DNA from: Paramyrothecium sp. XJ0827
Taxonomy: Eukaryota > Ascomycota > Sordariomycetes > Hypocreales > Stachybotryaceae
Direction of reading: 5' to 3'
Length of the DNA: 64,000 nucleotides
Assembly: GCA_020881915.1 (NCBI GenBank)
Contig: JAJFPB010000004.1
Coordinates: forward strand, 930,001-994,000
Shown: piece after piece, positions 1 through 64,000 of the stretch
Layout of the letters: each line of letters starts with the position of its first letter
Numbering within the stretch: position 1 is the first letter of the stretch
The notes under the pieces: generated by a model
Told to the model about the DNA's origin: nothing
The model's input: only the letters and a program-made list of their open reading frames with translations
The model's database searches: none
Program-made: the position numbers and the translations under genes

Positions 1-1560
1 GCCTTTTCAGCCGAGCTTGAGAATTTGAGGAGCGAGGTCAGCTCACTGAAGAAGAAAGAATCAAGGTTTACGCGTGAGCTTGAGGACGCTCACAAGAGGG
101 TCGAGGAACTCCAGAAGGATAAAGATGACCTGAGGTCGGAAAAGACAAAGCTGCAGCAAGCAAAGGACCAACTGCAGGCCGATCTTGACAAGCAACTCAG
201 GCAGCTTGAAAAGAGCCGAGGCCAATCCGACGAGCAGAAAAAGACTATCGAAAAAATAGAGAAAGATCGTGACTCCAAGCTGGAGAAGGCCAAGAAAGAA
301 CGCGCAGCTGCTATCCAAAAGATCCATAAGGAACGCGACCAGACGCAAGAGAGGACAGAGAAGGACCATGAAGCAGCCATCAAGAACCTCGAAGCGGAAC
401 GTAATCAGCTCAGTGAGGAAAAAGCATCCTTGGGTCAGAAACTGAAAGAGATGGAACAGCTCTTCAACCAACACAAAGAGCTCAACGACATACTAGGGCA
501 ACGGTGCGATCTTCTGGAGAAGGAAACGCAGCAGCACACCGACCACAAAGGGAATGCAGAAGCCAAATCGATCAATCTCGAACGGGAGCTCAGTGACACC
601 ACAGCCATAAAGAAGGCTCAAGAGTCCTCATATGTTGCACAGATCACAAGACTCGAGATCTCGTTAGAGGCGAGAGAGCTCAGAGTCAAGAACCTGGAGG
701 ATGAGCTCACAAAAGCTGCCGCCGAATCTGCGACACTGACAGCTGAGCGCGATAAGCTGCAAATCGAGCTGCAGGCCCAGAAATCCTGCGTGGAACTATT
801 GGAAAAAGGTGCCGCCAGCCTTGGTGAAGACAAGGCAGAATTACAGAAGCAACTTGCCAATCTGAGAGACGACAATTCCAAGCTTGATGAGACAATACGA
901 ACGAGTGCGGAAAATCATAAGAACGAAATAGCCAGCAAGGATTCCACTATTGCTAACCTTGAAGGAGAAAGCCAGAGTCTCAAAAGTGATCTTGACAGCC
1001 TTAAGGAGAAACATGAAACTGCCGAGAAAAAGCTAGAGGAGGCAGAAGCAAAGCATAAGGAGATCCAGGAGCGAGTCGATTCCCTCAACGGCCAATTAGA
1101 ACAGTTGAAGAAGGAACAGGATGACACAACTTCTCAGGTGGAACGACTCAAGGAGGAGTGCGACGGCCTGCGCAACGATAACGAGTCCCTTCGTGCATCA
1201 TCCGAGGCTGCAAGCCAGGCCGCACAGGAAGAGTCCGCAGCGGATGAGGAAGCTGATGCGATTGCTGCCGAGCACGCCGCTCAGGTTCAGAGCTTGCAAA
1301 ACCGCATTGCAGAGCTCGAAACAGCCAATACAGACCTGCAAGCTAGAGCTGCAGACGTCGAACAACAGCTACAGACCGAGAAGGCAGCCTTGGGGTCAGC
1401 AGAAAACGAACTCGGCGGCCTTCAACAGCGAGTGGCTGCCCTTCAGGCTCAGCTCAGCGCAAAAGTCACGAGGGGAAGGACCAAGACTAAGCGTGATCCC
1501 AAGAAAGCGGAGAAGATTCTCGCAGTCCGTTGCCCAAGGGAATCATCGACAGAAATGTAA
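1..1560 (+). CDS. C-terminal part of a long coiled-coil protein (5' end outside window)
   Basis: The frame is open from base 1 (first codons Ala-Phe-Ser-Ala-Glu-Leu-Glu) to a TAA at 1558-1560, so at least 519 residues are visible and the start lies upstream. Nearly the whole product is a Lys/Glu/Gln/Leu-rich heptad-like helix with no Pro or Gly breaks, as in tethering, scaffold or structural-maintenance-type proteins. A short basic tail (Arg-Gly-Arg-Thr-Lys-Thr-Lys-Arg) follows at the C-terminus. I recognise no family-specific domain and assign no function. A plausible intron, 1557-1616 (GTAAGT donor, gctgac branch, TTCAG acceptor), covers the annotated stop; if spliced, the protein ends ...Thr-Glu-Ile at a TAA at 1618-1620, a change of one residue. 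The coding call is strong; identity is unknown. Confidence 0.85.
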   Translation, partial: AFSAELENLRSEVSSLKKKESRFTRELEDAHKRVEELQKDKDDLRSEKTKLQQAKDQLQADLDKQLRQLEKSRGQSDEQKKTIEKIEKDRDSKLEKAKKERAAAIQKIHKERDQTQERTEKDHEAAIKNLEAERNQLSEEKASLGQKLKEMEQLFNQHKELNDILGQRCDLLEKETQQHTDHKGNAEAKSINLERELSDTTAIKKAQESSYVAQITRLEISLEARELRVKNLEDELTKAAAESATLTAERDKLQIELQAQKSCVELLEKGAASLGEDKAELQKQLANLRDDNSKLDETIRTSAENHKNEIASKDSTIANLEGESQSLKSDLDSLKEKHETAEKKLEEAEAKHKEIQERVDSLNGQLEQLKKEQDDTTSQVERLKEECDGLRNDNESLRASSEAASQAAQEESAADEEADAIAAEHAAQVQSLQNRIAELETANTDLQARAADVEQQLQTEKAALGSAENELGGLQQRVAALQAQLSAKVTRGRTKTKRDPKKAEKILAVRCPRESSTEM

Positions 1561-1620
1561 GTACTTCAATACTCTTGTGAAAATTTAACGTTGCAATGAC
1601 TTGAGGCTGACTTCAGATAA

Positions 1621-2134
1621 GCTCGATTGTACGACGAAAGAACATACACCAGGTGCAGGGGTCATCATCCACATCAGAGTGATGATAGTTGAAGAGCGCA
1701 TTTTCTCTACTTGCATTTGTTGCAGCGAGCATGGCATCAACCATAGAAATGTTTTACTTTTTGTCTTGGTGGGCTCTCAGAGTAATTGACGCAAGTCAAA
1801 TAGAGGCTGGAATAAGTTTGAGGTCATGGGATAGCGCGGTGTTTAAGAGGAGGATTGATACTGGAACCTACTGTAATTCGATCTTTTAATTTCCTTTGTT
1901 TATTTAAACTCTATACGTGAACAAATCATCTGTGCTCATGATTCGCCTGGACGACTCTTTCATTGGGTTTACTAAAGAGATTCGGCAGAAATCCGAATTA
2001 CCATGTTAGCGGGTTGCCTGAGAAGCTGTGCTTGTAAAGTAATACTACCCATGGCTGCGCCTATAATTGTAAACTCCCTGGTCTCATTGGATCGTGAGAC
2101 CCTTCAATGCTGCATACTGGAGCTTCGTACTAAA
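1621..2134. other. Intergenic, convergent 3' ends
   Basis: Spacer between the coiled-coil gene (plus) and the MFS gene (minus). A 65-codon frame starting at a TTG at 1689 begins like a signal peptide (Lys-Ser-Ala-Phe-Ser-Leu-Leu-Ala) but has no ATG at that point. I do not call it a gene. Confidence 0.5.
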
Positions 2135-3532
2135 TTATACTCGAGACCAAATACTCCAACCAGCTTTGTGCATCCTTGCTAACGTGTTGACAATTCCTCC
2201 GATCAATGTCACTGTCCCTGCCCAGACCCAAGCAGCGTTGTAGCTATACTCCTTACGCAGGGCCCCGGCTATCGGAGGCCCGAAGAGAAAGGCAACTGAG
2301 AAGGTTGCGAAGGCCATCCCAAACCTCGATCCCACCCGCCGAACATCTGAAGTCATTCGAACTATGACCGTTGGTAGCAGAGCAAACAGTGTCCCTGCGA
2401 AAAACCCATAGCACACGATTGCCACCACCAGCCGAGCGAGAGACGTAGCTGTAGTAAGGCAAAGGCTCGTGATACCAAGGCCTGTCGCGGTGGCAATGAT
2501 CATGTTCATTGGTCCTAATTGTTGCGCCAACATCAAAGGCAGTATTCGGCCAAATATTGAGCTAGAGTTTAGGATCGCTACCATGTAGAAAGCAAGTTCT
2601 TCTGAGGCAAGTTCTTCATCGATCGTGTAACTCTGGACATACACAAAAGGTGTATACAATCCAAGGAAAGTGACGAATATGCCAAGCACCAAAAGAATGT
2701 ATGGCCAGTCTCTGAAGGCCGTGGCATCAACAAGTGAGCGACGTACTCTCTTTTCCTTATCAATTTCTTGAGGTTGGAGGACAAGATTTGCGAGAACCAG
2801 CAAGACTAAAAAGATCAATGCCACTGCGCGAGCAGCCCATGGTAGCCCGACCTGTGCCTCCATACGTTTGATCATGATTGGTAGGACCACACTGGAAGAG
2901 TTCAGTACAGATTTTGAGCCATATCCTGGAACACAACTGACCCCCCGAGGCCACTTCCTGAGGCAGATATCCCATTTGCAATGGGCAATTTCGTAGTGAA
3001 CCACTGTGCGGGAATGGCAACGGTGGGTATCGAGAGCAAGCCAGCACCAAGGCCAACTAGGAGCCCTTGCGTGAGCAAATACTGCCAGTATTTCGAGCAC
3101 AAGCTTTGAAGCACGGTGCCGACGACGATAAGCAGCGACCCCGAGGTCAGCAAATAACGACAGTAGCCTGCGTCGAAAATGGGGCCAGTGAGGAAGCCAA
3201 GGAAAACCATAAGGAACAGTTGTAGCGATCCTATCACGGAAATTTCGAACGGGCTGCGGCCGCGTAGTTGGCCATTTTCATAAATCGTTTGGTATGTTCC
3301 GTAGCTGGACACAAGACCTGAATCGCAGTCAGATTTCCCAAGTCCTAGCCAGTGGTAATTTGACCGTAGCTATCCACATACCCCATGTACAGAAGTAAAG
3401 GCAGAAGACTCCTGCAACCTGTATCCAAGCTCTCAAGCCGCCGTTGAGCGGCAGATTCGTTGATTGGGTTGGGCTTGGGCGCGTTTCTTCTCGCGCATCT
3501 TGCACGGGCGGTTTGGCTTCCATAGTTGCCAT
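2135..3532 (-). CDS. Major facilitator permease, monocarboxylate-transporter (MCT) type
   Basis: Three exons on the minus strand, complement(2135..2891, 2942..3317, 3382..3532), give 427 residues. The introns are 64 and 50 bp, and both have a CTGAC/CTGAAC branch point. The joins restore two MCT family landmarks: TWGLVSSYGTYQ in TM1 and ISASGSGLGGVVLPIM around TM5; without splicing the frame is broken at both. About 12 hydrophobic segments follow a short polar N-terminus, and the length is normal for fungal MCT-like permeases, which act in the plasma membrane or vacuole. Substrate cannot be read from the sequence. It ends 600 bp from the isocyanide synthase gene on the same strand, so export of, or tolerance to, that pathway's product or uptake of a precursor is a reasonable inference. 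The start ATG at 3532 is followed three codons later by another in-frame ATG. Confidence 0.92.
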
Positions 3533-4134
3533 GGGAAGTGCCCATCCCCCAATGAACTTTTACTGGCACACTGCAGACGAGGTGAAAACCAGTTTGTTCT
3601 CGCCTCAAGAGGAACTATCCCACTTAACCGAGCGGAATGGGGCTGCACTACTCAGGAGGGTTGTATTCCCAGACCTCTAATGCATTTTATGACTCTTCAA
3701 ATCCCATAGGGCTTCGCTGGCCGGCAAACTTACAAATCTTGACTAGGCTATTGAGGTGATGGATGGGTCGGATGGGGTCTAAATGGAGACGTTCTCGGCA
3801 GTTCCGTGGCAGATGGGTCAGTGGCCGTCATAATCCCGAGGCGCCTAGCCAGGGTTTACGAACAGGTGTGGGTTCAAGGGCATGCAATGCTCCCGACCTG
3901 CCTTTTCAGTGCTGGCACATAACCAGGGGTAAATGACCACAAGACGCCACAACGGAAGTGGCTCAAAACATGCACTGGAGGTGTTCGTAACTTTCCCGCG
4001 TATTGTGAAGACCGTATACGAAAGGAATGAAGGCACACTCGGTTGATGGTCGTTGACCCGTTAAACATGATCGCCAACGCCTCATAGTTATAACTAGAAT
4101 TGAACTCGAAGCGCGCTAACATATGTACAAGCAA
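3533..4134. other. Spacer between MFS promoter and isocyanide synthase 3' end
   Basis: About 600 bp holding the MFS promoter and the 3' flank of the synthase gene. Only short frames occur on either strand, and I see no further gene. Confidence 0.6.
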
Positions 4135-6270
4135 CTAGTCAAAATGAATCCTCCATAGTTCCCTATCGCAGCCTGCCGTGAAATCACTCCTCGTGTGCAT
4201 CGTCAAAATATTATCACTCACTAGCATGTCGCCCTTTTCCCACGTATGATAATATGCGACACGGCGGTCATGCAGAACTGAGTCTATGGTGCCACAAATT
4301 TCAGAGCTATCTAGCTCAGAAAGTCCCTCGATAGCTATGTTGGTGGCGTCAAACTTGGTCTTCGACTGCGGCCAAGGCTCATGGTATCTCAAACATGGCT
4401 TTTGAGTATTGGGGTGCTCAATCACGAGCGGGAGTCTCGTCATTGCCGTGTTGTTGAAGCCTGGCGTGGATACAGACCAGGTCATGCGAGAGAGTGTCTC
4501 GAGGGGGATTTGAGAGCAGAGATGCTTGAAGATGAGTGTAGAAGAAGAGAATAGTGTGTAACCAGTATCCTTCGGTGATGAGGTTACAGCCTCGAAGAAT
4601 TGAAACCTGCGACCAGAAGAAGATTAGCATCTAGATTCAATAGGAAAGGGAGTTATTGCCCTACCGAGGTGGATCAGGTTGCAGATATTCTTGTCCATCA
4701 CTGTCTCGTTTCGCGACTGTTTTGAAGAGGCCGTCAAAATGGAATGGCATCCACTCTGATGACAGAACATTGTTAAGACCTCTTGTTTCTGTCCCTTGGT
4801 CTTTCACCTCGAGCACAAGACCAAACTTCCATGGCAAGGGCCTGCCAAAGTCCTCAGCTTTCTTGAGAAAGAGCTCGCGATTGGGAACTTTGGAGAAATT
4901 GCGCAATATAATGGGCGAGTTGATCTCGGACAAGGCTCGAACTTTCTTCGCGTCGACATCCTCAATACTCAAGCAACCCTTCCCTTTCGCTGGTTTAATC
5001 ATTATTCCGCTTGGGTATAGCGGCTCGACGATGATGCCACCCTTATCTTCGGCCCAGGTCAAGAGCGACGATTTCTCCCGGTAGTAGCTCGGTCTGCCAT
5101 CCTCGAAGACGAGCTCCAGTGCTTCATTCTGTTCAAACTCTGAACGCATCCCGGACAGAACTGTTCCATCCAGCATGAAGGCTACACTGCAATGCCAAGG
5201 CGTCGTGTAAATTGAGCCTGTTGGCAATAGGCTAATCGAAAGCTTGGAGGCTCCTGTAGAAGGGTGAATGGACAAACGAACATGGTCTTTATAGACAAGT
5301 CGTACTGCACTCGCAAAGGCCTGTTAACACTCGTCAGCGTTTAGTGCTCCAATCTGGGCGAAAATTGTCTACTCACGTCGCCGCGAACAAGCATCTGTTT
5401 AGCAATGTACTCAATTCCTTTCTTGTACTTGCTCTTTGACCGAGTTGCGCTTTGGGGGAAAACATCTTGCAAGTCTGTCTCCAGGAATTTGATGTAGCCG
5501 CGATATGTCATGCAGGTATCCTCATTCTGGATGACTTCCTTCCATTCTCGGCTCGGTTGCCCGTGAGTGTTGAGGAGGGCGCGACGGAAGTTCGAAGCAT
5601 TGGCGATGTAAGTCATCTCGTCCAATTCATCTGGTAATGCCATGGCCACCAGATCGCGTATGCGCGAAAAGGAGATATGGTTACAATTATGAGCCCTTGC
5701 CAAAGCTCGTAGAGCCTCACCATAGGCCCAGACGTCTTTGTCTGGAACGCCGAGAAGATCTATTCATGATGAGTGAGTATTTAATGGCAAGGAGAAGCTC
5801 GTTTTGACCCTACCGTTATACACGAGTCCATCGGAAATGATGGTTAGAGCTGCACCAGGTGGATAGATATCTCCGATGGCTTGACACAAACCATTCAAGT
5901 GTGCAAGTGCTAATGCCTCCGCTCGATCGGGCAGCTTTCCAAGCACTTTGTTGGAAGTGTTTGGCGATTTGAAAGGGAAAGCTGGGAGACACAGAGGTAT
6001 TGTGACATTTGCCTTGACATGGCTGTAAATGACGGCCAGAAACTTTAGAGCACCCTCATCTGCCTGCGTAGGCGTGCTACGACCTTTTATGATACGGTAT
6101 CGATCAATGACCTCGAGAATTTGGGAAGCCTTTTCCAAGGGCAAAGGATCGATTGTTTGGAGGAGCCTTCCGTGGTTGACGACCTGTTGGAGGGGATTCG
6201 ATTCCCCAATCTCGACCTTCGGTGGCGAAATCGAGGCATTCGCGTCCGGCGTATCGACGGCAGAAGGCAT
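4135..6270 (-). CDS. Two-domain isocyanide synthase - Fe(II)/2OG dioxygenase (Dit1/PvcA + TauD)
   Basis: Four exons, complement(4135..4606, 4665..5320, 5377..5759, 5814..6270), with introns of 58, 56 and 54 bp, give 655 residues. Residues ~45-370 form a DIT1/PvcA domain: PAFPFKSPN, KLPDRAEALAL, YPPGAALTIISDGLVYND, VRLSIHPSTG and KLSISLLPTG. This family turns the amino group of an amino acid, classically Tyr or Trp, into an isonitrile using ribulose-5-phosphate. Residues ~375-655 are a TauD/TfdA-type dioxygenase with metal ligands His474-x-Asp476 and His636 and the C-terminal Arg-x3-Arg (647, 651) that usually binds 2-oxoglutarate. Both active sites look intact. The order synthase then dioxygenase is the one I recall for fungal XanB-type enzymes, which make vinyl isonitriles. 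The chosen ATG at 6270 opens MPSAVDTPD; an in-frame ATG at 6345 would add 25 residues without family support. Substrate is unknown. Confidence 0.95.
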
Positions 6271-7597
6271 GATTTCTGTAACTTGAGGAAGGTTACTCTC
6301 ACCAATAGTAACAAGAATGAACAACTCGCTGCGTAAAATGATCACGCTTCGTGACGAGCTTGATAAATATTCCTAGTGCTGCTACCCTAGCATCCATCAG
6401 CATGCGTGGGCTGCGTCTCGTGCTCCCTGGAGTCATGCCAGTCCCCTTTCAGCCTCTACTCATGCATATGGGGCTCAAGGGGGGCAATCTCTATATTCCT
6501 GCATGCAACCAGCCCTCTCATGGGAATCCTTGTGCGTTCACGCTTGGATCAACGACAAAAACTGCTGCGCAAAGGCCTCCACATCCGGTCCGATCAAGGT
6601 CCATGAGATAGCGAAAATGAGAATTTGTAAGCTGGACCTCGGCAACTCCTAAGATCTTTTGAGACTCTCCCCATCAACCAGGGCAGAAATTTTCTGAGTC
6701 TAAGCAGCTGCGCCGGTTGGGATACCAGCGACTGCCGGAGTCATGAAAAATGACGCTTGTTAGTCTCAGGGCAGTGGAGATGGTCTACGCCACAATCAAG
6801 TTTTTCAGGGGCGCTTTGGGTAGCATACGTCTGAATAACCTTGTCATGATGCCATATACAAAGGTATGTATCGGTGTGATACTACACTGCACTGCAACAA
6901 GCCTGACAGGAGTTGAGGCGGGCAACTCCGTGACGATCCAAAAGTGCGCTGGGCCCGATAATCGCGTGGGGATCATCATGGCCATTGCCCCAGAGATTAT
7001 CCACCCACCTCCCCAAACAGGACTGAGAGCCTTGCGAAGCCAAGGAGAGGCACCACACCTTGCGACATTCGGGAAGGTGGGTTGGTCGATGCTCGCACGG
7101 GAACGACACCAATTCACGAAGTGGTCAGCGCTCTGTTGGGGAAGACAAAATCCGGGCATATGTCCTCTTGGGGCTCAGAAGGATCAAGTGTCGTGTCATC
7201 TGACTGCACGGAGCAGACGCCGTGTTGAAAGAAGATATGGCCGAGCTCAATGGAACAGAGGCAATATATGAGCTTGTCCACAGACTGTCACATCAAGCTG
7301 CAAGGCTGTGGCACATTACCACCATGAAAATACGAGGCATCAATTGACCTCGGCTAGTGACGTCCCGCTTTCCTCCTTGCAGACGCGATGTAACATGGCC
7401 CTGAAATGCGGCGGGTCTGCAAGGTGGGAGCGCCGATTACAGGGACTGTTGACGCGAACCTGACTGGGACTGCGCAATGACCAGGGTCGAAGAATTAGAC
7501 TGTCTTCATGTCTTTGTATTGATGAAGAATAAGTCTGCACCTGTTGCTGCGCGTTGGAGTGTGGTGTCAATTTCGTTATTGTCGTGAACAGTACAGA
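6271..7597. other. Divergent promoter region of the isocyanide locus
   Basis: 1.3 kb between the two divergent starts, expected to carry both promoters. Frames on both strands reach 124-173 codons (e.g. 6750-7271 plus), but composition and sequence show no family. On the minus strand near 6550-6650 there is a short stretch after an AG acceptor-like site that reads ...LIGPDVEAFAQQFLSLIQA then stop. It resembles a protein C-terminus, but I cannot join it to a credible upstream exon. It could be a gene remnant or chance. Confidence 0.4.
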
Positions 7598-9502
7598 ATG
7601 GGTTCTATTCCGGATCACAGCCAAGCGGCGAGTGCTGAGGATGCAAGAGAACTCAGCACTCATGATGTTGATGTCGCAATCGTGGGCGGTTTGTTAATCA
7701 CCCGCAACCTCTGCCTGCTCTCCACTCATTGATCCCAGGTGGCCCTACGGGCCTCTTCAGTGGGCTCTTGCTTCAACGGCTTGGTGTCTCCGTGAGCATC
7801 TTGGGTAACTCCCTCTGTGTTGGAGGCACAAGAACATCCAGTCTAACACCTTTCCCAAGATGCGAAGCCTCGAAGTTTGGAGTTTGGCCGAGCCGACGCG
7901 CTCAATGCCCGGACACAACAATATCTTGAAGTTGCTGGTTTATTGGACGAGCTCCTTCCCCAGGGTCTGGAATGCAACAGTGAGTTATCGTATTTGTGTA
8001 AATCAGCTGTAAAGCTAATTAGCAAAGACTGACACAAACACAGCCAGCTCAACATTTGCCAGTGGCGAGTTCAAATCGCGGCAAAATCAATGGTGGGTGA
8101 GCCTCGAGCATACCCTCCACAAGAATTTCCTTATGATCGGTCAACCGGTCATCGAAGCTATGTTGGCAGAACGCCTCGACGGATCTGTGCTCTACGGCGA
8201 AGTTGTCAATGCCATAGACGAGCGTGATGACCACGTCAGCATTGTTACGGCCACGGGTCGCAGACTACGCAGCAGATATGTAATTGGCGCTGACGGTGCG
8301 CGTTCCATGGTTCGCAACACTTTGGGCATAAGCTTCACAGGAACCAAGCCGGAGATGCTGTGGGCGGTGCTTGATGCGTTCATTGAAACCGACTTCCCTT
8401 CTTGCCCGGAAATCATCACTTTCCAAGTGGACGGTCAATCCCGTGTCTCCTGGATTCCACGAGAGCGTGGCCTCTCTCGTTTCTATGTTCTTCTCGATGG
8501 CGAAGTCACGTCCGAAAGAGCTCAAGCCAGTATCAAGACTCATATGGCTCCGCACAAGGTGGACTTTCGGAAAATTGAGTGGTACAGCACGTTTGACGGT
8601 AAGTCGAGAGAGAGAAACTGCTCAACATGAAATGGATGCATATACTGACATTGGGCGTAGTCAAGGAGCGTATTGCTTCAACTTTCATTTCCAGGGACGG
8701 CATTGGCCGAATATTTCTAGCTGGAGATGCAGCCCACGTACACAGCGTGAACGGAGGCCAGGGTCTCAACACTGGCCTGGCGGATGCCTTCGGTCTGGCC
8801 TGGCGGTTGGCCATGGCCACCAAGCAAGATATCGCTCCACATGTTTCCCAGAAGCTGCTTCAAAGCTACGATCTGGAACGCAGAACTACTGCTAAGGGCG
8901 TGATTGATGTTGCAGCTGCGCTTGTCAGGGATACGGTTCATGAAGCCAAGAAATATGTAGCGACAATCCAAAGGAATGCGGGATACATCACAGGTAAGCT
9001 CCAGTCTTTAGGTTTTTACAAGCAACTACTCTTCTGATTGGCTCACATTGGATCAGGCATGGGTGTTTCATATCACGACATGCTCTCACCATTGGTGATT
9101 GCTTCTAGTCACGGGATCTGGAAAGCAGGCCATCGATGCCCTGATGTTGTACTTCTGGCTTCTGAGGGAGACAAATCATTTTGGCTATACACCGAGGTGA
9201 AATATGGAAGGTTCATCGTGCTGTTTATTGGCAAACCCAAGAGTCTTCCCAAAGAATATTCCCAGATGGCTGTGGCCCTCTCCATTGTGTCAGCTAAGTC
9301 CAAATCCAGAAGCACAGGGGATATCGCAGACATTTCGACATTGATCCAATCTTTGGGTGGCTCAGACTTGTTTGCTGCGGACTGGGTTGCGGAAGACGAG
9401 GATTATGCGGTGGTTGTTCGTCCAGACATGTACATCGGCTATGCGGGAACGACAGAAGAAGGCTGGAGGCAATATCTTGACCATGTCTTCTTCAGCACAT
9501 AG
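7598..9502 (+). CDS. FAD-dependent monooxygenase (phenol hydroxylase / PHBH-like)
   Basis: Six exons (7598..7688, 7739..7804, 7860..7979, 8044..8598, 8661..8993, 9057..9502) with introns of 50-64 bp give 536 residues. Class A flavoprotein hallmarks are complete: the dinucleotide-binding VAIVGGGPTG at residues 26-35, the GRADALNARTQQ segment, a DG motif (VIGADGARSMVRNTLG) and the FAD ribityl site GDAAHVHSVNGGQGLNTG. A C-terminal thioredoxin-like fold is expected for phenol 2-monooxygenase relatives and fits the length. These enzymes use NAD(P)H and O2 to hydroxylate aromatic or other activated rings. Divergent position 1.3 kb from the isocyanide synthase suggests a tailoring role, for instance on a tyrosine-derived aromatic isonitrile; that is inference. 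Fungal secondary-metabolite clusters commonly contain such hydroxylases. Confidence 0.93.
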
Positions 9503-10513
9503 AGTACGAGTTGCTTTAATTGAACTTGAGAAAGATCATATCCGCCACGGCGGCGACGGCTCCTTCCTTGAGGATATCTGTTGCCTTTGATAGGCCTCCC
9601 TTTTATGGAGGCCAAGTGTGTCATTTGTATAAGTACACGGGTGGACAAATTGAATTACCGGTGGTAGGCCGAGCTAACTGGCCAAACACAAAATCAGATG
9701 GAGGCTGCCATTATTGCCCGTTGTCACTTGGTCTGTCCTTAACGTGTGGTCACATGGCTCTTAAAGTATCCATTTTCGTCACATGCATATGATCATGTTT
9801 CTTATCATAGAGCTTGTGGGCTGATTCACTGACGCTTGACATCACTAGGCTCGAAGTTGTGCTGAACCTCTTGATAGACTGTGAACAACTAGATGAACAA
9901 TCTAAAGGGGGAGAAAAGACACCTCCCAGTCTAGCGATCATCCTTAATGAGAACACTACGTTATCTGCTTGGATGGAAGTATTCAGTCAGGCCAATAGTC
10001 CAAAGTTATCTACACTCCTGTGTCAAAAGGTTATCAAAGAAGCCATCCATGCCTTTTCTAAGGACATGTCATGTCGAGGATTTGAAAGGGTTTGTGAGCG
10101 CAGCAGACCTCATTATACACACTTCTACTCATCCTGAAGTCACATTATTGCATTGCTGTGCGCGCGTTCGTAGGCATTAATTGCTCAACTGGTGTCCATT
10201 TCCTAGGGCCTATCCCCTATAGCAAAGCTAAGATGCTCCTTGAAAGGCTTTTGCGAATCATTTCAGCGGATTTTTCCTGAAAATTCTCACCTTCTTTGTA
10301 GCCGCATCTCCCGTTTTCAATTTTCCATGCCCATTCAGATGAAGATAAAAGACGCCACCCAATCACCTCCCGTCAGTTCGAACGTCTGCTCGACCACGCC
10401 ATCGCCGCATTCGAACCCGGTATCGTTCGTGATTTCTTCCAATTTCCAGCCATTTACTTTCAATTTATAATCGTAAAATGTTCGAAAAGCACTTCGCCCT
10501 CGCAGGACTGGTG
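9503..10513. other. Intergenic, convergent 3' ends
   Basis: About 1 kb. The plus-strand frame 9814-10137 (107 codons) has a hydrophobic pattern but no intron/exon context or recognisable family, so I leave it uncalled. Confidence 0.5.
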
Positions 10514-11770
10514 TTAGGTCAGGCGCTCGAGCCGCTCGACGTAGCTCTTGACCTTCGCAATCTGTTCTTCCTGCAGCTTCGCAACGCGGACCACGTATCC
10601 ATCGTGGGTCATCAATTGAAGCTGATTGACCGCTTGCAGGCGTTGCAGCTCCTCGGATATGCGGGAGAAGTAGGAAGCCCTCCTGCTCGCTTTGTCAACA
10701 GTCCCCTGTGGCTTTTGCTCGTTAGTTGCGCTCATACACGGCCACTTTCAGCCGCTCGAGTTCGCGGCCGAAAGGGGCTTCTGATTCAAGAAGATAAGAC
10801 TACTAACCTCAGAGCCCTCAATGCTCGGCTTGATGTTATTGGAGACAGCTTGCTCCTTGAGAGACGTGCTATGCGCAACGGACGACGGCGCGGAGGCGAG
10901 GCCCAGGGTCTGCGCAGAGAAGGCATGCTTGTTGACCTGGCCTGTCTGCGTGCTCTCACCGTCAGTAGCTGAGTTGCGCTGGGCCTCGACACGATCGGCG
11001 GAGGGCGTTGCTTGTTGCAGTGCCGCACCCGCCGGCTCAGCTGTGGTTGCATGCGAGAAGATTGGCACATTGGGGGTGGATGCGATTCCAGGCTCGGACT
11101 TTATGATGTTGGAATGCTCAGCTGAACCAAATGCGTTGCCAGATGAAGAAATTCCGGGCAAATCAGTCTCATTCTTCTGCGAAACTTCTGTTTTATTTAT
11201 AAGATCTTTCGCTGGTTCGGGTGAGATGCTGTCGTCTGCGGCCGGTGGAACTTCCTTTGTTTTGAGGCGCTTGTTCTTGCCGGCCTTCTCCTGAGACGCG
11301 CCTTTTCTGACCGCCTTGCTTCGTCCGCGGCGCTTCTTGGCAGGCTTCCCGGTGGAAGACTCGGAGGCGGACTCTGTCTCGTCTTCGAGATACTGAGGTT
11401 CCGGGCATTCCCACGAGCCGCAGTCGTGGCCCGGGAAAGCCTCCTTGATGCGCTTCCCAATCGCTGTGTTTTTGAGCAGATCCCACCCGCCAAACATAAT
11501 CTTGATGCAACAGGCGAGCGCCCATGAAGGATTGGATTTGAATGCCACGACAATCTTGTGATGATATCTGGTGGCCGGGGAGGTGCCCGTGAAGCGTGTC
11601 ATTTTAGGCACATTGGCCTTGAACATGCGAATTTCGCTGACGGGCCAGTCGGGAACATGCTTCTCAAAGACAACCCGCGCGAGGGTGTGCCAATCGCGCT
11701 CTTCGCCCTCTTGTCCTGCGAAATCGGGAAAACGTTGGATAAGTATTGCGTGCTCAGCGCGTGCGGCCAT
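10514..11770 (-). CDS. Uncharacterised basic, probably nuclear protein
   Basis: Two exons, complement(10514..10744, 10808..11770), give 397 residues. The 63-bp intron has a GTTAGT donor and a CTGAAAG acceptor; the branch site is poor, so this join is the weakest point, and read-through would instead end about 20 residues later at ~10748. Residues 1-135 are a compact segment opening AEHAILIQRFPDFAGQEG and containing Cys and Trp residues. A highly basic block with a likely bipartite nuclear signal (KKRRGRSK ... KNKRLK) follows, then ~170 Ser/Ala/Pro/Thr-rich disordered residues, then a C-terminal coiled coil (ISEELQRLQAVNQLQ ... SYVERLERL). The start at 11770 has an excellent CACCATGGCC context; an ATG 18 bp upstream is in frame but weaker. 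I do not recognise the family. Confidence 0.75.
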
Positions 11771-13573
11771 GGTGATTGTGATCTTCACGTGTGGTGGTGT
11801 GCAAGAAGGGGTGGATATTGCTTGTGAGACGAGAGGTAGGTGTTATTTGGTATGTGCCAGTAGCTGCTCAAATAATGGAGGTGTTAGCAATGTAGTTCGG
11901 AAGCACCAGGGAAGACTCGAGAGCTTACCGGCCGTACTTGTGTGTGAAAGAGGTTGGAGTGTGCTTGCAGGTGGCAGAGAGATTGTAAGTGATCAAATCT
12001 TGGGCCTCGACTCAGTGTGGAAGTGCGACTTTGCGATTAGAGTATTGAGAGGGCAAAGAAACAGACGAAAATGTAAGAAGACAGTGTTGAGATGTGTGAA
12101 AGATGTACTGATGGTTTGCCTAGTACGGCATATGTGAGTCGAAAGGAGGTATAGAAGAGAGTTGTATCCTGCATGAGTAACGGGATAGATTTAGGTATCT
12201 TGACTCTTGAGTCGTCTCGGTGGTCCGCATGCAGGTGCCAGAGGAGGCATGTCCTTGAGCATCTGCCACCAGTCGCCCAGCCTACCAGTGGGACTTTTTG
12301 GTCTATATCTCATACTAGTGTGCATTTATGCCACTATTCTTCGCTCAAACTTGGATGGAGATTACGGTTTCATTCAGGCACCACAAGTTTAGCAAGGCAG
12401 CGAGAATGCTCGCTTATACACGAGCATTCGCTTCTCAGCCCTTCTAGTCCAACCACCTACACGATTTCGGTACATTTCCACTGCTTTCATGCTCTGTTTT
12501 CACGCAGAACTGTTTCCTGTTGGCTTTCTCCTAGGGCCTTCGTTGACACGTCCAGCCTTGGCCTTAAACGTCCGTACGGTAGCCCACAGAACCAGGTCGG
12601 ATCAGCATATGACCATCTTTGAGGCCCTTGGCCAAGACACAGGGGCCAACACAAGCATGAAGACTGAAGTTTCTGCGCGTCCATCAATTCAGACATGACC
12701 TTAGATGTCCACCAATGTAGCTATCTGAATAGTTCCGAAAAACATGCAACCCACCCGTACAAGGTGCTTTTCCCACCAGAATCGCCAGTAGCGTCGGCAG
12801 CCACTTCGTATCTTGATCGCAGGCTGGCCGCAGACCAACGGGCAGTCGGGCTCCCGCGTAATAAAACGACACTCACCAAGTTGCCCTTCACGACACGAAC
12901 CATCCACGACCTGTCAATGAGTATCTCCCGTCGCTCCCTAGCGACGAGGCTGGCAAGCACAGCCATGTGCAGCTGCACCAGGGACTTGGTGTGGACATTC
13001 TGGACAAGGCTTTTGATGCTGTGCCGCCTTTCAATCTTTACTGATTGATCGACAACAACCAACCTGGAAGTATCTCCTCAATCTCAGGCAAATAAAGGGG
13101 TCTGATCATACGGGTGCCGACCAAAAGGTCTCGCCAACTATCCCAATGTGGCCGATCAGCACGTAAGTTGCAAACTACACTAGCGGATTCTTGATTTTCA
13201 GTGTATTCTATGAGCTACCGACTAAATTTTGTCCTCCTAGTTCGTAGACCAGTTCATGGTTGGCTTCATTCGCGACGTAAGTGCCCGGGCGGAAGTCACG
13301 CCCGCTTCTCACAACTCCATATCCAACACAACAACTACCCCGTGACCTTGGCGAATGCTGGACTTCAATTCCTGAATGAGAAACTTGGTTCATTGCAAGT
13401 AAGAGTATGGATCAAATGTGCGGCTCTGGGCCACTTAAAAACGCAATACAGGGCAGCAACTCCAGTCCGCCTAGACCGTATGAGCTTGCCGTCAACACTC
13501 TACTACATCCATCCTCGACAACCGATTTGACTCACCAGGTCAAATCTTTCCAGCAGTATTCTCCAGCAATCAT
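11771..13573. other. Spacer, no gene recognised
   Basis: 1.8 kb containing the promoter/5' leader of the basic protein gene and the 3' flank of the beta-lactamase-like gene. Overlapping frames of 60-188 codons occur on both strands with no family resemblance. Confidence 0.5.
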
Positions 13574-15393
13574 CTATGCAGAGTATTTCTTCAACGTAGC
13601 TCGGAGACCCGGGTTATGGACCCCCTTGACCGTGCCATCCCGCACGTCAAAGTCAAACTCATCAACAGGTCTTCCCGCGTACCGAAGCATATCAACGAAT
13701 AGCCAGTTACTGCACGCATTACTCGGCAGTGAAGCATCAAATCCGTCAGGCCTGGTTTGTTCGAGCGCCATCCGCCATTTGCCGTCCTCGACGGGGTACA
13801 GCCTCGCATCCAGCTTGTCTGCCTCGATCCCTCGTACCGCAGCAAGTGCGTCCAGGATCGGCCTACCATTGTTCGTCCATTCCTCAATCTTGAGACCCGG
13901 TCCGTCGTCTAAACGAAGCTCGAGCGTTGCCTGTGTTTTGTTTGCCAAGTCGCCACCTAAGCCGAGATATCGACCCTCAAAGATCTTGGCCTGCGTCCTC
14001 GCCAAGGAATCCAACGCCGGCACGAGTCTTGCCGTGACAAGGTCCGTTAACTGCATTACCGTGTTGTACGTGCCGTCTCCGCTCGCAATAATCGTTCCGC
14101 CGACGTTGTAGTCGGGTAATAGGAACATCATCGTAGAGTAGCCGGGCATGTCTCCCAGTTTTGAGTACATGTCGATTGGTCGACCATCAGGAGTCAGCCC
14201 CGAGAGATGAATGATTTCCCACGGCATGCCTAGGGACATAGATAAGGCTCCTGCAAATGACGCCGGCTTGAGCCATGATCGAGTCTGCGCAGGATTGAGG
14301 AGTTTGTTGTGGAAAATGGACCGTATAAAGGCCGAAAGGTCACTAGCAGTGGAGTACAGTCCAGCACTCCTACATTGAGAAGTGAGCGGCTATACAATGC
14401 AACATGCAGGACTGGGTGACTTGACATACGATTTGAGGTTGCCGACATCATAGTCGATGATGGAACTCGCAGCACCAACCGGAATGATTGCCCGCGATAG
14501 CTCCGGGCTTGCCAACCCAGTGGACGATAGTCCCAAAGGCTCTGTTATTTGCTCCTTCAAGAGCTGTTCCAAGGGTTTACCTGCAATGCTTTCCAACGCC
14601 CATCCAAGCAGTACCAACGCCTGGTTAGAATACGCTACCTTATCACCAGGAAGCGAAACCAAGCCGTCCGAGAAGAGCTTATCGAAGAATTCTAGCACCG
14701 TCAACATTCATCTCGCACGCCCAAGGGGAAACAGCATACCAGCTCTAGTGCAAAGAGTGCCCCCGAGCACGTCGCAGATCGGCACATCCCCGGGGGCTGG
14801 TAGAGGGAAGCCACCCTTTTGAAGGACATCTCCATTCGAACTAAACAGATCGACGATGGCACCTTGCTTGCGTCAGCTCACTGGAGGGCATTCTAACATG
14901 GTGTGAACAAACCATCTCGCGGCAGGCCCGAGAGTTGACTCGCAAGCATCCGCAGTGTGATGCCTCCATACGTCTCCAGGCCCTGGAGCTCAGGCACGTA
15001 CCTCGAAACCGGAGTGTCGAGCTTCTCGTGGGCGTCCAGCAGCAGGAGCAAAACACTGAACACTTTCGTGATGCTCGCAACGCGGTACACCGTGTTCGAG
15101 TCAACGCGCCCGACGCCCCGGGGGTCGCGAAGAGCTGCGGTGTGGTGATACTCGAAGAAGCTGTGCTCCGAGGAGGTGAGCTCCACGGAGAACGAGGTCG
15201 TCGACACGTTCCAAGGGGCGCTGCCGCTCTGCATCAAGGCATCCAAGTGCTGTGTAAGGTTTAGGGGATTGAAGCTGGGTGCTACGTGCGGCGGCGGCAG
15301 CACCGGCCCAGTCGGGGGACAATGACCACCACCTACACCGTCCGCGGCGACCGCCAAAGCGCTGAGAGATGGGACAAACGCTGTGAATCTCAT
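13574..15393 (-). CDS. Secreted serine beta-lactamase-like hydrolase
   Basis: Four exons, complement(13574..14369, 14430..14691, 14740..14862, 14913..15393), with introns of 60, 48 and 50 bp, encode 553 residues. A signal peptide of about 18 residues (MRFTAFVPSLSALAVAADG) indicates secretion. The class C beta-lactamase/DD-peptidase fold is shown by Ser107-Ile-Thr-Lys110 (SxxK), Tyr222-Ser-Asn224 (YxN), the PLGLSSTGL region and a KLG in the place of the KTG box. A ~180-residue C-terminal domain follows, as in other fungal LACTB/AmpC-like proteins. Such enzymes hydrolyse esters, amides or lactams; antibiotic hydrolysis is not implied. It is not obviously linked to the isocyanide locus 4 kb away, although a hydrolase could act on a secreted product. 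Confidence 0.93.
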
Positions 15394-16263
15394 TGTATCA
15401 CGGTGTTCGATGCTGCTACATATTGGCGGTCTATCGGCAAGCTGCCTCCTAATTTATACTCGGAACGAGCCTTTCAGTTCGCACTCGTCCCTCGTATGAA
15501 GTCGCATGGGATCATTTGCTCCACAAGGCCCCCCGTCACTCCACGGCTATCGGCGGTGCATCAACATGCCGGTCTTGTATGGGCTGCTTGGGTTGTGTGG
15601 TAGCCTCCATTCTTATCCTTGTGACATTGAACAAACCGCATATAGTTCAATGGTCAGGATTCCCTTTCCTGGGTTCTCCAACGGCCCGGGAATACTGGAG
15701 TAATCAGTGTCCTCAAGTTTTGCCCGTCATCTCTGCTACTCAAAGCAGTCATCTTACTGTAGGTAGCAATTCTACCAGGCAAGGCATGTCCTCAGAACCT
15801 CGCCAGGCTGGGTGCGTCAACAGCTTACGAAGAAAAAGTCCCGGAGCTCAAGATCCTTCACGTCAAGCAGACAAACAACGAAAGTCGACCGCCATCAAAG
15901 AACGAGTGGAACTCGGCGTAACTTGGGCCCTTTCCATCTATATATCCCTCTGTTCCTCCCCTGTCTAGCGCTGTTCCCATCGGCTTACACTGGGGCCATA
16001 ACGTTATCGTCCTTGCAGTCGAGCAGGCATTGCAATTGCGTGCATAGGCGAGTACCAGGATGCGTGCTCTTTTTGAAGGTCAATAGGGCTTTCCTGTATC
16101 CAAAATGGGTGAAGGGCAGATGTGGCTACGATCGACGTGGGTCACTCGGGGTGATTGCTGCCCGCATGGCGGACATTGCTCGGAGAGTATGACGAGCGCA
16201 GGGCTGGCATTCAGAACTACCCCAGGTTCGTTGTATCACTAATACGAGCTTGCGGTCAACATC
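15394..16263. other. Spacer, promoter side of the beta-lactamase-like gene
   Basis: 870 bp. The segment near 15640-15700 contains a tRNA A-box-like string but no B box or acceptor pairing. No gene is supported. Confidence 0.5.
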
Positions 16264-17133
16264 TTATTCTCTCCATCGGATTGCCCAGTCGCCCTTTGCA
16301 AAGCTCGGTTCCACCACCTTCCCCGCCATGACGGCCTCGCACAGCCGTCTCTCGCCGTTCGCATCGTCCCCGACCGGGAACCCAAAGACGACGCCCCTCC
16401 TGGCCGCGCACCGCGTCATCTCCCTCTCCTTGGCCCTCCGCTGGCCCTCCCTGCGCTTCTCGAGCATCTCCTCCGTCTCCTCCGCCCTCTCTGCGCGGCC
16501 CTTCTCACCCCCGACGCTGCCGTTCACCTCGGACACGGACTGCGGCGGGCGGATGCGCGTCCCGCTCCGGACGGACATGCTGGCGAGATGATGACCGTCT
16601 ATATGGTTCTGCGTGCTCGGATCGCTCACCAGGTCGATGTCGTCGACGGATTCTATCATTTCTGGGGGGTAGGTTGGTAAGACGACGGCCTCATCAAGCT
16701 CTCGTTCTTCCGATCCTGCGGTTGGCTCCACTGGCACCTCATTAGATCCGAAGACATGTTCCTCGACGGTGCTGCAAGAGACCAAAACTCGCTTGTCTCC
16801 TTTCACATGGCTGCCTTTGCTCTGCTTCCCCGCTTTCTTCCCTTTGCCGTGGCCCTGGCTCGAGGCTGTTGGCTTTTCCGCGCCCTCCGTCAAGAAGTGA
16901 ACAAAGGCGCGCTCCAGCTCTCGGTCCAGCTTGCCGGGCTTCTGCGTGCGGCACCGGCTGGAGCAGTACTTGGCGGGCGTGCTGGTGTTGGTGGTGGCCG
17001 CCGTGCGCCGGCTGCTGATGACCCGGCCGCAGGAATGGCAGTAGGGCGTCGACTCGCCGCCGGGCAGGAGGTAGAAGGGCGCCGGCGTAGCTTGCGACTT
17101 GGAGGGGCGGCTCCAACTGTCCATCCAGCTCAT
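16264..17133 (-). CDS. Uncharacterised fungal protein with CxxC...CxxxC putative zinc site
   Basis: A single-exon minus-strand gene of 289 residues from the ATG at 17133. Near the N-terminus, Cys32-x2-Cys35 (YCHSCGRVISSR) and Cys57-x3-Cys61 (YCSSRCRTQKPG) can form a zinc site. This is followed by Lys/Gly-rich and acidic disordered segments, a charged helix (ETEEMLEKRREGQRRAKER) and a C-terminal segment ending FAKGDWAIRWRE. The conserved-looking ends around a disordered middle are seen in fungus-specific proteins of unknown function. An in-frame ATG at 17241 would add 36 residues rich in Arg and Ser and nearly free of acidic residues, resembling a mitochondrial presequence; I prefer 17133 because the MSWMDSWSRP segment looks like a natural start, but cannot exclude the longer form. 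Confidence 0.82.
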   Translation of the reverse strand: MSWMDSWSRPSKSQATPAPFYLLPGGESTPYCHSCGRVISSRRTAATTNTSTPAKYCSSRCRTQKPGKLDRELERAFVHFLTEGAEKPTASSQGHGKGKKAGKQSKGSHVKGDKRVLVSCSTVEEHVFGSNEVPVEPTAGSEERELDEAVVLPTYPPEMIESVDDIDLVSDPSTQNHIDGHHLASMSVRSGTRIRPPQSVSEVNGSVGGEKGRAERAEETEEMLEKRREGQRRAKEREMTRCAARRGVVFGFPVGDDANGERRLCEAVMAGKVVEPSFAKGDWAIRWRE

Positions 17134-18968
17134 CTTGGGTGACCGTTCGGTTGCTCGACGATGGAGTACAGCTTGCGATGAGAATAGGCGCACTGGTGAA
17201 TGCTTTGGCACGATAAGTAGAGCTGATTGTACTATTCTCATGCCAGGAACTTGGGTCTACAGCCTGTTCTGTTTCTTTTTTTATTATGTACGAAGGTAAG
17301 GAAGTAAGACGGTCGATCGCTGGAGGCGAATCTCAAGCAGCATGGTATGATATCATCATTCTACCTACACGAGCTTCCAATTGGGAGCTGTGATTGGTGG
17401 TTATGGAGGATTACTTCCGGCTGCCTTTCCCTCCAACAAGGCATTAATTGACACGAACCAAGATGAACACGATAGAATGATGAAGCAATTTATCATAGCG
17501 ACCATGCATGCAAGATGCATCTGTTTGTATGTTGAGCTGGTTCTAGGGTGCTGTTCTGTCAGCCAGTGTCGAGCCACAACACCGCCACAGCCGGTGTATC
17601 GCCTGGTCGTGGCTCGCCAGCAAAACCCTTTTGATACGACGCTCGGCCAATTAGTAGGCGAAGGGAGGGTGAATCGGCCTACAATCGGCGCCAACGAAGG
17701 TGCATGTGTCACAACCGTCACGCATTGTGTTGGAAGCCCAGCAGCCCGCGTGGGGAGACACCGAAGACCGGTAAATTTAATTGCCGCAAGAAGCCGAAGC
17801 AGAGCGAAGCAGCCGAGATCAACGGGCTTGGCTTGTTGAGTTGGAAATTTGTCGGAGAAGCTCCCTTATCAGCGGGCGTTACGTCACTACCGAGGCACCC
17901 AATCAGCGCGCCGGCCAAGCGGGAGAAAAGGGCACGCACGGGTCCCCTTTTAGCTTATTTAGCGGGCCGAGAACGGACCTGCGCAGTGGTTGTGCAACAG
18001 CTTGTGCTGTGCTGCCGTTAGCGAGGGGACTGGGGACTGGGGACTGGAACTGGAGACTGAGAGTTCCCACCAGAGCTCTCTCTGCCGAAACGAACCGCCA
18101 GGGTGGGAGCTCCAGCTTCAGCAGCTCCAACTGCCGGGTGAAACAGCTCTCTATCGATACCGATTCCTTGCCTTGCCTTGCCTTGCCTTGCCTTACCGTG
18201 CGTGCCTGACGTTGTATCCGAAGCAGAAACGAAACAAGCCGGGGGAAAAAACAGTCCCCAACCTTTTTTTTTTCTGTAATCTCCCCATCTGCAAACCCAG
18301 CATTCCCTTTGGTTCGACACTCGAAGCTCATCAACCACAAGAAACAACTCTGTAGCAATTTACTCGCTACTCGGCTACAACCTCACTCGCTCATTCACCC
18401 TCCGGTCCCTTATTCTGTACCTTGCCCGACCTGAACCTCACCGAACGCGAGGACCTACCTCCATACCTCCTCACCCACCGCCCTTCTCCACCCACCCTGT
18501 CTCTCGAGTTGCCGGATCTCCGCCGTGCGTCGCAGGTTGTCAGCCCTTGCCTTTCCCATTCCCCTTCGCTCGTCGCTTTGCTCCTCCTATCGCCCCACCC
18601 TCCGTCGGTGTCACTGCGCGGGAACGGCGCAGCGTAGCGTATCACGTCGCATCGTTTGCACATCAGATCGAAATCGAGAGGGAAAAAATCGCTAGCTTGC
18701 GCCCCCCGTGTTTGCTGCTGTAACTCAACTGCAACCAGCCCTGTCGAACCCCGAAACCCCCCACCACTGCCCACTGCTGCTGCACTGCACTGCTCGCGCA
18801 CGTACGCTCACACACGCACACACACCCAAGACTCCCTCCCTACCTCCCACACACACCTTTCAGCTCCAAGCCCTCCACTTCCGTTGGGAGCTGCATCTCC
18901 GCTCTCGCTCCTCCATTCCCCTCGGCTTCTTCTTCTTCTCCTCTTCTTTTCCTTCTCCTCCCCCCCCA
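17134..18968. other. Divergent promoter region with pyrimidine-rich 5' leader
   Basis: 1.8 kb between two divergent genes. The part from ~18350 to 18968 is strongly C/T-rich on the plus strand (many CTCC and CTTC runs), as in leaders and promoters of strongly expressed fungal genes, and probably belongs to the carbonic anhydrase transcript. No coding region is supported. Confidence 0.55.
18166..18195. repeat. CCTTG pentanucleotide microsatellite
   Basis: Five perfect CCTTG units (18166-18190) followed by CCTTA, in the divergent promoter region upstream of the carbonic anhydrase gene. The minus-strand unit is CAAGG. Confidence 0.95.
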
Positions 18969-19826
18969 ATGTCAATCCCACATTCTCGCCTCCCTGGTGT
19001 CTTGCGACCCGTAGCCCGATCAATTGCTTCTTCCTCTTCTCCCTCCGCATCGTCTCTGCTCCTCCGTCGACAGCCTCTTCTTGCATCATCTGCTTCACCT
19101 AGCTTCTTCTCCACCTCGGCATCCCTACCCAAGTCCAAGGACCCCAACCACTGGCGCACCATGGCCGAACAGGACGTCTCCAAGTACCTCAAGCAGTCGC
19201 ATGACCGGCTCTTCGAGAACAACCGCGCCTGGGCCGCCGACAAGCAGAAGAAGGACCCGGCCTTCTTCGCCGCGCTCGCCGAGGGCCAGAACCCCGAGTA
19301 CCTCTGGATCGGCTGCTCCGACTCGCGCATCCCCGCCGAGCAGATCACCGGCCTCGAGCCCGGCGAGGCCTTCATCCACCGCAACATCGCCAACCTCGTC
19401 TGCAACACCGACCTCAACGTCATGAGCGTCATCAACTACGCCGTCCGCCACCTCGGCGTCAAGCACATCGTCGTCTGCGGCCACTACGGCTGCGGCGGCG
19501 TCAAGGCCGCCATGACCCCCAAGGACCTCGGCCTGCTCAACCCCTGGCTGCGCAACATCCGCGACGTCTACCGCCTGCACGAGAAGGAGCTCGACGCCAT
19601 CCCCGACGAGGCCGCCCGCTACGACCGCCTCGTCGAGCTCAACGTCTTCGAGCAGTGCCGCAACGTCATCAAGACCGCCGCCATCCAGCAGTCCTTCGCC
19701 AAGAACCAGTATCCCATCGTCCACGGCTGGGTCTTCAACTTCCACGACGGCCTTCTCAAGGACCTGAAGGTCGACTTCGAGGCCGAGCTGAAGAACGTCC
19801 AGAAGCTCTACAACCTCGTGGAGTAG
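18969..19826 (+). CDS. Beta-class carbonic anhydrase, probably mitochondrial (possible cytosolic second start)
   Basis: A single-exon gene of 285 residues. Zinc ligands Cys116, His172 and Cys175 (IGCSDSR; CGHYGCGG) and the Asp118-Arg120 dyad are present, so it should interconvert CO2 and bicarbonate, supplying biosynthetic carboxylations and CO2 sensing. The first 64 residues are Ser/Arg-rich with almost no acidic residues (MSIPHSRLPGVLRPVARS...), a typical mitochondrial presequence. The ATG at 19161 (residue 65) sits in a very strong GCACCATGGCC context exactly where the conserved domain begins, so leaky scanning could make a cytosolic form. The frame is open further upstream to 18708, but that part is low-complexity leader. 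Codon use is extremely C-ending, suggesting high expression. It resembles the mitochondrial CAS2-type enzymes of Sordariomycetes. Confidence 0.95.
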   Translation: MSIPHSRLPGVLRPVARSIASSSSPSASSLLLRRQPLLASSASPSFFSTSASLPKSKDPNHWRTMAEQDVSKYLKQSHDRLFENNRAWAADKQKKDPAFFAALAEGQNPEYLWIGCSDSRIPAEQITGLEPGEAFIHRNIANLVCNTDLNVMSVINYAVRHLGVKHIVVCGHYGCGGVKAAMTPKDLGLLNPWLRNIRDVYRLHEKELDAIPDEAARYDRLVELNVFEQCRNVIKTAAIQQSFAKNQYPIVHGWVFNFHDGLLKDLKVDFEAELKNVQKLYNLVE

Positions 19827-20623
19827 ATTACAACCCCTGGAGCTTTTTTTTTTTTACAAAACCGGAGTTTTAGAAGAAAAAAGGAGAGAGCGAGGAGCAG
19901 CAATGGCTTTTTGGGGCGGGTGTTTGGTTCATTCATGGTTCGGTGCGAGGCAAAGAGATGGGCGGCCGGGCGGGCGGTTTACGGGATACGGAACGGGGTG
20001 CAGGCGCAGAGTGTCATTTCGGCGGGGTGAGCTAGATTGACCTGGACAGAAAATCTGCCATACATATGAGTAGTCGTCCTACAATACGAGTTAATTATTA
20101 CCACATACCAAGCTGCTGTTCACGATTGCGTCGACTCCGTAAACACCGGGCGGCGTGGCGTCTTGTTTGGCCCAGAGTGGAAAGTCTCGCAAACAGAGTG
20201 TGTTGCCGTCTAAATCCGGCGAAAAACCATCACCACGCAATGGGACCAGGCTTGATACATATTTGATCTTTTATTCAACTTTTCCTATATTGGCTCAACT
20301 CATTTCCCCCCTAGCCTCGTCCTCGTTATTAACGTGTAAAGGAGATCGTATTTCCGAAATCAGGTTAACATGCTTGGTATGCTTCATCCTAGGTGCCTGT
20401 CCAGGCCGACCCCCATTCTATGGTAGTATCTCCTCTTGAAACATTAGGAAAATATTCTTTTGAACAACAAATGTGCTGAACTCATCCCATCTTTCCTCAT
20501 CAGCAATGCATCGAAAAAACGCACTATTGGTATCTTTCTCTCCAGTCACAGGCTCTTCTCTCCAATCTCTCCTGACACAACTTAAAAGGAAAAAAAAAGG
20601 GATGTGGGGTATAAAGAAACAGC
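19827..20623. other. Convergent 3' flanks
   Basis: About 800 bp between the carbonic anhydrase and Na+ ATPase 3' ends, containing their untranslated tails. No gene seen. Confidence 0.6.
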
Positions 20624-23600
20624 TTAAACCTCGGTCGCCGCTTGACCCTGGGGCACAACACCTCCAACGGCGCTCTTCGAGGTGCTGTACTTGGAGGTTG
20701 ACTCGCCAGTGTCCTTGCGCGAGAAAGAAGCCCATGTCTTGAAGCTCGACATGGACATGGTCTTGCGGAACTTGACGCCCTGGTCGTCGGAACCACCCTG
20801 GCCCCAAGAACCGCGCTGGACGGGCAAATCCTCCAGGAGATGGAAGTGGCGTTTGATCATCTTCCACAGCTCCATGCCAGCAACGAAAACAACGGTGAAG
20901 CCCACCGACAGCGCCCACTCCCAGGTGATGCCGCGGTGCTTGAAAAAGTTGGTGTTGAGGTAAGGGATGTAGACGACGGGGAACACAGAGAGGGCGCCAA
21001 TGATGACGGACCAGAACAGGAAGCGGTTGGCGTAGAGATCCTTGAAGAGAGGGAACTTCTTCTCCTCCTCGGGGTTGAGGCGGAACATGGATCGACGCAG
21101 ACTCTTGAACTCCCAGGCCGAAATCAGAATGAGCCATGTGAGCTCAGCAAAGGTAGCGGCGCGAGCCTTGAAGACAGCCTCGCAAGCGTCGGTGTACTTG
21201 GTGTTGCAGTCCTGGCCGAGGTTACCTCCGTAGGCGCCGTAGACGATGATGCAGAACGTGACCATGGTGCAGGCGCCCATGATGCAGCCGTAGACGATCA
21301 TGTCGACGATGACCTGGTTGGTGAACACACCGCGCTTCTTGTCTTGAGGCGGCTTGCGCATGACATCGGGCGCGGCAGCTTCACGACCCAGACCGAAAGC
21401 AGGGAACGAAGAGGTAACCATGTTGATCCAGATAATCTGGAGCGGGGAAATGGGGAATACAGAGAAACCTGTGTCGTCGACGAAACCAAGACCGGCAATC
21501 AGAAGGATGACCTCTCCGACGTTGGAGGTGAGCAGATGGAGGACGAACTTCTGGATGTTGTCGAACATGCGGCGGCCCTCACGGATGGCAGAAACAATCG
21601 AGTTGAACTTGTCGTCGGTGAGCACAATCTTAGAGGCCGACTTGGCAACATCGGAACCAGAACCCATGGCAATACCGACATCGGCACGAGACAGTGAGGG
21701 GGCGTCGTTGACACCATCACCAGTCATGGCCATGAAAGCACCACGGCGGCGCAGAGCCTCAATCATACGGGTCTTGGTGTCAGGAGCGCAACGAGCAATG
21801 ACAAGGGGCAGCTCCTCCAGGCGGTCAATCTCCTCGTCGGTCATCTTATCGAAGTCGGTAGCCTTAACCACAATGGACTGGGCCACAGAGTCGGGCAGAA
21901 CACCGAGGTTCTTGGGGATGATACCGACTTCCTTAGCGATAGCCTTGGCGGTCTCGGGGTGGTCACCAGTAAGCATGTGTACCTTGATACCGGCGTTGGA
22001 ACACTCGCCAATCGAAGGCTTGGTCTCGCGGCGAGGCGGATCGTAGATGCCGACCAGACCAAGGAGGGTGAGGTCCTTCTCAACAACAGCACGCAGCTTC
22101 TCTTCCTCCTTGGCGTTGGTGCTTTGCTTGTGGGTGAAGCGACCTTCCCAGGGACGGTAGGCGACGGCGAGAACGCGCTGGCCCTGAGAGGCAAGGTCGT
22201 TCATCTGCTTGAGGATGTTCTCCTTCAGAGCTTCGGTCATAGGCTCCTGGCTTGCACCAGTGCCGGAGAACGCGCACAAATCGAGAATTCTCTCGACGGC
22301 ACCCTTGGTGAACACCATGCTCTGCTCAGTCTCGATAATGGAACCGCTTTCGCCCTGAGGAGCATCGTAGATAACGGACATGCGCTTGATGGAGGAGTCG
22401 AAAGGGAATTCAGCAAGCTGCTTCCAGCCCTTGGACTCGAGAGACTTCTTTCCGTAGTTGAAGCGGTGGGCAAAGACTTGGAGGGCAATTTCGGTCGGCT
22501 CACCAGTAGTCTGCCACTTCTCCTCTTCCTCGTCATATCGGACAGTCGCCAAGTTGCAGAGAGCGCCAGTCAGAAGGAAGGCTCGCAGCTCATCAATCAT
22601 CTCGCACTCCTGCTCAGGCACAGGCTCCTTCTTCTCGGGTCGGTTGAGTTTCTCATCGGGGACGTCAAACTTCAGCACTGCGGCACTGCGCTCGCGATCA
22701 TAATCACGCTTGGGCTCCTCCTTCTCGGGTTCGGGCTCTGCCTTGTTCTGCGAGTAGGTAACGCGGCCCTTGGTGGGGTCGTTGGGGCTCTGCGACTCGC
22801 GAACAGTGTAGAGGTGTGAAGAAGGAATCCAGGCGTTGCGGACAATCATGGCTCCCTCAGTGAGAGTGCCGGTCTTGTCGGAGCAAATGTTGGTAACACC
22901 ACCCAGAGCCTCGAGCGCGGACAAGTCTCGAACGACAACGTTGGCCTTGCGCATGACGGTGACAGCAACAACCATGGTGATGGTCAAGACAGCAACAAGA
23001 GACTCAGGAATGATAGCAATACCCAGCGAGGTGGCATAAATGATGACTTCGTGACGCAGGTCAAAGTGGTTGACAGCGAACACAATGACAGCCAAAATGA
23101 GGGCACAACCGAACAGGACATAGGCCAAAGCAGAAAGCTTCCTCTGAAGAGGAGTACCCTCAGTCAGACCCAAGAACTTGCCGATAATATCGTAAATACG
23201 CTTGGAAAGGCCAACAACGGGCTGGCGCTTGCCGTATTTACGCCAGTTCATGGAGCGACCAGCCTTACGTTGCTTCTTGGAAGTAGAGGCGGCGATCTTG
23301 CCGACCTCGGTGGTCATACCAGTGAAGACGACGATACCACGACCACGACCCTTTCGGACAACGGTGGTGGCGTAGGCCATGTTAACTCGGTCGCCGATAC
23401 CAAGCTCTTCCTCGCTGGTAACAAGCTTCTCGTTGTCGCCGGTAAGGTTGTTCTCGGTGATCTTCTCGACGGGGATCGACTCGCCGGTCAGCTGGCCTTC
23501 CTCGCAGGCAAGGTTCATGGCTTCGAAGAGACGAAGGTCGGCAGGGACGGTGTCACCCGTCTTGAGCAGGACAATGTCTCCGGGAACGACTTCGGGGCTG

Positions 23601-24169
23601 GTGGCGCGCAGTTAGCAAATGGCATGATGGGGCTCGAGCAGGGAGCTGGGCAGAATCTTACTTGGAAATAACCTGGGTCTTGCCATCACGGAGGACCATG
23701 GCACTGGGAGAGGAGAGAGCACGCAGGGCGTCCATGCGCTTTTCAGCGCGGTACTCTTGCCAGAAACCAATGGTGACGTTGAGCAGAATGACAAAAACGA
23801 GGACACCGCCCTCGATAAAGTCCTTGATACCGAAACTAAGGGCCATAGCGAACACCAAGACCTGAAGTCGCAATTGAGTTAGCGCCCCAGTTCTTTCAAT
23901 TTCTCTTATGTTGTATGGGAGGTATTGGAGGGGCATCGAGAAGTAATGTAAGTGGGGATAAAACTCACAATAATCATGGCATTGAGGACCTGCTTGGTCA
24001 AAATCTTGTACCAGGCCACACTCTCGCCTACATCGAGCTCATTGGGGGGATACTTCGCCTGAGCCTCGCTCACTTGCTGCGAAGTAAGACCCTTGTCGAT
24101 GGAGGTACCGAGAGCTTGGGCCGTCTCCTCAAAGGTGAGGAGGAACGGGTGCTTGGGAAACTCAGCCAT
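20624..24169 (-). CDS. ENA1: ENA-type (P-type IID) sodium/potassium efflux ATPase
   Basis: Three exons, complement(20624..23597, 23662..23861, 23969..24169), with introns of 64 and 107 bp, encode 1124 residues. It is a P-type ATPase: cation-ATPase N-terminus (HPFLLTFEETAQALG), TGES (171-174) of the actuator domain, phosphorylated Asp374 in CSDKTGTLTEG, nucleotide-binding domain, and TGDGVNDAPS hinge. The TM4 motif IPESLVAVLTITM (Ser rather than Gly after Pro-Glu) separates ENA sodium pumps from SERCA calcium pumps. Length and the acidic insert after the phosphorylation site fit fungal ENA proteins. It should export Na+ (and K+) across the plasma membrane under salt or alkaline stress. The C-terminal tail is Ser-rich and may be phosphorylated. 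The GC-rich antisense frames over this gene are shadows. The symbol is by family; fungi often carry several ENA paralogues. Confidence 0.96.
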
Positions 24170-24510
24170 TGTCGCTGGAGGGCAGAACGATGCTGCTGCG
24201 CTGGTGCTCGGGGGAGTCGCGGCGCAGTAAGCTGTTTGATCGTGACTGCTTCATGAACGGTCGATTCGAGCTCGTTGATAGGGGCCTTGTGATCAAGGCT
24301 GCGTTGCTGATGGGCTCAAGCACGTCGGGCAACTTGGGATTTGTTCGACTTGGAACCCTTTTCTGTAAAGAAGTTCTCACAATGGATCTGAAGAATCCAA
24401 GGAGAATAAATAATGAATGGAGGGGAAGGTTCAACGAAACCCTTCTTGATGGGGAATGGAAGAGAAAAGGAACAAACAGAGTTTGACGACGAGAATGCGG
24501 GGAACAGGGT

Positions 24511-24517
24511 TTATATA
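24511..24517 (-). promoter_or_regulatory. Candidate TATA box of the ENA gene
   Basis: TATATAA on the minus strand, about 340 bp upstream of the ENA ATG at 24169. The intervening DNA would be a long 5' leader. Assignment rests on consensus and position only. Confidence 0.4.
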
Positions 24518-27500
24518 ATTCTTCACATCGGCATGGCGAGAATACACGGAGCATCCATGGGCGTCTACTGGTGCCCTTGCCATTCCGTCGTATTCCAGCC
24601 TTTTGGGCTGATAAAAGCCCGTCATCATCCCTACCACGGGCCTTGTGAGAGCAAAACCAGGCCATGTTGCGCCTGTCCGGCGTTCCCCACTCACGGCGAT
24701 GGGTCCCCGCGGGTTGGTGTGGTCTTGGCAAATTGGGGCACTCTTGGCACGAGTATCAAGCCGCCTAGCGAGTAAGAAGCCAGGCTGTAGTGGTCTTGGC
24801 ACGTTGAGCAGAGTGGTGCGGTCGATATTGCCTTGGGCGGGGCTTGAGGACTAGCGTGACGTAAAGATAACAACGAGGATCTGGGGATGCCAATGATCTA
24901 GGCCTTGCCGAGCGCTCTATGCTGGGCATTGCAGCTTTGCCGGCTTGGTAGTAACTACGATACCAAAGTTTGCCGGCGAGAACTGCCCGTCCTCAGGCAA
25001 TAGACCTGCGGCTGAGATCTCGTGGGTTAGGTTTGTTGAGCTTGGTACAAAGTCTGCGCTTCTGGAATCCGATATTGCATCACTGCCGGAAGCGAAGGTT
25101 GCTGGCTGGCAGCGTCCAAAAGAAATTTCCTGCAGCAGAAAAAAGGCTGCGGTTGCAGTGATAGGACGCCATAGCGTCGCATGCAAGGACAGGGGTCCCT
25201 GCAAAAACTGCCCTTATGTCACTGTCACTGTACGTCCAGCACTGTAAGCCCAACCCACGTTTACAGGGATCGTCTGGGTTAGGGTAACAACGGGGCGCTG
25301 GTGCAGGCTGTGAGTGGTTGCAGTGGTGTGGTTTGGGTTCTGCGTGAAGCTTCACATGGTGTTGTTGAGTTGCAGCCATGACGTGCCGCACAAATGTGCG
25401 AGTCATGGCACGCCGCGGTCGATTGACGGATTGTCTGTCTTGGCAACGCTGGATGGTCGCATCCTATCAATTGGGTGTGGCAGTCCCATGTTTGTGCTGG
25501 ATGATACGGTCGAAACCGGCTCGATCGATGAAAGCAGGGTTGTGCTCAATGAAGCCGTGAGGCGGCTCTTTTCCACCAAGGGCCAACCCAACTCCATTTT
25601 GCTAGCCACCGTCCTGCAGTACCCAAAGCTTGGTCTGCGCACCCAAATTTTACTTCCGCAGCAACGACATCACCAGGCAGGCCAGTGTGAGCAGCAATTG
25701 CGCCATTCTTGGCTGTTAGCATCTTCCGCCAAGCCTCCAAGCATGGTCCAGTGCAAGACGCTCACTGTTTTCGAAGAGCGTCGAGCCGCCAAGACGCACT
25801 GCTTCTTGGCGACGCGCGTCCTAGAGCCAACGAGGATGCAGCATTCTGAAAAACTGTGGTTTTGCCAAGAGGCGAGTCGGAGGTACCGATACCAGCCGTG
25901 TAGCAGCCTCGTTGTATTATGGTAGGACGCTTGCGTTGGCTTAGGTGCTGTAGAGGGCACCGGCCGTTAAGGTTATTTTGTCCTGCTTTGCGTCTATCCT
26001 CATCAGCCCATTTCAAGGACAGAGCCCGTCTCGCTTCCTTGCAAGGGCAAGGGGAGACGCTAACCTAACCCACGAAGTGGAACAGACCACCACCCGCTAA
26101 GCCTGATCTAAAACTTCTGAGCGCCGTCGGACCAGTCATGTCGTTCGGACAGTGAACCACTTTGCTCAGATCTGCTACGTAGCGATGTGCTTCCGTGCTA
26201 GCCTCCGATTGGCCGTGGCCTTGGCCTTGACACTATTTGGTCAAGAGATCTGTGGCAAAACTCCCAGGCTTCTGGAAGCCGAAAACGAGCCGTTGGCCAC
26301 CACCACATGCGCCAAGACAAGAGATACGGAGGAGAGATGCGGATTCTGCTTGCTTGTCGGCCCATGAGTCATAGCAGCATGGGCTATGCAAATGGTGGCA
26401 CCGAATGCCGGCAGTGCAGATAACTTGTCGGAGTGCTTGGGTAGCTTCAGCATTGTACGCGTAGAGTTTCCTCTCGCAGCATCGCCTACAGCGTGTGGCG
26501 TCACGTGGCCAAAGTCAGCTGACGCTCGCGCTGCCCGGAGGTCCACTTCGACGACACCAGCCATGGTCTTGGCGGAGGCTTTGCGCAGCCAAACTACTTT
26601 ACCATACCTAGTCGGCTCCAGTTTTTTCCTTTTGTTCGGCATAAGCATCGTTGAGGGCCAGAGTTGCAGATTTCTCTTCCTCAACAGGCTACGCCGCGGA
26701 AAGCTTGTCGCCAAGGGTGCGTCCGTCAGAGATTTCAACACTCTTGTCCTGCACGATCATCTCGCCAAGCAGGGGCCCGTGATATGAACCGCGAATGGAG
26801 CGTGTCTAGTTGCTAGCCAAGCCCATCGGCGTGTTTAGCTACGAGCAATCAGCGTGTTTCCACTCAAGCAACCGATCTCTCGTCCTAGCCTCTGCTAATT
26901 TGGGCAGGCCCAATAGCATCACTAGGTATCGTACCCTTCGCCGATGCCCAGTCCTAGCGTTACTCAGCCGAGACGGCTGCTTGCCGTTCATTTCGCCGCT
27001 GCTTGGCTCGGCAGAGCAGGCGGATTGTGACGGCCATCAGAAACAGACAGATTTGACTGGTAGATCTTGGCAGACAAGGGTCCCTTGAGCCAGACAGATA
27101 TCGGGAGAAACCCAAGACAGCCCAACGCCAGAAACCTGGCCGCCAAGGTTGCCAAAGTCACTGTACAACGGCCGTTGCCGGCATGGGATGGAAGGTGGGA
27201 CAAACCCGAGATACACCCTGGCCTTGTTCGACGTCGGTACTGTGCGATGACGCAAAAATCGACAGCCCTCGATACTTGGGCCCTGGACAGTCGAACACAG
27301 ATCCCGAGACAAGTATTAGCCAATTGGGTTCACATAGATCGCTTGCAAGACCCCTCAGAACATGCCGTGAGTGAAATCGCGATAAAGGATGAGCGGTGAC
27401 AAGAAGGATCAACAGCCTCTCGCATCTGGCGGCTCCATCGCTGCACGTAGTCGCTTATCAGTTCATACTCCCGCGCTGCTCTCCTCTTCAAAACACAAGC

Positions 27501-27621
27501 GTTTTGGCCAAGTCTGCACACATCGCACCGGCAGGCGGGTGGGCTGATCGACCCCAGGTTTTGTCCTGCTATGTGGACGAACAGCTGGTGGAGGCGGTCG
27601 ATGCCAACGGCGACGGTGTCT

Positions 27622-27648
27622 GGGCAGGCTGGGCAGGCTGGGCAGGTC
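27622..27648. repeat. Three tandem copies of a 9-bp unit
   Basis: GGGCAGGCT repeated at 27622, 27631 and 27640 (the last with two changes at its end), inside the gene-free stretch. Confidence 0.9.
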
Positions 27649-29800
27649 CGTTTCCAACTGCCCAGGCGAGACGGCGAGCGAAGGGACTGCGCAGAGGGTC
27701 AAGTCTAGACTCTGTGCCAAGGTCTTGTTCTGAAATTAGGAGCTTTGAACCAATACCAAGAAAACCGTTGAGTTATGGGCATGCTCTTTCAATGGTAAAA
27801 ACGTCGATGCCCGTTCTCATGTTCCATGCTCCCCCGCACGGTGATTGTCATCTTGGCGCATCTGCTGAGGACTCTTGCCAATGATTTGCGCAATCGCGTT
27901 ATAGTTTTCCATCGTGCACCGCGCGAAGCTGAAGGGATCTGCTTCAGCGTGACAGCGCTACTGGGTCACGAATCCTCGCCCCAAACCTCGGGATGGGAGG
28001 CATGACATCATGGTCTAAGGGTCCTCCCGTATCCCAGCCTCGATTGCCGAATGCAGCCATGAATGAACCGGAGGTTTAAACAGGGAACCGTTACGGTGGA
28101 TACCAGCTTGCAATCTCGAATCTCTGGAAGCGGATGCGTGCTCGGCGGGAGCGAGATCATAACAGCAAGAAATGCACCTCGTATAGCGTGTATCGTTTCG
28201 AGTTTGGCGGTGACTACCTCATTGCTTGGCAGGACCGTCACATGTTGTGAGGATTCTAGCGTATCGGTCTCGTTCTGCAAGACCATCGACATTAACCCAC
28301 AAACATTCACGTGTTGGCAAGCAATTCGTAACCTCTCGGGGTGTCAAGATGTCAATACACTTTCCATATACGGACTGCTTGACTTTTGCATTCCCTCACT
28401 CTTTCTGTGTATCTGCCAGGGTCCCCGCACACGCGAAGATCATAAACGTTCGGTATGGTTCCGCCGCCGAGACTGGATCTGCAACTGATCTGCTACAGTG
28501 AGGATTACTCCGCAGCATTGTCCTACGGTACAAATCCTCATCTCAGCCAGTTGTCGTCGCATCTTTGCCTTCGGGGGCACAAAGGATGGGGGGCATCATG
28601 GCTTTGACTAGCTGAGTTCGGGCATGAAGAATTGGCGAGCCTGAGCTTATCTCGGCTATCACTGAGTGATAGCTTGCAGAACTCCATTCACCGTTGATCT
28701 CTATTTACTAACCGAACTTTCGTTCTTGCTGCATGTGATGATCAAGAGTTTGCATAAGACGATCCAAACCATGCGAATGATAGCCCTGGGCCGTCAACAT
28801 GTGAAATGGTTGGTTGTCTTCAAGCCTCGAAGAAGGGCTCTTTGTTTTGTACAAATAAAGTGTACATGTTCCATTCCATAGATTGTCCCAGAGGGTGTTA
28901 CTATATTGTAGTTCAAGCGCCGAGCATCAGAATGTCACACCCATACCCTGACTCATCACAACCAATCTTCGTCGTGAGCAACACACCGAAAGCATTTATG
29001 TAGGGTAGCTCACCCAAGTAGGCACAGAACTGAACATGGTGCGTGCACCGATCGGAAAACCAAGATGAGCCTTCTACATCGTGCATGCAGTAAATTGTTG
29101 CAAAAAGACGCTCTAGGGGTCGCTCTGCTGCATTTGCAAGGATATAGATGGCTCGTCTCTCATTTGATGATTGATCTACCCTGCTCAACTTTATCTTGAG
29201 CTTACAACCGACCCTATCGACTTACACGCACCCTGCAATATGCTAACACTAGCTCAAGACCCATCTTTTTGGGTTAACTCTTGTATGACATCATAAGACA
29301 CCCAGGGGTTCCCGGTCGGATCTAGAAGCTGGCCTCGAAAAGGAAAGCGGGAGAAGAAAGGAAAAGCAGGGTCGACAAGCTGAGGCTGGGAGAATAGGGC
29401 CACGATTGTTCAGCAGTGGCCTACCTTCCGTGCTTGAGTGGTGGGGGCCTGGACAGATGCTAGAACAAATCAGGTTTCTAAAGTGCTCTTAGTCTGGTCC
29501 CAAGGCACAAGTGTGTGCGCGCTATATGGAGAGAATAATGTGCGGGTGAGGTGAACGTCCAGTTCGGATGACATGTTCGAGGTTGTGCAAACGCCTCATG
29601 GCTTGCCGAGCAAGCCTCCGCGCCTCACACTTAATGTACTCGTGATGGTGTAGTTGATATTATTGCATTCAGTGATGCGCACACAGCAGCTCCAAAGATC
29701 TGCATTTCGAGATTTGTTTAGTGTAATTGTCGATCATAAACTATGGTCAAACGGTCAGGAGTCCAGGCAGAATAGAACCTCTCTACATGGACAGGATGCC

Positions 29801-29836
29801 CAAGGAACAACACCAAGGAACAACACCAAGGAATCA
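29801..29836. repeat. 13-bp tandem repeat, 2.8 copies
   Basis: CAAGGAACAACAC occurs at 29801-29813 and 29814-29826, followed by a partial third copy. It lies ~100 bp upstream of the gene at 29933, so within its likely promoter or leader. Confidence 0.9.
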
Positions 29837-29932
29837 AAACTCCTTTGCTCATTGCATTTGACTTCCTTGAACCAATGTTCAACTAGCCTTAACACTATCT
29901 TAAAAATTCTCTAGACTCAAGAACGTACAAAT

Positions 29933-30526
29933 ATGCCTCGGCTACTCCGCATCTCCCATTCTGATTTCGCCCGGTTTTACACCGTCTCCGAAGTCGGAAA
30001 CGGCGGCGCTGCCGCGACGGTATACCAAGCGAGCACCTCCGAATGGCGCAGCCGAACGCCCTTGATAACGCTCCGGGCCGGCGCCGGCGACAGCGCACCC
30101 GTGCTCGCAGTGTGCCACGACACCGACTTTAGTCGGTGCTTCAAGATCGGCCTAGGCGACCCGATCAACGCCGCGAGTGAGGCCGCCATACGCTGGGAGG
30201 ATTTGCGCGCGCTCAACAAAAGTTGCACAGAGTACGGATGGACTGCTGCTGCCGCCGTCGACCGGGACGTCGGCGCGGGGCAGAGACCGCTGGTGTGGAA
30301 GCACACCCGGCGAGTGGTGGTGGACGGCGAGGCGGCTTCCTCGCGCCGGGCTCAAGGCTGGAAGCTCGTCGACGAGGATGGCACTATCGTTGCCGTCTTC
30401 ACAGGAGCCAAGGGGATGGAGGGCATCTCGCAAGCCGGAGCGCTGCAGATCAACGTAGAATGGGGAGAGGAGTTTGATGCGATGGTGGTTTTGACGTGTT
30501 TAACATTGGTTAAAAGGGAGCTCTAA
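29933..30526 (+). CDS. Conserved uncharacterised fungal protein (197 aa)
   Basis: A single-exon gene of 197 residues, starting at an ATG in a AATATGCC context. No signal peptide or membrane segment is visible. The pattern (HSDFARFYTV near the start, then PVLAVCHDTDFSRCFKIGLGD, IRWEDLRA, VWKHTRRVVVDGE, WKLVDEDGTIVAVFTG and a C-terminal VEWGEEFDAMVVLTCLTL) matches a family of ascomycete-specific proteins of unknown function that I recall. The succession of short beta-like strands followed by a hydrophobic C-terminal helix recalls tubby/LURP-one-like folds, but this is a guess. It is convergent with the GH128 gene, 283 bp apart. Confidence 0.85.
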   Translation: MPRLLRISHSDFARFYTVSEVGNGGAAATVYQASTSEWRSRTPLITLRAGAGDSAPVLAVCHDTDFSRCFKIGLGDPINAASEAAIRWEDLRALNKSCTEYGWTAAAAVDRDVGAGQRPLVWKHTRRVVVDGEAASSRRAQGWKLVDEDGTIVAVFTGAKGMEGISQAGALQINVEWGEEFDAMVVLTCLTLVKREL

Positions 30527-30809
30527 GAGTGAGCAACTGCCGGGAGGAGCATAGCTGATCATATGACCGGGGCACATAATGCTCACAGTTCTTGATGGAA
30601 TTTAGTTTTAGAGAGTGGCAATCTTATATGCCTTAAATGAGCAATATGTAGAGCGAGAATAGCTTATTGCTTGACATTGTCCATAGCGGCTCCGTCCTAG
30701 ATGAAGAACAACAAAATGATTTGAAATAGCAAAACGCCGAATGCGCCGTCTCTTTTCTCTCTATTTAAAATCATCATGCACAATGCCACGTTATTAATGG
30801 CCTGATCAC

Positions 30810-31845
30810 CTAGATCAGTGCCAGCATGAGTACCGCAGCCATACAGGACACGGCGGCCATTACATTTGGTACACCTGCCAGCCCAGCGCCGGAGTTACCG
30901 GACTGAGGGTCGACGCCAGTGGCGCCGAAGCCGAGATACCAGGAGCCAATGTCGGTCAGTTCGCCGTCATTGTTGAGGAAAACAGCGTTAGGACCAACGT
31001 TGGACGTGTTGGAGCGGAAGGCTCCGAAGTAGGTGTAGCGGCCGATGTAGTCCTCCTTGTCGAAGTAATCGATCGTCTGGTTGTAGAACTCCTGGGTCTC
31101 ACCGATTTCTCGGTGAGCAAAGGCATACTCGGTGATCCAGATTTCCGCTTCAGGCCATCTATTGGGGGTTAGAAATCTTTAACAAGGCAACGGAGCCAGA
31201 TGGGGACGCGTTGACTTACTCAGCGCGACGCTCGCCGATATGCGAGGCAATGCCGGCAAAGTTGTCGTACCAATGCACCGGCAGGAAATCCCATGTGCAA
31301 TTCTTCTTCTCGTCGTCCGTGCTGATGAGCTTGGAGCAGTTGCCGAGGAACTGCCTTAGCCAAGGCATGCCTCCCCAACCGCCAGTCATGGCAGGCAGGC
31401 CCAGCTTGACGCCCATCTCTCCCAGCGGCTCGAAGTTGGCAACCCATGCGCGTGCTGCAATCTCGGGGACGATGTCGCTGCCACCCACGTCGGACGTGGC
31501 GTCAGGTTCGTTGAAACCCAAGGCGTGCTTGATCTCGGTGCCCTGCTCGATGAGGTCGCGTACATTGTTCAGAAAGGTGGTGTCCTCGGGATTGGCGGCG
31601 TTGACACCCCACATCATGGGGATGAACTCGAACTCATCTTGCGACTTGTCCGAATAGGCGGGCGAAGGAAGATCCCGATAGTTGTAGTACCACGTCAGGT
31701 CGCTGCCCTCCTGGACCCAGACCTTGTTGTCCTCAACATGGTCGGCGTTGGGAACGAAGCAGAGCCCGCGCTTGTCGGAGCGACTGGCAGCGGCAGCGAG
31801 GCCTGCGACACCCAGGATGAGGGCGGAATTGAAGATTCGAGACAT
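30810..31845 (-). CDS. GH128-type (Asl1-like) beta-1,3-glucanase, GPI-anchored
   Basis: Two exons, complement(30810..31158, 31220..31845), with a 61-bp intron, encode 324 residues. A signal peptide (~20 residues, MSRIFNSALILGVAGLAAAA) leads into a TIM-barrel glycosidase of the Asl1/GH128 family: KRGLCFVPN, LTWYYNYRDLP, FEFIPMMWG, ALGFNEPD with Glu113 as likely acid/base, and IWITEYAF with Glu219 as likely nucleophile. The C-terminus ends with small residues (GNSGAGLAG) and a hydrophobic tail, the arrangement for a GPI anchor, so the enzyme should sit on the plasma membrane or wall and act on beta-1,3-glucan. Asn-x-Ser/Thr sites suggest glycosylation. The family is well represented in fungi and linked to wall remodelling. 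Confidence 0.94.
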
Positions 31846-33934
31846 TATGACGACAAAGACGAAGAGAAAGAGGAAGATTCGGGAGCGGCGGAGGCGGGTC
31901 GCGTATCGTGGAAAAGTATTAAGACAATTAATCTATAGGCGGCGAAACAATCGAAGCTGGGTCAACGGGTAAGTTTGAGAGAATGGACGCCGGTGACGAG
32001 CACGCGACAGTAACGAAGGACGATGAGACCAAACAAAGGCGCTCACGATGACATGCCGGGGATGCAAGACGGTCGCTCGCCTTCACGGGACGGAAGCTGA
32101 GGAACAAGCAAGCAAGAAAGACAATGGCTTGGAGGGGCCGAAATTGTGCCGCTAAAAACGGAGAAAACGGGCGTCCTTACCTGAAGTGCCAGGGCGATCA
32201 GGTACCAGGCAACCTGAGGACCAACGGTAAGGAGGGGCGGCCCCTAATGATGGCTTGTTCTGCCCCTTTCAGTGGCGCTTTGAGAATGTACGAGGCGCTA
32301 CCGCGAGGCTAGCAAGATAGCCTGGAGCTCAGGTACGCCCAAGCGCTGCGAGAGTGGAGGAGAGAACGACGAAGGGATAGGAGAGAAGTGTAGGAAGAGG
32401 GGAGGAAATCGGAACAAGAGCGAAAGAGAGGGAGAAAGAAAAAGAATTAAGCGAAGCGACACAGTCAAAGGACTCCCAGTAGAAGAGCTGAAAAGAGACA
32501 CGAGGATCAGAAAACACAGCTAAGGGGAAAAGGACTCAGCCAAGATACCGGCCAAGATATCAGGACCACATCGGGTTGGCTGCCTTTTCCTGCATGTCCT
32601 GTACACCAGAAGCAGACCGCCAGACGCAGACACAATGGAAATTAAGCAAAACCAATATTTGCCTGTACCTGGAAGTCCTGGCATGTGGCATCGCGCAGGG
32701 GTCTTCTTCAGAGCTGAATGCGCTCGACGTTGCAGCGCTGCGGCGCCACGGCCCTGCTCCCTCCTGCTGCTGCCTTTTTTCTTTCTATTTGCTGCGGCCA
32801 TGGGCTCGACCGCACGATCGATAAACAGGACCCCATGTATTTTCCGGACGGACCGTACGCCAGGCCAAGCCGCCGTGCATGAACGAGGTGCAGGGCAGCG
32901 GCCGGGCGGCGCAGCTGATTGGCACAGATGGTCTCGGCGACGGGGCCACTGGCCTACGCTATCTGTCGCCTGCAGCTCCATCTGAGGTGGGATTGGAGAC
33001 CTGGTATGAGTTCGACATCCCGTCGAGGTTGTATGGAGTGGATGGATAGAGTCGTTATCCAACGTCGTGTCGTTAGAAGCCTGGAACTGGACCGGGATGC
33101 AGCCTTTGGTGCGAATGATATGCCTGCATCCATTTTCGCCCAGACGAGGCTCTCAGATGGCTTTAAGCTTAAATGTCCACACGTGTAAGGTGAGGAACGA
33201 CTCTTTCTTCATACACCGGCCCGCAGGAGGACCAGTCGAACTGGCTTTGCAGAGCGTTCTGCAGGTGGCGCTTCATCGTTGCGCGACTCCAGAAAATTAC
33301 ATGCACATTGTGTATGTTGATTCGACGCTTACCTAAACACTGCCTCTTGGATTTAAACTTGTTGCTTGCCGCTGCCACGTGAAGCCGTTAAGCCGCTGTA
33401 GTGAAACGCGCAAAAACGGCAATGACCGGAGGCTTGCGGATTCGATGGGGGTTTGTGACCCTGGATCTTGCGTGATGGCATTTCAAAATTTGCATCTGCT
33501 CCTAGAAGTTAAATAAGAAGAAGAGGGAAACCATCAACTCAATGGTCGATGACAGTCGGATCTAACCAGCAGGTGATCGCCAATCAACCTAGGTAGGGAC
33601 TGAGATGCGGTGGCTGTTTTGGGTTACAAATCCATGTGTTCCAGATTGGTTCCAGACCGAGGCCCAGGACTCCCTATCGATAAGCCGCCGTCCAAGTTGA
33701 TAGTCTGGCTACAGGGTAGGCGGCCCTCCGCCTCGGCGAGTTCGGCCCTCCCCAGCTTTCATGCCTCGGCACTTTCCCCACACCGGCAGTTTGGGGCGGC
33801 TTTGGCCGTCTTTCCATCCATAACAGATCATCATCATCCTCTTCCCTTTCCGAAAACCTTCCATCTCCATTCCCACTGCAGACTCAACCATCTCTTCCCT
33901 TTGTAGTTCACAGCTCGACTCTACCGCTCGCACA
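31846..33934. other. Divergent promoter region
   Basis: 2.1 kb between the GH128 and thiolase starts. A purine-rich stretch (GGAGAGAA-type, 32340-32470) is notable; on the minus strand it is pyrimidine-rich as in fungal promoters. A frame of 180 codons at 32520-33062 (minus) has no family resemblance and is not called. Confidence 0.5.
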
Positions 33935-35388
33935 ATGGCCGCCGAACGAATTGGCTCCCTCTTCCGACACCTGGCCCCCGGGTCGTCGCTCAACTCCATG
34001 TACGTGCTCTGCCTGCCCACCTGTTTCACATGCCCGTGGCGGCTCGTTCTGGCGCTGACAGTCGTGTCCTTTGCAGCCAGTCCAAGAATGCCGACGACGT
34101 CGTCATCACCCTGGCCATTCGCACTCCCCTGACCAAGGCCAAGAAGGGTGGTTTCAAGGACACGAGTTTGGAATACCTGATCTACGCTCTGCTGAAGGAG
34201 GTCAGGGAGCGAAGCAAGCTGGACCCCGCCCTCGTCGAGGACATCTGCCTCGGCAATGTATGTTCTCTTAATCCTTCAGCATGGATGATCTCCTCGATTT
34301 TAACCTGGACTCTACATTAGGTCTCTGATGGCAAGGCTGCCTACAAGGCCCGCGCTGCCTCCCTCGCCGCCGGCTTCCCCAACACAGCCGGTGCCTCCTC
34401 CGTGAACCGATTCTGCTCCTCGGGTCTTAAGGCCACCGCCGACATCGCCCACGCCATCTCCAGCGGCTCCATTGCCGTTGGAATCGCCATCGGTGCTGAA
34501 ACCATGTCCATCGGCGGCGACCGCCTCGACGAACCATTCGACGAGAGCGTTGTCGCCCAGAGCCAGGAGGCCGCGGACTGCATGCAGCCCATGGGATGGA
34601 CGAGCGAAAATGTCAGCAGAGACTTTGGCATCACCCGAGAGAGCATGGATGCATTTGCCGCCGAGAGTTTCCAGAGGGCCGAGCGCGCGCAGAAGGACGG
34701 CTGGTTCGACGACGAGATTGTGCCCATCACGACCAAGGTCAAGGGTCCCGACGGTGAGCTGAAGGAGGTTACCCTGACCAAGGATGAGGGTATCCGGCCT
34801 GGCACTACTGCCGAGGGTCTCGGCAAGGTTCGACCGGCGTTCCCTCAGTGGGGACCTACCACGACTGGCGGCAATGCCAGCCAGGTTACCGACGGAGGTA
34901 AGATTGAATTGTTTCCGGAGAGGCTCTAGTTCTTTGTTTCATGACTGACAACGTATTAAGCTGCCGCCCTCCTCCTGATGAAGCGATCCACTGCCATCAA
35001 GCTCGGCCAGCCCATCCTCGCCAAGTACGTCGGCTCGACTGTGGCCGGCCTGGCTCCCCGCATCATGGGCATCGGCCCTAGCGTGGCCATCCCGAAGCTG
35101 CTGGCCCAGCACAACGTCACGCTGGCGGACATGGACGTGATTGAGGTCAACGAGGCGTTCGCGTCCATGGCCGTATACTGCCGCGAAAAGCTGGGGCTCG
35201 ACTGGTCCAAGATGAACCCTCGCGGCGGCGCCATCGCGCTGGGACACCCACTGGGTGCAACGGGCGCGCGCCAGGTCGTGACGGGCCTGAGCGAGCTGCG
35301 GAGGACCAAGAAGAAGATGCTGCTTATCAGCATGTGCATCGGCACGGGACAGGGCATGGCTGGCCTGTTCGTGAACGAGCAGGTGTAA
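33935..35388 (+). CDS. POT1: Peroxisomal 3-ketoacyl-CoA thiolase (PTS2)
   Basis: Four exons (33935..33999, 34077..34257, 34321..34897, 34961..35388), with introns of 77, 63 and 63 bp, encode 416 residues. Thiolase catalytic residues are all present: Cys114 (NRFCSSG), His370 (GGAIALGHPLGATGAR) and Cys400 (SMCIGTGQGMAG). The N-terminus carries a textbook PTS2 signal, Arg5-Ile-x5-His-Leu13, so import into peroxisomes by PEX7 is expected. It catalyses the last step of fatty acid beta-oxidation, cleaving 3-ketoacyl-CoA with CoA to acetyl-CoA. Length equals that of yeast Pot1/Fox3 relatives. The PTS2 is encoded almost entirely by the small first exon. The symbol is by family and targeting. Confidence 0.96.
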
Positions 35389-36278
35389 GTGGTACAGGAA
35401 GCGGGTTGTACATGGCGGGAACATGGAAACCAATTCAGATCGGGTCTGATCTGAACTTGTAATTACGTAGCCAATGAAATGTTACTGTATTTGCGCAGAA
35501 AAAGCATACCTTAGTACATGGCCAGTCTGCCATGAGCTGCATAGCGAAAGCGTGAAGTAATGATGGCGAATAGACGCATAGGTACCTTAGAGTGTCAGGT
35601 ACCGGGTCATCATCAACCACCTGATTTGCTGGTCCCGAGACCTTCAAGGTTGCGCTAGCGGGTACAGCGTAGGTACATCCACCAGTCATGGTCTCGCTAA
35701 TGGCCCGGCCCAGAGACCCAGAGACCCAGAGAAACGACTACCTCCGAGATCCGGATCAAGACCTGCTTTCTTGGCTTGTCTTGTCAGTTACTTGTCTTGT
35801 CAGTTACTTGTCTTCTGTCTTCAATTATCAGGACTCAAATGCATCGACTCATTGTGTCTCTCGCTGCACCTCTACCGGCCCCGCGTCATGGCTTGACCCT
35901 GCTGCTGCCGCCAGCGCCACTCTGCATTATGATGTCGTTGCTGTCGGCATGAACAAAAACACGGGAGGTGGGGCTTGTACTGGAATGTGACCCCTGCCAG
36001 CCTGCGAATTGCTTCACTTTTCCTCCTCCATCATACTAGCTGTTAGCTCCCCAATGTTGACTTTCACATTCTACGCAGCTGCACTAGACCACTCTTAGGC
36101 CGTGCCTTGTCGTGCCCCTAGCTTGAACGACCGACCATCGACTGCAACAGCCTCGACCCTACTCTATGCTTTAGCCGAGCCTCCAGTCCAGTTCCGACCT
36201 CGGCAGGCCTTTTCACGACTTCATGCATCGCTGACGAGGAGACTGCTCTCCTCCGTCGGCCCCTGTATTCTTCTCATC
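35389..36278. other. Spacer and promoter of the SulP transporter gene
   Basis: 890 bp with two tandem repeats (three AGACCCAG-like units near 35710 and the 16-bp repeat at 35775). No gene. Confidence 0.55.
35775..35814. repeat. 16-bp tandem repeat, 2.5 copies
   Basis: CTTGTCTTGTCAGTTA at 35775-35790 and 35791-35806, plus eight bases of a third copy. It lies upstream of the SulP gene. Confidence 0.92.
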
Positions 36279-38817
36279 ATGACTAGCCAGCCAACCCACA
36301 GCCGGACCAGCTCCTACCACCGCCCCAGCCAGCCGAGCGCCCTGCGCCAGAGCTACACCGCTACCGACCCTCCCAAGGGTGCTGCCGCCAGTACCGAAGG
36401 GCCGGGCAACAACCAACCCTCGCCGCCCGCCTCTCCTGGTCCCGGCCGGGCCCCTCCACGCGAGGCCGTCTTCGCTGGCGAGTCGACGCCGCTGATACGA
36501 GCCGGAACGGACTTGTGCGGCGCCGCCCATGCCGGCGGTGTCTGCACGCACGGCACCTTCAGCCCGAGGCCGTCCAGTCCGGCCGGCTTCGGCGAACCGA
36601 GCATATATAGCGAGGCTAGCAGTGACACCGCAGGGCCTTCAGGGTCCGGGTCGGGAGACAGGCAGGATGATGACTGGAAGGAGTGGCTGAAGAGGAGGAT
36701 GAGGACGAAGAAGATGGGTCGGAGCAGACACCTGGCTGCGCAGGCAGGATTCCAAGACACACCACTGATGTGAGTTCACACACCGAGATGGGGGGTCATG
36801 TGTAACATGCTTGCTAACTGTGATGGCCACTAGGTACCTGGCATACTACATTCCCTGCCTCACTTGGATGCACGATTATCAGCTCTCCTACTTACAGGGC
36901 GACGTCGTCTCCGCCATTACCATGGCCTCGTTCTATCTCCCCATGGCCCTGTCCCTCGCCGCCAATCTCGCCCACGTCCCTCCGATACACGGCCTATACT
37001 CGTTCGTCTTCAACCCCCTCATATATGCTCTGCTGGGATCTTGCCCGCAAATGGTTGTCGGACCCGAGGCGGCTGGCTCGCTCCTTGTGGGCAGCATCAT
37101 CAAGAGCAGCGTTGACGAGGGTCATGGCGGCGAGGACAACGACCTGATGCACGCACAGATTTGCGGCGTGGCAGCAGGCATCGCCGGCGCAACCGTCTTG
37201 ATCGCCGGACTTGCCCGGCTGGGCTTCTTGGACAGTGTGCTGAGCAGGCCGTTCCTGAGAGGATTCATCAGCGCAATTGGCTTTGTCATCGCTATTGACC
37301 AGTTGATTCCGGAACTCGGTCTGGTGGAACTCGCGAGCGAGGCGGGCGTGAGCCACGGCAGTAGTGCTGAGAAGTTCATTTTTACCGTGCGCAATTTGAA
37401 GCATACCCACATGTTGACGTTTGGGATTGCGGCGGTCAGCTTTACAGTCATCATGATCTTCCGGTAAGACTTCCGGTCCACCTCTGACCATGCCATATTA
37501 ACTGTCTCGTAGTGAGCTGAAGAAGCGCTTGCAGCCTCGCTATCCCGGCCTTGTTTTTATTCCAGACCGGTTCCTGGTCGTCGTGGCTTCAGCGATATTG
37601 TGCTGGAAGCTCGGATGGCAAGACCAGGGGGTTGAGATTCTCGGCACTGTCAAGTCAGCCACCGGTGGCCTTTTCGCCTTCCGCTGGCCCTTCCAGCTGG
37701 CGCACATGCCGCACATTCGCGAGGCCATGTCGACGTCGTTCCTCATCGCCTTGCTGGGGTTTTTTGAGTCCTCGGTCGCAGCCAAGAGCTTGGGAGGCAG
37801 CGAGAACGTGCACGACATACAACTCAGTGCAAATAGAGAAATGATCGCGCTGGGCACAGCCAACTTTGTTGGGGCCTGCTTTATGAGCTTGCCGGCCTTT
37901 GGAGGTTACGGGAGAAGCAAGGTGAACAAGTCGGCCGGCGGAAAGACTCCCATGAGCTCTGTTTTCCTGAGCATGATTGCGCTGCTTTCCATCCTATTCT
38001 TACTCCCATACTTTTATTACTTGCCCGTAAGTTCCACACACCCACCATGGGAACATGCACTTTACTGAACTCGGCACAGAAACCGGTTTTGTCAGCCATG
38101 ATCTCTGTCGTTGCTTGGTCGCTGATAGAAGAGGCGCCGCACGACATTTTCTTCTTCTCACGCATTAGAGGATGGACGGAACTTTGCCTCATGGCTATCA
38201 TCTTCGTGGCCACAATCTTCTACTCTCTTACACTGGGCATGGCACTTGGCGTTGGTATTTCACTACTGCAGGTTATCAAGCACAGCACGCGACCCCGAAT
38301 CCAGATCATGGGTCGGATTCCAGGCACGAACCGATTCGAAAATGCTGAGTCGGCCAACTCGCATTTGGAGCACATTGAAGGTTGTCTGATCGTCAAGATC
38401 CCAGAGCCGCTGACGTTTGCCAACACTGGCGAACTCAAGGCGCGGCTGCGGCGGTTGGAGCTATACGGCACGTCGGAGGCACATCCGGCGCTGCCGCGGC
38501 TCCGCAGCCACGATTCGAATCGCAATGTCATCTTTGACATCCATGGTGTGACATCGCTGGACGGCTCGGGGACGCAGGTGCTGGAAGAGATTGTGTCCAA
38601 CTACCAGCGACGTGGTGTGCGAGTGTTCTTCTCGCGTGGACCGAGTCACAAGGGCCACGACGTGTGGCAGAAACTTGAGCGCAGTGGCATCGTGGCGCTC
38701 TGCGGCGGAGAGCGGTACTTTGTGAACGACGTGGAGGAGGCGCTGCGACTGAGTGAGTACGAAGAGAGCGTGAATGAGGAGGAGCAGAGGAGATTACTAC
38801 AGCCGCAAGAGCAGTAG
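36279..38817 (+). CDS. SulP/SLC26 family anion (sulfate-type) transporter with STAS domain
   Basis: Four exons (36279..36769, 36834..37463, 37513..38026, 38080..38817), with introns of 64, 49 and 53 bp, encode 790 residues. Residues 1-164 are a Ser/Pro/Gly-rich hydrophilic N-terminal domain, longer than in plasma-membrane sulfate permeases. A ~430-residue membrane domain with the SulP signature follows (YLQGDVVSAITMASFYLPMA; HVPPIHGLYSFVFNPLIYALLG), then a C-terminal STAS domain (~590-760) with the conserved strand VIFDIHGVTSLDGSG. The long N-terminus and missing second sulfate-permease features suggest the YPR003C/YGR125W-like internal-membrane subgroup rather than SUL1/SUL2, but this needs a tree. 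Substrate is likely sulfate or another oxyanion. Confidence 0.94.
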
Positions 38818-39525
38818 ACCGAGAGCATGCATTACATGGCACAAGCATTGAGGACGAGCGAGCTTTCCTGCATTTGAAATTTGGGTTGAAACATGGCATG
38901 GGAGAGCGGAAACTACGAAAAGTTCACGAAAGACGGTGATACCAAACTGTACCGTGCATTTTGCTTTGCAAGCGATCCTACTATCATGCACGCATGCGGT
39001 ATAGGCGACATAGAGTCGTTATGGTGAGAAATTGGCTAGACTCTTGCAGCCTGACGGGTCTGCGAATAAGGTATACGATCTGATTTCAGAGTTTACTTCT
39101 CAAATAGACGTCATGCGACCATACTGTAGCAGGACAAGGTCATCTTGAAAGCGGCATCTAGGCTCCAACTCGTGTGCATGGCCTTTCCGATATGATGACT
39201 GTTGGCGATGTCGAATCAGCGAGAATAAGGCATGTAAGACGGGGTAGCAATGTGTCCGGCGAAGGTGTTACCCAGCACGCGGAGAGGATTGTGATTGGCG
39301 AACGTGGCTGGTGGGTTGTGGGGAGCTGATCGTGACCGAAATGAAAACACCTCCACGCCGTCGCTGCCTAGCCTGCGTGAACCAAGCACACGAGGCTTTG
39401 ACAATCCAGCCTTTCAGCAGCCACCTTAAAAGGAGATGCGAGGCGACGCAAGATGAGGTCTAAATTTCTCAAGTAACTACTGCACCAATTGAAAACTGTT
39501 GAGTGGTACGGATCTCAATTAAACC
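38818..39525. other. Spacer, no gene recognised
   Basis: About 700 bp: the 3' flank of the transporter and the promoter of the next gene. Nothing else seen. Confidence 0.6.
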
Positions 39526-42258
39526 ATGGAAGAGACGAAACTTCCCTCTACTCAAGGCACAACCTCTTCAGGGACTTTGGAGGCGGAGAGGCCGTCGCCG
39601 TTGTACGACAAAGACGAAAATGGCAAAGCGGGAGCTCTTGCGCGGTGGTGTCGCATATCGGCGCACGGAGGATATGAGTTTGATGCGGCCAAGGTCAACG
39701 ACTTCCGGGCCGAGCCCGAAGCCGACACGTCTCCTTCCACTGGTGAACTAGTCCGAGGATCAGCTGTGAGCGGACAAGTGTGGCCTCTCATCTTCGATGC
39801 ATCAACAGAGGAAGACGGCGATGTGGTCAAACTACGATCGTTGTCGTACTACGAGCAGCTCCTTGCGGATGCCGATGGCGGCCACGCCAGATACCGATCA
39901 CTGGATGAGGGCCAGAGCCGACTCGTTGCTTTGGGTGTCCGCGACCTTTTCCTGGCCGCCTGGCGTGGCCATATCAACGAGCAAGAGGAGCAGACTGTGC
40001 AGAGGCTGGTTCGGCTGATGGTCCAGCCAAGCGCAAGCTTCGAGATCCGGGGAATGCCGATCTCCTTCCACCCCTCTGTGGACTTCAAGATGCTCAAGTT
40101 CATTGAGGATCTTGACCACTTAATTGAAGCAGAATGGGCGCCGTATTTTGCCCAGGTTCTGGACCAACCGAGGCTGTTCGCTGTGTTCGTCAATCCAGTT
40201 GATCTTTCGTACCACAATTTTGAGAATATCATCCCCCTAGACCGATGGATAGAGGGTAGAGCGGGAGCGAGTCGTACAAAGGATGGACTCTTGCAGCTGG
40301 ACCTTCAGGACCCTCGGCCGTTGCAAAATGCCCCGGATGTATGGACCTGTAAACTTGGAGGTGATGCCTGCGCTCTTCTCAAGCAGCTCGCCGAGTTGGA
40401 ATTATACGTCCCCCCGTTGAATGAGTTCACGCGCGGGGGAGAGAGGTTCATCTTCCAATCCACTCTCCTCAGCAGATCACTGGGTCGAGCCGTGCGGCAG
40501 AGCTCCATGATGCAGAAGGTGACAGGGCAGCGGCAGTTGTCGGAGTCGTTTCGCTTCGTCAACTACATCTTTCGTTGCAACCGCTTCAGCCCGGGGACGG
40601 GCAAATTCTCTAGCCATCGAGACACGCCGTACTATGATGCGGCACGCAGGCACGTCTCAAAGTACACATTGTTGATATACCTCAGCTCCGGCCGTGGCGA
40701 CCCGGCGCTTCGCGTACGAGATGCCAATTTGGATGTGATTGAAGAGATGACGTGCGTCATCTTCGACCAGAGTCTCGAGCATGAGGGCAGCCCTTTTATA
40801 GAGGGCAAGAAAGTCTTTCTCCGGACGGAGCTGGTTTTTGAGGACAAACGTCTTGATCATAACGGCGAGACTGCATCACTGTTCAGCCAGGCATGCTACA
40901 TGACGGGCCACGGCATGTTTGACGGTGAGATTGCACGACACGCCCATGAGTGTTACGAGAAGGCGAACTCTCTGCATTGGGCAGTGGAGAAGCAGGCTGG
41001 CTTATCGCCGTTGTACCTGCGCAAGGTGTATCAAGGCATTCTCTTCATCACAAACGGGTACGACTATTGGTTTCAGAAAAGCCAAAGTTTGAAGCCCGAG
41101 GATTGTGGCATGGTTGCCATTCTGGATTACTTAAACTGCCGCATAAACGGCAAACCTTTCCGGCAGCTGTGCGATGTCATGACACTGCATGAGAGGTTTG
41201 AGTCGGAGGATGACGTCTTGCAGCACTTGACTCAAACGGTGTGTGCAGAAACCGGGACCTTGCGGAGATTGCAGATAGGCGATGTTGATCAGCTTTTCAC
41301 GACGGCGCCAAGCGAAAGCTTTGTGCCGAGGCCGCCTCAATATGAGAAAGATGAGGACGAGGAGGATTACGACCTTGATGGTTGTTGTCCCGACCACGAC
41401 TGGGAGAACTTTGATGCCTGGGAGGATGACGAAGTGAAAGAGCTGTATGCGGCATCTCGCGACTGGACGAGACGGCGGTTGTTTGATCAGCCTCTAGTTG
41501 TCCTCGGCGACGAGATTTACATCAATGAGTCTCAGTTGAAGATCAGAGGGGACAAAATCTTTATTCTGGGAAAGAAGAAAGGCCAACAGCTCCCTCCAAC
41601 CAACTTCGCATCCTGCTGGATGAGCTGTATGCAGAACGAATTCATTGCGCTCGATCACGAAGTCAGCACACCCCAGCTTCTGGTGCCACCAATCCAGTTC
41701 CATGAGCGCGACGCAGCGTACCACCTACAGCTGGATCTATTCCGAAACAGCTGGATGGTTTACCTAGACGAGGAGAGGACGGTCCCCATTCCGATCATCA
41801 CCAACGACATCGAGTCAGGCAGTACGTGGGAGTCATTCCTCCCAAGCACCTCGAGGCACTCCCTTGAGGACGGAGAGCTGAGTTACGACAGCGGCTCGGA
41901 CTCCTCGGAGGGGGAAACGCGCGCGAGAAACTACAGGCACAAGGGAGTGCAATCGAGTTGCACGAAGCCGAGCCACCGCGATCTGGCGGGGCGGCGCTGC
42001 GACTACGAGACGGAGTTGAGGGAAGAGTACGCTAGGAGGAGCTGGAACGAGAACTACAGGACGTGGAAGAAGAGATGCGAGGAGGAAGCGCGAGAGACGA
42101 GAGGCGAAGGAGAGGAGGAAGATGAAGACGAAGCAGATGGGACAAGAGAAGGCCATTCAGCAAGCGAGGAGAAATACACACGAGAAGAGGAGGGAAGTGG
42201 ATTAGCAGAAAATGATCATGCAGGTCATCGCCGGAAGAGGACGAGGTTTTCGAGCTGA
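39526..42258 (+). CDS. Large uncharacterised protein with a prolyl-hydroxylase-like 2OG-Fe(II) oxygenase core
   Basis: A single exon of 910 residues. The middle carries a 2OG-Fe(II) oxygenase pattern: YIFRCNRFSPGTGKFSSHRD with His364-x-Asp366 as metal ligands, YTLLIYLSSG, then His419 (SLEHEGSPF) as distal ligand and an Arg about 15 residues on (VFLRTELVF) for 2-oxoglutarate. This resembles prolyl 4-hydroxylase-type domains of fungal stand-alone proteins. The ~300 residues before and ~250 after it are not recognised. Residues ~780-910 are highly charged and disordered (Glu/Arg/Asp repeats, basic RRKRTRF end), suggesting nuclear or nucleic-acid-linked work. No signal peptide is visible. The lack of introns in 2.7 kb contrasts with its neighbours but occurs in fungi. 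Substrate is unknown. Confidence 0.88.
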   Translation: MEETKLPSTQGTTSSGTLEAERPSPLYDKDENGKAGALARWCRISAHGGYEFDAAKVNDFRAEPEADTSPSTGELVRGSAVSGQVWPLIFDASTEEDGDVVKLRSLSYYEQLLADADGGHARYRSLDEGQSRLVALGVRDLFLAAWRGHINEQEEQTVQRLVRLMVQPSASFEIRGMPISFHPSVDFKMLKFIEDLDHLIEAEWAPYFAQVLDQPRLFAVFVNPVDLSYHNFENIIPLDRWIEGRAGASRTKDGLLQLDLQDPRPLQNAPDVWTCKLGGDACALLKQLAELELYVPPLNEFTRGGERFIFQSTLLSRSLGRAVRQSSMMQKVTGQRQLSESFRFVNYIFRCNRFSPGTGKFSSHRDTPYYDAARRHVSKYTLLIYLSSGRGDPALRVRDANLDVIEEMTCVIFDQSLEHEGSPFIEGKKVFLRTELVFEDKRLDHNGETASLFSQACYMTGHGMFDGEIARHAHECYEKANSLHWAVEKQAGLSPLYLRKVYQGILFITNGYDYWFQKSQSLKPEDCGMVAILDYLNCRINGKPFRQLCDVMTLHERFESEDDVLQHLTQTVCAETGTLRRLQIGDVDQLFTTAPSESFVPRPPQYEKDEDEEDYDLDGCCPDHDWENFDAWEDDEVKELYAASRDWTRRRLFDQPLVVLGDEIYINESQLKIRGDKIFILGKKKGQQLPPTNFASCWMSCMQNEFIALDHEVSTPQLLVPPIQFHERDAAYHLQLDLFRNSWMVYLDEERTVPIPIITNDIESGSTWESFLPSTSRHSLEDGELSYDSGSDSSEGETRARNYRHKGVQSSCTKPSHRDLAGRRCDYETELREEYARRSWNENYRTWKKRCEEEARETRGEGEEEDEDEADGTREGHSASEEKYTREEEGSGLAENDHAGHRRKRTRFSS

Positions 42259-44488
42259 TTTGCACGGCAATGATGAGATGTGAGGATCTCAGAGAACAGT
42301 GAGCGAATGGCGATGCTTTTCGTGTTAGGTGTGGTAATCCAGCAGAAGCATGTTCAACCGATCACATCGGGCTTGAACGAATGAGCCTGGTCGGGCACGA
42401 GTGCGATACCGTCAATCGTAGCCATCTATCTACCTTAGCTTCCGGAACCCCGCCGCATCCACTCATCCCGGTGGAGGGTACAGCATAGGTGTGCCAGCAT
42501 TGGTAAGATACAGTTCGCGATGCAATATAAGAGCACGGCATGGTGGGACACTATGTGGAAAACTTGCTGGCTCCGAGCACACGCACCTGGGGCCGCACTG
42601 AGAAAAATACGAAGACAGGGGATGCTCATGGCTCGGTACCGCTCGACTCCTTTCCCCTGTCGTTGCCTCTTTCATCGAGGGTTGCTTTGGAGAGCTACAT
42701 ACCCGCCTTGATCAATTGAACGCGGGCACCTCGGAACTGACCGAGCAACGCGGCCCGGGGTCTGACGACACCAAGGCGGATGGGGCACCCCCGGGGTTCG
42801 GCTTCCGGGTTCCGAGGCCACTAACACGACGACACTCCGGGTGTTCCGAGAGTCCTTGGGTGACCTCGGATGAGGGGCATTGGACAAATCGCACGGCCGG
42901 CCGGGGGAGCACGACGGAGAGATGCCAGCCGCGAGTTCACGAAGGGGATAGCGGAATGTGGAGGGACGCTTTTCTTTCCGCCGCTTGCGCAGGGTCTCTC
43001 CACTTCCAAGAAGGGTCTGCCGGATGCTCAAGACGTGGAGGATGAGGTCCTACTCGGTAGAGAAGCAGGACAGCTCTCGAGGCCTGGGTAATTCGTAGAG
43101 GAGATCAGGCCTTGGTGTATCTTCCTCCCCTTTCTTAGGTAGCAGTGTCCTCTATATCGAGGCCCTTGGTATTCATGAATCCGAAGCTGTGCTGCACTCC
43201 TCTGCAGACGCATCAGCCACGCAGCCACCAGCCGCCTCCTGTTCCATCGCGAAAACTGACCAGTTCGGTGGAAACCAACCGAGGACATTCGCTCTCGCTC
43301 CGCTGGCAGAGCTTGGGGGGGGGGAATGTCTCCACACGCCAGCTAGCCGGACTTGGCTGGGCGGACTAGGGTCCCGCGGGCTAGTTCCATCCTTCGTCTC
43401 CGCCGGACACGTGTAGCCCCAAGCTTTTTCGCGATAATATAGGGTCGCGCGGCGGGTGAGTAAAAAAACGAATCTCGTAGAGTGCGGTAAGGGCACACTC
43501 ATGTACTCGCCCCATGCTCCAGTGATTACGCCAGGTACCTAGAGCTACTTAATGATGGATGCCCTGAATGCTATAATTAGCCGTAGTCTTATGTAGTGAA
43601 TAGATCTACAGATACTTCACGTATCACTTACTTTCCTTGGAGATAGTTGTAGCCCACGATCTAGGTGGCTACTATTGGCCAAGATCCCAGTTCGGTACCA
43701 AGTTGTGCCCTTACCGCACTCTAAGAGATGATCCACCATCCCCCCCTTTTCTGCTTTGCGACGTGAGTGGGGACGAGGAGAAAGGGCAGAGAAGGGGACG
43801 GCAGCTTCGGTTTCGTTTGGCGATGGACATGCCTCGGCCACGTGGATAACGGCCTCTTCCCCAGGACGGGAGAAAAGGGTCTCGGCCTGTTTCCGTGCTG
43901 CCATGTCTTGGATGAAGGGAGCTCCGCAGTTGACGGCAGCTGGAAGGGCCGTCAAACATGAACATGATGGAATGGGAGTGGGAGCATGGATGCCCAAGCT
44001 AGAAACTTGGCGGCATTGAACAACAAAACCTCGCAGTAGCTGCTTTGCGCCCCCCTTCCCCATCCTTCGCAGTAGTCCCTCCCGATCTTTCCTCTATCCT
44101 TCCTCGGGCGAAACCTGCATGACACCATCCCGTCCTTTGCAGCGCCTATTCGCTCACCGCACCGTTCCGCCGTCGCGTGCACCGGGGCCCCAGTCCCCAC
44201 CCGATAGACATAGACCGCAACGTAGAAACTTATTAGTCATTTGCCGCCGGCCCATATTCGAGCTTCCAGAGATCCGCGAGGACGGGACGGACCTCTGCGC
44301 ATCTTGACTCCTGGATACCGTGCACCACCCGGTCGACTAGCTTGTGGGCTCTGCTTGTTTCCGCCCCCTAAAAGCGATCTTTAGGTGGGTTTGACGTTGA
44401 GCAGTTCGGTGGCGGCCTCGTCGATTGACAACTGACGTTGTTTTCTTGGTACCAGATTCTTCCCCATTCTCCCCCGAGGCGTGCCAAG
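42259..44488. other. 2.2 kb spacer containing one MITE-like element
   Basis: No gene supported. It contains a run of G (43317-43323 region), the inverted-repeat element at 43480-43721, and a C/T-rich leader for the methyltransferase gene downstream. Frames such as 43617-44063 (minus) run through the element and are chance. Confidence 0.55.
43480..43721. mobile_element. 242-bp MITE-like element with 18-bp terminal inverted repeats and TA duplication
   Basis: GAGTGCGGTAAGGGCACA at 43480-43497 is matched perfectly, in inverted orientation, at 43704-43721. Both ends are flanked directly by TA (43478-43479 and 43722-43723), the target-site duplication of Tc1/mariner-superfamily elements. The interior of ~206 bp has no coding frame of note and is somewhat AT-richer. 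Size, perfect terminal repeats, TA duplication and absence of a transposase fit a non-autonomous MITE. Only one copy is visible here, so mobility is inferred from structure alone. Confidence 0.8.
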
Positions 44489-46353
44489 ATGTCTGCGACG
44501 CAGCCGACGCAGCCGGAAGAAGAGGCGCCTGCGATCGAATACGTATGTCTCTCTGCACCCATCTGTTTAGGCCATTCCCTGCCCTGCACTCGGCTGCCTC
44601 GGTTTCTTTGAGCATCGCAAAGCCCTTTCTGCTCGGCTTCCTCAATTCCCTTTTTCGTTCCCGGTGGCTTTTTTCTGGCCCTCTGGTTCGCTGGGTAGTT
44701 GGTTGCTTGGTTGGTTGACGGGAGACCTTGTGATACCGAACTGTCGGGTCTCACCACTTTCGACATGTAACTAGGGGCAGAAGGTTTTGGTCTGTTCGCG
44801 AATAGCCCGTCACCAGCTCGCTGACCGGAACGCTTCATCCAATCTAGGATCCCCGCGTGGTGGGCGCTTTGGACGATGGCGATTCTGCCGCCGACGCCGA
44901 CAGGTGAGACTCCATTTCGGCCTGAGTGAGACAGATGAGAAGCAGTATGCGCGAGGCTCTGCATCGCCCCAGCTGAGCAGCTTTCATGGCGTATCTTCAG
45001 CAACGGGCCTCTGCACCCTCGTGCACCGCCATTGTCGCTTGCTGTGTAAACGAACAGGCAATGCTGATGCATGCCATGTCACATGTAGCCTGCGCGACTC
45101 AACCGCCTCCATCACCTCCAGCATCCTCGAGTACCGCACCATCAATGGCCGCGCGTACCAGTCATCCAAGACTACAGAGTACTGGTAAGGCCCTCAGCCC
45201 GCAAGTCGTGCTGGAATCTACGAAAGCTCAACTCGTTGTCACAGGGCACCAACCGACGACAAGCACATTGAAGGCTTCGATGTAGCGTATGTAGCGGCCT
45301 GTCCCACTCGACCATCACTTCTGAATGCTGATGTTGACCACAGTCACCAATACACCTTCATGCTGCTCGGTGACAAGCTATACCATGCGCCCATTGGCGA
45401 CAACCCCCAGGTAAGGGCCAAGATCGAATTCCTCTGAAGCGTCTCAGCCATCTCTAACACCAACACCCAGAAAATCCTAGATATCGGCACTGGCACCGGT
45501 ATCTGGGCCATGTAAGTCACAAGCGGCCCTGCGTGCGCTCTCACCCATCATGCTCACCATGGACCAGCGACATGGCAGATGAGTTTCCCTCGGCCGAGGT
45601 CGTCGCCACCGACATCTCGGCCGTCCAGCCCACCTGGACGCCCCCCAACTGCTCGTTCCAGATCGACGACGCGCAGCTCGACTGGACCTTCCGGCCCAAC
45701 TCGTTCGACTTCGTCCACATCCGCTACCTCTACGGCGGCATCGACGACTGGCAGAGGCTGTACCGCCAGGCCTTCGACGCCACCAAGCCCGGCGGCTGGT
45801 TCGAGAACGTCGAGATCGACCTCGAGACGCGCTCCGAGAACCCGGCCGTCGCCAACGACGACACCCACGTCTTCCGCAAGTGGCGCGACCTGTTCTTCGA
45901 GGCCGGCGACAAGCTCGGCCGCACCTTCAAGGTCGCCCGCGACGGCCGCATGGAGAAGTACGCCCGCGAGGCCGGCTTCGTCGACGTCGTCCACAAGGCG
46001 TGGAAGATCCCCATCGGCGGGTGGCCCGCGGACAAGCGGCTCAAGCAGATCGGCCTGTACAACGGCCTCTTCATCGACCAGTCCATCGACGGCTTCGCCG
46101 TGTTCCCCATTGGCGAGGTCCTTGGGTGGAGCTTCGAGGAGGTCACCGTGCTTGTCGGCAAGATGCGTGCTGCCCTCAAGGATCCCAAGACGCTTCCGTA
46201 CTACGTCATGTAAGCCCAGCGTGCCGCTTCCTTCTCGTGAAAATCGCTGCTAACAAGTCTTGCCCCAGCCACATGGTCTACGGCCGCAAGCCGGAGGGCG
46301 CGCAGCCGGAGGACGCGCCGCCGACGGGCGCTGAGCCCGCACCCGCCACTTAA
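44489..46353 (+). CDS. LaeA-like S-adenosylmethionine-dependent methyltransferase
   Basis: Eight exons (44489..44542, 44848..44903, 45089..45184, 45245..45286, 45344..45410, 45471..45511, 45568..46209, 46269..46353) give 360 residues. Introns 1 and 2 are long (305 and 185 bp); the others are 56-60 bp. SAM-binding motif I is ILDIGTGTGIWAID (residues 107-120), split by an intron, followed by the acidic VVATDIS strand. Family features include SITSSILEYRTINGRAY, EYWAPTDDKHIEGFDVAH, the FDFVHIRYLYGGIDDW region and a KPGGWFE post-motif, as in LaeA/UMTA-type proteins. Some members regulate secondary metabolism and development; most are uncharacterised. Exon 1 (18 residues) and the second intron's acceptor are the least certain. 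It is convergent with the hydrolase gene, 286 bp apart. Confidence 0.93.
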
Positions 46354-46639
46354 TCGTATCGAGCCGCCTGACCAGGTGGCCTTGTACGAAAAGCTTGCTG
46401 AGCCGGCAGAGTAGTTGAGAAGGATTCGTCGCGCTCAGCATGGCTTTCTAACGTCACACTTTCCGAAAGGCTGAAAATGGGCTATTGAGAAAAGGACTGC
46501 ATATAGAATCAGGGCCAGAACCAAGTGTATAAAGAAGATGAAACGACAAAAAATGACTAGCATGAAAGTCCATACGGCGTCGTGTTAATGAACTCGAGAT
46601 GTTGGCATTCAGCCATTCATGCGCGGTCGCAGCATCTCT

Positions 46640-47771
46640 TTATGGCAGCTTGACAAATTCTGACATGCCTTTGTCTACCACAGCATCAAGGGCTTTCACA
46701 GCCTCCCTGACCACGTCCATATCTACACCTTCGTCCTCAATCCATTTCGTCTTCTCAAATAGGTGCCCCTCTCCCCTGGCAACAAAGAGCTGCACCGTAT
46801 CAGAACCCAGACATTCGACCATTTTACGGCTTACGTCCAAGGGCAAATCAACATCGGCATCACCGTGAAAGATGACAGTCGGTGGCCACTTCACACCAGG
46901 TTGGGGCGCTGCGTCTACCGAGACGTCTTCTGGCGCCTCTTTCGCCCATGCGTAGCCCGGGTCGATGGTACCGACGAGACTGAGCCACGCATTTTTGTAG
47001 ATGTAATAATCGTACAAGTCTCCTCTTCCATATCCGCTGCTGTGTAGACTTAATGTTTGCGCAGGACACTGGAAGGCGTCGTTGCGGGCGCCGCTGGGTA
47101 GCAACTTGTCCAGCTGAAAGATGGCTGGGCTACCTGCACGGCTCGTGCCGACGATGGGTGGCCCAGAAGTGAATTCAGCCATTTCTGTATCCTCAATTGG
47201 CCTTGGTGTAAGCAGTACAGATGAGTTGAAGAAGTCATGCCGGAACGTGTTGATGCCACAGATGGAGACCAGAGCCAGCGGAGGCGGTGCGTAATGATGC
47301 GCCACGAGCGCAGCAGGGAAGAAACCTGTGACGATCAGATTTACAGAGTATTCACGGGGAGATAGGAAAGAATAGTACCGGCGCTGGCGCCGCCAACGAT
47401 CACCCGTCTTCCCACCCCATCTGGTGCCTTCCAATGCTGGGCGAAGGCATATGCAGCCGAGACGTCCTGCAGAAGCCCGCTTGCGCCGACTTGTGGCAGA
47501 AGACGATAGCTGGGGCTGATCAGGGGCCACCCGCGATGAAGACATACCTACAGGCTCAGTCAGTGCTTGTCTCATTCAGGGCGAGCGATGTCGGGATTAC
47601 CTGGACGAGCCAAGGTGGAACGGTATCGCGGCCCCAATCCACGAGCCCGCCCGCATGGAAGAACAGAAAGACGGGCGTGTCACTTGGGGTAGTCTCGCTC
47701 GTATACACATCGCATTCTAGCAGCAGGCCGTGGTTGGCGTAGACGTGAGTCGTCTTTTGCAACACCGTCAT
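46640..47771 (-). CDS. Alpha/beta hydrolase (esterase/lipase-like)
   Basis: Three exons, complement(46640..47325, 47379..47547, 47601..47771), with two 53-bp introns, encode 341 residues. The oxyanion region is FLFFHAGGLVDWG (HAGG in place of the more usual HGGG). The nucleophile is Ser112 in GGASAG, whose last Gly codon is split by intron 2. The acid is probably Asp271 in VIFHGDADVD and the base His301 in GEGHLFE, a complete triad. No signal peptide, so cytosolic action is expected. The family hydrolyses carboxylic esters; fungal members of this shape are often found in metabolite or detoxification loci. Substrate is unknown. Confidence 0.92.
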
Positions 47772-49069
47772 CCCGCCAGATAGAAGCGAAGTACTCTCAG
47801 CCCTGTGAGTTCAAATATTCAACAAGCACAAATTGCATAAGCAACAGTCATGATGTAGTAAGTGTTGGAGACTTGAGAGCAGTGTATCAGAAGAACGCAA
47901 GAAAATACGAGATTAAACGAAGTTGTCACCCCGCATCCCTCTCAGCAACTACTAGGCAGCGATGTTTTGTAAGCTTAGGCAGCACACATAAAATACTCGC
48001 AGGACTAAGAGCCTCATGAGCTTCAAGTTGTTCGATGATCCTCTTATGGGTGTTTGAAGAGTTCTTCGAGAACCAACAGCAAATAGTGTTAACGAAGAAT
48101 TCAAAACATCAAGTGGTAACCCCAGGGGTAATTGTTAACAATAAATGTATTGGATTGCGAAGTAAGGACCTTCTAGACAGTCATTGGATCTTACTGCTGT
48201 TTGACCGTCGACTTGTAATAGGAACTCTATTGTCGATGGTATCCCAAGTCTTCTTACACATGACATACAAGCCTAACTTCCAACACTACTTTGACCATCC
48301 AGCGCCTGAAGACTCAACCCCTTACTTCTGCTTCGGAATTCTGACAATAGGAACCTAAACATATCCATCCGCAGTACAAAGTGACTTCAACCTAGGTCTT
48401 CAGCTCCGAAGGCATACAGGCCTGTGCTTTACATAACGTCTATGAATTGCTCAGCTGTAACCTCGCAGTGGAACTTTCGACGGTCAATGCCCCGTTGTCA
48501 TAGACCGGCGACAGGGCAGTCACAGCCTTCATATGAGGCGTCATAGTATCTTCCATAGGCCTTGCCGTCTACTAAAACCCAGATCAGCAATTCAGTACGA
48601 CACCTCCGTTACAGCAAGACTAATCATGCACCACTGACGTCCTATCGTAATAACCACAAGTCTCATAAATAGCTTTGGAAATAATTAGCTTGAGCTTAGA
48701 TGATGTTGGCTCTCAGTGGTTACTCACTAAACAACCATGAGTTTCTTGTTCTTGAAGCATTTCGACAAGGGCCTCATTCAGGCATATGAAGCACTCTTGG
48801 GGCTTTTCTGACATGGATCCAAATGGAAGGCGCGCGGGATGCATGCCAGTTGATTGGAATCAAATAGCGAGGTTAATAGATCTCCACAGCCATACTCACG
48901 AACATCTTAATGCAATTTGTGTTTCACTGTAGGATACATCCATAGATATCTTAGTCAAGCTACTTTATTAACAACCCAGGGTATACATTCTCCACCAGAA
49001 CCAACTCTTCTGTTGGTATCCACATCTCGAGTTTCTGATCTGTGACACATATAACTACCGTTCGTGAGC
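47772..49069. other. AT-richer spacer, no gene recognised
   Basis: 1.3 kb between the hydrolase promoter and the OYE 3' end. It is AT-richer than the flanking genes and holds only scattered short frames (longest 107 codons, 48035-48358). It could include an old, mutated repeat, but I see no terminal structure. Confidence 0.5.
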
Positions 49070-51520
<2,451 letters not shown>

Positions 51521-52319
51521 CTAGTCGGAATCAGAATCTGAGTAAAGGGGAGGGCCAGGCATGGGGTAAGGCATGTAGCCGCTATAGAGGTTCGTCTGGA
51601 AGGAAGGTTGGTATTTCTTGTAAACATCAGGGAATCTCGCTGTCTGGTTGGGCTTGCTGTTGCCACCATTTGTGACCTTTATCTGAGCGCAGCTGCAAGG
51701 TCGATTAATCTCGGTCATTCGGATCTGCTTTTTCTAACAGAGGTGGTGGTACTCACGCAGGGTAAAAATGAGGTTCGCCGCTGGCAGCATATAGAAGGGA
51801 AATGTGCTCCACGCGAAGGAGGTATTCGCCGTTTTCAATGTCTTTGGGGATTTTAAACTTGACCCTGTCTTTATTCCATTGGCACCAAGCCCCGCTGTTC
51901 ATGTGCTCCCATTGATTGCATAGACCGCTTTCCCATATTTTAAACCAATCGCCGTCACCTCGATAGTCTTTGACGGATTTCGGAGCCTTGGACATGTACA
52001 CCAGGACAGGTCCCGGTGAATGGATTGTGGCACCGTCAGCAAGCTTAAATCCCACCTTGGTGCCGGCCCGGATCTCCTTGATCTCAGTCTTCATGGCAGA
52101 CTCAGAGGCACCTCTGTTGCATCGAACGGCATTCTCAGGAGTTGTTTCGAAGCTTCCGGGTTTCCATAAGACAGGATTCCTTTTGGCTTTTTCGGTAATG
52201 GAGCGAATATATTGATTGCTGCTAAACTCCTTGTCCTCGACAATCAAAGTGTCCCAAAAGAACCGGAAACAGTCAGCCTGGGCTAGGGTTGCTACCAAAA
52301 GAGCAAAATAGATCTTCAT
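51521..52319 (-). CDS. Secreted AA9 (GH61)-family protein lacking the N-terminal copper-brace histidine
   Basis: Two exons, complement(51521..51692, 51757..52319), with a 64-bp intron, encode 244 residues. A signal peptide of ~15 residues (MKIYFALLVATLAQA) precedes an AA9 fold: NAVRCN, AGTKVGFKLADG, IHSPGPVLVYMSKAP with His100 matching the second brace histidine, WFKIWESG, IPKDIENGEYLLRVEHI, FYPACAQIKV with Tyr186, and the C-terminal MPGPPLY. Cys67 and Cys189 match the usual disulfide. In active AA9 enzymes the mature chain starts with His1; here the stretch after cleavage reads DCFRFFWDTLIV, with no His. The outer-sphere His of the usual LHSA is replaced (LLYAA) and the Gln before Phe-Tyr is His. 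Oxidative polysaccharide cleavage is therefore doubtful; a binding or other role is possible. A short SDSDSD tail ends the protein. Confidence 0.92.
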
Positions 52320-54610
52320 GGTGAATATTATAGCGACGAGTAGCGAGGTGAGGTAAATAGTATAGCGGATGCCGAATGTAGTTGGAGTCACATGGAGTAA
52401 ACTAAGTCATAAATAGAATCATGCATGACTTTATACCACAATGTTGTATGTGGATGCCATTGGTACGTTCATGACAGGATCAAGTGGTGCTGCACTACCA
52501 ATTCAATAAAGATGTTTACAATTAGAAGTGATTCATTGCAGTGCAATTTCTTAGAGTGATTCAGAAATGCAAATATGGATGAAGCAATTAGTCTTTAAAG
52601 TTACTCAACCCGCATTACATTGGGAAGACTTCAAGAAGTGGCAAATATTTCATGTCGATAAGGCTTCAAGACTTTAATGCCACCCCGAAAGCCAGTCCAC
52701 GAACCTCCATGTCGAGATGTCACAGAGTTGAAACTCAACTCTAGAGGCTCTTTCACCGGCATCCCAACTCCTTAACGCTCACTGAACAAGGATCACATTT
52801 CACTATGACACGGTTGATATTGTGGTGATTGTGTGGGGCAATTAAATCACAAAAAGGAAGATGTAGACAGAGAACATAAAATCTAAGGTATAAGGGCAAG
52901 AAACCATGATCACTGACACAACAAGAAGGGGCTTTTGTAAGTTGGTGGTCGTATCTCTGGAATTGGTGCTACCTCTGGCAGGAAATGATAGGAGACATAA
53001 TAGAAACTATTCCTACTTTTCTTAATTTTTTAATAAGAACAACCGTAGGAAAACCTCAAGCGTTTTCAATCTTTTTACATCTCAGGCATGCTGGTGCCTC
53101 CTAAACCTCTTTATTTCTCGAGTGATCTGCGCCCACTTGCTGACCACCGTAACTTCTATATGCACTGCCTACGCACAGCGCAGAAGGAGTAGAGTTATCA
53201 GGGGCCAGACGCCGGGTTGATATAGTGTGGCTGTCACATCGGCGAGGTGCCTCGATGACATTGGACCGTTCCGCACATATGATGAGGAACCAGAAGGGGA
53301 GCGGCGCCATGGATGCTTAAATAGAAACAAACATTAATCGACGCCGAAAAAAAAGACTTGCCTTCGTCTGGCCAAAGTCCAACTTCGAGGTAGGAAAGAC
53401 GGCCCTGCTATCGAGTGTCGCGTGCGTGGTCATTACGGAAGAGTTTCCAACCCGTTGGGAGCGGTTGTAATCGTCGTCGTATTCGTGGTTGGCCTGGATG
53501 GCCGTATTCGATGACAGCGGGCTTATCCTAGACTGTAGCAACCTATCTCTATCATAATTGTTTGTGGATGTTCCAAACCGAGACGATGGAGAGAAGAATT
53601 TGAGGGAAAGTTCAAAGATGTGAACATGAGCAAAGCAACCTTCATGGATGGCATATGCCGATGTGGAAAAAGAAGAGAAGACTTGAGTGACTTACGATGC
53701 CATTATCAAAATTGTGTTGAAGTGAAAAGAGGAGAGAACAGAAATGACTGACTGTGGGAAGACAGAGTCTCTATGAACGTTTTGGTCGAGTCAGGAGCAG
53801 CCTGCCGATGCGTTAACAACCTTCTGTGATAGACGTCCGAAAGCATATGTGACGTCGTTGTAATGACACACCCTCCTACAACTCACTCTCATCCCTTTCT
53901 CAGAGAAGGCAAAATCATCTTGAGGGCCACGAAGTTGTTTAGGTAGTTCAGGGGCACATTTCTGCGTTTCCATCGTACAACTGACAATATATTGAATTGT
54001 CAGCCCCAGGACCTGGGGCACTTCATGTCCTTTTTATTCAACCATCTTAGCATGGAGCTTCAAATCAGTCGGAAGTGCAGAGAGAACCAAGTACCTGCTT
54101 CTTTTTTTCTGACTAGTTTATTAGACCTTAGTAGCTACCTTGCGGCACCCAGATGCACCTCTTCATGCCGATCGTCCTCCTTGGCATGGTCCGGGTTGGC
54201 CTATAGTGGGAAGACTGGGTAACGACACACTTGATGCTGCTTTTTTGTGGCAGTTTTTCTCCAGTCAAAACTTGGATTGTCGTTACTTTCGTCCTCCCAC
54301 TGTAGGATGGCACCAACAAATGTGCAATATCGTTCGTAAAATTGGTATGTATTGAAGAAGTGAATGAATCTAATCAGACAATTGAACTCGGATGAAAGTT
54401 TCATTGTACGTGTTGACTGACTCGTGATGTGTTTGGGTCCTTGAGACTTGGGTTGAACAAGCTCACAATAGGACAATTGCGGTATGGGAAAGCTTCTGGT
54501 GGTAGCAAAAGATGTTTATGAGCTCTGTCAGATCTACGAAAGAGCGGATTGTAGCCTAAGCCGTGATACTTAACTTAGGTTGTTGTTCTCTTTCGAGTCG
54601 CAAACAAGGC
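52320..54610. other. AT-rich spacer, no gene supported
   Basis: 2.3 kb. Small minus-strand frames at 53101-53310 (69 codons, good ATG), 53317-53541 and 53791-54021 (Cys-containing) could be parts of small secreted proteins, but none shows a clear signal peptide with a consistent splice model. Confidence 0.45.
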
Positions 54611-55270
54611 TTAAATACCATCAATTGTGTCAAGGGGCCTTTTCGGCGGCCACCAGCCCTCCATGGGCGAGTCGCCGACAATCGTGTTAAAGTCGTGCTC
54701 TGGCTTTCTAGAGACATAAGTCCAGACCAGCTCGCGGCGATCGTTCCAAGCAGAGCCGGTTATGATGTTTTCGGGAGCAAGTTCCTGCAAGGTAAAACGC
54801 CCCAACTTTCCGACATCAAGGCTGAATACCTCGAGGGTTCCTATCCACTGAGGGTCTTGAGACATGTCCGAAAGAAAGTAACGCCGAGTCTTTAAGTCCT
54901 TGAAGGCAGGATCAGAGCCGAGTGAGCCAGGACCGAGTAATATAGACCCCTCATTCTCCACAACATTGCTCTCATTCCAATGGAAGCCCTGCCTCATCAA
55001 GTAGGGCAGATCTTTCGCGAGAACGTGAAGTGCTGCAAACCAGGGCAGGCTCTTCAATTCTTCTGCCATAAGATTGAAGGCTTTTGTGTCATCGGGAATG
55101 ATGAACTCCCAACGCAGCCATCCTGGCAGGAGCCCTTTACTGAAGTCTGCCATTAAGTATGGGTGGGATGTGCAGTTCGGAAGGGATATATCCGATCGTC
55201 GACCTCCGTAAAGAGGCGGGGACTCCTTGATTGGAGCATTTCGCATGGTGTGGCCATAGCACATGTTCAT
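54611..55270 (-). CDS. Uncharacterised protein (219 aa)
   Basis: A single-exon minus-strand frame of 219 residues from the ATG at 55270 (GCCGCCATGAAC context); the frame continues upstream to an ATG at 55438, but those 56 residues look like translated leader. There is no signal peptide or membrane segment. Sequence is aromatic-rich and globular (LLPGWLRWEFIIPDD, LPWFAALHVLAKDLPYLM, GSAWNDRRELVWTYVSRKPEHD, GWWPPKRP). Sensible residue composition over the full length and a good start support a real gene. I do not recognise the family. Confidence 0.65.
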   Translation of the reverse strand: MNMCYGHTMRNAPIKESPPLYGGRRSDISLPNCTSHPYLMADFSKGLLPGWLRWEFIIPDDTKAFNLMAEELKSLPWFAALHVLAKDLPYLMRQGFHWNESNVVENEGSILLGPGSLGSDPAFKDLKTRRYFLSDMSQDPQWIGTLEVFSLDVGKLGRFTLQELAPENIITGSAWNDRRELVWTYVSRKPEHDFNTIVGDSPMEGWWPPKRPLDTIDGI

Positions 55271-58200
55271 GGCGGCAGTCTGGCGCAATACTTGGTTTGG
55301 GATGTAAGAAGATAATGAATGATGGGAAAGCAGAAAACTCCGTGGGCTGAGAATCAGGGAAAGGTGGCGATATGGCGAGTTCTTAAAAGAGCGGATGTCG
55401 GCCAGGTGCAGACAAGAAGTTTGGCATGAGGTGTTCATACGCCAATCTTGAGTATATTTTCCCCATCATCGAAGTGACGAGCCTCATCTCCTTCGTATAG
55501 CTTTATTTGCATCCCAACAAAATGACCTTTTGTCTTGGTGCCTTCCCCCGGCGATTACACCATGTCCGGGATTTGTTTATTGGTTCACATTCTTTTTTTT
55601 TTCTCGATGCATATCAAGGTGATCCCGGTTTGAGAGACGTGAAAGATTTACAGGTGCTGAAAATTTCCCCAGTAGAAATGGCAAGTCCCAAAGCCTCAGA
55701 TGCGATGACGAAGTAAAATAATGAAGATTGATGCATAATGCTTGAGTCATCTGTTCCAAAGGGGCTCGGCGGAGCATCAATATGACTGCAACACCGAGGT
55801 CCACCGAACCTCGCGGCTACTGCGTAGCGATGCTGGCAGCAATGCCAAAGTAAAAAAACAATGAGTTGCTTTGAGTCCTCTGCAGATGCAAGGTCAAACC
55901 AAAAGGTCCATCCGCAGGTATATTCAGAGTTTTTTCGGGAAAGAAAATTCCTTATAAGCAGTTAGCTATAGCAAATGATTCAGCGTATTTTTTGCTGTGT
56001 TTTCTGTGGCCAGCAGGATAATTATTTTAATTCTGCGCTTATATACCAATGTTTTCATGTTCTCGCATATAGAAGAGTTCCAGACCCGGTCGTTGTGAGG
56101 CAGTGATGCAATTTCCCGACATGTGACAATGCAAGAAGAATCAGCCTCACATGAACAAGGAGCGCTTTGTCATCCGTTCAGCACTGACGGGGCCAATCTC
56201 AATGAGTACTTAAGCCTGAGCAGACGCAAGCACCCGAAAGCGTCCAGCGCCTGATCAGCAATCCTATATGCTGAATCTCCTGCGCCAGAATGGTAGTGCC
56301 AGGCTTATCAGACTTGAGACTCTGTATGGGCCATAGGAGGTAGCAGGTCTCTGTAGACTGGCCAAGGGCTCGACCGCAAAAGTATATTGTGTTTCTATAG
56401 CCTGTTCCTTCCTCTAAACTATATTCATCATCCCACGCTGACCATGTTTGCGGTCATTTCCCCTCTAGAGCGTAATGCCTATTTGCTTGAGGTAGAGATG
56501 AGTTCTTTCAGCGCAAAAGCTACGAAAAAGGGATGAAGTGCTTGAGGATTGTAAAGGCCGTCGAGGATTCATGGTTTCGGATGGTGGTGGGAGGCGAGCG
56601 TTGGGGATGGGGAAACATTGCGATTGGCACAGGCTCAACAGAAATACAAACGACTGCTACATTTCATGATCATGCGCTCATCGCCGGTGAACAAGAACCA
56701 TATTTCCATTAGCTTCGGGCCAAATAACACACTATCACTTACCGTCTATGTTCCTTGTGCTATTGATGCTGTCGGATTGTTCCGTAGGCATCTAAATTCA
56801 CCCATCATTCGCTGCCATGGCGTGACTAGCCACTACACATCTATACATATTCTAGGATTGGATCAGCAGGATTTATAAGCAGGCTGAGGTGCCTTAAATG
56901 TAGTCGTTTGCAATTGGGTCCCCCTCGAAAACTCAAAGAGAGTGGTTGGGCCGGTAATGACCAGGGACACAGTCCACTGGATTCTAGAACGTGGTTGCTC
57001 GCAGTCCCCAATGCCGAGACTGTGTGATTTCAAGTAATTTTTCTTCAACGGCTCGGGCAAAGCTCCCATTGGTTCAGTCGTTACCAATGTATGCATCATG
57101 GTGAGCTCACATATGCGGTACCCCTGCGTGGGTGCTGTCATGGCGTCGACGGCTGAGCCGGAAAGCCTGTAGTGGAGAAGGCTTGATGCAGGACGGGACC
57201 TGACAACTTAAGCAAAAGAAATGTGACGAATTAATTTCTTGGTCCATTCAAGGTTGCCGTGCATATATCCTAGGATAACGTGCCAGGGCGCGGGCCGCGT
57301 TGTGTGTCAATGGCCACGCAACTCACCGCCCAAACGTTGCCAGCTCATAACACGATGAAGAAATGATTATTTGTCCTCGAAACCGGCGCTTCCGCCGGGT
57401 TATCAGATATTTGCAATGTGCGACGCTGACTCGTTCGTCACATTTATTACCAAAAAAGGAAACCAGCGGACGCACCATGCATGGCTTCGGCTGACACTGA
57501 CAGGCGCGATGCTCGCGGGTACGAGCTCTTCCGCAGCAAGCCCTTGTCACGCAAAACTGATAGATCACCACAGCTAGCTCCAGGGGGGGCTTCATGGGTT
57601 GTGTCGGCAATGGGGCACCCCTCCATCTTTGGCGCCTTCATCCCACGCTGGCCCCTCGACCCCCATACTTTGCTGTTGCCTGATCGAGCTTGACTGAGCC
57701 CTATGGGACTGACCGGCCTCCTGAGATGTATGTGTACGCTTGCATCTTTCAGTCTTGCTGTTCCCGTGACGTGGGACTCATGCAAGACATCCGAAATGCC
57801 CCTGGTGCTCCCGGGAGCCCATTCTGAACCCCACCATTGACGTCCGCTGACGGCGGTGAGCCCAGAGGAGAGGGAGAGAGGACCGAAGATCAATTGCAGC
57901 ATCTCTAAGGGGCCACGGATAGTGCCCGACTTGGAAGCATGGACTGCCCCTGCAATGCCGGTTGCACTGGCGGCACTGCCAGGAGGAAAAGGGCCTGGCC
58001 TGCAAAGCCCGCGTGTCATCGGCAGCGCTTCGCGGTGACTGGTCGTCTCCTCGAGGAGCCGCAGCCGCACTTTGCTGCTTGCATGACATCCGCAGCTCCA
58101 GAAAGCCAGAACAAGGGGGGCGATCCAGCCAACCGGGCACTGTCCGACTTACACCGTTGGCAACGCGTCGAGGGCCCTACGGATACGGCCCGTGTCCACC

Positions 58201-59217
58201 GCGGCAGGGCCCTGTGGTGTTTTTTCTTTATACGTGCGTTGTTAGTTGCTTCTTGTGGAACTAGGAAACAATTCAGCACTGCATATCTCCGAGGAGAGGA
58301 AGCATGCGGCCCACGACCGGGCCAGGCGCGGCGCGGATCGCCAGTCCGGGGCCAAGGCTCTCATGATGGGAAGCAAAATGGGCTCCACTCTTATTGCCTA
58401 TTGAAACTGACCCGCGTGCGCTTGTTTTTGGCGTTCCCTGCGGGAAAGGACAAGCGAGACCTGGGCCCGTCTCCTCCGTCCACCCCATTTCGGGGTTCAA
58501 ATTCCCGACGTATCGGACGTACATGGCCACTAGCGAGCCCCTCCCGCCTAGGAGAGGGGCAAAATGGCACGCCTATCAGTCATGGGGCGGCTGACCCTCT
58601 TGACCTAGAAGCGGAGGCAAGCAGCGGGAAGTGGGCTTTGCTTTGTTCCATGGGGGCCTTTGGGGTCGGAGTTTGCTGGCTCGTGGAAGGGACCGGCTAG
58701 CAACGCGGTAGAGTAGGAGTAGGACGAGGAGCAGCAGTGTCGGCGGCGGCATGGAGGGGGCACAGAGAGACAGGATGGATGGATGGGTGTGGCAGCCAGG
58801 ATGGCAGCCAGCGTCGTAACCCGTCTCCCCAGGGACTTCCAGTCAAACGTGGTCGTAGCATTCGCGACTACGACCGATGGATGTCCCGCGCAGCTTTACC
58901 CGCATGGGCGTTTTCTCGACTGCTGCCCTCATTGGCCCCCCGAGGTCCGTTCCCAGCCGTTGCAGACGACGAGTTTTTTCGCTGCTTCGAGCTTCCCGCA
59001 GGCCCCATGCCTGAGCCGACGGGTTAGAGCCGACGACGACACGGAAGACCCCGGTTAAGTGGCTCAAGCCAGTCGCGAGCTTGCCATGTCCGCCGTTGCT
59101 TAGCTGGATCCCCCATGATCCCCCATACCAGGGTCTCGGCCGCGGGCTGAGTGGTCTTCGGAAGGAGGGGGTGTCCCTGTCTCTCTCTATCTCTTTCTCT
59201 GCGCGCGCGAGAGCATG

Positions 59218-59280
59218 TGGTGTGTGTGTGTGTGTGCGTGCGCGTGTGCGTCCCAAGTGTGTGTGTGTGTGTGTGTGTGG
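59218..59280. repeat. Interrupted GT/TG microsatellite
   Basis: Two TG runs (59218-59236 and 59258-59279), separated by TGCG variants and TCCCAA. They lie 650 bp upstream of the amidase start and may form Z-DNA. Frames through them are artefacts. Confidence 0.95.
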
Positions 59281-59751
59281 GCATTCTGCTGCGGAACACA
59301 AGCCATGACATGACCTGATCTGACCTGGCCCGACCCGACCCCAACTCCATCCTGCCATCGCGCCCCCGTGGGTCCGGCAGACGAAAGGTTGGCCCGGATG
59401 GAGTTATATGTAACCCCAGCGAGGGCGTGATGGGCCTGCTCGCTTCCCGTGGCCACTCTTTGCTTCTTCCTCTGCCTCGCTTCCAGGGTCTTTTGAGATA
59501 TAATTTGTTGACGTCTTGGCTTTCTACTCGTCCTGCAAGCTTGCCGTGCGCCGGCATTTGACGTGGTAGCTTTGCTTTATTTTATTCCTATTTTCATTTT
59601 TCAGAAAAAAGATCACGTTTCGGCTTCCATCCGGCCCACGATAATACAACCACCTACTCTTTGCTTCGGTTACTGGCGTCTCTCCGAGTTCGGATATTTG
59701 TTGTATTACACGCCTCCTGCCCAGGTATGTTTGCACCCTCACCCAGCGCGG

Positions 59752-59759
59752 TATTTAAA
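59752..59759 (+). promoter_or_regulatory. Candidate TATA box of the amidase gene
   Basis: TATTTAAA 163 bp upstream of the amidase ATG, followed by a CT-rich stretch (CTCTTCTTCTTC) typical of fungal transcription start regions. Based on consensus and position only. Confidence 0.4.
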
Positions 59760-59921
59760 CCAACACTCTTCTTCTTCTTGGGATATACATCCTCTCTACA
59801 AATAGCTGCTTACATCGCCCCCAGTCGAATCCGTCTTCTACCGCCAAGTAATTCCTGAGTGCTCCTTCGCCGCCCTTTATCTTCTTCCGCAACAAGTCCG
59901 CACCAGCCCTCCGCAAGCAAA

Positions 59922-61600
59922 ATGGGTTCCAGCGCATCCTCCCCGTCCGCGGCCTTGTCGCCCGAGCTCAAGCAGGCTTGCAGGTTGACGGCGACCGAGG
60001 CCCTGGCTCAGATGCGCCGCGGCGACATGACTGTAGAGCAGTATGCGCAGTCACTCCTGGATCGCATCCGGGAGCGTGATGATGCAGTTCGCGCCTGGGC
60101 GCATCTCGACCCTGAGTATGTCCTTGAGCAGGCCAGGGCGCTTGACAAGGAACCTTTGAAGAACAGAGGACCTCTCCACGGCGTGCCTATCGCTGTGAAG
60201 GATGTGATCTACACAAAGGGTGGGTATCAGCCGTAGTGGTGTGCTGCCAAAAGCACAACATCGAGCCAAGGCTGACAATGTGGATGCGCGTAGACATGCC
60301 GACGCAGCACAACTCCCCCTTGCACAAAGACGACTTCCCCAAGCTCGATGCCGCGTCTGTTACCATACTTCGTGAAGCTGGGGCACTAATTTTTGGTGAG
60401 TTTTCTGGCGGAACTTGCAAGGACATGCCTTCCACTGCATCCATGTCATGACCCTTTAGTTCCCAGCGTGTCGCTCGCCCTTTAATCGTCTCGCTCATAT
60501 GACGATCCATTTCACATGTCACCTATTCTATTACTTTGACAGTGGCTAACTTGGGGACTCTTCTTCTTCCGCGTTGAAGGCAAAACCACAACCACTGAAT
60601 TCGCGGCCAAAACCCCGGGCCCGGCGACCCGCAACCCGCACGACCCGTCCCGGACCCCCGGCGGCTCGTCCTCCGGCTCCGGCGCCGCCGTCGGCGACTT
60701 CCAAGCACCCGTCGCGCTCGGCACGCAAACGGGCGGCTCGACCATCCGCCCAGGCTCCTTCAACGGCGTCTATTCCTTCAAGCCGACGTGGAACGCCATC
60801 TCGCGCGAGGGCCAGAAGGTGTACGGGCTCATCCTCGACACCCTAGGCTTGTTCGCACGGTCGGTCGACGACTTTGAACTGCTGGCCGAGGTCTTCGCCC
60901 TGCAGGACGACGAGGAGAGTGATTTTACTGCTGTCAAGGGTGCTCGGTTCGCAGTGTGCAAGACCGTGGTATGGCCAGAGGCCGGCGAGGGCACGCGCAA
61001 CGCCATGGCCCGCGCCGTAGAGCTGCTCCGTGCACACGGCGCCATCGTGGACGAAGTTGACCTGCCCGCCGAGTTTGACAAGGCGCCCGAGTGGCACCGC
61101 ACCTTGTTGCTGTCCGAGGGTCGAGTGGCTTTCTTGTCGTCTTACCGCGCAGGCAAGGACAAGCTCGCACAGTCCCTCATCGAGCACGTTGAGAACACGG
61201 ACAAGATCTCCCGGAGGGCGCAGCTTGAGGCGTTTGACGGCGTCGCGGCCCTGCGGCCGAGGATAGATGAGATTGCTGGCCGGTACGCCGCGATCTTGAC
61301 GCCCAGCGTGTTGGACGAAGCACCCAAGGGTCTAGAGTGCACCGGCGATGCGGCGTTCTGCTCCATGTGGTCGGTAAGTCACAAAATTCACTGCCGTCAA
61401 GATTGAGATGATTGGCTAATGCTGTCTTCAAGGCGCTACACACGCCGGTCGTCAACGTGCCCGGCTTCCAAGGCGCCAACGGTCTGCCCATTGGCGTTTC
61501 ACTCGTCGCGCCGCGTTACAGGGATCGGCATCTTCTCAAGGTAAGCAAGGCCGTCGGCGCCATCTTCGAGGCCGAGGGCGGCTGGCAGCGCAAGGTCTAG
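59922..61600 (+). CDS. Amidase signature family enzyme
   Basis: Four exons (59922..60219, 60294..60395, 60580..61373, 61433..61600), with introns of 74, 184 and 59 bp, encode 453 residues. The Ser-cisSer-Lys triad is complete: Lys93 in GVPIAVKDV, the Ser cluster 164-166 in GGSSSGSGAAVG, and nucleophile Ser188 in GTQTGGSTIRPGS. The family hydrolyses amides to acid and ammonia; this STIRP variant is common in fungal and bacterial amidases of unknown substrate. No signal peptide, so intracellular. The 184-bp second intron is longer than usual but is required, because an earlier acceptor-like CAG at 60542 leads to an in-frame stop. Start at 59922 (AAAATGGG) is preferred; the frame extends 21 codons further upstream to a non-conserved leader. 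Confidence 0.93.
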
Positions 61601-62156
61601 GCTGCTGCTTTGCATTTCAAGTGTGAGGGCAACGGAAATGCATTTCCTAGTGTACACAGGTCGTGTTCGAGTTACCAGGAGTTTCTGCCAGCATTCCAAT
61701 CAGCGTCATAAGAGGATTACGGAGCATACTAGGGCATAGTCAGCGGAACAACTAGAGAGAAACAAGGAGCAGAGTCTTCAAATTTATTTCCAGCTTGAGC
61801 GTGAAATATAATTGTTATGGCTCCCGTGCTCAACGCCAGCAAAACTCTGCTTGATCGAAGCTGCAGCTTCACTTGGACCAACAGGTAGGCCTAAATAATT
61901 ACGGTACGAAGATGTGGTCACACCAGGTGTCGTTTCAGTTCATGTATTTAAAGAGCGCTATGAGCCCATTTTCCGACCGTAATCCCGAACAGTTCCCCCT
62001 CAACATACGAAAGAAACCCGATGACTCAATCGGCCGAAACGTAATGGCTCTTCCGCGTCAGATGAGCAGAATCTTTCTCCCTCTCGTCATTATTAACAAT
62101 GGTAAAATAGTAACATGAAAATGGGACCGTGGTGCATAGCTCGCCTATGCCTTGCC
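61601..62156. other. Convergent 3' flanks
   Basis: 556 bp between the amidase and CDS1 3' ends. No gene seen. Confidence 0.6.
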
Positions 62157-63834
62157 TTATTGCGATTGCGATGCGATGGCTCGGTCGATGCAATCAGAGA
62201 GCTAAGGTTTGATTGTTAGCGTCCATCCTAGTGACTACCTTAGGCGGTGCGTTGAAACTTACTTCACCGGGCATAACTCCTTGGTTGCTAAGGTAGCGAC
62301 ACATGCTCTTCACCAGCTCGACTTGCTCCTGGGGATTCAGGCTAGTGATTGCCATTTCAAGGACAGATCCCAGATCGAGGTGATGGGTGGCGATGAAGGT
62401 GTGGTAGTACATGTAGGCGAAGAAGCCCATGATAAATTGACAATCCATACGATCCGTGATACCGCCATGGCCGGGGATGGAGTGGCCAAAGTCCTTGATC
62501 TTGAAAGTCCGCTTGAGGCCGGATGCGAAGAAACCACCGAAGGGCGCAATCAGGGAGGCGAACGTAGCGAAGAGAAGAGCATGAATCTGCATCGGCGCAA
62601 AGGTGACGGACAGGTTGGTGTTTGGGGGTAAGAAGAAGAGCTGAGGTAGTTCGTAGGTATGCGGAACGAAGACGGGGTTAGGGTCGCACTCGAGACCGGT
62701 AAAGATATTGGCACCGAGGTCCTGTGACAAGTTAGCGACAGCGCCCGAGGAAGAGCGAGGCCCGCACGAGATTTTGGTTGCACTCACGTTGACAGGGCAA
62801 ATGAAGTACTTGGAGCGCATCATGATGTTGACGAGCAAGATGCCGAATAGAATTGTCATGACCCATGCGCCGACGAAACCCTCGACCGTCTTCTTGGGTG
62901 ACAACTTGATGAGCTGCGTGCGGCCAAAAGCAATACCGCAGATATAGGCAAAAATGTCGTTCGTGATGACTAGAGCGGCGGGGAGGAAAAACCAAATCAT
63001 GCCTTCAAAGACGTTGTTCATGATGAAATGCGCCTGGACGACAATGAGGTACAGGGCCATGTGCGTCCAGGCAAAGTTGGTGAACTGGAACTTGTAGTTA
63101 CCTGCCTGCAGCGAAGCAACGAAGAAGACAAAACCTGGGCACAGCGTTAGCATACGCTTGGTTCCGTACATGCGCAAGAAAGCGCGCAGCTGCAGATGCC
63201 GCGCCGGTTAGACGTACCGAAGACATAGAGAATAAAGCTTATGAAGCGGTGGTGGGTCGCGAGGGGAAGCAGAACCTTGTCAACGAGGACAATGTGCTTG
63301 AAATAGTAGATGACGCTCTCTCCGTACAGGAAGTACATGGTTGTAGCCAGCCAATACCAGTTCAGGCTCTTGGTAGAGTGTATGGATCGAGCGCGGCTAG
63401 GAACGTTGGCGATGGCGATGACTTCCTTGAAAGAGACGATCTGGACTGCGGTGACAATGAGGATGATGTAAATGTGGCCCATGAACAGGGCAGTGAAGAA
63501 CATGGCGAACATGACAAAGGTCCAAAAGGTTCGCGTCATGAAGTTGGCCTTTTTCTTCTCGTACTCTGCTTGCTTCTCTTCGGCCGTGGGCGGCTTCTGG
63601 GTTGGGCATTAGTTGTCAGCACCGAATACTCGTGGAGATGCGGCGCGGGGTCTTGCAATAGCTTGCGACTGGACTCACCTCTTCTACTGGCTCCAACCTG
63701 GAGTTGGACTTGGTCTTGGTAGGGGAGCCATCCTCGCTCACGTCGCTGAAGCTTGAGCGACGTCCTTCCGAGCCGCTGGTGTGCCCATTGGGGCTCTTGT
63801 GCGGGAAGCGAACCCCTCGCTTGGATCTTGTCAT
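62157..63834 (-). CDS. CDS1: Phosphatidate cytidylyltransferase (CDP-diacylglycerol synthase)
   Basis: Five exons, complement(62157..62201, 62263..62721, 62788..63134, 63218..63596, 63679..63834), with introns of 61, 66, 83 and 82 bp, encode 461 residues. An N-terminal Ser/Lys-rich cytosolic tail precedes about eight membrane segments. The family signature is exact: SGLKRTFKIKDFGHSIPGHGG followed by ITDRMD (bases about 62445-62525). The enzyme makes CDP-diacylglycerol from CTP and phosphatidic acid in the ER, feeding phosphatidylinositol, phosphatidylserine and cardiolipin synthesis. Intron 3 (62722-62787) is a multiple of three without stops, so retention would insert 22 residues after FICPVN; conservation (CPVNDLGANIF) favours splicing. 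The last intron swaps the end: spliced it finishes ELSDCIDRAIASQSQ, unspliced it would stop at 62194. Confidence 0.95.
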
Positions 63835-64000
63835 GGCGACTGGTGATTTCTGTACCGCTGTGATGGCTGGTGTTGCTTCTCCAGCTGTTTAGTCGTCCGT
63901 CGCACAGGTTTCGCTCGACTTTGCGGTCGCGGAGTTTGCGGAGAAGACGCGCGCTCACAGACGACGAGGATGAAGCAGGGGGGGGTGGTGCGGAGGAAGA

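Follow-up and report, generated by a model that had tools for sequence, protein, structure and literature searches.

Isocyanide synthases (ICSs) have been described in several microbial systems. The xan cluster of Aspergillus fumigatus, which makes xanthocillin, is built on XanB, a fusion of an ICS and a dioxygenase (PMC5974471), and includes the P450 XanG. Among the pvcABCD genes of Pseudomonas aeruginosa, which make paerucumarin, an ICS and an Fe/2OG enzyme are followed by tailoring genes (PMC3639982), and PvcB is given as an isocyanoacrylate-type enzyme that retains the carboxyl (PMC9467999). The copper-regulated crm cluster has an ICS-NRPS-like backbone with acyltransferases. A mining survey of ICS genes in 3,300 fungal genomes also exists (PMC10153163); it presents Dit1 as a monodomain protein paired with a P450, and a family called GCF 6, whose product is unknown, as having an ICS-TauD backbone and a wide spread that includes Sordariomycetes, Eurotiomycetes, and Dothideomycetes.

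Here, we analysed a locus found in 64,000 nucleotides of DNA from Paramyrothecium sp. XJ0827, hereafter the window. With xan it shares the ICS-dioxygenase fusion, but its tailoring enzyme is a flavin monooxygenase (FMO), and no P450 match was found in the window among the 92 of 399 candidates that were scored, the comparison being one of architecture. It resembles pvcABCD in joining an ICS and an Fe/2OG enzyme to tailoring functions, whereas its TauD domain would be of another type than PvcB. The crm backbone belongs to the same ICS family, but the window synthase has TauD instead of the NRPS-like part. The genome holds six ICS loci, only one of which is adjoined by a TauD match; a crm-like locus lies elsewhere.

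A three-gene locus conserved in ascomycetes

The locus was confirmed at its stated positions, 2135-9502, where genes for a permease, an ICS-TauD fusion, and an FMO, all with intact motifs, lie side by side. Gene models were built by placing introns at GT..AG borders that keep the reading frame. The MCT-type MFS permease is encoded on the minus strand (2135-3532, introns at 3318-3381 and 2892-2941) and has about 424-427 residues, the start codon being at either 3532 or 3523. An intergenic stretch (3533-4134) separates its start from the stop of the ICS-TauD gene, also on the minus strand (4135-6270, 655 residues, introns at 5760-5813, 5321-5376, and 4607-4664). The FMO gene is divergent, on the plus strand (7598-9502, 536 residues), with five introns at 7689-7738, 7805-7859, 7980-8043, 8599-8660, and 8994-9056. 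The 1,327 bp between ICS-TauD and FMO (6271-7597) presumably hold the promoters of both; a single imperfect inverted repeat was noticed there (7372-7387/7412-7427).

The spliced models agreed well with proteins of Paramyrothecium foliicola: ICS-TauD was 85% identical over 96% of the query, FMO was 80% identical over 100%, and residues 1-424 of the permease matched the C-terminal part of protein P0001, which is annotated as ICS and permease in one, at 85% identity. Fused annotations numbered eight for FMO-permease and one for ICS-permease. Moreover, locus tags and shared contigs placed the same genes next to each other in many other ascomycetes. This conserved co-location had been set beforehand as a test by an earlier note on this DNA, and the locus passed it. 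The same note had been unable to match the gene combination to anything described, a view that is unsupported or out of date given these many ascomycetes and the existing survey. The homologues are spread over Sordariomycetes, Eurotiomycetes, and Dothideomycetes. The window cluster may be a case of GCF 6 as defined by Nickles et al. (2023; PMC10153163), with which it has the backbone and the ascomycete spread in common, a weak agreement since other ICS-TauD families share both. A literature search, largely confined to journals open without subscription, found no report on a product of the ICS-dioxygenase-FMO combination or on the bacterial operon. We also computed a mirror-tree correlation over 42 ICS/FMO pairs (r 0.893, 0 of 2000 permutations) but dropped it as evidence because shared species history alone would give such a value.

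Active sites and the predicted pathway

Both catalytic domains of ICS-TauD lie in a single chain, with Pfam matches to DIT1_PvcA (9.7e-98, residues 81-349) and TauD (1e-20, residues 493-652), and the solved chains it matched were PvcA (3e59), PvcB (3eat), and PIsnB (7tcl). This architecture and the conserved biosynthetic and transport neighbours place the locus among the fungal ICS-TauD clusters. In an alignment of 121 such proteins, six checked ICS positions were identical in 120-121 and three presumed Fe ligands in 119-120, which is far above chance for the aligned sequences. The ICS scored 135.9 bits against the NCBIfam model for L-tyrosine isonitrile synthase (NF045653), under its curated cut-off of 600, so that this model lends tyrosine no support as the substrate. 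For the dioxygenase, a published rule assigns vinyl isonitrile formation to PIsnB-type enzymes that have K or R where PIsnB has K107, and N or H where it has N188 (PMC9467999). The window TauD follows it, fungal proteins carrying K/H and bacterial TauD proteins mostly R/N. The rule is correlative, since single mutations at both positions were reported there to leave the product unchanged, and it was also fitted by 29 of 53 bacterial TauD proteins that have no FMO at their locus. On these residue rules, the dioxygenase is predicted to be of the decarboxylating, vinyl-isonitrile-forming type.

The FMO matched FAD_binding_3 at 2.5e-60, and its closest solved chain by sequence was VibO (7yj0, 1.4e-48). 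Structure prediction for the P. foliicola orthologue gave a fold that was likewise nearest to VibO, TvMNX3, and phenol hydroxylase. Residues R63, D65, R238, and Y240 correspond to R97, D99, R287, and Y289 of VibO, and the FAD_binding_3 fold together with the catalytic Asp and Tyr places the enzyme in the phenol-hydroxylase-like group A. As judged by alignment, the FMO thus has the catalytic residues of phenol hydroxylases, and phenol hydroxylation is its predicted activity. VibO itself, which forms an oxepinone (PMC10257657), shares sequence, fold, and these four residues but is only 27-29% identical, acts on another substrate, and stands outside any isonitrile pathway. The permease matched MFS_1 (1e-28) and NCBIfam monocarboxylate/lactate transporter models, the latter with scores under their cut-offs.

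Taken together, we consider it probable that the locus encodes a small fungal isonitrile pathway leading from an aromatic amino acid, of which tyrosine is the likeliest, through a vinyl isonitrile to a ring-oxidised isonitrile that is then transported. From what is known of the families, we infer the chemistry of each step, what the pathway starts from and yields, and which way transport runs. The ICS domain would convert the amino group of the amino acid into an isonitrile, and the fused Fe/2OG domain would remove the carboxyl to give a vinyl isonitrile, namely 4-hydroxystyryl isonitrile if tyrosine is the start. The FMO, as a dedicated enzyme of the pathway, would then oxidise the phenol ring, by default through ortho-hydroxylation to a catechol and alternatively through a VibO-type ring expansion. 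Lastly, the permease could export the product or move a precursor. The earlier note had described three genes forming a compact isocyanide locus whose active sites are intact, which the Pfam domains and the conserved catalytic positions bear out; the order that it proposed, of isonitrile formation, decarboxylating-type oxidation, and then a ring-acting FMO with a transporter, likewise agrees with the predictions from domains and residue rules.

A bacterial counterpart of the FMO

By sequence comparison, the closest relatives of the FMO outside fungi are bacterial proteins of NCBIfam family PRK07190 (NF005531), a family of unknown function. Of the 80 bacterial ICS loci that scored best, 21 carry a PRK07190-type FMO and 59 do not; in 19 of the 21 the FMO gene overlaps the dioxygenase stop by 4 bp. 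Conversely, all nine PRK07190 genes retrieved in a separate search lay directly downstream of TauD and ICS genes. This bacterial association of the FMO clade with isonitrile genes, which the earlier note had missed, is new here and lies beyond the coordinates given there. Like the window locus, these loci combine an ICS and an Fe/2OG enzyme with an FMO, theirs being from the sister clade, but isnA and isnB are separate genes, TauD mostly carries R/N in place of the fungal K/H, and no permease counterpart matched at 1e-5 in the 80 bacterial ICS loci. The window FMO is 39-47% identical to its bacterial counterparts and scored 432.3 bits with NF005531, whose cut-off is 530 (876.6 for the bacterial FMO of locus L052), so that in sequence terms the fungal clade is a sister of PRK07190 and not a formal member. 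A class-wide PRK07190 scan around G005 returned one of 274 genomes, the one already known. In the Legionella genomes examined in PMC5126622, a cytochrome P450, not an FMO, is reported to adjoin isnAB; the third enzyme therefore differs between loci. Labelled by eye, a LysR-like gene was seen at 7 of the 21 bacterial FMO loci and an ATP-grasp-like gene at 5; for the latter, the first 150 residues had no Pfam match.

A gap between TauD and FMO at Pseudomonas locus L099 had raised the idea that the FMO is a homologue of PvcD or PvcC. PvcC is HpaB-like. The idea was abandoned when the gene in the gap turned out to be DJ-1/PfpI (PF01965, 3.7e-31); none of the DJ-1/PfpI matches lay in the window.

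In the FMO tree, 29 fungal and 21 bacterial FMOs grouped together with 100/99 support, each side forming one clade, although the branches leading to the 8 outgroup FMOs were very long, and the software flagged that long branches were meeting. Two quick trees, one for ICS and one for TauD, each including every second FMO-less bacterial locus, separated all fungi from all bacteria and did not join the fungi to the FMO-bearing ones. Hence, a single transfer of the whole trio, with which the FMO tree is compatible, was not retained, as the other two trees tie fungi to no FMO-bearing bacteria. The FMO could also have been recruited separately.

Competing readings and meaning of the locus

Several other readings were weighed. 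FMO and MFS genes are numerous in fungal genomes, and the FMO and permease might be chance neighbours outside the isonitrile pathway; we find this very improbable, as the neighbourhood is kept in many ascomycetes, with the fused annotations mentioned above, and the same FMO clade adjoins isnA-isnB in bacteria. Scarcely credible is a dit-type pathway, in which the synthase would make formyl-tyrosine or a precursor of dityrosine for a spore wall. The synthase shares its Pfam family with DIT1, after which several databases name its homologues, but its fused TauD sets it apart from the monodomain dit superfamily, and no match to a P450, the partner of Dit1, lay in the window among the 92 of 399 candidates scored. 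Another reading, suggested in the earlier note, makes the product a copper-binding metallophore produced under copper limitation. Isonitriles are copper ligands, and both xan and crm are reported to respond to copper in A. fumigatus (PMC10153163, PMC5974471). The Mac1 core TGCTCA is absent from both promoter regions (3526-4135 and the region between ICS-TauD and FMO; no copy in 1,937 bp, where the density in the window would give about 1.4), but the crm-like control locus was not enriched either (7 in 9,901 bp), so this absence carries no weight. The Mac1-dependent genes tabulated for Fusarium oxysporum include the crm cluster and none named ICS-TauD, two being merely "uncharacterized", and A. 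fumigatus icsA and icsB are described as silent under all copper conditions tested, icsB not being assumed orthologous to the window gene. The metallophore reading is not supported here, and we regard it as quite improbable.

A further reading is that the FMO expands or opens the phenol ring, giving ring-altered isonitriles such as the Trichoderma cyclopentene isonitriles. VibO, its closest solved relative in sequence and fold, converts a phenol to an oxepinone by ring-expansive oxygenation, and D99, Y289, R97, and R287 are kept; ICS and FMO orthologues are both present in Trichoderma. A published list of fungal isocyanides includes isonitrin A and isonitrinic acid E. These compounds are derived from tyrosine and keep eight carbons and the isonitrile, which fits carboxyl loss by the Fe/2OG step. 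We nonetheless judge ring expansion or opening unlikely. A broader proposal, which we advance tentatively and consider unlikely, is that ICS, vinyl-forming Fe/2OG enzyme, and FMO are one bacterial-fungal pathway that moved as a unit, the FMO being the missing ring-oxidising, perhaps ring-expanding, enzyme behind the tyrosine-derived ring-altered isonitriles of Hypocreales, Trichoderma for instance.

Under the preferred reading of a small pathway to a ring-oxidised isonitrile, the locus is a minimal and widespread type for which no product was found. PRK07190 gains a likely role, and the ring-oxidation step of two kingdoms would reduce to one enzyme assay.

A conserved three-gene locus

The locus sits in an assembly of 51.8 Mb in 15 contigs, and its nearest named relative is that of Paramyrothecium foliicola (Hypocreales, Stachybotryaceae). 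The coordinates proposed in the earlier note, 2135-9502, were correct: a permease (-), a fused isocyanide synthase-dioxygenase gene (ICS-TauD, -) and a flavin monooxygenase gene (FMO, +) were all located there, the FMO diverging from ICS-TauD across 1,327 bp.

We compared selected flanking reading frames with Pfam, annotation covering part of the window. For the frames scanned, at 10.7-11.8 kb, at 13.6-14.4 kb and in a long coiled-coil-like stretch upstream, the comparison yielded at most a sub-threshold beta-lactamase match and otherwise no family, and therefore no additional cluster gene was seen adjoining the three. The serine beta-lactamase-like frame at 13574-14389 (-), with 26.2 bits against PF00144 (cut-off 27), probably lies outside the cluster. 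A carbonic-anhydrase-like gene at 18696-19826 (+) and a P-type cation ATPase at 20624-23611 (-) are, as labeled by eye, ordinary metabolism past the cluster.

Searches with the ICS, FMO and permease matched 620, 4,744 and 69 proteins, respectively; the best 120 were listed for ICS and for FMO (contig size given for 117 of the latter), and 54 permease matches entered the co-location count. Among the matches listed, 42 of the 120 for ICS had a contig size exactly equal to that of one of the 117 for FMO, and six controls in which the sizes were moved up or down by 1, 2 or 7 showed no such agreement (0). Six contigs common to ICS and FMO measure just 17-34 kb. A contig size was shared with one of the 54 permease matches by 9/120 listed ICS and 10/117 listed FMO matches. 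Reading the listed matches by eye, we found comparable locus tags in 17 ICS/FMO pairs, 16 consecutive and one seven apart, and four genomes had consecutive tags for all three genes. In eight listed FMO matches the annotation fuses the FMO to a permease with 49-62% identity to that of the window; in P. foliicola the permease is annotated joined to ICS (P0001). Hence the permease comes after ICS both in the window and in P. foliicola, but after FMO in the eight other fungal annotations, so that gene order within the locus has changed.

The same genome (G000) holds six ICS loci, and only the window's has a TauD match alongside. We noticed a crm-like locus (G000:C13:2404083-2405044; L013, L014), with ICS exons beside AMP-binding C-terminal, PP-binding and transferase domains, and with alcohol acetyltransferase, alpha/beta hydrolase and MFS genes. 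A promoter scan for the Mac1 core TGCTCA, as a sign of copper control, found no site at the window locus, yet this crm-like locus, used as the control, showed no enrichment either, so the scan weighs neither way on copper control. At G000:C7:622814-625797 (L010, L011), a tandem ICS pair is accompanied by a DJ-1/PfpI gene resembling isocyanide hydratase and by an MFS gene that shares ~34% identity with the window permease; a P450 lies ~7 kb beyond. The ICS gene at G000:C10:4728525-4729497 (L019, L020) has AMP-binding, PP-binding and transferase domains on the opposite strand, resembling family GCF 8 as outlined in PMC10153163 (ICS plus a separate NRPS-like gene). Another, at G000:C10:3896674-3897585 (L016-L018), lacks an adjoining TauD match; its surroundings include alcohol dehydrogenase, ubiquitin hydrolase and HET-domain genes.

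Active sites of the synthase and the monooxygenase

Among solved chains, those matched by the ICS domain include PvcA and isonitrile synthases related to it; for the C-terminal domain they include PvcB and PIsnB chain 7tcl. As presented in the accessible text of PMC9467999, two residue positions tell vinyl isonitrile from isocyanoacrylate enzymes. The window TauD has K and H there, and the PvcB control L and C. Among 121 aligned homologues, the first position carries K 114 times and R three times, and the second is H in all. The residue rule is correlative; the same text states that single mutations at these positions did not switch the product. Counting against the proposed pathway, in the bacterial loci described below (6/80 left out for a weak TauD match) the vinyl rule was also fitted by 29/53 TauD proteins without an FMO and was not fully fitted by 6 of the 21 with one.

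The window FMO belongs to group A, and its closest solved relative is VibO (1.4e-48). An AlphaFold2 model of the orthologue from P. foliicola (63 sequences, mean pLDDT 85.3, pTM 0.89) best matched VibO, TvMNX3 and phenol hydroxylase. VibO is described in PMC10257657 as carrying out ring-expansive oxygenation of a phenol, plus some hydroxylation, and its R97, D99, R287 and Y289 correspond to R63, D65, R238 and Y240 of the window FMO. Its best paralogue elsewhere in the genome shares 34% identity across 224 residues.

A related monooxygenase at bacterial isonitrile loci

An ICS alignment was run against one genome per bacterial or archaeal species; 209 relatives were confirmed, and we kept the best 80 loci. 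Of these, 21 carry a gene with 39-47% identity to the window FMO, its frame overlapping the TauD stop by 4 bp in 19; in the other two, L087 and L099, sequence intervenes between TauD and FMO. Named FMO-bearing loci come from Pseudomonadota, Bdellovibrionota, Myxococcota, Bacteroidota and Actinomycetota. In 10/10 whole genomes searched, the ICS-adjacent gene (adjacency computed from locus coordinates) was the top FMO match, at 325-357 bits, and the next best in any of them scored 122.

By NCBIfam, the bacterial genes are members of NF005531 (PRK07190), a FAD-binding protein family without stated function (L052, 876.6 bits against a cut-off of 530); the window FMO, at 432.3 bits, falls below the cut-off and hence is no formal member. 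The converse search, in groups picked for a member known to carry ICS, TauD and FMO, used E below 1e-100 or 1e-120, thereby cutting off weaker FMO relatives, and yielded 1/274, 5/65, 2/2 and 2/296 genomes (one counted twice). All nine distinct NF005531 genes had TauD and ICS directly upstream, and five were absent from the ICS-derived loci.

Also against the proposed pathway, the accessible text of PMC5126622 describes isnAB (ICS and Fe/2OG genes) in the Legionella studied there as always paired with a cytochrome P450 and a helix-turn-helix protein, whereas our Legionella locus, L076, carries the FMO. By eye, we also saw a divergent LysR-like gene in 7/21 FMO-bearing loci (L043, L053, L067, L071, L072, L076, L084) and an ATP-grasp-like gene in 5/21 (L025, L043, L067, L085, L087). 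The sequence between TauD and FMO in the Pseudomonas locus holds a DJ-1/PfpI gene (L099:10835-11518), possibly an isocyanide hydratase for self-protection.

Origin of the gene trio and its novelty

The FMO tree grouped the isonitrile-locus FMOs of fungi (29) and bacteria (21) together (100/99), each side forming a single clade (98/100 and 99/99); the outgroup was eight further FMOs drawn from the same genomes as the bacterial ones, and the program warned of its long branches. At least 90% conservation in fungal and bacterial FMOs alike was found at 120 positions, 46 of which, D65 and Y240 among them, occur in at most one of the eight outgroup FMOs. In quick ICS and TauD trees, fungi were separate from bacteria, and therefore nothing in them links the ICS and TauD of fungi specifically to the bacterial trio. 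The bacterial trio itself tends to travel together, since 17 of the 21 FMO-bearing loci form one clade in both trees (ICS, 98; TauD, 95). The trio may have been transferred, with ICS and TauD then changing faster, or the same FMO family may have been recruited twice, separately.

ICS-TauD clusters are of an already known kind. The portions of Nickles et al. (PMC10153163) available describe GCF 6 as a widespread ICS-TauD family of unknown product, to which the window cluster may belong, and those of Lim et al. (PMC5974471) present XanB and IcsB as ICS-dioxygenases. In the literature listings searched, no paper dealt with what an ICS-dioxygenase-FMO cluster makes, nor with the bacterial operon. 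As far as our searches go, connecting the fungal FMO with PRK07190 at isonitrile loci is new. The locus is a real, conserved pathway, mostly of known kind, and what is new and testable is the enzyme assignment of the FMO at isonitrile loci.
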